IMG/VR virus record: IMGVR_UViG_3300046000_004843
Coordinates: 1-27,693 of that record
Length of the DNA: 27,693 bases
Direction: 5' to 3' (one strand)
Origin: a virus
Below, piece after piece: positions 1 through 27,693 of the stretch (position 1 is its first letter; every line of letters begins with the position of its first letter). Both the position numbers and the translations under genes were made by a program. Under the pieces are notes generated by a model, which did not search any database, was not told the DNA's origin, and saw nothing but the letters and a program-made list of their open reading frames with translations.

Positions 1-50
1 TGGCATACGGTTTTAGATTTGAAAGTATTGAGCATACAACAACGCCTTGA
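1..50 (+). CDS. 3' end of an upstream gene (partial)
   Basis: The third frame is open from the window edge to a TGA at 48-50 and would end in ...FRFESIEHTTTP. The next gene starts at an ATG at 58, seven bases later, which fits the tight spacing of this gene cluster. Only about 15 codons are visible, so no function can be given. The frame of the following gene is also open to the window edge, so this call rests on spacing only. Confidence 0.3.
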   Translation, partial: AYGFRFESIEHTTTP

Positions 51-57
51 AGAAACC

Positions 58-411
58 ATGAACCCGCTCGAACAACATACAGCCATTGCGTTAGCCTTTG
101 GCTACACCTACGAGGATAAGATGATGCCCTATGACGGGGCGGAAATTAAGTTCCGTCTGTGGCATACCCCCAACGGAGGGGGCATGGCGAGATCATGGCC
201 CCCTAACTACCCAAAGGATCTCAACGCAATGCACGCTGCTTGGTTGAAATTATCCCCATCTGAAAAAGAACGATTTGAATCTGAATTGTATTCAATCGTT
301 ATTGGGGAGGCTGAATATAACCGCAATGATGATGCTGGATGGATTACGAATGCAACCGCTGAGCAACGCGCCGAGGCTTTTCTCAAAACACTCGACCTAT
401 GGAAACCATGA
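58..411 (+). CDS. Phage ABA-sandwich domain protein
   Basis: This 117-residue protein resembles the small phage ABA-sandwich proteins that are common in early regions. The visible signature is an aromatic/Pro segment followed by a helix (SWPPNYPKDLNAMHAAW) and the C-terminal pattern ATAEQRAEAFLKTLDLW. The function of this family is unknown. I chose the ATG at 58, preceded by GAAACC, because that context recurs at other starts here and the candidate upstream gene ends at 50. A TTG at 19 in the same frame is a weaker alternative. The stop overlaps the next start as ATGA (408-411), implying translational coupling. The last 39 bases have a diverged copy at 783-822. Confidence 0.6.
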   Translation: MNPLEQHTAIALAFGYTYEDKMMPYDGAEIKFRLWHTPNGGGMARSWPPNYPKDLNAMHAAWLKLSPSEKERFESELYSIVIGEAEYNRNDDAGWITNATAEQRAEAFLKTLDLWKP

Positions 412-995
412 CACCAGAAGCACAATACATTCGAATTGATGAAGAAGGTAATAAGTTTTATTACAAAGACAAAGCCATGACTATTCCTCATTGGCTAGAT
501 GGACCAGCGTTTGAATGGGCTGATGGGAGTAAAGAATGGTGGGTCGATGGTAACCGCCATCGGCTAGATGGACCAGCGTTTGAATGGGCTGATGGAGACA
601 AAGAATGGTGGGTCAATGGTAAACGCCATAGGCTTGATGGACCAGCAACTGAATACGCTAATGAATGTAAAGCATGGTTTGTTGATGGTAAACGTCATAG
701 GCTTGATGGACCAGCAACTGAATATGCTAGTGGAGACAAAGAATGGTGGGTCAATGGTAAGCGTCTATCAGAAGAAGCCTTTGACGCTCTTACCAAACCA
801 CTTGAACATATGGAAACCATGAACGACAAACCGACATACGCAATGCTGGCGGATATGCTGGCGGAGGCGTTGCGGGTCATACGCTCTGGCTACGGCGGGC
901 AGGTTGCTGATCCTGACTGCGGTTGCGAAGATTGTGAATTTTTGGTTAAGCTCGACAAAGCTCTCCAATCCCTAACCCTAAACGCAGAGCAATGA
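408..995 (+). CDS. MORN-like repeat protein with a C-terminal Cys-containing domain
   Basis: A 195-residue protein starts at the ATG that overlaps the preceding stop; an in-frame ATG at 399 would add METM. Residues about 28-121 are four near-identical 23-residue repeats of the type RHRLDGPAFEWADGDKEWWV followed by NGK. These resemble the Gly/Asp/Trp-rich MORN-variant repeats of phage proteins, whose function is unknown. The C-terminal part, from the ATG at 819 (MNDKPTYAML...), carries the CGCEDCEFLVKLDKAL segment seen in small stand-alone phage proteins. It may be a separate gene (819-995) fused in frame to the repeat gene, because the junction TATGGAAACCATGA at 809-822 repeats the junction at 398-411. 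It ends in an ATGA overlap with the next gene. There are no catalytic motifs. Confidence 0.6.
   Translation: MTPEAQYIRIDEEGNKFYYKDKAMTIPHWLDGPAFEWADGSKEWWVDGNRHRLDGPAFEWADGDKEWWVNGKRHRLDGPATEYANECKAWFVDGKRHRLDGPATEYASGDKEWWVNGKRLSEEAFDALTKPLEHMETMNDKPTYAMLADMLAEALRVIRSGYGGQVADPDCGCEDCEFLVKLDKALQSLTLNAEQ
493..768 (+). repeat. Four tandem 69-bp repeats (MORN-like array)
   Basis: The sequence GGCTAGATGGACCAGC or its GGCTTGATGGACCAGC variant recurs at 493, 562, 631 and 700, exactly 69 bases apart. Each unit encodes one 23-residue repeat. The high nucleotide identity points to recent unit duplication and to possible copy-number variation by recombination. Confidence 0.9.
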
Positions 996-1246
996 ACGAA
1001 ACTGAGATCTGGAAATCACGCGCTTTGGAGCATGAGGATAACTACTATCGAACGCTCAAACGAGTTGACGAATTAGTAGCTGAAAACAAATTGTGGCAGG
1101 AGGAAGCCAAACGCTGGCGCGACATGTACTTGGAATACGATGAGATGTTGGAGGAGCGAGTGAACGAAACCGTCCAGAGACTTGAACAAGTCTGGGAAGG
1201 ACTCGATGAACTGAAGAAGAAAGTTGCAGATAAAGATGAGTATTGA
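992..1246 (+). CDS. Small coiled-coil protein
   Basis: An 84-residue, highly charged protein (many E, K, R; starts MNETEIWKSRALEHEDNYYR). Leu/Val heptad-like spacing from about residue 20 to the end (VDELVAENKLWQEE..., VQRLEQVWEGLDELKKKV) predicts a long helical coiled coil. It has no signal peptide, membrane segment or catalytic motif, and I do not recognise a family. Its start overlaps the preceding stop as ATGA, and its last 11 bases overlap the next gene in another frame. It is probably an early phage protein acting through protein-protein contacts; this is inference only. Confidence 0.55.
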   Translation: MNETEIWKSRALEHEDNYYRTLKRVDELVAENKLWQEEAKRWRDMYLEYDEMLEERVNETVQRLEQVWEGLDELKKKVADKDEY

Positions 1247-1496
1247 GTCTTTACAATGGTGCCGTAGATGTCAGCAGGATAAGCTTAAGCGTGAGTTCTA
1301 CGAAGGACACCGAACTCGTTGTATCGCGTGTCTAAGCGAAATCCGAAAAGCCCACTACGCGATACCGGAAAACCGAATCAAGAAACTTGAACAAGTTAAA
1401 AAACTATACGAAAAAAAATATGGAAGAAGACATTGTAATCACAACGCTGAAAAATTCTTATTTCAAACGGTTAAAACTTTCTCTGAAAAAGAGTGA
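1236..1496 (+). CDS. Small zinc-ribbon protein (Cys4)
   Basis: An 86-residue basic protein. Residues about 9-12 (CRRC) and 33-36 (CIAC), with KREFYEGHRTR between them, form a CxxC-x20-CxxC zinc ribbon. The overall look (ribbon, short spacer, then an Arg/Lys/Tyr-rich helix RIKKLEQVKKLYEKKYG) resembles the N-terminal zinc part of phage recombination endonuclease VII-like or HNH proteins. The catalytic His/Asn part is absent, so it is more likely a nucleic-acid-binding accessory or a truncated relative. The ATG at 1236 is preferred over a TTG at 1224. A 24-base piece coding for RIKKLEQV is duplicated at 1665-1688. Confidence 0.55.
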   Translation: MSIESLQWCRRCQQDKLKREFYEGHRTRCIACLSEIRKAHYAIPENRIKKLEQVKKLYEKKYGRRHCNHNAEKFLFQTVKTFSEKE

Positions 1497-1581
1497 CAAG
1501 AAGCTAGAAGACGAATTAGATCGCATCGAAGCCGCGATTTTCGAGCGGGAACGACAACTCTTAGAGAACAAACAACCATGA
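1420..1581 (+). CDS. Small charged helical protein
   Basis: A 53-residue protein begins MEEDIVITTLKNSYFKRLKL and continues into a Lys/Glu/Arg-rich helix (SDKKLEDELDRIEAAIFERE). It overlaps the 3' part of the zinc-ribbon gene in another frame for 77 bases, then runs alone to a TGA at 1579-1581 that overlaps the next ATG. The ATG at 1420 follows a run of A residues, matching the A-rich initiation context seen here. No family is recognised. Expression is plausible because the frame continues well past the upstream gene and is coupled on both sides. Confidence 0.4.
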   Translation: MEEDIVITTLKNSYFKRLKLSLKKSDKKLEDELDRIEAAIFERERQLLENKQP

Positions 1582-1661
1582 ATAATTGTGACACACTGAT
1601 TCTTGTGCTAGAGGCTCTAGCCACCCTACTCTTTTTCTTTGTTTATTTTAAATACTCATGA
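1578..1661 (+). CDS. 27-residue single-pass membrane micropeptide
   Basis: A short frame, MNNCDTLILVLEALATLLFF followed by FVYFKYS, starts at an ATG overlapping the previous stop (ATGA, 1578-1581). It ends at a TGA that overlaps another ATG (1658-1661). Residues about 6-24 are a continuous hydrophobic stretch long enough for one transmembrane helix, with a short positive tail. Stop-start coupling on both sides and the strongly hydrophobic composition favour a real micropeptide. No family can be assigned. Confidence 0.4.
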   Translation: MNNCDTLILVLEALATLLFFFVYFKYS

Positions 1662-1690
1662 ATCCCGAATCAAGAAACTTGAACAAGTAA
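1658..1690 (+). CDS. 10-codon coupled mini-ORF upstream of the helicase
   Basis: ATG at 1658, overlapping the preceding TGA, opens MNPESRNLNK and stops at TAA 1688-1690, six bases before the helicase ATG. It may serve only to carry ribosomes to the helicase start by termination-reinitiation. It lies over the 24-base duplicated segment. This is a very weak gene call, listed because the stop-start chain is visible. Confidence 0.2.
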   Translation: MNPESRNLNK

Positions 1691-1696
1691 GAAGAT

Positions 1697-2998
1697 ATGA
1701 AAACGCTATTTCCAAAACAAAGAAAGTCCGTTGACTTCTTAAAAGAAGCACTACGCGTGCATAAAGGGGCGTTAGACAGTAGCCAAACGGGGGTTGGAAA
1801 AACCGTTATCGCCAGCCATGTAGCTTTAGAGTTCGGCAGTCCGGTCGTTGTCGTATGCCCCAAGATTGTGATCCCGCATTGGGAACGCGAGTTTGAAGAG
1901 GTTGGCATCAAACCCCTTTTCATTTTGAATTATGAGAAACTGAAACGGGGAAACCAGCACATCGTAAAGGTTGCCAAGAAAATTTATCGTTGGCAGTTGC
2001 CGGAGGGTACTCTAATCATTTGGGACGAGTGCCATAAGTGCAAGTCCCCCTTTAGCCAGAACTCCCAGATGCTTGTCGCAGCGAAACAAGCCGGATACTT
2101 TAACCTGATGCTGTCCGCTACAGCGTGTCAAGATCCCACAGAAATGAGATCTTTAGGTTTTGCTTTAGGTCTGCACTCGTTGAACAAGCCGGAAGGACAG
2201 AAGAAAAGCTGGTTCTCTTGGATGATGCAATACGGCTGCAAGAGAGATCCTTGGAATAATTGGGTGGCTGGACCTGTACCAAAATTGGTACCCCTTAACA
2301 ATCAACTTTACTCTACAAACTGTGTAAAGCTGACACCTAAGGATCTGCCCAATGCTTTCACAGATAGTCATGTTATTACGGAACCCCTCGCTTTTTCCTC
2401 GTTAGCAGACATTGCTCGCTTCTATAAGCAGCACGGAGTGACCCCAGAAATTGTAGACCAGTTCCTTGAAGATGGTGGGGCATCACCCCATATTCTTGTA
2501 GAGATCCTCCGCGCCCGACAACTTGCCGAAGCAGCCAAAGTCTCCGATATCTTAGACATGATTGCAGACGCATGCGCCGAAGGATACAGCGTTGCGGTAT
2601 TTGTAAACTTTACCGATACCGTTAAAGCCATTACCGAGTCCTTGCCAAACGCATCCGTTATTGTCGGGGGTCAATCCGCAATGGTGCGTGAGGATAACAT
2701 CCAACGGTTTCAAACGAACCAGACGAATGTGATTGTCTGCAATATCGCAGCAGGAGGAGTTGGGGTATCCTTGCACGATACGGAAGGGGGACACCCACGG
2801 ATGAGCCTCATCTCCCCCACATTTAATGTGAAGGACTACATCCAAACCCTAGGGAGGATACACCGAGTCGGTGCGAAAAGCCCTGTGGTTCAACGGGTTC
2901 TGGTTGCCTCAAAAACAATCGAAGAAAAAATTGTTGACAAGCTGGAGAAAAAAAGATTGTCTCTGGACACGTTACACAAAAAAGCAGACACCCTCTAA
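1697..2998 (+). CDS. SF2 (SNF2-like) DNA helicase
   Basis: A 433-residue superfamily 2 helicase that probably unwinds or remodels DNA during phage replication or recombination. The motifs are in order: Walker A GVGKT (residues 32-36), motif Ia VVVCPKIVIPHWEREF, DECH box (110-113), SAT (140-142), a second RecA-like domain with CNIAAGGVGVSL (motif V) and QTLGRIHRVG (motif VI). The arrangement and the HW.rE motif match the compact SNF2/DEAD-like helicases of phage replication modules. The length is complete for this minimal type, with no accessory DNA-binding domain. The start is the first ATG after a chain of coupled mini-ORFs. The next gene, an exonuclease, begins three bases after the stop, so the two are probably cotranslated. 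Confidence 0.9.
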   Translation: MKTLFPKQRKSVDFLKEALRVHKGALDSSQTGVGKTVIASHVALEFGSPVVVVCPKIVIPHWEREFEEVGIKPLFILNYEKLKRGNQHIVKVAKKIYRWQLPEGTLIIWDECHKCKSPFSQNSQMLVAAKQAGYFNLMLSATACQDPTEMRSLGFALGLHSLNKPEGQKKSWFSWMMQYGCKRDPWNNWVAGPVPKLVPLNNQLYSTNCVKLTPKDLPNAFTDSHVITEPLAFSSLADIARFYKQHGVTPEIVDQFLEDGGASPHILVEILRARQLAEAAKVSDILDMIADACAEGYSVAVFVNFTDTVKAITESLPNASVIVGGQSAMVREDNIQRFQTNQTNVIVCNIAAGGVGVSLHDTEGGHPRMSLISPTFNVKDYIQTLGRIHRVGAKSPVVQRVLVASKTIEEKIVDKLEKKRLSLDTLHKKADTL

Positions 2999-3001
2999 AC
3001 C

Positions 3002-4141
3002 ATGAACATTGAAACTGTAGACCACTCCGAACGCGCCCACGCTGAATTTGGGCCCTCATCCTTAAAGTATTATTCCATTTGTTCAGGATACCACGGGAAC
3101 GACACGACAAATCCTGCCGCTGAAATGGGAACCCGTATCCACGAAGCCCTTGAGGTAAGGGATACGAGTGCCCTCCATAACGAAGAAGAAATTCAGATCT
3201 ATGACCGCATGCTTGCCGAAGAACTTGAGACCTTCGACAACGTGTTCGGCGGTCTTGAGGGAGTCACAGTTAAGCGGGAGATGCGCCTTGTGCTCGACCT
3301 TGAGTGTAAGACGCCAACCTTTGGAACGTCTGACATCGTAGCGTGGAAGGACAACATCGGTCTTCAGATTGACTACAAGACGGGCATTAGCAAGATTGAT
3401 CCACCGAAGTCCAACTGGCAGGCAAAAGCCTATGTGCTTGCGACATTCCAAATGTTCCCACATCTTGATACTGTTCACTTTGCTTTCTTAGTTCCTAAGC
3501 GCGATGAGATCCTTATCGGTCGCTTTGAGCGTAGCGAGATGGATCAACTCCGCAAAGAGATCTCCGACGTTATCATCTCCGCTGAAACCACACGACCCAA
3601 GTGGGGCAACAAGACCATCGACATTGGCGACCTCAACCCGTCCGTCAACTGCCGCTATTGCCGCCACGAAGAGCACTGCCCCGCATTGGGTGCAGTGGCA
3701 ATTGAAGTAGCACGACGCTACCGACCCGATCTTTTGCCGGATGGGCCAATCGCTTCGGGCGAGCTTGAAGACACAGAGACTATTGAAAAACTCTACATCG
3801 TAGCTAAGATCGTTGAGAACTGGGCATCCGGCATCAAGCATAAAGCAACCGGAATGGCGCACAACGGCATTGAGTTTGAGTCACTCAAACTGAAATCAAT
3901 GGGTGCACTTAAGAAAACCAAAGAGAAAAATTATCTTGCCCAACTCGCAGTTCGTCACGGTTTGGACTTGACGGAAGTCATTGAGGCGGCAGATTTGACT
4001 CTCAACCAACTCTCAAAGGTGCTGCACGAAAAAGCTCCGAAAGGAAAAAAATCTTTTATCGTTGACAGCTTCGAAAAAGAAGCTATTGATCTCGGCATCG
4101 TTGAGGTTGGTCCTACACGATACACACTTTCCTCCAAATGA
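3002..4141 (+). CDS. PD-(D/E)XK exonuclease, Cas4/AddB-like, possibly Fe-S
   Basis: A 379-residue RecB-family nuclease. The catalytic core is visible as GTRIHEAL (His47), GTSDIVAW (Asp111), QIDYKTG (Asp124, Lys126) and the downstream NWQAKAY (Gln140...Tyr144), the order expected for the PD-(D/E)XK RecB/Cas4 group. Cys27 in SICSGY, plus Cys217, Cys220 and Cys226 in CRYCRHEEHC, reproduce the one-plus-three cysteine layout that in AddB and Cas4 binds a 4Fe-4S cluster holding the domain together; cluster binding here is inferred. It probably processes DNA ends for recombination-dependent replication together with the upstream helicase. The start ATG follows CTCTAAACC. The stop overlaps a small ORF as ATGA. 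Confidence 0.85.
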   Translation: MNIETVDHSERAHAEFGPSSLKYYSICSGYHGNDTTNPAAEMGTRIHEALEVRDTSALHNEEEIQIYDRMLAEELETFDNVFGGLEGVTVKREMRLVLDLECKTPTFGTSDIVAWKDNIGLQIDYKTGISKIDPPKSNWQAKAYVLATFQMFPHLDTVHFAFLVPKRDEILIGRFERSEMDQLRKEISDVIISAETTRPKWGNKTIDIGDLNPSVNCRYCRHEEHCPALGAVAIEVARRYRPDLLPDGPIASGELEDTETIEKLYIVAKIVENWASGIKHKATGMAHNGIEFESLKLKSMGALKKTKEKNYLAQLAVRHGLDLTEVIEAADLTLNQLSKVLHEKAPKGKKSFIVDSFEKEAIDLGIVEVGPTRYTLSSK

Positions 4142-4209
4142 GGAGACTGGGAGTTACGGTTGTCCCCATTAGTAAGCATACGCAACAACCGATCTTAAAC
4201 CGAAACTGA
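4138..4209 (+). CDS. 23-residue coupled micro-ORF
   Basis: ATG at 4138 overlaps the exonuclease stop (ATGA) and reads MRRLGVTVVPISKHTQQPIL plus NRN to a TGA at 4207-4209, four bases before the next gene's ATG. It exactly fills an otherwise empty 72-base gap and is joined at both ends as other genes here are. It could be a micropeptide or a relay for reinitiating ribosomes. There is no homology evidence. Confidence 0.3.
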   Translation: MRRLGVTVVPISKHTQQPILNRN

Positions 4210-4213
4210 AACC

Positions 4214-4873
4214 ATGAGTAGTAAAGCAGAAACCGCAAACGTAGTAGTGAAAGAAACTGAAGCATTGGTGGTCCCCACCAACAATAGTATGTCCTTCTCC
4301 GCACAGGATATCGACATTCCTCGTCTTAATGTCATCCAAAAGATGTCTGAGATCAAGGGGCCTATTGGTGCTGTTGTTATCGATCAGGATTCCGTATTGC
4401 TTGAGGCCGAACAGAAAACACCCGTCATCGTGATTGGTGCTACTAAACGGTGGAAAGAGAATGTTCCATTTGGTGAAGACTATATCCCGAAGATTGTTTC
4501 CTCGGAGTCTGAAGCAAAGGAACTCGCCAGTGAAAGTTCGTATGAAGTCATTGAGTTTGCAGAAATTGTTCTGCTGATCCCACAGACCGGAGACGACGAT
4601 AGTTTGTTCCCTTACCCAATTGGAAATGGTAACTATCAAATCGGGCGTATCACAGTGCAGAAGGATGCCTATCGTTTGACGTACAAACGCCTGTTCACCT
4701 TCCAGACATTCAACCCAGATATCTCAGTTGCTACCCGCTTCTGGAGCTTTGGAACCGAATTGCTGTCTAAGGGTAAGTATAGCTGGTATGTGCCAACCCT
4801 GAGTATCACGAAGGAGAGTGCTCCAGCCGAAGCTATCGAGTTCGCAAACCGCTTAACCAAAGGATCAAACTAA
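4214..4873 (+). CDS. Conserved replication-module protein, candidate ssDNA-binding protein
   Basis: A 219-residue acidic protein with a disordered N-terminus (about residues 1-30). It continues IDIPRLNVIQKMSEIKGPIG and then alternating beta-rich segments with aromatics (KRWKENVPFGEDY, YQIGRITVQKDAYRLTYKRL, TRFWSFGTELLSKGKYSWYV). It lacks catalytic motifs. The position between an exonuclease and a polymerase, the beta-rich predicted fold and the scattered aromatic and basic residues suggest a single-stranded DNA-binding or annealing role, but I cannot assign it to a named family. The start follows CTGAAACC, the usual context here. The stop overlaps the next start as TAATG (4871-4875). Confidence 0.55.
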   Translation: MSSKAETANVVVKETEALVVPTNNSMSFSAQDIDIPRLNVIQKMSEIKGPIGAVVIDQDSVLLEAEQKTPVIVIGATKRWKENVPFGEDYIPKIVSSESEAKELASESSYEVIEFAEIVLLIPQTGDDDSLFPYPIGNGNYQIGRITVQKDAYRLTYKRLFTFQTFNPDISVATRFWSFGTELLSKGKYSWYVPTLSITKESAPAEAIEFANRLTKGSN

Positions 4874-5106
4874 TGGAAGCAACACAGAACCCACTGGCCA
4901 TTCTGAAACGGGAATCCGACTCAATCCTTGCTGTCATCAAGACCATTGATGGCAACATCGTTGAGTTGCAAAACCAGATCACAGAGGTCACAGTCCAAAA
5001 AGCATCGCTCGCTCTTGTTGCACAAGCAATTAATAACGAGATGGATCGTATCCGCACAACGGGACCGATTGCCGAACAGCTAGAGTTTGAACTAGACCCT
5101 GAATAA
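4873..5106 (+). CDS. Small coiled-coil protein
   Basis: A 77-residue protein. Residues about 8-60 (ILKRESDSILAVIKTIDGNI, VELQNQITEVTVQKASL) form an uninterrupted amphipathic helix with Ile/Leu/Val heptads, followed by an acidic tail ending ELDPE. It is translationally coupled to the preceding gene (TAATG) and is the last gene before an intrinsic terminator. It may partner the candidate ssDNA-binding protein. No family is recognised. Confidence 0.5.
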   Translation: MEATQNPLAILKRESDSILAVIKTIDGNIVELQNQITEVTVQKASLALVAQAINNEMDRIRTTGPIAEQLEFELDPE

Positions 5107-5113
5107 TAAACCA

Positions 5114-5158
5114 ACCCTGCACGATACACCGCTTAAGTTTATCGTGCAGGGTCTTTTT
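5114..5158 (+). terminator. Intrinsic (Rho-independent) terminator inside the replication module
   Basis: ACCCTGCACGATA (5114-5126) pairs perfectly with TATCGTGCAGGGT (5140-5152), giving a 13-bp GC-rich stem with a 13-base loop. CTTTTT follows immediately (5153-5158). It lies eight bases after the coiled-coil gene stop and should end or attenuate the first + strand transcript before the P-loop, polymerase and primase genes. Confidence 0.9.
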
Positions 5159-5196
5159 ACGCCTTGAAACTGGAATCAGAATACCAACAAACTAGA

Positions 5197-5730
5197 ATGA
5201 ACCAACACACCAAAACGAACATGCATATAGTATACGGACCATCGATGAGTGGTAAAACATTGAATGCGGAGGGGATTATGAAACTCCTTAATTGTGATGT
5301 AGTCTATGACTGGAATGAGCAATTAAGAATTCGCGATGCCCTATGCGCTAACCTAAACGTACTCGTTCTATCCCTCGAAAGGAACCCCTATAGGTTCAAG
5401 GGTAGGGGGTGTGTCCACATCTTTGACGGTGCTGTGAAGACCCCAATTGAGATTATCCGTATTATTATGGCTGACGATTGGTTGACAGAACCGAAAAGGG
5501 ATGTCAAATCTATGGTTGTCCAATACGTGTCTTTATTACACCAAGGAGGGACTTTCGTTAAGGCTATACACAACGGGAAGGACATTATGGAGTTCCAATC
5601 GGAAGATGAAGCGGAAGCATGGATTGCAGATCATCCGTTCGTCAGCGACCCCCATGACGTAATTGAGAAGATTAGCTATCAAGTTAGACGCTTTGAACAC
5701 GCACGTAAACCAACCAAATACCAACCATGA
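5197..5730 (+). CDS. Small P-loop protein
   Basis: A 177-residue protein from the ATG at 5197. A TTG at 5164 would extend it, and a second ATG at 5221 starts directly at the P-loop strand. Residues about 9-20 read MHIVYGPSMSGKT, a good Walker A motif (GxxxxGKT). The following strand VVYDWNE and the later NLNVLVLSLER are compatible with a small NTPase core, although a clear Walker B acidic pair is not evident. The rest is unlike any helicase or kinase I recognise. It sits just after a terminator and overlaps the polymerase start as ATGA, suggesting coupled expression and a replication-related role. Confidence 0.55.
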   Translation: MNQHTKTNMHIVYGPSMSGKTLNAEGIMKLLNCDVVYDWNEQLRIRDALCANLNVLVLSLERNPYRFKGRGCVHIFDGAVKTPIEIIRIIMADDWLTEPKRDVKSMVVQYVSLLHQGGTFVKAIHNGKDIMEFQSEDEAEAWIADHPFVSDPHDVIEKISYQVRRFEHARKPTKYQP

Positions 5731-8468
5731 AAACATACGCACTAGACTTTGAGTCCTATTACGATAGCGACTGCTCCATCACAACCCTCGGCCCGAGAGG
5801 TTATTTCTCCCATCCGGCATTCGATGCCTATATGGTTACCGTTGTAGGAGAGGAGGGACAAACCTATGCAGGACACCCCAAGAACTTTAATTGGGATTCA
5901 CTTAGGGGTAACAACGTAGTGATGCACAACGCATCGTTCGACGAATCGCTCTACCTTTACGGGGTTGAACAAGGATGGTATCAGAAGGTAGACTTTAACT
6001 GCTACTGCACGGCAGATATGGTAGCCTTCCTTGGCCTTCCAAGATCACTTAAGAACGCAACCGCTGCTGTCTTCGGGACTGAAATCACGAAGACAACCCG
6101 TGACAATATGAAGGGCAAACAGTGGAGCAACATGACTGATGACTTCAAGAAAGAGGTCACCGAGTATGCCATTAAGGATGCTGAGCTTTGCCTTAAACTG
6201 TGGCAGGAACTGTCGCATCGATGGCCTGAGACCGAACGTAATATCAGTCATGTGAACCGTAAAGTAGGTCAGCGCGGATTGCCTATTGACACCGACCTCT
6301 TGCAGAAGAACCTGAGTCAAATCAAAACAGAACTATTTGAAGCAGAGCAAAGCATCCCGTGGATCGGAGACTACACCCCCCTGTCCCGCAAAGCGTTTAA
6401 TGAGCAATGCCGCAAGCAAGGAATCACGCCACCATCCTCGCTCGCTCAAGATAGCGAAGAGGCCGATGCGTGGTTTGCTGCACATCAACAGGCGTGTCCT
6501 TGGGCGCGTGCTGTTCAAAGCTATCGCCGGATCAACGCCTTCCTCCGCAAGCTTGAAGCTTTCGATGCCGGAACCATGCCCGACGGTCGTTATTACGGTG
6601 GGCTTATGTATTGCGGGGCAAACCCAACGGCTCGTTTCAGCGGTAGCGGGGGTAACCTGAACCTGCAAAATCTACCGAGAGAGGCTATGTTCGGGGTAAA
6701 CTTCCGGCATATGATCAAACCAAAGGATGGATACAAGCTCATCGTAGTTGACCTGTCGCAGATCGAAGTCCGCACCCTCTGCTGGCTCGCCAAAGACACT
6801 AAAGCACTAGACCTGATTCGGGAATCCGATGATATCTACCATGCGTTCGGTGTATTGTTGGGTCTGCATGATCCGGCCAACGGACAACTTAAGGACTACG
6901 ATAAGGCACTACGACACAAGGTGAAGTCAATCGTCTTAGGTTGCGGATACGGGATGGGACCAAACAAGTTCTCCGCATTTGCTAATATGACATTTAGCGA
7001 AGCTGAGGTCGCAGTCAAGACATATCGGGATCACATGTCCACCGTTGTGAAATACTGGCGCGGTCTGGATCAAGATATGGTCATGGCTTATTCGCTGGAG
7101 GAACCCTTTGAACTAGACCTGCCATCTGGTCGCTCCATGCGATATGGCAAGCTGAAGCGCATGAAGGAGGCTGGTGGTATGAACCGCTTCCGGTATATTG
7201 GGAGGCTAGTGCGTAACGGTCAACTCCGCGACTTTGCCCTTTGGGGCGGAGTTTTGGCGGAGAACTGTGTGTCCCATGACTCAGAAGTCCTCACTTATGA
7301 TGCAGGTTGGGTGCGGATAGCAGATGTTAAGCCAGAGCAACTGGTATGGGACGGTATTCAATTTGTAACCCATAGTGGTTTCTTAGACAAAGGGGAGCAA
7401 CCCACCATTGACATATTCGGGATATCTGCGACACCAGACCACCGCTTCCTTGTAGGGGGTCTATGGCTACCAGCAGAAAAAGCTTGCTTACTCCCACTTG
7501 GAGAGGTATCCTCGCCGCCTTATGAAGCACAAGGAGTATACGGGACAGATATTTGGGACATGCACAGTAGTTCAAAGAGCGGGATCTACGAAGAGTTGCA
7601 GCGGAACAGGACACGGAACAAAAGCTCTTTGGGAACTCCAATGTCTTTGTGGCCGCAAAATAATTCGGATATCGAACGAAATCAAAAGGATCAAAACTTG
7701 TGGGCGGGGGTGCCCAATTCTGTCGTCAACCATATCGTCGGCCCGCACGATGCACGGACTATCGAACCACAGACTATTTGCTGTATGGAGATCAATGAAC
7801 GACAGATGCAAACTACCGTCCCACCAAGCATGGGCAAATTACGGGGGGCGTGGGGTCAAAGTATGTCAGAGATGGCAGAAGAGTTTCCAGAATTTTTGGG
7901 ACGACATGAGTCCTACATGGACTCAGGGACTCACACTAGACCGGATCAACAACAACAAGGGGTATCACCCAAAGAACTGCCGATGGGCTACTCGCTCACA
8001 GCAAGCGAGAAACACCCGCAGCTCCAAAATCCCATCGGAGATATTGGATTTAGCAAAATCCAATGGAGTCAAGGGCAGCACTCTTCGCTACCGAATTGCG
8101 AGCGGTTGGCCACAAAAGATAGCGGCTACGGCAAAACCAAACAGCTCAAACAGGTTGGGGACTTGCTCAACTGTGGCCCACGAAACCGCTTCGTGATCCG
8201 AGCGGGTAAGGGTTACCCCGTCCTAGTTGCACATAATTGCGCCCAAGGTTTAGCCCGAGATATTTTCTCAGATATGATGATCCGTGTTGACGCTGCTGGC
8301 TATCCTGTAATTCTGCACGTTCACGACGAGATGGTCTGCGAGGTTCCTGAGGAGCACGCAGAGCAAGCCCTTTCCAATATCCTTGAAATTATGCATACGG
8401 CACCGTCATGGATTCCTGACATTCCTGTTGCCGCTGAAGGACACATTCTTAATCTCTACTCCAAATGA
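5727..8468 (+). CDS. polA-like: Family A DNA polymerase precursor with intein
   Basis: A 913-residue precursor of the phage replicative polymerase. The N-terminal DnaQ-like 3'-5' exonuclease shows LDFE (Asp7, Glu9), HNASFD and EYAIKDAELC. The polymerase domain shows motif A DLSQIEVRTL (Asp342), motif B KVKSIVLGCGYGMG (about 398-411) and motif C HVHDEMVCEVPE (Asp867). Residues 514-837 are an intein (see separate entry); removing them leaves a 589-residue exonuclease-polymerase without a 5'-3' nuclease domain, a normal size for small phage polymerases. The host sequence rejoins as LAEN-CAQGLARDIF, the conserved block before motif C. The start overlaps the P-loop gene stop and the end overlaps the primase start, both as ATGA. 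Confidence 0.93.
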   Translation: MKTYALDFESYYDSDCSITTLGPRGYFSHPAFDAYMVTVVGEEGQTYAGHPKNFNWDSLRGNNVVMHNASFDESLYLYGVEQGWYQKVDFNCYCTADMVAFLGLPRSLKNATAAVFGTEITKTTRDNMKGKQWSNMTDDFKKEVTEYAIKDAELCLKLWQELSHRWPETERNISHVNRKVGQRGLPIDTDLLQKNLSQIKTELFEAEQSIPWIGDYTPLSRKAFNEQCRKQGITPPSSLAQDSEEADAWFAAHQQACPWARAVQSYRRINAFLRKLEAFDAGTMPDGRYYGGLMYCGANPTARFSGSGGNLNLQNLPREAMFGVNFRHMIKPKDGYKLIVVDLSQIEVRTLCWLAKDTKALDLIRESDDIYHAFGVLLGLHDPANGQLKDYDKALRHKVKSIVLGCGYGMGPNKFSAFANMTFSEAEVAVKTYRDHMSTVVKYWRGLDQDMVMAYSLEEPFELDLPSGRSMRYGKLKRMKEAGGMNRFRYIGRLVRNGQLRDFALWGGVLAENCVSHDSEVLTYDAGWVRIADVKPEQLVWDGIQFVTHSGFLDKGEQPTIDIFGISATPDHRFLVGGLWLPAEKACLLPLGEVSSPPYEAQGVYGTDIWDMHSSSKSGIYEELQRNRTRNKSSLGTPMSLWPQNNSDIERNQKDQNLWAGVPNSVVNHIVGPHDARTIEPQTICCMEINERQMQTTVPPSMGKLRGAWGQSMSEMAEEFPEFLGRHESYMDSGTHTRPDQQQQGVSPKELPMGYSLTASEKHPQLQNPIGDIGFSKIQWSQGQHSSLPNCERLATKDSGYGKTKQLKQVGDLLNCGPRNRFVIRAGKGYPVLVAHNCAQGLARDIFSDMMIRVDAAGYPVILHVHDEMVCEVPEEHAEQALSNILEIMHTAPSWIPDIPVAAEGHILNLYSK
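7266..8237 (+). mobile_element. Intein in the DNA polymerase (324 residues)
   Basis: The intein starts at Cys514 in block A (CVSHDSEVLTYDAGWVRI). Block B is SATPDHRFLVGG, with the TxxH motif at 569-572. Block F is VGDLLNCGPRNRFVIR (810-825), and the end is block G VLVAHN followed by Cys838, so Cys1, the B-block His, the penultimate His, the terminal Asn and a Cys+1 nucleophile are all present. Splicing should therefore work; this is inferred from known intein chemistry. The splicing parts amount to about 115 residues (about 514-597 and 808-837). The roughly 210 residues between them have no endonuclease motif in this frame. That DNA instead encodes an HNH endonuclease in the +1 frame. Confidence 0.9.
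7522..8196 (+). CDS. HNH homing endonuclease nested out of frame in the intein
   Basis: A 224-residue protein read +1 relative to the polymerase frame and lying wholly inside the intein. Residues 6-16 (YTGQIFGTCTV) and the Cys cluster W38-x-LQCLCG...TCGRGC (Cys41, 43, 60, 64) match the N-terminal part of phage HNH homing endonucleases. Residues 78-130 (HGLSNHRLFAVWRSMNDRC..YGGRGVKVCQRW..FWDDM) and the HNH core LTLDRINNNKGYHPKNCRWA (Asp140, Asn144, Asn152) are intact. Residues 172-203 (ILDLAKSNGVKGSTLRYRIA) form a helix-turn-helix of the homing-endonuclease type. It presumably cuts intein-free polymerase genes. The ATG at 7522 begins the conserved part; a TTG at 7498 is in frame and the preceding stop is at 7453. 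GGAGAGG (7500-7506) lies 15 bases upstream of the ATG. Confidence 0.9.
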   Translation: MKHKEYTGQIFGTCTVVQRAGSTKSCSGTGHGTKALWELQCLCGRKIIRISNEIKRIKTCGRGCPILSSTISSARTMHGLSNHRLFAVWRSMNDRCKLPSHQAWANYGGRGVKVCQRWQKSFQNFWDDMSPTWTQGLTLDRINNNKGYHPKNCRWATRSQQARNTRSSKIPSEILDLAKSNGVKGSTLRYRIASGWPQKIAATAKPNSSNRLGTCSTVAHETAS

Positions 8469-10624
8469 AATACCGCTACCTCAAAAACAACCGTGCTGTC
8501 GTTACAGCAGCAACTGATGACTTATCAACCCTTACGCATACATGCCCGACATTCGCGAATAAAGCGGAATACCGAGAGTGGTGCGCGAAGGAAACCACAG
8601 ACCATTGCTTCTATTCAATGGCGGAAGGGGACTCCCCAAACGCTAGGATTAGCACAGAGAATCCTGTCAACAAGATCCACGGCTTTGTCGCGGACTTTGA
8701 TGACGTTCCTGTTGATTGGAATACCATCGATCAAGTGCTTAAGATTCGATGCGATGGATCACCAATGCCAACATGGAGGTCCAAAACCCATTCCGGTTTC
8801 ATTCGTCTTGTATGGGAGTTCGACTCACCGCTTCCTATCGCGCCAGATATTGCGCCCGCTTTCCTGAAGCGATTGTGCGATGCCTTGAAGGCTTCGATGA
8901 TTCTAGGCGGCTTTGATAAGACAAGCCTCAAGCCGTCTCAGTACTTTGAGATTGGGACTAATTGGACTAAGATCGGGGATCAAATCCCGATTAACTTTGC
9001 CCGAACAATCCTACTTAAAGCCGCAAACGATACGCCGATCAAAACATCGGATACGAATGTCCCGCTTGATGAGATCGCTGCTGAAGTCTTACGCAAATTC
9101 CCGAACAGATGGAAGAACGACTTTGTAGTTGGGGCAAGGGGTCCGCTGTTCTGGATTGACGACGGCATCGACCGTGACGGCTGTCAGGTTAGGGAAGACG
9201 GTATGATCTGCTATTCTGACCGCGCAGGAAAGGGGTTTGCATCATGGCGTGAAATCCTAGGCAAGAAGTTCCTAGACCAGTTTGAGGAGAAGAAACTCTC
9301 CCACCTTATTAACCAATACTGGTTTAATGGTAAGAACTATTACAAACTCCTTGACGGAGGTCCAGTAGCCATTCCAAAAGACCAGCTTATTCTGGAGCTA
9401 CGGAAGGCTGGTTTCTGCCCTAAGATGAAGAAGAACCAGACGATCACTGAGATTGAGCAGGCTATCCTCTCTATCTCAAATGATTGCCGTGTCGAGGAGG
9501 TCGCACCCGTTGTGTTCTCAAAGGAACGTGTAGTCTGTTTCAATGGACGCAAGATTCTTAATAGCTGTAGGGCTGTGCCAGTCCAACCTGCGGACAATGG
9601 CGACCCAGCCAACTGGCCGTGGATTCACCAGTTTGTAATCCCATTCTTCGCGGATGATGACAATGGCAATTCGACGCTACCTTACTTCCTTGCATGGTAT
9701 CAGCGACTCTATCTAGCTATCCTTAACCATCGGCTCGATCAAGGACAACTGTTTATCTTATTGGGCCCAACAGGGCACGGCAAGACGCTGTTGACCAACA
9801 AGATCATTGGCGCATCAGTCGGCGGGTTTAGTGACGCTTCGGATTACTTGTCGGGCAGAACAAACTTCAACCGCGATCTTTGTGGCTCTGCTGCTTGGGT
9901 TATCGATGACCAAACCGCAGCGGCAACCTATGCAGATCAGCGTAAGTTCGTAGAGCTTACGAAGCGTTGTGTAGCTAATCCACGGCTTGAGTATCACGCT
10001 AAGTATGCTGACGCTATTCCACTTCCGTGGTCCGGTAGGGTTATGATGTCCCTTAACCTCGACGCAAACTCTCTCGCTGCACTGCCATCATTGGACAGTA
10101 GCAACCGAGATAAGATTATTGCGTTGCGTATTAGTGGCGGGCATAAGGTTAAGTTTGGGTCAAACGACTTTGTCGAAAGCACAATCACGACAGAACTCCC
10201 CTACTTCCTTAAGTGGCTTATCGATTGGAAAGCTCCGCTTGAGGTTAAGGACTCAAGCCGCTTCGGGGTCAAAACGTACATTGACTCGTTTATCGAAGCA
10301 GCCGCCTATGACAATAGCTCGCGTTCAGCAATTGCTGAAATGGTGGAGTTCTTCGCTAAGAAGGTCCGCGAGCATATTGACAAACCAAAATGGCGTGGTA
10401 CTCTTACTGAGTTCACCGTCGTCCTGCACGAATCAAACGGCGGTCGCAGCGTAGGCAACAGCAACAACCTTGAGTTTGTGCGTAGGGGCATGACAGTCCT
10501 TGAGGAGGTCAGCAAGCACAACAAAGGTATTCGACCCGTCCGAAGCAGGGGTGACGGTGGTGGTAAGGTATGGGAGATCGATCTGTCTAAGGACTTCGAT
10601 ATCGATAAAGGCGACGACTTCTAA
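8465..10624 (+). CDS. Primase-helicase fusion (AEP-like primase plus SF3/D5-like ATPase)
   Basis: A 719-residue protein that should prime and unwind at the phage fork. The N-terminal part has KIHGFVADFDD (Asp77, Asp79, Asp80), resembling motif I of archaeo-eukaryotic primases, and the later WRSKTHSGFIRLVWEF resembles the His-containing motif of that fold. A middle linker contains a helical segment (LILELRKAGFCPKMKKN). The C-terminal ATPase has Walker A GPTGHGKT (434-441) and a Walker B-like AAWVIDDQ (Asp481, Asp482). It ends with a basic then acidic tail. The domain pair is typical of phage and plasmid primase-helicases. It starts at ATGA with the polymerase stop. Its stop overlaps by four bases the convergent nuclease gene. 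Confidence 0.85.
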   Translation: MKYRYLKNNRAVVTAATDDLSTLTHTCPTFANKAEYREWCAKETTDHCFYSMAEGDSPNARISTENPVNKIHGFVADFDDVPVDWNTIDQVLKIRCDGSPMPTWRSKTHSGFIRLVWEFDSPLPIAPDIAPAFLKRLCDALKASMILGGFDKTSLKPSQYFEIGTNWTKIGDQIPINFARTILLKAANDTPIKTSDTNVPLDEIAAEVLRKFPNRWKNDFVVGARGPLFWIDDGIDRDGCQVREDGMICYSDRAGKGFASWREILGKKFLDQFEEKKLSHLINQYWFNGKNYYKLLDGGPVAIPKDQLILELRKAGFCPKMKKNQTITEIEQAILSISNDCRVEEVAPVVFSKERVVCFNGRKILNSCRAVPVQPADNGDPANWPWIHQFVIPFFADDDNGNSTLPYFLAWYQRLYLAILNHRLDQGQLFILLGPTGHGKTLLTNKIIGASVGGFSDASDYLSGRTNFNRDLCGSAAWVIDDQTAAATYADQRKFVELTKRCVANPRLEYHAKYADAIPLPWSGRVMMSLNLDANSLAALPSLDSSNRDKIIALRISGGHKVKFGSNDFVESTITTELPYFLKWLIDWKAPLEVKDSSRFGVKTYIDSFIEAAAYDNSSRSAIAEMVEFFAKKVREHIDKPKWRGTLTEFTVVLHESNGGRSVGNSNNLEFVRRGMTVLEEVSKHNKGIRPVRSRGDGGGKVWEIDLSKDFDIDKGDDF

Positions 10625-11148
10625 ACCGCAATACGCTTCTTCGTCAACTTAAGGGTTGGCGGATAAAGCTCCGAGATTGGCAACGTGAACTCATCAGCAA
10701 AGGAAAGTTTTCCATCGCTGGGGTCCACGTTGCCTTTTGGCAGGAATACTGCACGCTCAATAAACTCACGGGCTGGCATCCAGCCGACAATAGTAGCCAA
10801 AGTCATTTGTTGGTTACACCTAACAAAATAGTAAACATTACATTTGCTACACAGCTTTTCCTTATTGGCCTCGCTACCGTACACACGGGCAACATAATGG
10901 GGTTCAGGAACGGCTACGGCTTTTGTGGTCTTTACATCAACAGTTATTTTGTTGGGCAGCACAATATCATAGGCCGGATTCGAATCTCCGACACGCTCCC
11001 CGCCGATGGTCTCCTGCACAAGGATTTCACCCATCATGCCAATCTCATTGCCTGCTCCTCTTGTAATTGACTTATACAAGACCCCCATTTGTTTAGCCTC
11101 AAGACGCGCCTGTTTACGGTTCGCGTCCGAGGGTTTGATGATTTTCAT
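10621..11148 (-). CDS. PD-(D/E)XK-fold endonuclease-like protein
   Basis: A 175-residue protein. GEILVQETIG (Glu41), AYDIVLPNKI (Asp61) and TVDVKTTK (Asp71, Lys73) match the E...D...(D/E)xK layout of restriction-like and Holliday-resolvase-type nucleases. A later CSKCNVYYFVRC gives three cysteines in a strand region. The N-terminal 30 residues are basic. Its role could be resolution of branched DNA before packaging, or host or own DNA cleavage; neither can be fixed. It is the last gene of the - strand unit, starts at TAATG with the connector-like gene, and ends inside the convergent primase stop. Confidence 0.65.
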   Translation of the reverse strand: MKIIKPSDANRKQARLEAKQMGVLYKSITRGAGNEIGMMGEILVQETIGGERVGDSNPAYDIVLPNKITVDVKTTKAVAVPEPHYVARVYGSEANKEKLCSKCNVYYFVRCNQQMTLATIVGWMPAREFIERAVFLPKGNVDPSDGKLSFADEFTLPISELYPPTLKLTKKRIAV

Positions 11149-12089
11149 TAGTAAAGTTGGAACAAACGACTTTGTGATCCGGTCCCGTAAGGGTCGATGT
11201 TAAGTCGCGGGATAGCTGCTCCCCTACTGGAGTTGACTTCCTCTTCCATCAAAAGCATACACTGACTCCAGTGGTACTGGGCACGCTCAATGTCCGCAGC
11301 GTCTTCCATGAGCCTACCTAAAAGCCCGTGTTTAATTGCTCCAATATTGCCTACGTGCACAATTTGATTATCCTTGTACAGGGGCTGGAAAGCCCGCTTG
11401 CAGAGCACATGCACTACGGTCTCACCATCTACGGCTCCATTGATTCGGAATCGGCGGTAGCGGGTGACACCGCTGTCTGGCCCGACTGTTGCAATAGTAG
11501 TGTCGCTGTCTAAAGCTGTTGTGCGAAGGTCAAAAGATCCGGTCAGGCTGTCATACCGAATGCTCACAATGCTTGTAACAGGTGTACTAAAATTGATACG
11601 GTAGGGGGTTGTAAGCAAAGCTCCAGTATAAAATTGGTCACCATCACTACCAATGACCTCGATTGTGCTGCCGTCACTTGGCGAAAAAGTATGGGTGGTG
11701 CCGGAGCCGGATGCGGATTCGATGTACAAGTTTGCTGTGGCCGCAGCAAAAAGTTGTTTGGTGGGGGTATAGCCAGCATCAATCAAGCCCCATTGGGTGG
11801 TGGCGTTATTGGACAAGTTGCCAATGCCAACAGATTTAAAGTCGTGCCACAAAGACCGAACGGGAACAGGAAACCCGTCAACCATTGTAAGCAATACGGA
11901 ATCGGCATCATCTGGAAGTGTGACGCACCCATTGACTACGGGCAGACTATACTGAACAGTAAGGTCGCGGTAAATTCCCATGTTGTAAATACGAGAAAGC
12001 ACTTGGTTCAGGCTAGACTTAAAGTCGCCGTTAGGCTCAACGTATGTGTCGAGCATTGGTGCAAGCTGGCTAAGGGTATAGGCGGGCAT
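11148..12089 (-). CDS. Virion structural protein, probable head-tail connector or adaptor
   Basis: A 313-residue protein. The N-terminal helical part (YTLSQLAPMLDTYVEPNGDF) leads into LPVVNGCVTLPDDADSVLLT and a beta-rich middle with a Gly/Ser/Thr-rich inserted domain (about 115-150). The C-terminal part is an amphipathic helical region, HGLLGRLMEDAADIERAQYH followed by WSQCMLLMEEEV. This layout (small helical head, beta insert, C-terminal helices with acidic A/E/Q-rich pattern) is seen in head-tail adaptor and tail tubular proteins of short-tailed phages. I recognise the style rather than a specific family. It is downstream of the lysozyme gene and coupled (TAATG) to the nuclease gene. Confidence 0.5.
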   Translation of the reverse strand: MPAYTLSQLAPMLDTYVEPNGDFKSSLNQVLSRIYNMGIYRDLTVQYSLPVVNGCVTLPDDADSVLLTMVDGFPVPVRSLWHDFKSVGIGNLSNNATTQWGLIDAGYTPTKQLFAAATANLYIESASGSGTTHTFSPSDGSTIEVIGSDGDQFYTGALLTTPYRINFSTPVTSIVSIRYDSLTGSFDLRTTALDSDTTIATVGPDSGVTRYRRFRINGAVDGETVVHVLCKRAFQPLYKDNQIVHVGNIGAIKHGLLGRLMEDAADIERAQYHWSQCMLLMEEEVNSSRGAAIPRLNIDPYGTGSQSRLFQLY

Positions 12090-12111
12090 TAGTTCTTTTT
12101 TGTTAAAGGCT

Positions 12112-12753
12112 TTACTGGGCTACAGGTAACTGGTTGAAGCGACTCTCCACCGCACTTTGAAAACTCACGGGCTTTTCTTTTTTGATTACAGAAGCCATCT
12201 CCTCCATACGCTTAGCTACTCCAGACTTCGCCTCTTTTGCTTTCCGGTACTCTTCGTTGTCCAAGAACTCACGAGCGGCCCCTGCAAAATCATTCTTACG
12301 AAGTAATTTCACAGCGTTAGGCGAGCCAGTAATATCCCCCCTATAAGCCCCAGAAACCAGTTGCGCCTGAAGCTCCGGCGAGAAACTGCTAAACGCGTCG
12401 GAGCCAACGAGCTTCTTCGCCAACGTAATCTTCTCAGCAATGGCTTTGGTGGCAAGGTCTTTGGCAGTCGCTTCGTTGATCTCTTTCCCAAAAAAGGGGC
12501 TGGCTTTGAGGTCAGCGTCAGTTCCCTTACCAATCAAAGTACCAACCCCAACCGTCCAGTTTCTTTTAGTATCGAGGTAGGGTTTCGACCTAAAGCCTTC
12601 GTGCCTACGAATTACCTCAAAAGCTTTATCTGCAAGGTCTTTATTCTCAAAAGCAGGCATGGGCTCTTCCTCATCGGGCTTAAAGCCAAATTGGTCAGCA
12701 CGCAGTTCTTCTGGAGAAGGGACTCTTTTGGGCTTTACAAGAACAGGATTCAC
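12112..12753 (-). CDS. GH24 lysozyme (T4-type muramidase), possibly virion-associated
   Basis: A 213-residue peptidoglycan hydrolase. The GH24 catalytic triad Glu-x8-Asp-x5-Thr is exact in HEGFRSKPYLDTKRNWTVGV (Glu52, Asp61, Thr67), followed by GVGTLIGKG and the C-terminal GAYRGDITGSPNAVKLL plus a Arg/Lys helix. An acidic N-terminal extension of about 40 residues (with no signal peptide) precedes the domain. It lies among tail genes, far from the amidase and the holin-like gene, so it may be a virion enzyme that opens the wall at entry rather than the endolysin; this is inference. The start codon is GTG at 12753; a downstream ATG at residue 32 is also possible. Confidence 0.88.
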   Translation of the reverse strand: MNPVLVKPKRVPSPEELRADQFGFKPDEEEPMPAFENKDLADKAFEVIRRHEGFRSKPYLDTKRNWTVGVGTLIGKGTDADLKASPFFGKEINEATAKDLATKAIAEKITLAKKLVGSDAFSSFSPELQAQLVSGAYRGDITGSPNAVKLLRKNDFAGAAREFLDNEEYRKAKEAKSGVAKRMEEMASVIKKEKPVSFQSAVESRFNQLPVAQ

Positions 12754-12818
12754 TAAGTTATTTCTTTAATCTTTTACAAGCCAGAATGTATAGGGAGAAA
12801 AACAAAGAGTCAAGCCAT

Positions 12819-13433
12819 TTAAACTGGATGAAGGTAGCGGTGGGGCCAGAGGATGCTAGAGCGGTCGCAGTTCGTTACAATCCGACGGCATTGGAGCAGC
12901 CGCCACCACTCCGTCAGATAGGGGCGGGCGTCGGATTCCGTGCGGTCAAGATCGGTGGTCATTGGTCGGGATGTTTGGGGGATGGCCCGAGGCCCGATCA
13001 GGGCGCAAACTTCGGATCGCATGGAGTCGCAAAGCGTCGGAACGGGTCCAGACGTTTCAGCAAGGGCATCATGGATCTTCTCAGTGGTGCCTTCAAGTGA
13101 TTCGGCGTCCCAATACAGCCCGCGAAAGACGACGCCCAACTCGTGGTGTGGCATGGCGGGGAGTTGCATCGCGGTAAAGATCCGACGCACGGCTTCGGGC
13201 AGGGCGTCCTTGTCCGTTGGAACTTGCCACAGAAATCCGAAGCGGTTGCCGACGGGCGACTCCGTGAACGTCACACCCGATAACCCATTGGGAAAAACCA
13301 CTTGGTGCCCACACGGACATTCAGGACCAATGGTCCAATCAATCTCCGGTGACGGGTCAGAGGCGATGGCGTTGGCTATCAGACGCACTCTCGCGCCGAG
13401 ACCGTGGATGGCTGGGATCGGTTTAACGTGCAT
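12819..13433 (-). CDS. Fucosyltransferase-like glycosyltransferase (putative)
   Basis: A 204-residue protein. HGLGARVRLIANAIA (residues 10-24) followed by IDWTIGPECPCGH and VVFPNGLSGVTF resembles the N-terminal GLG-x-R-x-R motif and following I-x-W strand of the NodZ/FUT8-type fucosyltransferases. HHELGVVFRGLYW resembles the central G-x-x-x-R strand. The end, WWRLLQCRRIVTNCDRSSIL, resembles the C-terminal D-x-x-x-L...S-S-x block. It is shorter than the cellular enzymes, so it may be minimal or degenerate. The DNA is visibly more G+C-rich than its neighbours, suggesting acquisition from elsewhere. The ATG overlaps the upstream stop (ATGA, 13431-13435). It could modify virion or host glycans. 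The family call is tentative. Confidence 0.4.
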   Translation of the reverse strand: MHVKPIPAIHGLGARVRLIANAIASDPSPEIDWTIGPECPCGHQVVFPNGLSGVTFTESPVGNRFGFLWQVPTDKDALPEAVRRIFTAMQLPAMPHHELGVVFRGLYWDAESLEGTTEKIHDALAETSGPVPTLCDSMRSEVCALIGPRAIPQTSRPMTTDLDRTESDARPYLTEWWRLLQCRRIVTNCDRSSILWPHRYLHPV

Positions 13434-14233
13434 CAGGAAACTGCGCTTATGTAAGTGACATTGGTTGCATCAAGAGTCCCAGTGTGAGCGGGCAGGCTGT
13501 CGGTGCTGAGGAATTTACCGACGTAGTCCCCATTGCGCCAACACAGGTAATGATTTGAAGAGTTCGCCAACACCCCGCCGCAGATAGTGACAACGTAGAC
13601 ACGTTGATTCAGATTGTGCCCACGGTGACGAAATGCAATGTGACTGCCTGCGAGATAGTAATCCAGATAAGCCGGAAAATTTCCAACTGCGGGCCTAAGA
13701 ACGGCAATCTTATAGTAAAACGTGCCGCCTGTTCCGGTTCCTCCTGAGGTTGTCGGGTTTGGGTTAGTTGAGGCGATGTCTTCCGCAGTAACTTCCAGTG
13801 ATACGGCTGTAATGTCGCCCTCCTTGTCGGTTACAACTTTGATCGAAATTTGATATGCTGGGCTAATTCCGACAGCGGTTCTTGCTCCTCCAAACGTGCC
13901 AATGCCAGTCGGGTAGGAAATTGACAACGCTGCGGTATTTCCGTTACCGCCGTGGTGATCAATGACAAACCCATCAGTAATGTCAAATGTAAATGATGCC
14001 CCGTCGTTATCCGTAACAAGGGTTGGCCAAAATGGTGGGGCCCTGTCGTCTGCTGGAAGATCACAGTCGGTAGACACAATAGCAGGCGCATCGGTGGTGC
14101 TAGTTGTGGTGAACTTCTTTGTAGACGTTGAGATGAGAGGGGATTGGTCCGAATAGAAATCGGAGTCTCGGGGTCTTCGTATCGACCTAAGAGTGTCCTG
14201 TATAAAGGAATCCATGTTTACACTATCAGACAT
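13433..14233 (-). CDS. Tail or virion structural protein, unknown
   Basis: A 266-residue protein begins MSDSVNMDSFIQDTLRSIRR. It has a Ser/Thr-rich disordered segment (about 28-55), then a beta-rich body (FTFDITDGFVIDHHGGNGNT, ISIKVVTDKEGDITAVSLEV) and a Gly/Thr linker (TTSGGTGTGGTFYYKIAVL). It ends in beta strands with several Cys and aromatic residues. No membrane segment or catalytic motif is seen. The composition and position between a large structural gene and a glycosyltransferase-like gene fit a tail or fibre component. It ends in ATGA coupling with the next gene. Confidence 0.5.
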   Translation of the reverse strand: MSDSVNMDSFIQDTLRSIRRPRDSDFYSDQSPLISTSTKKFTTTSTTDAPAIVSTDCDLPADDRAPPFWPTLVTDNDGASFTFDITDGFVIDHHGGNGNTAALSISYPTGIGTFGGARTAVGISPAYQISIKVVTDKEGDITAVSLEVTAEDIASTNPNPTTSGGTGTGGTFYYKIAVLRPAVGNFPAYLDYYLAGSHIAFRHRGHNLNQRVYVVTICGGVLANSSNHYLCWRNGDYVGKFLSTDSLPAHTGTLDATNVTYISAVS

Positions 14234-14241
14234 AATAAAAA

Positions 14242-16143
14242 TTAAGAGGAGAACTGACTCGCGTCAATAATTGTTGCAGAACATTTTAACCACCCCCACT
14301 TGAAAGGCTCGGCTGAAGACCCAACTAAGTAGATCCCTGCTCTAGGTATGTCTGAGGGGGTCGTAGCAGGGAAGGATAGTGGCGACACAAAGACAGATGC
14401 GGAAGCGGAATTGGTCGTGATGACGGGGTCCACCTCGTCAAATTCGTCCCCTTCAAGCCGTGCTCTAGCCTGTGATACTGCTGTTATGGTTGCTTGTTCG
14501 TCGCCACCACCAACAACAATAGGTCCGTGAATTGTTGGGGCCAAATTGGTTACATCAATAGAGCGGTCAACTGAATATGATTTTCCATCTACTGATGACT
14601 GGGCAATGATTCTCCCGCTTCTATTTTTTGATATCGTTGCGTCTAAAGACGCTTTTGTAGTAGTTGATATACGCGCACCGTTCGCAATGATAGTGAGGGA
14701 CTTTGGCTTGAAGGTAGGCCAACGCTCAACGCTACTACCGATAAGGGTTACTATTCTTGATATTAAAGAGGCTTCACTTACGGGCTGTCCCTCCGAATTT
14801 AAATAGAAAAAATGCACTGTGGCAGATATATCGCTCCCAAAAACAACCTCAGTTTCAATACTAACTATAGGTTGGGCTGAGTATTCCGCTTTACCCTCCA
14901 TCCCAGATGAAGCAGTTATCTTATACTCGCTAGCATTATCAGGATTATCCGAGCGACCGACTGAATCCCCCTCACTTATGCTGTCGTCAACAACCCACAA
15001 CACGTCAATAGATTTAAGGACTGCGGGCAGTTTTAAATCAATCCTTGTTGGAACCGAGATGTAATACGCCTCAAGAGCATCTGATGGGGCCTCTTCAACG
15101 ATCTTCAAGGATCGGTCCTCATTTATTGGTCTGAACGAAGTATTGGGCGCAGAGAAGTCTGATGACGGTGTGACCATTTGCCGCGTGTTTACTACCTGCG
15201 TGTTCAACACAAAGTCGAATTCAGAACCCGTAAGCACAGGCCATGACTCGACCTCGATTGTTTCTTTGGTGAACCCACCATCCCCCAGTGGAGTGACATT
15301 GGATTGAACTACAAAGACGCCAGTATCAACGTCGATTTCGTTTTCAGAATACGTCTCAACTACATTTGCTGGTGGGCCTCCCTCTACATACGCACGTTTC
15401 CCAGTAAAAGAAATATTACCTTCTGGCTTCGCTCTGGAAATGGTCTTTACAAACTTGATGTCGGGGTTAATCTGCTCCTCTGATACGGAAAGCTGTACGT
15501 CCGTTAGGACGGGCTGTTCAGCAAGACCCTCAACGATCTGCTCAGTGGTTGTTTGAGGGATATTGATTTGAAATTTTTCCGGCACGACATCACTTTTGGT
15601 GGTCGTGTAAGCTATTTTGTATTCCAAAAAAGCCGTCTCGATGTATGTGTGGACCTCGGCAACAAATAAAGCATTTAATTCCTGATCAGTTATCGGTTGC
15701 TGTTGCCTGTCGAAAAATACGTATTCGACCCCATCAAACTTACCCTCTGGGATATCGGGCATAGCCGCTCCAAATGGGATGTCCAACGGCTGGAAGTCTT
15801 CGCGCAACGTCACGTATGAGCGTTGGACGACTCGAAACTCGCGACCACCTACGTTACCGATGACGTTACGGTAACCGGAAGAGAAGTTGTAGAGATCCTG
15901 ATTCTGACGCTCCGCTGCATAGAAGAACTCAAACAAGCCGTCGCGCTCGATGTCTACTGTCTTGACGTAGACGAGCTTGTGATCAGGCCACTTATTCGTA
16001 TTAGGATGCGGGGTTCCGTATTCAGGAATCAGGATGCGGTTGCAGTCACGGATTTCGCTGAACAGGACATCACCAATAATTGGTGTAGGAAATATCTTGC
16101 GGTCCTGCCTGAACGGTGCTTGGGGTAGGGCTGAGACGGGCAT
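14242..16143 (-). CDS. Large tail structural protein
   Basis: A 633-residue protein with an N-terminal conserved-looking region (FPTPIIGDVLFSEIRDCNRI, FFYAAERQNQDLYNFSSGYR). A long acidic, beta-rich, Val/Thr/Ile/Ser-rich body follows, with a Gly-rich stretch HGPIVVGGGDEQATITAV near residue 545. No enzymatic motifs, coiled coil or membrane segments are visible. The size, composition and place directly upstream of the smaller structural gene and downstream of the tail fibre suggest a tail tube, nozzle or baseplate protein of a short-tailed phage, but I cannot tell which. There is an eight-base gap to the next gene. Confidence 0.55.
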   Translation of the reverse strand: MPVSALPQAPFRQDRKIFPTPIIGDVLFSEIRDCNRILIPEYGTPHPNTNKWPDHKLVYVKTVDIERDGLFEFFYAAERQNQDLYNFSSGYRNVIGNVGGREFRVVQRSYVTLREDFQPLDIPFGAAMPDIPEGKFDGVEYVFFDRQQQPITDQELNALFVAEVHTYIETAFLEYKIAYTTTKSDVVPEKFQINIPQTTTEQIVEGLAEQPVLTDVQLSVSEEQINPDIKFVKTISRAKPEGNISFTGKRAYVEGGPPANVVETYSENEIDVDTGVFVVQSNVTPLGDGGFTKETIEVESWPVLTGSEFDFVLNTQVVNTRQMVTPSSDFSAPNTSFRPINEDRSLKIVEEAPSDALEAYYISVPTRIDLKLPAVLKSIDVLWVVDDSISEGDSVGRSDNPDNASEYKITASSGMEGKAEYSAQPIVSIETEVVFGSDISATVHFFYLNSEGQPVSEASLISRIVTLIGSSVERWPTFKPKSLTIIANGARISTTTKASLDATISKNRSGRIIAQSSVDGKSYSVDRSIDVTNLAPTIHGPIVVGGGDEQATITAVSQARARLEGDEFDEVDPVITTNSASASVFVSPLSFPATTPSDIPRAGIYLVGSSAEPFKWGWLKCSATIIDASQFSS

Positions 16144-16147
16144 AATT

Positions 16148-17992
16148 TTAGATAAAGGCTATGTAGGAGAAAGTTTTGGACCCTAAACCTGTACCCGCAT
16201 CTGCATGAGGTACAAAACTGCCCGCGCTGCAGACTACGGCATATGTGGCGACCACTGGGGACGTAGTGTTGCGTTGTTGGATAATTACATTAGAGCTGGA
16301 AGTCAAACCCTCTACTGTAATAGTAGGTCCAGTTGTTACATTTCCAACCCATGTGAATTGACCAGAAGTTCTGCCATCTTGGAAAATTTGTGGATGGACA
16401 TAAACGCTCCCTACAGTTGCACTTGAAACTACAACAGTGCCGATACGCACAACGCCCGCTGGAAACAAAGGTTTTGTACTCGTCAAAGCTCCTGCTGTTG
16501 CTAGATACAGAGGTGTCCCTGACGCTCCTAATGCAATCGTATTAAGATCTCTTACCAGCCCTTGGGTAGTAATATAACCCCTACCACCCGTAGAAATATC
16601 CTGAGTGGCTACACCTAAAACTTTATCAGAAGTAACATCAGTATTCGTAGCTCGCTTTACTGCTGGAATAGTTCCATCAGCTCCGTAAATGTAAACGACC
16701 GTCCCATCAGTGATCGTTGTAGTCTCAGCGTTATAACAGTAGAGATTAGACTCTTGACCCACCTGAAGCGTTACATCACCATCTAGTTTAAGGTCTAGCG
16801 TCTTGTCTGTAGCGTTCCACCGTAATTGGCCAGCAGTTAATGCTCCTGTTCCCGACGCGGGGGTTGTATCAAAAGTAAGAGTGTCTATTTCAGTTGGAAC
16901 TCCAGTAGTGGTTCCAGTTCCGCCGTTTGCAACAGGCAAAGTGCCAGTAACTCCCGTTGTCAATGGCAAGCCAGTGCAGTTGGTGAGCGTGCCAGAAGTA
17001 GGAGTGCCTAAGATAGGCGTAACTAAAGTCGGACTAGTAGCCAATGCGTTAGCTCCACTTCCCGTTGAAGTAGTTACACCAGTGCCCCCATTAGCAACAG
17101 GCAAAGTGCCAGTAACTCCCGCTGTCAATGATAAACCAGTGCAGTTGGTGAGCGTGCCAGAAACAGGTGTGCCTAAGATAGGCGTAACCAAAGTCGGAGA
17201 AGTAGCGAATACAAGCGCACCTGATCCTGTCTCACCTGTAACTGCCGTAGCTAGATTTGCACTTGACGGAGTCGCAAGGAAAGTTGCTACTCCGGTGCCG
17301 AGTCCAGACACGTTACTAATTAGCAAGCCAGTGCAGTTGGTGAGCGTGCCAGAAGCAGGTGTGCCTAATACGGGTGCAACTAAAGTCGGAGAAGTAGTTT
17401 GAGTAGCGATAGTACCCAAACCCAAAGCCGATCTGGCGGCGGTGGCGTCTGCCTGCCTCAGGAATCCTGTAGTATCTGCCAGCATAAAGGAAGAGGAGCC
17501 GATCTCTGCGACGTCACCGGAACCCGTAGTGGGTTTTCCAATAATCGTGTAGCCGGATACGGGTTGCATCTTGGCAAAGGTGACCGCATCGGCGGCAATC
17601 GCAGTAACTCCAGAGCTCGAAACAGTGATGTCACCAGTAACTGCAACGGACGTAGGAACGCTGCCGCTGCTGCCGACAAGGATGTTCCCACTCGACATAG
17701 AGGCGAGCTTCGAGTGCGCGATAGCGGCAGAGGCGTTGACATCTGCGTTTACGATAACTCCAGACGCGATAGCAGCGACTCCGGTATTGGAAACAGTAAT
17801 GTCTCCGGTAAGTGCGACCGACGTAGGGACGTTTGCGCTGCTGCCAACAAGAACGTTTCCGCTGGTCAAGGTCGCCAGCTTGCTAAACGCAATTGCCGCG
17901 TTAGTCGCGACGGAAGCATTTGTGACGGAAAGAGCTGCCGGAGTGCTGACTCCGGCATCGGAGATAGTAAGGGTGTATGAGTCGGATGGCAT
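16148..17992 (-). CDS. Repetitive tail fibre protein
   Basis: A 614-residue fibre. Two 57-residue N-terminal repeats start at residues 32 and 89 ([40 protein letters not shown]). The phage-fibre motif [12 protein letters not shown] is at 184-194. Three copies of SPTLVxPxLGTPxSGTLTNC start at 201, 265 and 320, followed by [12 protein letters not shown] boxes (about 294-305 and 349-360). This box is widespread in tail fibres and adhesins. The C-terminal 250 residues are non-repetitive and beta-rich and probably form the trimeric receptor-binding tip. It should mediate host attachment. The Gly/Thr/Ser-rich low-complexity composition produces long shadow frames on the other strand, which are not genes. 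Confidence 0.85.
16967..17392 (-). repeat. Three dispersed ~70-bp repeats in the tail fibre gene
   Basis: Near-identical segments at about 17318-17392, 17132-17200 and 16967-17035 encode SPTLVxPxLGTPxSGTLTNC. On the + strand they share GTGCAGTTGGTGAGCGTGCC and AACTAAAGTCGGA or AACCAAAGTCGGA. They are substrates for recombination that could shorten or lengthen the fibre shaft. Confidence 0.8.
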
Positions 17993-17996
17993 TGTA

Positions 17997-18359
17997 TTAG
18001 CTGATTGGGTCTACTGGAACTCCTTTGGTTACGTTGGCTCTCACGGTCACGGAACCCTCAAGGAGGCGTTCCATAACGGTTCCACGCCGCATGAAGATGT
18101 CATACTCATAAGCGATAGATGGCCGGAGTATCAAGGTGTTTGCCTCTGTCAGGCTGAGTTGCACCTGACCATTGACTCCGCTGTCGAGTATGGTGGTTGT
18201 GAATGATACCACTTCCTTCTTGCCCGTAGCCTCGCGAATGTCAGCGTAGAACGTAGCACTGCCTATGTTCACGGCAGTCCCAACCGTATTCTGAATCGTG
18301 AGCACGAACGTGTATTCGGCTGCGCGATCTAAAGTGATGTCGTAATTGGCTGCGAGCAT
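17997..18359 (-). CDS. Ig-like/beta-sandwich virion protein (paralogue A)
   Basis: A 120-residue, all-beta-looking protein starting [18 protein letters not shown]. Conserved features are [40 protein letters not shown] and the end [11 protein letters not shown]. The same order of motifs occurs in the 113-residue protein at 21629-21970 (FGKAEIREADRKPLAVAFT, KFVLTDTQT, YKWDFFW, GDVTVEANIT), so the two are paralogues. The fold resembles small baseplate-upper or fibre-attachment Ig-like domains; this is inferred. I chose the ATG at 18359 because a longer in-frame start at 18407 would run into the upstream gene, which ends at 18382. Confidence 0.6.
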
Positions 18360-18381
18360 TGAGTGGTTTTTGCAAAGATGG

Positions 18382-18633
18382 TTATGCCTGAACTGGGAGC
18401 GGGGCAATGATCCATTGTTTATTGGTGTCGTCCCAGCGCATTGAGTTACCTAAAGAATACTGCTCTCTGAAATTAGTAATCTCGTTATTTATCAAGAAAG
18501 CTAGTCTTTTTTGATTTTTGAAATCCATAACTTTTTGAAGTTGTTCGTCAGATAATTCAACGTGTGGTTCAGAAACAGGACCATCGACCACTTTAAGGAT
18601 GAGATTTCGCGGGTTTAGTGTCGCACAATTCAT
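18382..18633 (-). CDS. Small hypothetical protein
   Basis: An 83-residue protein. A short beta-like N-terminus (LILKVVDGPVSEPHVELSDE) is followed by a charged helix (EQLQKVMDFKNQKRLAFLIN) and a Trp-containing tail (MRWDDTNKQWIIAPL). The WDDTNKQW element is similar in style to tail-fibre accessory or chaperone proteins, but no family can be named. The start overlaps the sulfotransferase stop as ATGA (18630-18633), and the next gene starts 22 bases after its stop. Confidence 0.45.
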   Translation of the reverse strand: MNCATLNPRNLILKVVDGPVSEPHVELSDEQLQKVMDFKNQKRLAFLINNEITNFREQYSLGNSMRWDDTNKQWIIAPLPVQA

Positions 18634-19430
18634 AGCTCGTTGATCCAGTTAAGTTTTTGATTAAGGGCTTCAGAAATCTGCTTGCCCAATGTTTCGTTCC
18701 AGTCGGGCTTGAGGGGCTTTACAACAGGTTGCACGGCATGGTCACCGAACGGCCAACCAAGCTCATGTTCGACAGTGTATTGCTCGACGTCCATTGGGTT
18801 GTGGGTAAAAGGTTCTTCGCCAAGATACTGCCAAACCTTGTCCATCGTTCCCTGAGGGTCGGAGGTTAGGTCTTCAGCATGAACAAAATGCACCTTGTCT
18901 TTATGCAACCGAACAAGTTCATAGAGACGCTGCACGGCAATCCCAACTGGAGCAGTATCGAGCCAAAACTGGCAGCGTCCTTCGATAGTTTGGATGCGTC
19001 CCGTATCGGATTGGCTACCCTCCATCTGGAATGCCGGATGAGCTTGGAACTTCTTTTCCATGCTGGAGAGAATGCCACGGATGTCACGAACAGGAATGAG
19101 GAGCTTTGCTTGTGGGAAAAGCTGGAACAAAAGATTAGCCGATCCGATCCAACTGCGGCACTTGTCTACCACTACGGGACGGTCGGTGAGGCTGTGGAAG
19201 GATTGAGTGATCCCTCCGCGCATAAAATCATGGAACAGTTGTTCACCCGTTTTCGGATCTGGCAGCGAACGAAATTCTTCTGTTTTGAAAAACGCCTTTG
19301 AGAGATACATGATCTCATGCACTCCGCTGGTAGCGGTGGCGTGAACACGAGGATTCTGAGCGAGTAGGTTTTGCAACAATGTGCTGCAAGCTCTTGGAAG
19401 TCCTGATGTGTAATGGATAGTTTTGTTCAT
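18630..19430 (-). CDS. Sulfotransferase family protein
   Basis: A 266-residue enzyme. The PAPS 5'-phosphosulfate-binding loop is visible as SGLPRACSTLLQNLLAQNP (residues 9-27; the Ser/Thr after the Arg-containing loop is typical). The 3'-phosphate-binding element is PVRDIRGILSSMEKKF (113-128). RPVVVDKCRSW and the FVHAEDLTSDPQGTMDKVWQ block match the usual order and the full length of single-domain sulfotransferases. It should transfer sulfate from PAPS supplied by the host to an unknown acceptor. Its place between an LRR fibre and small tail proteins suggests an acceptor on the virion, on host surface glycans, or on a host metabolite. It is coupled downstream by ATGA and starts three bases after the LRR gene stop. 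Confidence 0.82.
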   Translation of the reverse strand: MNKTIHYTSGLPRACSTLLQNLLAQNPRVHATATSGVHEIMYLSKAFFKTEEFRSLPDPKTGEQLFHDFMRGGITQSFHSLTDRPVVVDKCRSWIGSANLLFQLFPQAKLLIPVRDIRGILSSMEKKFQAHPAFQMEGSQSDTGRIQTIEGRCQFWLDTAPVGIAVQRLYELVRLHKDKVHFVHAEDLTSDPQGTMDKVWQYLGEEPFTHNPMDVEQYTVEHELGWPFGDHAVQPVVKPLKPDWNETLGKQISEALNQKLNWINEL

Positions 19431-19433
19431 AGA

Positions 19434-20300
19434 TCAAGGGATTTTCACAACAGTTACAGCCTTGCCACCGATGGTGTCAGCTCCCGCTATCCATGTGTCC
19501 GCTACTGCGCCTGAGCTTGGGACGTTGATGGTAATAGCCCCGGGATTCCCAAAAAGAAGGTTAGATTGATTTAATATTGTTCTGGTTACAAAACAATTAA
19601 TTGTGCCAAGGTTACAGTTTGAAAACACACCTGTCCCCATACTGGTCACGCCGCTACCAATCGTCACGCTGGTTAAACTGGAGCAGATTTGGAACGCATA
19701 GTTCCCAATACTGGTCACGCTGTTGGGGATTGTCACGTTGTTCAGACCTATGCAGAGTCTGAATGCACCACTACCGATACTGGTTACGCTATTGCCAATT
19801 GTCACGCTGGTCAGACCTGTGCAGTTATTGAATGCTCTGTTCTCGATACTGGTTACGCTGTTGGGGATCGTCACGTTGTTCAGACTGTTGGAATAGGAGA
19901 ACGCATAGGACCCGATACTAGTCACGCTGTTGCCAATCGTCACGCTGGTTAGACCTGTGTTGTAACTGAATGCATTGCTACCGATACTGATAACGCTGTT
20001 CGGGATCGTCACGCTAGTCAGACCTGTGCAGTATCTGAATGCAGCACTCTCGATACTGGTTACACTATTGCCAATTGTCACGCTCTCCAAGCTGGATAAG
20101 TAGAACGCGTAGCTGCCGATGCTGGTAACAATGTTGCTAATGTTAATCCCTCTGATATTACCATCATCTGATTTAAATTCTGAGGGAATAGCCGTAAAAG
20201 TATATATCTCGTCTGGTGGAATAAAATTAAAAACGGTGGTAACTGGATTAGACCCCACAGTCGTCTCTCTAGCAAGTGCATTTCCCAATCCTAAACGCAT
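19434..20300 (-). CDS. BspA-like leucine-rich-repeat virion protein
   Basis: A 288-residue protein. Residues about 51-236 are tandem 23-residue LRR_5 (BspA-like) repeats of the form LTSVTIGNSVTSIGSGAF plus five variable residues. The central motif strictly alternates VTIGNS and VTIPNS along seven consecutive repeats. The N-terminal 50 residues probably attach it to the tail (start MRLGLGNALARETTVGSNPV). The C-terminal 50 residues (AITINVPSSGAVADTWIAGA) form a cap. LRRs of this family mediate protein or surface binding in bacterial adhesins, so it is a good candidate receptor-binding or adhesion fibre; the virion location is inferred from context. The start overlaps the previous stop as ATGA. 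There is no signal peptide. Confidence 0.8.
   Translation of the reverse strand: MRLGLGNALARETTVGSNPVTTVFNFIPPDEIYTFTAIPSEFKSDDGNIRGINISNIVTSIGSYAFYLSSLESVTIGNSVTSIESAAFRYCTGLTSVTIPNSVISIGSNAFSYNTGLTSVTIGNSVTSIGSYAFSYSNSLNNVTIPNSVTSIENRAFNNCTGLTSVTIGNSVTSIGSGAFRLCIGLNNVTIPNSVTSIGNYAFQICSSLTSVTIGSGVTSMGTGVFSNCNLGTINCFVTRTILNQSNLLFGNPGAITINVPSSGAVADTWIAGADTIGGKAVTVVKIP
19593..20150 (-). repeat. 69-bp LRR-coding tandem repeats with a 138-bp higher-order unit
   Basis: Units of 69 bases containing ATACTGGTTACGCT-like and GGGATTGTCACGTT-like blocks (+ strand) recur through the LRR gene. Successive units alternate between two subtypes (VTIGNS and VTIPNS), so the true duplicated unit is 138 bases, indicating amplification of repeat pairs. 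Confidence 0.8.
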
Positions 20301-20575
20301 CAGAGTGCTTTGTAGAGTATAACAGGGCAGGCGATTCGGGCTGAGGAACCGCTCGCGATGGTGAGTGGGGTGAAGATCGTATACCCGTTAGCGAACGTGA
20401 TGCTGGTCTGCGTGCCGCTGAGTAGTGGTGCTTCAGTCGCTGAGAACGCTGTAGTGATCGCGCCGCTGCCCACGAAGCTGAGGGCGCAGTATTCGCCCGC
20501 AGGGATCGCGGTGTTGGTGGCGACAAGCTGGGCACCAGCCTCCCCGAAAGATTGTTTATCGATGTTATTGGTCAT
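20300..20575 (-). CDS. Small virion or fibre-associated protein
   Basis: A 91-residue protein (MTNNIDKQSFGEAGAQLVAT...). It is Ala/Thr/Ser/Gly-rich with short strands (YCALSFVGSGAITTAF, TSITFANGYTIFTPL) and no charged catalytic motif. The composition resembles small decoration or fibre-tip proteins. The stop overlaps the LRR gene start as ATGA, so the two are probably made in fixed ratio. The family is not recognised. Confidence 0.5.
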   Translation of the reverse strand: MTNNIDKQSFGEAGAQLVATNTAIPAGEYCALSFVGSGAITTAFSATEAPLLSGTQTSITFANGYTIFTPLTIASGSSARIACPVILYKAL

Positions 20576-20599
20576 GGGTGTAGTCTAAAGGGTAGCGGG

Positions 20600-20746
20600 T
20601 CATTTAAAGGCGTGGATGATATCAACGGAAAGCCCGCGTTTCGACGAGTAAGTGAAATTCCCGTATTCGTTTGAGGTTCGGATGGCCATCGGCGTTCCGC
20701 AACTGGAGAGGGCGATGGCAAGGCAAAGAATAGCGATTTTGTACAT
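20600..20746 (-). CDS. Small lipoprotein, possible Rz1/o-spanin-like lysis protein
   Basis: A 48-residue protein from the ATG at 20746: MYKIAILCLAIALSSCGTPM. The short positive N-terminus, hydrophobic core and LSSC lipobox predict lipidation on Cys16. The mature 33-residue part is Tyr/Ser/Thr-rich and lacks the proline richness of classical Rz1. It lies 13 bases after the holin-like gene. An o-spanin-like role is inferred from size, lipobox and context; the alternative is a host-surface or superinfection lipoprotein. A longer in-frame upstream start at 20785 would overlap the holin gene and spoil the signal peptide. Confidence 0.5.
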   Translation of the reverse strand: MYKIAILCLAIALSSCGTPMAIRTSNEYGNFTYSSKRGLSVDIIHAFK

Positions 20747-20759
20747 GTTGGTTTTGTGG

Positions 20760-21053
20760 TTAATGTCTGCTGTCAAGTTTCTCAAGCGCGGCGATTAGCC
20801 TATCGTTTTGCGTTTTCCAATCAGAGCGGATTTCACGATTCAGATCGGCCATCTCCTTTTTCTGCGCCTGATTGGCCTTCCAAAGTGTGGCACATCCAAA
20901 TGACAATCCACCGATTAAGCCAACTGTGCCGCCCGTTTCGATCCATGTTTTAGCAGGTTCTGGAATGACGATTTCGGATTGCGCCAGCCAGAGCGCGGCG
21001 GTTGAAACCGTCGCGCAGGTGAATCCGAGGATTGGTTCAAATGGGATGAACAT
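20760..21053 (-). CDS. Holin-like membrane protein
   Basis: A 97-residue protein. Residues about 5-24 (FEPILGFTCATVSTAALWLA) and 41-59 (GGTVGLIGGLSFGCATLW) are hydrophobic and suit two transmembrane helices, with a short Pro-containing loop between them. Residues 61-95 form a charged helix (QAQKKEMADLNREIRSDWKT). Two membrane segments plus a charged coiled tail is the layout of class II holins and related phage pore proteins, and a lipoprotein follows directly. The amidase endolysin lies about 1 kb upstream in the same unit. It should control the timing of lysis. Confidence 0.6.
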   Translation of the reverse strand: MFIPFEPILGFTCATVSTAALWLAQSEIVIPEPAKTWIETGGTVGLIGGLSFGCATLWKANQAQKKEMADLNREIRSDWKTQNDRLIAALEKLDSRH

Positions 21054-21070
21054 TGCAATGATGTGGGATG

Positions 21071-21628
21071 TTATGGAAGGATTTCGCGAATTATTAAGTT
21101 GCTCACAACTGTTGATCCGAAAAGATCGGCAGTGCCGGAGGAGCGATTGATGTATGCGGTAATTCCGTTTGAGCCAACCCGCAGTTTGTAGGTTCTGGCT
21201 GATGTTGATGCGGCGGAAACCCGATGACGGATAATGAATGGAAAAAATAAATCCGCGCCCCCAGATGAAATGGCGGATGTAGAAATGGCGTTAGTGCCCG
21301 AATCCTGAAACAGCGCGGCAATAATCATACCGCCCGCGCTTCCGCCAACATTTAGATAAGCCTCTATCTCGAGTGTCGAACTTGCATTCTTCGGGGTGAT
21401 TGCTGCCGTGATGTATTCCGTTCCCTCGCTCGATTGCGGGATTGTCGCATCATAAGGAATCGTTGCCCCCGTGGAAAAGTCTGCCGTTAGTTCAGTGACG
21501 ACGATTTGCGTTGGGCTGGTTGCGCCTGTAGGTCCTGTTGCTCCGTTAAGCGTAAGCTGTAGCTCAGTTCCATTAACTACGGTCAATGGATACTCGTTGG
21601 TAGCTAAAGCTAAGGAGATTGAGGACAT
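21071..21628 (-). CDS. Fibre protein with short collagen-like motif
   Basis: A 185-residue protein. An N-terminal attachment segment is followed by NGATGPTGATSP (about residues 28-39), a very short collagen-like stretch. The C-terminal beta-rich head (EYITAAITPKNASSTLEIEA, YLNVGGSAGGMIIAALFQDS) is a sequence style common in phage tail spike or fibre heads. It probably trimerises and binds a host ligand or decorates the virion; this is inferred. It directly abuts the Ig-like paralogue gene (no gap) and precedes the holin-like gene. Confidence 0.65.
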   Translation of the reverse strand: MSSISLALATNEYPLTVVNGTELQLTLNGATGPTGATSPTQIVVTELTADFSTGATIPYDATIPQSSEGTEYITAAITPKNASSTLEIEAYLNVGGSAGGMIIAALFQDSGTNAISTSAISSGGADLFFPFIIRHRVSAASTSARTYKLRVGSNGITAYINRSSGTADLFGSTVVSNLIIREILP

Positions 21629-21970
21629 TTAAGTTAAGTACGTAATGTTGGCCTCTACGGTAACGTCCCCGTAAAGTAGTTTGTATTGTAAGTCAGCGGC
21701 ATCGAACCAGAAAAAGTCCCACTTGTAACGCTTGTTTACGTCCAATGCGAGTGTCTGTGTATCCGTTAAAACGAACTTTAGAGTGCCATCACCCAAAGAA
21801 GTGATGGTGAAAGCCACAGCTAGAGGCTTGCGGTCAGCTTCACGAATCTCTGCTTTGCCAAAAGGAGAAGTTCCCAATGCGGCAGGATCATTAAACGAAT
21901 CCAAAATACGCAGAGTGAAGTTATAGTCTTCACCTCTTGGGATTATAAGATCGTGTTTGGCGGCAGACAT
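21629..21970 (-). CDS. Ig-like/beta-sandwich virion protein (paralogue B)
   Basis: A 113-residue protein starting MSAAKHDLIIPRGEDYNFTL. It shares motif order with the protein at 17997-18359 (AEIREA, LTDTQTLAL, YKWDFFW, GDVTVEANIT), so the pair arose by duplication. Here it sits directly upstream of a collagen-like fibre gene, as paralogue A sits beside the large fibre gene, which suggests that each one anchors or caps its neighbouring fibre. No signal peptide or enzymatic residue is visible. Confidence 0.6.
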   Translation of the reverse strand: MSAAKHDLIIPRGEDYNFTLRILDSFNDPAALGTSPFGKAEIREADRKPLAVAFTITSLGDGTLKFVLTDTQTLALDVNKRYKWDFFWFDAADLQYKLLYGDVTVEANITYLT

Positions 21971-22015
21971 TACGCCGGATAATGTATTCCGTTACAAACA
22001 AAATGTCAACTAAGA

Positions 22016-22582
22016 TTATTGCCCCACAAGCCAATTGGTAACCCCAGCAGCATAAACAACAGCTAGTTCCTCCATACGCGCAGAGAAAAAAGCGGTATCT
22101 TTTGCATTGCTTCCGAAGAAAGGCTCGCAGATCAGCGCGGGGCAGTGGCTCTTTCGCAAAAATAAACCACCACGGTCTGGCACGCCGATGGATTTAAGCC
22201 CCCGATTCCGTTGTTCAGGAAACGCTTTAGTGAATTCCCGAAGCATTTTTTGCCCCAAGGTTACCCCTTTAGGGCTACAGGACCAGTGTAAGAACTCGTA
22301 GCCAGTAGCCAACGGGCCTGCTGCATTGAAGTGTAGCTCCAAGGCTACATCGACTTTTAGCTCTTTCAATCGTCGAGCGAGCCATAACATTGCGGAGCTA
22401 TAACTCGATCCTTCGTAGTGGTCGATCAAGACTGCTGAGTGGCCCGCCTCTTCGATTAGCTCACAAACACGTTTAGCGAGCGGTTGGTTGAACGCCCATT
22501 CAGAAACGCCCTCCGTGTTGACCGCACCTCTATCTCCGGCACGGCTGTGTCCGACGCAAATAGCTACTAGTTTTTTCGTCAT
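22016..22582 (-). CDS. N-acetylmuramoyl-L-alanine amidase (Amidase_3) endolysin
   Basis: A 188-residue zinc amidase that cleaves the bond between MurNAc and the peptide stem. The Amidase_3 features are present: AICVGHSRAGDRGAVNTEG (zinc ligands His12 and Glu24), LELHFNAAG (His84) and LICEPFFGSN (catalytic Glu153). It consists of the catalytic domain only, without signal peptide or wall-binding domain, so it needs a holin to reach the wall. It is complete for the single-domain type. The start ATG follows GGTTTTTAA. It is likely the main endolysin, with the holin-like protein about 1 kb downstream. Confidence 0.9.
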   Translation of the reverse strand: MTKKLVAICVGHSRAGDRGAVNTEGVSEWAFNQPLAKRVCELIEEAGHSAVLIDHYEGSSYSSAMLWLARRLKELKVDVALELHFNAAGPLATGYEFLHWSCSPKGVTLGQKMLREFTKAFPEQRNRGLKSIGVPDRGGLFLRKSHCPALICEPFFGSNAKDTAFFSARMEELAVVYAAGVTNWLVGQ

Positions 22583-22622
22583 TTAAAAACCAGTCACTGC
22601 GTTGAAGCTACGTTCAAACATC

Positions 22623-22886
22623 CTACATTCTCGGCTTCTTCATTGCCATCTCGACCGCAGACGCAAAGGAGTTCGGTCCTTCAGACATTTCCTCTTCGGG
22701 CATTTCCTCTTCGGGCATTTCCTCTTCGGGCATTTCCTCTTCGGGGGCCTCGATATCAGGGAAAGCAATACCACCGACAGCAAGAGGGTAAAGCTGCCCA
22801 CCGTCAACGGTGTAGGTAGTTACAAGATCAAAGGTTTCGCCTTCAGGGATCTCAAGTCCTTCGGGAATAGGTAGGTAAGCGGGCAT
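22623..22886 (-). CDS. Small acidic protein with EEEMP repeats
   Basis: An 87-residue protein. The N-terminal half is beta-like (FDLVTTYTVDGGQLYPLAVG). Residues about 48-67 are four copies of the pentapeptide EEEMP, followed by a short basic end (MKKPRM). The acidic repeats come from a perfect 15-bp tandem repeat. No family is recognised. It lies between the disordered protein gene and the endolysin. Confidence 0.5.
   Translation of the reverse strand: MPAYLPIPEGLEIPEGETFDLVTTYTVDGGQLYPLAVGGIAFPDIEAPEEEMPEEEMPEEEMPEEEMSEGPNSFASAVEMAMKKPRM
22686..22745 (-). repeat. Four perfect 15-bp tandem repeats
   Basis: CATTTCCTCTTCGGG on the + strand is repeated four times head to tail, in frame and encoding EEEMP pentapeptides on the - strand. 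It should be prone to slippage that changes the repeat number without shifting the frame. Confidence 0.95.
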
Positions 22887-22888
22887 AA

Positions 22889-23662
22889 TTATTTACGGCT
22901 CTTTTGATTTTTATAAATCTGCATAGCAAACTGATTGGGGGTCAGAGAAGCGGCTTTTGGATCACCCATAAGGGATAAAATATCCTTCATTTTGGCCTGA
23001 TCCATTTTTGATTTGGGGTCAAATCCGCCCTTACCGTGGGTGCGTGTAAACAAAGCCTTTGCAGCCTCCATGTCTACAGCGGGTGCGGGAACAGCCGCAC
23101 GATCAGCATCTCTCTGCTTAATAGCACTGTCGATATCCTGTTCAAATAGTGCCAAATCAAGAGCATAATAGTCATCCAACGGCTTGTTGGGATCGATGGG
23201 GATTTTTTTAAGTGCCAATGGTCGATCATTATCAACGCCCAACTTAGGCGAAGGCAGACCAGTAATGGGACTACGACTAACATCAATAGGGCCTTTTGGG
23301 TTCAGACCCTTACCTACATCTTCTTCAAGTAAACGCATTGGCGTGGGGGTTACCATTCTCCGATTCACAGCATCCGTAAAGCTTTCTTTTGGGGCAGGAG
23401 CCGCTGCACGATCAGTGTCTCTCTGCTTAATGAGACCGTCGATATCCTGTTCAAATAGTGCCACTTCACGATCAGTACGGTCATTATCTACTGAGGGTGC
23501 AGCCTTCTTAGGAGCACCTGTTTTGTTGTAGGGGACATTAGGCTTCTTATCAAGACGAGCCATTAGCTCTTCCCTTTTGTCTTTCTTAGGCGTCAGACCA
23601 AAACCCTCAGGCTTTAGACCAATAAAAGACAACAGCTTTTCTGTATCTCTTTTAGAAGGCAT
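22889..23662 (-). CDS. Low-complexity, disordered phage protein with an internal duplication
   Basis: A 257-residue protein starting MPSKRDTEKLLSFIGLKPEG; an ATG at 23671 would add MIL. It is rich in Lys, Asp, Pro and Arg with little predicted structure. A segment with VDNDR, LALFEQDIDSAIKQRDADRA and APAP occurs twice (about residues 57-91 and 142-196), also visible as duplicated DNA at 23100-23161 and 23409-23470. The C-terminus (MKDILSLMGDPKAASLTPNQ) is helical. It could be a tail assembly or ejected protein; no family is recognised. It begins directly after a - strand terminator. Confidence 0.5.
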   Translation of the reverse strand: MPSKRDTEKLLSFIGLKPEGFGLTPKKDKREELMARLDKKPNVPYNKTGAPKKAAPSVDNDRTDREVALFEQDIDGLIKQRDTDRAAAPAPKESFTDAVNRRMVTPTPMRLLEEDVGKGLNPKGPIDVSRSPITGLPSPKLGVDNDRPLALKKIPIDPNKPLDDYYALDLALFEQDIDSAIKQRDADRAAVPAPAVDMEAAKALFTRTHGKGGFDPKSKMDQAKMKDILSLMGDPKAASLTPNQFAMQIYKNQKSRK

Positions 23663-23686
23663 TAATATCATAATTAATCAGGTAAG

Positions 23687-23766
23687 AAAAAAGGGTTCCC
23701 GCATCCTGTTTCAAGATGCCCACTGTAAAGATACATGAGGCAAGAGTCGAGAAACAGGATGCGGGA
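23687..23766 (-). terminator. Intrinsic terminator after the small capsid-associated gene
   Basis: A perfect 16-bp inverted repeat (23697-23712 with 23751-23766; CCCGCATCCTGTTTC core) with a 38-base loop lies just after the stop at 23774. On the - strand it is followed, after four bases, by six T residues (23692-23687). It should stop or attenuate transcription between the capsid genes and the downstream lysis and tail genes. The large loop is unusual. Confidence 0.7.
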
Positions 23767-23773
23767 TTAGGGT

Positions 23774-24205
23774 TTAGTGGGTGCGATACCAGTTGGTGCC
23801 ATCGCTAAGATAGCGTGCGGTAGTGGCGATCGCGATAACACTCGTGGCAGATGCAGAAGCAGACGCGGAGGTGTAGATGTTCGTAGACGGGCTAGTGACG
23901 GTCACAGCACCAGACGACGTATTGGCGTTCTGGATGATGAGGTCACGAATAACGCCAGAAGCGGCAGGAATGGTTGCAGCAGTTGCAGCGGTTCGACCTG
24001 AGAAGATAACAAGTCGGGTAGCAACTACAGCGGCATCGCCAGCAGCAAGAACAACATCAGTAGCACTGAGGCCATTGATCTGGTTCAAAGAAACCTTACG
24101 CACTTTGGACGAGCCAGTAGCCGTCAAGTCGTAGATTGGGAACAAGTCATCGCCTGTTGGAGCAGCAATTTGAGCGAGAGTTGGGAGATCGTCAAGGGTA
24201 GGCAT
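23774..24205 (-). CDS. Head fibre or decoration-like protein
   Basis: A 143-residue protein. The N-terminus (DLPTLAQIAAPTGDDLFPIY, then KVRKVSLNQI) is of the type found at the attachment ends of phage fibre proteins. The rest is Ala/Ser/Thr/Val-rich and beta-like, ending RYLSDGTNWYRTH, a motif style common at the C-terminal ends of virion fibres. It follows the major capsid gene immediately and is flanked by two hairpins, so a capsid-associated decoration or head fibre made in high amount is likely. The family is not named. Confidence 0.55.
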   Translation of the reverse strand: MPTLDDLPTLAQIAAPTGDDLFPIYDLTATGSSKVRKVSLNQINGLSATDVVLAAGDAAVVATRLVIFSGRTAATAATIPAASGVIRDLIIQNANTSSGAVTVTSPSTNIYTSASASASATSVIAIATTARYLSDGTNWYRTH

Positions 24206-24226
24206 CGTTTTAGTAAGTTAAAGAGG

Positions 24227-24270
24227 TAAACCCAAGGGGTATCTTTTTTAAGGATACCCCTTGGGCTTTA
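24227..24270 (-). terminator. Strong hairpin between capsid gene and next gene (terminator or mRNA stabiliser)
   Basis: CCCAAGGGGTATC (24231-24243) pairs perfectly with GATACCCCTTGGG (24253-24265), a 13-bp stem with a nine-base loop, five bases after the capsid stop codon. Flanking AAA/TTT lengthens it. On the - strand it is followed only by TTTACC, so termination would be partial at best. It may instead protect the 3' end of capsid mRNA. Confidence 0.6.
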
Positions 24271-24274
24271 GGGT

Positions 24275-25645
24275 TTAGGCAGCAGGAGTGGTGCTGTCGC
24301 GCTTGAAGAGAATCACGTAACCGAATTCGGTTTTGATCGGCTTCGTAGCGGAAGCAAGAACGCCACGGAAGAAACCAATCGTTCCATCGGGGTTAAGGTC
24401 AACCGAAGGAATATTCTTCCAGTTGAACTTACCGCGATAGTTGACGGGATCGAAGGTCAGGCCGTTCGAACCACTGATTGGCTCAGGGATCTGGCTTTCC
24501 ATGACATCCATGTGGAGGATGTAAGCAGCCTCATAAGCGGCGGTATCGTACGCAGCGTTCAAGGTGATAACTCCAGTGGACGATGACGAGTACGGTTGCA
24601 CACGGTCAAGGACACCATCAGAACCAGTATCGGCAGTTGCAAACCGTGGAGCAAGGTCGTCGATCATGTGGTAGAAACCACGGAAGGACTTCTCGATGCC
24701 CAACGGCGCGATCAGGTCACTGACCTTTGCATTGTTGTAACGAACGTCGTCGCGGAAACCAGCTTCGGTCTGCAGCGCGTAGGATGCTTCCGACGAGCAA
24801 ACAAGGGCGAAGACAGGACGGGCGTTTTCACGACCGTAAGCATTCGTACCTGCGCCAGCGCGGACCAACTTGAAGTAGATGCTGTCAAGAATCTTGTTGG
24901 AGACGTTAGCACTTGGGCGGCCTGCTGTTGATCCAGTAGTACTATTAGCGGTGGAGCTAGTATCAAGGTCGAGCGTCCACGAGTTGACACCTTCTTTAAC
25001 AGTTCCGTTAATGCCGACATCTGCGGTGTAGGAGCCAGTCGAGTGGCAGACAACAGTATTCTTACAAATACGGTCATACTCGTCACGATAACGCTCTTCC
25101 CACGAATACTTCGTAGCGTCGGTCATAGCGTCCATGATAGCACGAAGTTGTTCCGTACGATAAGCGGCGAAGCGAAGATCTTCGACGTTGATCTTCGGGG
25201 ACTCAACGGTAGCACGCTTCAGCGAGTACTGCTTGAGTTGACGAGAGAAACCGATAAAGGTTTTACCGTTGTTGTAGTTAGTACCAGCACCAATGTTGGT
25301 ATCTTGCGCTCCAGTAAGGATCTGGTCAACAGTACTTCCTGTACTGATCGAAGCAGCCTCGCTACCACCAATAGAAATCCAGTTAGCACCCAAAGTGGTA
25401 TTAGGACCAACCCCAGTACTTCCGTTAGAAGTAGGGAGAGCGCGGTCATAAATCAGCGTGCCGAGGGTGTAGCCCATTCCGTCAGGAAAGGCGGTTTGCT
25501 TGATAAGGTCCATCCACGGAGAGGTGTGGAGGGTACGGCGATAGATGTCTTGACCGATACGGTTAGCCTCTTGAGTGAGGATCGTATCAATCGCGGTATT
25601 GGAATCAGTTGGATCTGAGAAAGTTTGTCCAGCGTTTACAGCCAT
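24275..25645 (-). CDS. Major capsid protein
   Basis: A 456-residue protein with the look of an HK97-fold capsid protein of short-tailed phages. It has an N-terminal helical arm (TAIDTILTQEANRIGQDIYR), long beta-rich regions, a spine-like helix (AYRTEQLRAIMDAMTDATKY) and ARPVFALVCSSEASYALQTE, FRDDVRYNN and LHMDVMESQIPEPI in the C-terminal half. The strongest support is context: it lies directly downstream of a scaffolding protein and is flanked by structured untranslated regions expected for the most abundant virion protein. There is no proteolytic propeptide signature. The start ATG has no Shine-Dalgarno sequence (leader ...CCAACTACTCTT). Confidence 0.8.
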   Translation of the reverse strand: MAVNAGQTFSDPTDSNTAIDTILTQEANRIGQDIYRRTLHTSPWMDLIKQTAFPDGMGYTLGTLIYDRALPTSNGSTGVGPNTTLGANWISIGGSEAASISTGSTVDQILTGAQDTNIGAGTNYNNGKTFIGFSRQLKQYSLKRATVESPKINVEDLRFAAYRTEQLRAIMDAMTDATKYSWEERYRDEYDRICKNTVVCHSTGSYTADVGINGTVKEGVNSWTLDLDTSSTANSTTGSTAGRPSANVSNKILDSIYFKLVRAGAGTNAYGRENARPVFALVCSSEASYALQTEAGFRDDVRYNNAKVSDLIAPLGIEKSFRGFYHMIDDLAPRFATADTGSDGVLDRVQPYSSSSTGVITLNAAYDTAAYEAAYILHMDVMESQIPEPISGSNGLTFDPVNYRGKFNWKNIPSVDLNPDGTIGFFRGVLASATKPIKTEFGYVILFKRDSTTPAA

Positions 25646-25900
25646 AAGAGTAGTTGGTTAAGAAGTTAAAAGGGGTTGTTGAATTAGAAAGAATACACGG
25701 TTGTCGCAGAAGCAGGCGACAGGCGCATAGGCCCAAGCTTCAAGTTGTCCTTTAGATCTACCCAACTACTAGAACCAAATTCTCTCTTGCGAGACGGTAT
25801 GGAGCAAACCAATAGTGTTGTAAAGTTTCAGGTCGGGGGAAGCTTCGTATAAAACTGATTACTTGTCAACTCAAATTTTATACGAAGCTGTAACTTTTAT
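25646..25900. other. 255-base gap: leader region of the capsid gene
   Basis: There is no credible gene. It contains a perfect 14-bp inverted repeat (25841-25889, separate entry) and a small hairpin, GTCGC...GCGAC around 25697-25714. I see no convincing -35/-10 pair. A long, structured leader for the major capsid mRNA is the simplest reading. Confidence 0.5.
25841..25889. repeat. Perfect 14-bp inverted repeat upstream of the capsid gene
   Basis: AGCTTCGTATAAAA (25841-25854) and TTTTATACGAAGCT (25876-25889) are exact reverse complements separated by 21 bases. On the - strand the loop includes TTGACA. No T-run follows the stem on the - strand, so it is not a standard terminator. It could be an RNA stem-loop, an operator or a phage promoter element. 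It starts 12 bases downstream (on the - strand) of the scaffold gene stop. Confidence 0.75.
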
Positions 25901-27013
25901 TTAGCCACCGAACGCAGCGGAAACGGCATCGACAAAGGATTTGCCGTCAAGTGCTGAAGGCGCGGAGCCATTATTCAAAGACCCGCCCCCTGCTTTAGGT
26001 GCCGAACGGTCGTAGTCTGCGAGCCTTTCAGTCAGCGCATCGATCTCTTTCTGGAGATTCATGTATTGCCCAACCATCTTAGGGAGCAGTTTCGCGGCCA
26101 TTGCTTGGTACGTGCTGTTCACATGATCGAGGGTAGCGGGATCGATCTGTGCCGCTTCTTTCGCAAGCTGGTTCAAATCCACGCCATCGACGCCGCTGAG
26201 GAACGCTACTTTGCTGCGTAGTTTGTCGGCAACCGCATTAGCGGCTTCCTGACGCTGCTGGACGCGCTGCACTAGTTCCGCATTGTGGTGTTCCTGATCA
26301 AGGGCTTGGGCCTCTTGTAGGGCTTCCTGTGCGTTCTCTTGTAGCACACGGCGTTGTTCAAGGATTGGTTTTACTTCCTCGATGATCTTGTAGATACGGA
26401 ATTTATCACGGTCGCTTGCGGCAGCAAGAAGTTCGGCAAGTTGTTCTTCTTGGGCTGTCTCATCGCTCATGGCGATAATGTCAAGCAGCCCGTTGCCATC
26501 TACTTGATACTTCTCTGCAATGGCATCAGCTTCGCTTACAAGATTGAGTAGCGGCTGTTCAACAAGGTTTTTGTATGCCTGACTCTGTTCCAGATTCGAA
26601 ACAATCATCTGCTGCTCGTATTGAGCAACACGATCCTGTAGGTTGGCGTATTCAGGATTATTGGCAACGGCTTCAAGTTCCTGCAAACGGCTGGCTTTAT
26701 GGGCCGTATCCTGCTCAAGCTCGTCCGCACGGGTCTTGTAGGTCTTCAACTCCGCTTTGAGCTCCTTGAATCGCCGTGCTGCTTGTGGGGTCCAGTCCTT
26801 TGCGTTGTCCTCAAAGTCAAGATCGGACAGTGGATCGTTGGACTTAGGGGTTTTCGATGGGGCTTCCGCTTGTGCCGCAGGAGCGGGACTCTCGGCTTGC
26901 GGGTTATCAATCGAATCGAAAAACGAATCGAGGGATTCAACAAATCCACCGTTATCGGGTGGTGCGGACTCCATTGCTGGAGCTTCAACTGGTGCTGCTT
27001 CTAGTGCGCTCAT
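25901..27013 (-). CDS. Scaffolding protein
   Basis: A 370-residue, highly helical, acidic protein. The N-terminal about 70 residues are Ala/Pro/Glu-rich and disordered. A coiled-coil core follows (RRFKELKAELKTYKTRADEL; EILEQ/REVLQENAQEAL-type helices). The C-terminal Gly/Ser linker (KAGGGSLNNGS) ends in a short helix, ALDGKSFVDAVSAAFGG, the usual capsid-binding tail of scaffolds. Placement immediately upstream of the major capsid gene is typical. It should guide procapsid assembly and then leave. The start ATG has leader ACCATAAATT without a Shine-Dalgarno sequence. Confidence 0.8.
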   Translation of the reverse strand: MSALEAAPVEAPAMESAPPDNGGFVESLDSFFDSIDNPQAESPAPAAQAEAPSKTPKSNDPLSDLDFEDNAKDWTPQAARRFKELKAELKTYKTRADELEQDTAHKASRLQELEAVANNPEYANLQDRVAQYEQQMIVSNLEQSQAYKNLVEQPLLNLVSEADAIAEKYQVDGNGLLDIIAMSDETAQEEQLAELLAAASDRDKFRIYKIIEEVKPILEQRRVLQENAQEALQEAQALDQEHHNAELVQRVQQRQEAANAVADKLRSKVAFLSGVDGVDLNQLAKEAAQIDPATLDHVNSTYQAMAAKLLPKMVGQYMNLQKEIDALTERLADYDRSAPKAGGGSLNNGSAPSALDGKSFVDAVSAAFGG

Positions 27014-27029
27014 AATTTATGGTAGAGGA

Positions 27030-27320
27030 TTATTCAATGTGGGACCATTCTTCCGGCACACTGTTTCGTGATGTCGGAGATTTAGTAAGTTTCTGTAGAT
27101 CTCGGTAAAAATCAGTATACCCGCCTAGCCAACAGATGCGTTCGTTGTTGCCGGAGCTACCGACAATACTTGAGTAAGTCGGTTGTGCTGCATTCGTTAG
27201 GGTAGCACATGCAAGTTGCAGGATAGGGTCGTCGAGAATCTCTCGGAGTCGAGTAATTGCAACAATATCATTAAACCAATGCTCTAGTGGCTTCGGCACA
27301 GTAGCTTTACGTGGAAACAT
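27030..27320 (-). CDS. Small hypothetical protein between portal-side gene and scaffold
   Basis: A 96-residue protein from the ATG at 27320 (MFPRKATVPKPLEHWFNDIV). A helical N-terminal half (AITRLREILDDPILQLACAT) leads to a Ser/Gly/Asn-rich second half with aromatics (ICWLGGYTDFYRDL). No known motif is visible. A TTG at 27332 in frame would overlap a palindrome and is less likely. A possible promoter with an operator-like dyad lies just upstream (27327-27355). The position suggests a small morphogenesis protein. Confidence 0.5.
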   Translation of the reverse strand: MFPRKATVPKPLEHWFNDIVAITRLREILDDPILQLACATLTNAAQPTYSSIVGSSGNNERICWLGGYTDFYRDLQKLTKSPTSRNSVPEEWSHIE

Positions 27321-27326
27321 GTGGGG

Positions 27327-27355
27327 ATACAACCGTAATGCTTACGGTTTGTCAA
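27327..27355 (-). promoter_or_regulatory. Possible promoter with operator-like dyad
   Basis: On the - strand a perfect -35 TTGACA (27355-27350), a 17-base spacer and a weak -10 TTGTAT (27332-27327) precede an ATG by six bases, which would make a nearly leaderless transcript. The dyad AACCGTAA-TGC-TTACGGTT (27331-27349) fills the spacer, as an operator would. The -10 matches consensus at only three positions, so this is a tentative call. Confidence 0.35.
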
Positions 27356-27378
27356 ATGATTTATTAAGGTTTTCAGAC

Positions 27379-27693
27379 TTACTTGGGTAGCCCCGCCGCG
27401 TATTGTCTATACAAGCGGCTCATTTGGTTTTTCGTTACGCCGATTTTAGCTGCCCCAGACATTAAACTTGTAGCTGTTTCGGGGGAACTGCTCGGAGTCT
27501 GAGCGAATTCTTTAAGTTGGTACGCAAGTTCTTTTCGCTTATTCGGTTCGGCTGGACTTGCAGGGGCAGTCGGTGGCGGGGGCGACAGAGGCGGTGGCGT
27601 TACCAACGGCGGTGGGGCCTCTGGCGACAGCGGCTCTGGCGTGCCCATTGGTGGCACAAAATTAAAATCCACTGTTGCAGCATCGGCGGCTTC
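27379..27693 (-). CDS. Proline-rich protein, 5' end outside window (possible portal C-terminus)
   Basis: The frame is open to the window edge (EAADAATVDF...), so the true start lies beyond 27693; a GTG at 27672 is not needed. The visible 104 residues contain a long Pro/Ser/Ala-rich disordered segment (PPPLVTPPPLSPPPPTAPAS) and a short helical end (IGVTKNQMSRLYRQYAAGL). Its place upstream of a small gene, scaffold and capsid fits the C-terminal tail of a portal protein in the standard head-gene order. This is inference from context only. Confidence 0.4.
   Translation of the reverse strand, partial: EAADAATVDFNFVPPMGTPEPLSPEAPPPLVTPPPLSPPPPTAPASPAEPNKRKELAYQLKEFAQTPSSSPETATSLMSGAAKIGVTKNQMSRLYRQYAAGLPK

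Follow-up and report, generated by a model that had tools for sequence, protein, structure and literature searches.

A family A DNA polymerase gene in a 27.7-kb virus record (henceforth termed the window, i.e., the whole stretch of DNA analyzed, whose coordinates are used below) contains a mini-intein whose DNA very probably also encodes, out of frame, a separately translated homing endonuclease; we assign this reading a probability of about 0.87. In textbook inteins, the endonuclease is an in-frame domain. Here, the polymerase frame would be translated whole into a precursor in which the two halves of a Hint splicing domain fold together, and excision of residues 1-324 would release a 589-aa polymerase, as suggested by intact catalytic residues and fold. 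The approximately 205 residues between the Hint halves are a tolerated linker on which an open frame is the sole demand, as shown by selection tests across the family. Translation of this DNA in the +1 frame, beginning internally at 7522, would yield a free 224-aa HNH-type endonuclease; its coding nature is evident from selection, and conserved starts with Shine-Dalgarno-like sequences point to internal initiation. The HNH protein most likely cuts intein-free polymerase alleles, the repair of which would copy intein and endonuclease jointly.

Table 1. Coordinates of the polymerase gene, its intein and the overprinted HNH gene in the window.
Feature	Position	Strand	Basis
Family A DNA polymerase precursor, 913 aa	5727..8468	+	Pfam DNA_pol_A E 9.5e-28; phrog_17 E 7e-74
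Exteins, together 589 aa	5727-7265 and 8238-8468	+	
Intein, 324 aa, between ...LAEN and Cys+1 (CAQGLARD), inside conserved polymerase motif	7266..8237	+	
Hint splicing domain, N-terminal half (residues 1-85; Cys1, TPDH block B)	7266..7520	+	pLDDT mostly >85
Shine-Dalgarno-like GAGGT, 14 nt before ATG, weak spacing	7503..7507	+	
Polymerase-frame linker, residues 86-290, without predicted fold	7521..8135	+	pLDDT <50 for 86-289
HNH-type homing endonuclease gene, +1 frame, 224 aa, ATG start	7522..8196	+	phrog_374 / phrog_3377; conserved start and alignment
HNH core LDRINNNKGYHPKNCRWAT, Arg at I-HmuI His position	7936..7992	+	
Hint splicing domain, C-terminal half (blocks F and G, HN end)	8136..8237	+	pLDDT about 85-91; conserved in relatives

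The polymerase ORF runs along its full length without interruption of the reading frame (Table 1). In this frame, the intein begins with Cys1, carries ATPDHRF as block B and VGDLLNCGPRNRFVIR as block F, and ends in VLVAHN, followed by Cys+1; the intein signature (N-terminal Cys/Ser, TxxH block B, C-terminal (H)N, and +1 Cys/Ser/Thr) is present and invariant in 12 relatives. An AlphaFold model built with 12 relatives shows pLDDT values mostly >85 at residues 1-70 and 291-324, and <50 at 86-289. VIA-align matched this model to the splicing domain of the Mtu RecA intein (Z 14.5, rmsd 2.3, 115 residues aligned) and to dozens of further inteins, and a profile search with the intein recovered solved inteins (PI-MtuI, DnaE, and NEQ068 chains). 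The NCBIfam profile intein_Nterm stayed below its cut-off (13.2 versus 24.5 bits), a point against the intein reading; the cut-off is a profile threshold and not a chemical requirement. Across the surveyed loci, both intein ends are recognized by profiles. The intact intein blocks with Cys1, TPDH, HN, and Cys+1 that a first-pass annotation had read from the letters were thus all found, with the Hint fold added by AlphaFold and structural alignment. Its claim that no endonuclease lies between blocks B and F in the polymerase frame agrees with the lack of an endonuclease match to Pfam, PHROG, and NCBIfam and of a predicted fold in this region. In the comparison of intein-bearing with intein-free polymerases that it had proposed, the residue after the EN|C junction is Cys in 55/55 intein-bearing proteins, whereas nearly all intein-free ones have Ile, Leu, or Val. 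The N-terminus of the intein is weakly matched in several proteins, including the window at 7311-7454 (residues 16-63), by phrog_26005 ('unknown function'), which may be an unrecognized intein family. Elsewhere in the window, 18630-19430 and 19434-20300 (- strand) were judged by eye to encode a sulfotransferase-like protein and a BspA-type leucine-rich-repeat protein.

The +1 frame is open at 7456-8196, where the ATG at 7522 gives 224 aa and an alternative TTG at 7498 gives 232 aa. In the suggested database search with both frames, it was the +1 frame that matched HNH families, namely phrog_374 (E 1.3e-48) and phrog_3377 (E 1e-45), along with a weak match to I-HmuI (E 0.036). Pfam and NCBIfam searches with the HNH gave no recognition, and a structure search gave no meaningful match with a model that was too poor (pTM 0.37). 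The protein is full length and keeps all family-invariant residues; the Asn residues of the HNH motif are invariant in its family. The His position of I-HmuI, the best-aligned solved relative, is invariably occupied by Arg in this family (DRxxN), as it is by Arg in free-standing relatives. The first-pass description of an intact +1 HNH endonuclease holds for the ORF and its PHROG matches, while 'intact' is, given this Arg, a presumption.

The overlap of the two open frames is not due to chance. An earlier chance estimate of 2e-5 proved conservative: once the HNH protein sequence and the codon usage of the locus are held constant, an open polymerase frame has a probability of 4.4e-8 for the window, and over 20 loci, which are not independent, the log10 product reaches -100. 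In every +1 case tested, the HNH sequence imposes stops on the third frame, which therefore cannot stay open. L050, the closest free-standing relative, has many stops in the equivalent frame. In this contig, the HNH of the window family (L050:3215-4015) immediately follows a polymerase gene that lacks this intein, possibly a donor-like state.

The arrangement recurs in many genomes. Querying IMG/VR with the entire intein brought up no relatives, since the patterns used lay within the linker, which is not conserved. Using the HNH as query, a first scan gave 20 loci, of which 16 (L002-L016, L021) have the HNH shifted by +1 from the frame of the intein, and a second scan with an HNH profile gave 258 relatives, with overprinting inside a host gene in 79 of the 80 best, all but L050. 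When the splicing domain alone was used, 86 inteins were obtained: 70 have the HNH at +1, 12 are shorter and have no detectable HNH, 4 are unresolved, and none has an in-frame HNH. Bacterial genomes contributed nine more loci, including Alicyclobacillus, Paenibacillus, and Burkholderiales; a search of plasmid DNA gave no match. Named phages with an overprinted HNH comprise Hamiltonella APSE, Shewanella SFCi1, Caulobacter RLK/RW/KcrB/GB2A, Streptococcus Javan, Gardnerella AB1, Vibrio 97.13, and Pseudomonas MR14, and the Salmonella Jerseyvirus / Escherichia Dhillonvirus intein has about 165 matching records, with both frames open in 11/11 analyzed. After identical HNHs were dropped, the count for phage and prophage genomes came to at least 150 different inteins with an overprinted HNH, which lies in +1 in 146, in +2 in 4 (EBPR siphovirus 2, MR14, 97.13, and L055), and in frame in 0; the Jerseyvirus group supplies further +2 cases. 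Double use of DNA in this many inteins makes it a widespread way for inteins to carry a mobility gene. The insertion sites are EN|CxQ (55), L|CEN (27), and others (68), mostly near the polymerase O-helix motif; two overprinted inteins lie in a phage DNA helicase gene (phrog_62; L099:5408-7612 and L109:5643-7649). Four polymerase genes (L049, L051, L055, and L076) each hold two overprinted inteins, inserted at separate sites; the two differ in relative frame in L055 and L076. Polymerase-frame stops in relatives had been named as grounds against the first-pass reading; every insert has a length divisible by three and a host frame without stops. Two compensating sequencing indels are likewise excluded, since an identical +1 offset is seen again in contigs unrelated to one another, as well as in phages in culture and in genomes of bacteria.

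HNH start codons are aligned among relatives. At the insertion sites termed a and a', anti-Shine-Dalgarno pairing at these starts averages -5.6 and -6.3 kcal/mol, respectively, versus -2.8 kcal/mol for internal ATGs (p 2e-12 and 6e-10), and equals or exceeds that of the first ATGs of long ORFs (-4.3 kcal/mol); part of this enrichment may stem from the encoded splicing-domain residues. The corresponding test at site b failed with automatic start choice and is unreliable, as the start that was picked probably differs from the real one. In Gardnerella phage AB1, AAGGAGGT lies 8 nt upstream of an earlier ATG. The 14-nt distance of GAGGT in the window makes initiation there less certain. These data bear on a very unlikely alternative, in which a programmed +1 ribosomal frameshift produces an intein-HNH fusion and no independent endonuclease. 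The HNH does lie on the same message in the +1 frame, and in the window its frame is open for 22 codons upstream of the ATG. At sites a and a', however, the open stretch of the HNH frame extends upstream of the conserved core by a median of only 6 codons, and the HNH stop always lies inside the intein, so that a frameshifted ribosome would never complete the polymerase. This short upstream opening and closure within the intein led us to reject a frameshift fusion, as do the conserved ATG/GTG starts with Shine-Dalgarno sequences and the existence of +2-frame cases.

Selection on the two frames was assessed on 30 independent +1 pairs (70-97% identical), which were pooled. Substitutions that are synonymous in the polymerase frame and change the HNH were rare (HNH frame omega 0.25, p 4e-26), indicating that the HNH is a working protein. 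Those that are HNH-synonymous and change the polymerase-frame linker were as common as doubly synonymous ones (omega 1.08), indicating that the linker amino acids are neutral. Among HNH-synonymous changes, however, those creating a polymerase-frame stop were far too rare (41 observed versus 191 expected, p 7e-37), which shows that this frame has to stay open. The test of conservation in both frames called for at first pass hence returned purifying selection on the HNH and a polymerase frame guarded against stops. The single +2 pair suggests constraint on both frames (0.38 and 0.20, from small numbers). The same data bear on the slightly less probable view that the HNH frame is a decaying remnant and the intein alone is functional. 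Some relatives are indeed mini-inteins without HNH, but the purifying selection just described, together with a window HNH that is complete in its invariant residues, led us to reject a pseudogene.

A natural deletion allele bears on the linker. L180 and L188, from the same metagenome, are 99.4-99.8% identical over two aligned blocks (6.5 kb) and differ (L180:4186-5121 versus L188:4422-4826) by a single 531-bp deletion, in frame, through which most of the HNH is lost and the intein shrinks from 312 to 135 aa; the deletion preserves the polymerase frame and shows a few bases of microhomology. Assembly error aside, this supports a dispensable linker. The first-pass proposal of overprinting, with no in-frame endonuclease and an internal HNH start, is supported by comparative evidence from the 150 cases, selection, starts with Shine-Dalgarno-like sequences, and the deletion allele.

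Still less probable is that the insert is kept in the polymerase as a tolerated loop without splicing. ShiLan-type out-of-frame HNH insertions behave as retained loops according to their authors (PMC11855218), but the ShiLan insert is without splicing motifs, whereas that in the window has Cys1, TxxH, HN, Cys+1, and the Hint fold. The window insert also breaks a conserved polymerase motif (EN|CxQxxARD). Least probable of all is a group I (or other RNA) intron with an HNH ORF and an incidentally open polymerase frame: phage introns often carry HNH ORFs, and the RefSeq entry of Sodalis phage SO-1 labels a homologous insert, the same as the Jerseyvirus polymerase intein, 'type I self-splicing intron', but we reject a group I catalytic RNA core, as Rfam gave no match on window 6900-8600 even at E 1 and none reaching the gathering threshold on the inserts that interrupt the polymerases of SO-1, APSE-1, RLK, and Ent2; complete intein blocks, the Hint fold, and stop-free inserts in multiples of three argue against any intron.

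For the mini-intein with its overprinted endonuclease, similarities of Hint and HNH correlate (0.66; partial r 0.57 after polymerase relatedness), and in some pairs HNH and Hint are ~70% identical while the polymerase flanks at the site share ~33% (30-40%). This covariation fits joint horizontal movement. More broadly, it seems rather probable that in a whole lineage of inteins, residing in DNA polymerase and helicase genes of phages and prophages, the homing endonuclease exists solely as an overprinted out-of-frame gene, with two relative frames and several insertion sites represented, and never as an in-frame domain, such that splicing and mobility share DNA but not protein, and that the lineage was missed because annotation ends at the host ORF. 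In its two frames, one stretch of DNA would thereby specify an enzyme under selection and a linker that the protein can do without, with endonuclease dose and fate uncoupled from splicing. The family accounts for many polymerases labeled 'intein-containing' or 'intron-containing', offers a large collection of natural overlapping genes for the study of cases with one frame neutral at the amino-acid level, and includes cultured phages open to testing (Escherichia Dhillonviruses, Caulobacter RLK/RW, and Salmonella Jerseyviruses).

As a way for inteins to carry a mobility gene, the arrangement is widespread yet almost unnoticed. In open-access full texts, we found no description of the overprinted-HNH intein family; subscription literature lay outside this scope, and priority is uncertain. 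The first-pass statement that no such intein is described is not entirely correct, as APSE-1 P46, a brucellaphage HNH, and the ShiLan-type insertions are precedents. The P45 polymerase / P46 HNH of Hamiltonella phage APSE-1 has an insert of the same family at +1, with P46 an overlapping CDS in RefSeq, and its insertion site (a') is three codons from that of the window. P46 is annotated from L022:2931, while the conserved start is a GTG at L022:2703 (ORF L022:2703-3353); the annotated protein consequently is without the N-terminal zinc-ribbon-like part. A 2015 paper, by its own words, places a brucellaphage terminase HNH out of frame in its host gene and calls it intein-encoded (PMC4422536); the host gene differs from that of the window, and the passages on it include no splicing-domain or two-frame analysis. 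The ShiLan-type out-of-frame HNH insertions in phage methylases, described in 2025, also keep the host frame open, but differ from the window in having no splicing domain, an HNH in the third frame, and a product thought to be retained in the protein (PMC11855218). With its splicing domain, the window insert falls outside this type.

Closest among cultured phages are Salmonella Jerseyviruses (e.g., vB_SenS-Ent2) and Escherichia Dhillonviruses, which like the window have a PolA intein with an overprinted HNH, but in the +2 frame and at a different site. In NC_023608 (L204:2590-3336) and relatives, the intein of the Jerseyvirus polymerase has a full-length HNH ORF in +2; annotation in the Ent2 record is limited to the splicing domains, under the Jerseyvirus label 'intein-containing DNA polymerase precursor'. 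Aligned between Jerseyvirus and Dhillonvirus, the exteins are 68%, the HNH 80%, and the intein in the polymerase frame 70% identical. The Mtu RecA, PI-SceI, PI-PfuI, and DnaB inteins have the Hint fold in common with the window intein, yet unlike it they carry their endonuclease, if any, in frame as part of the intein.
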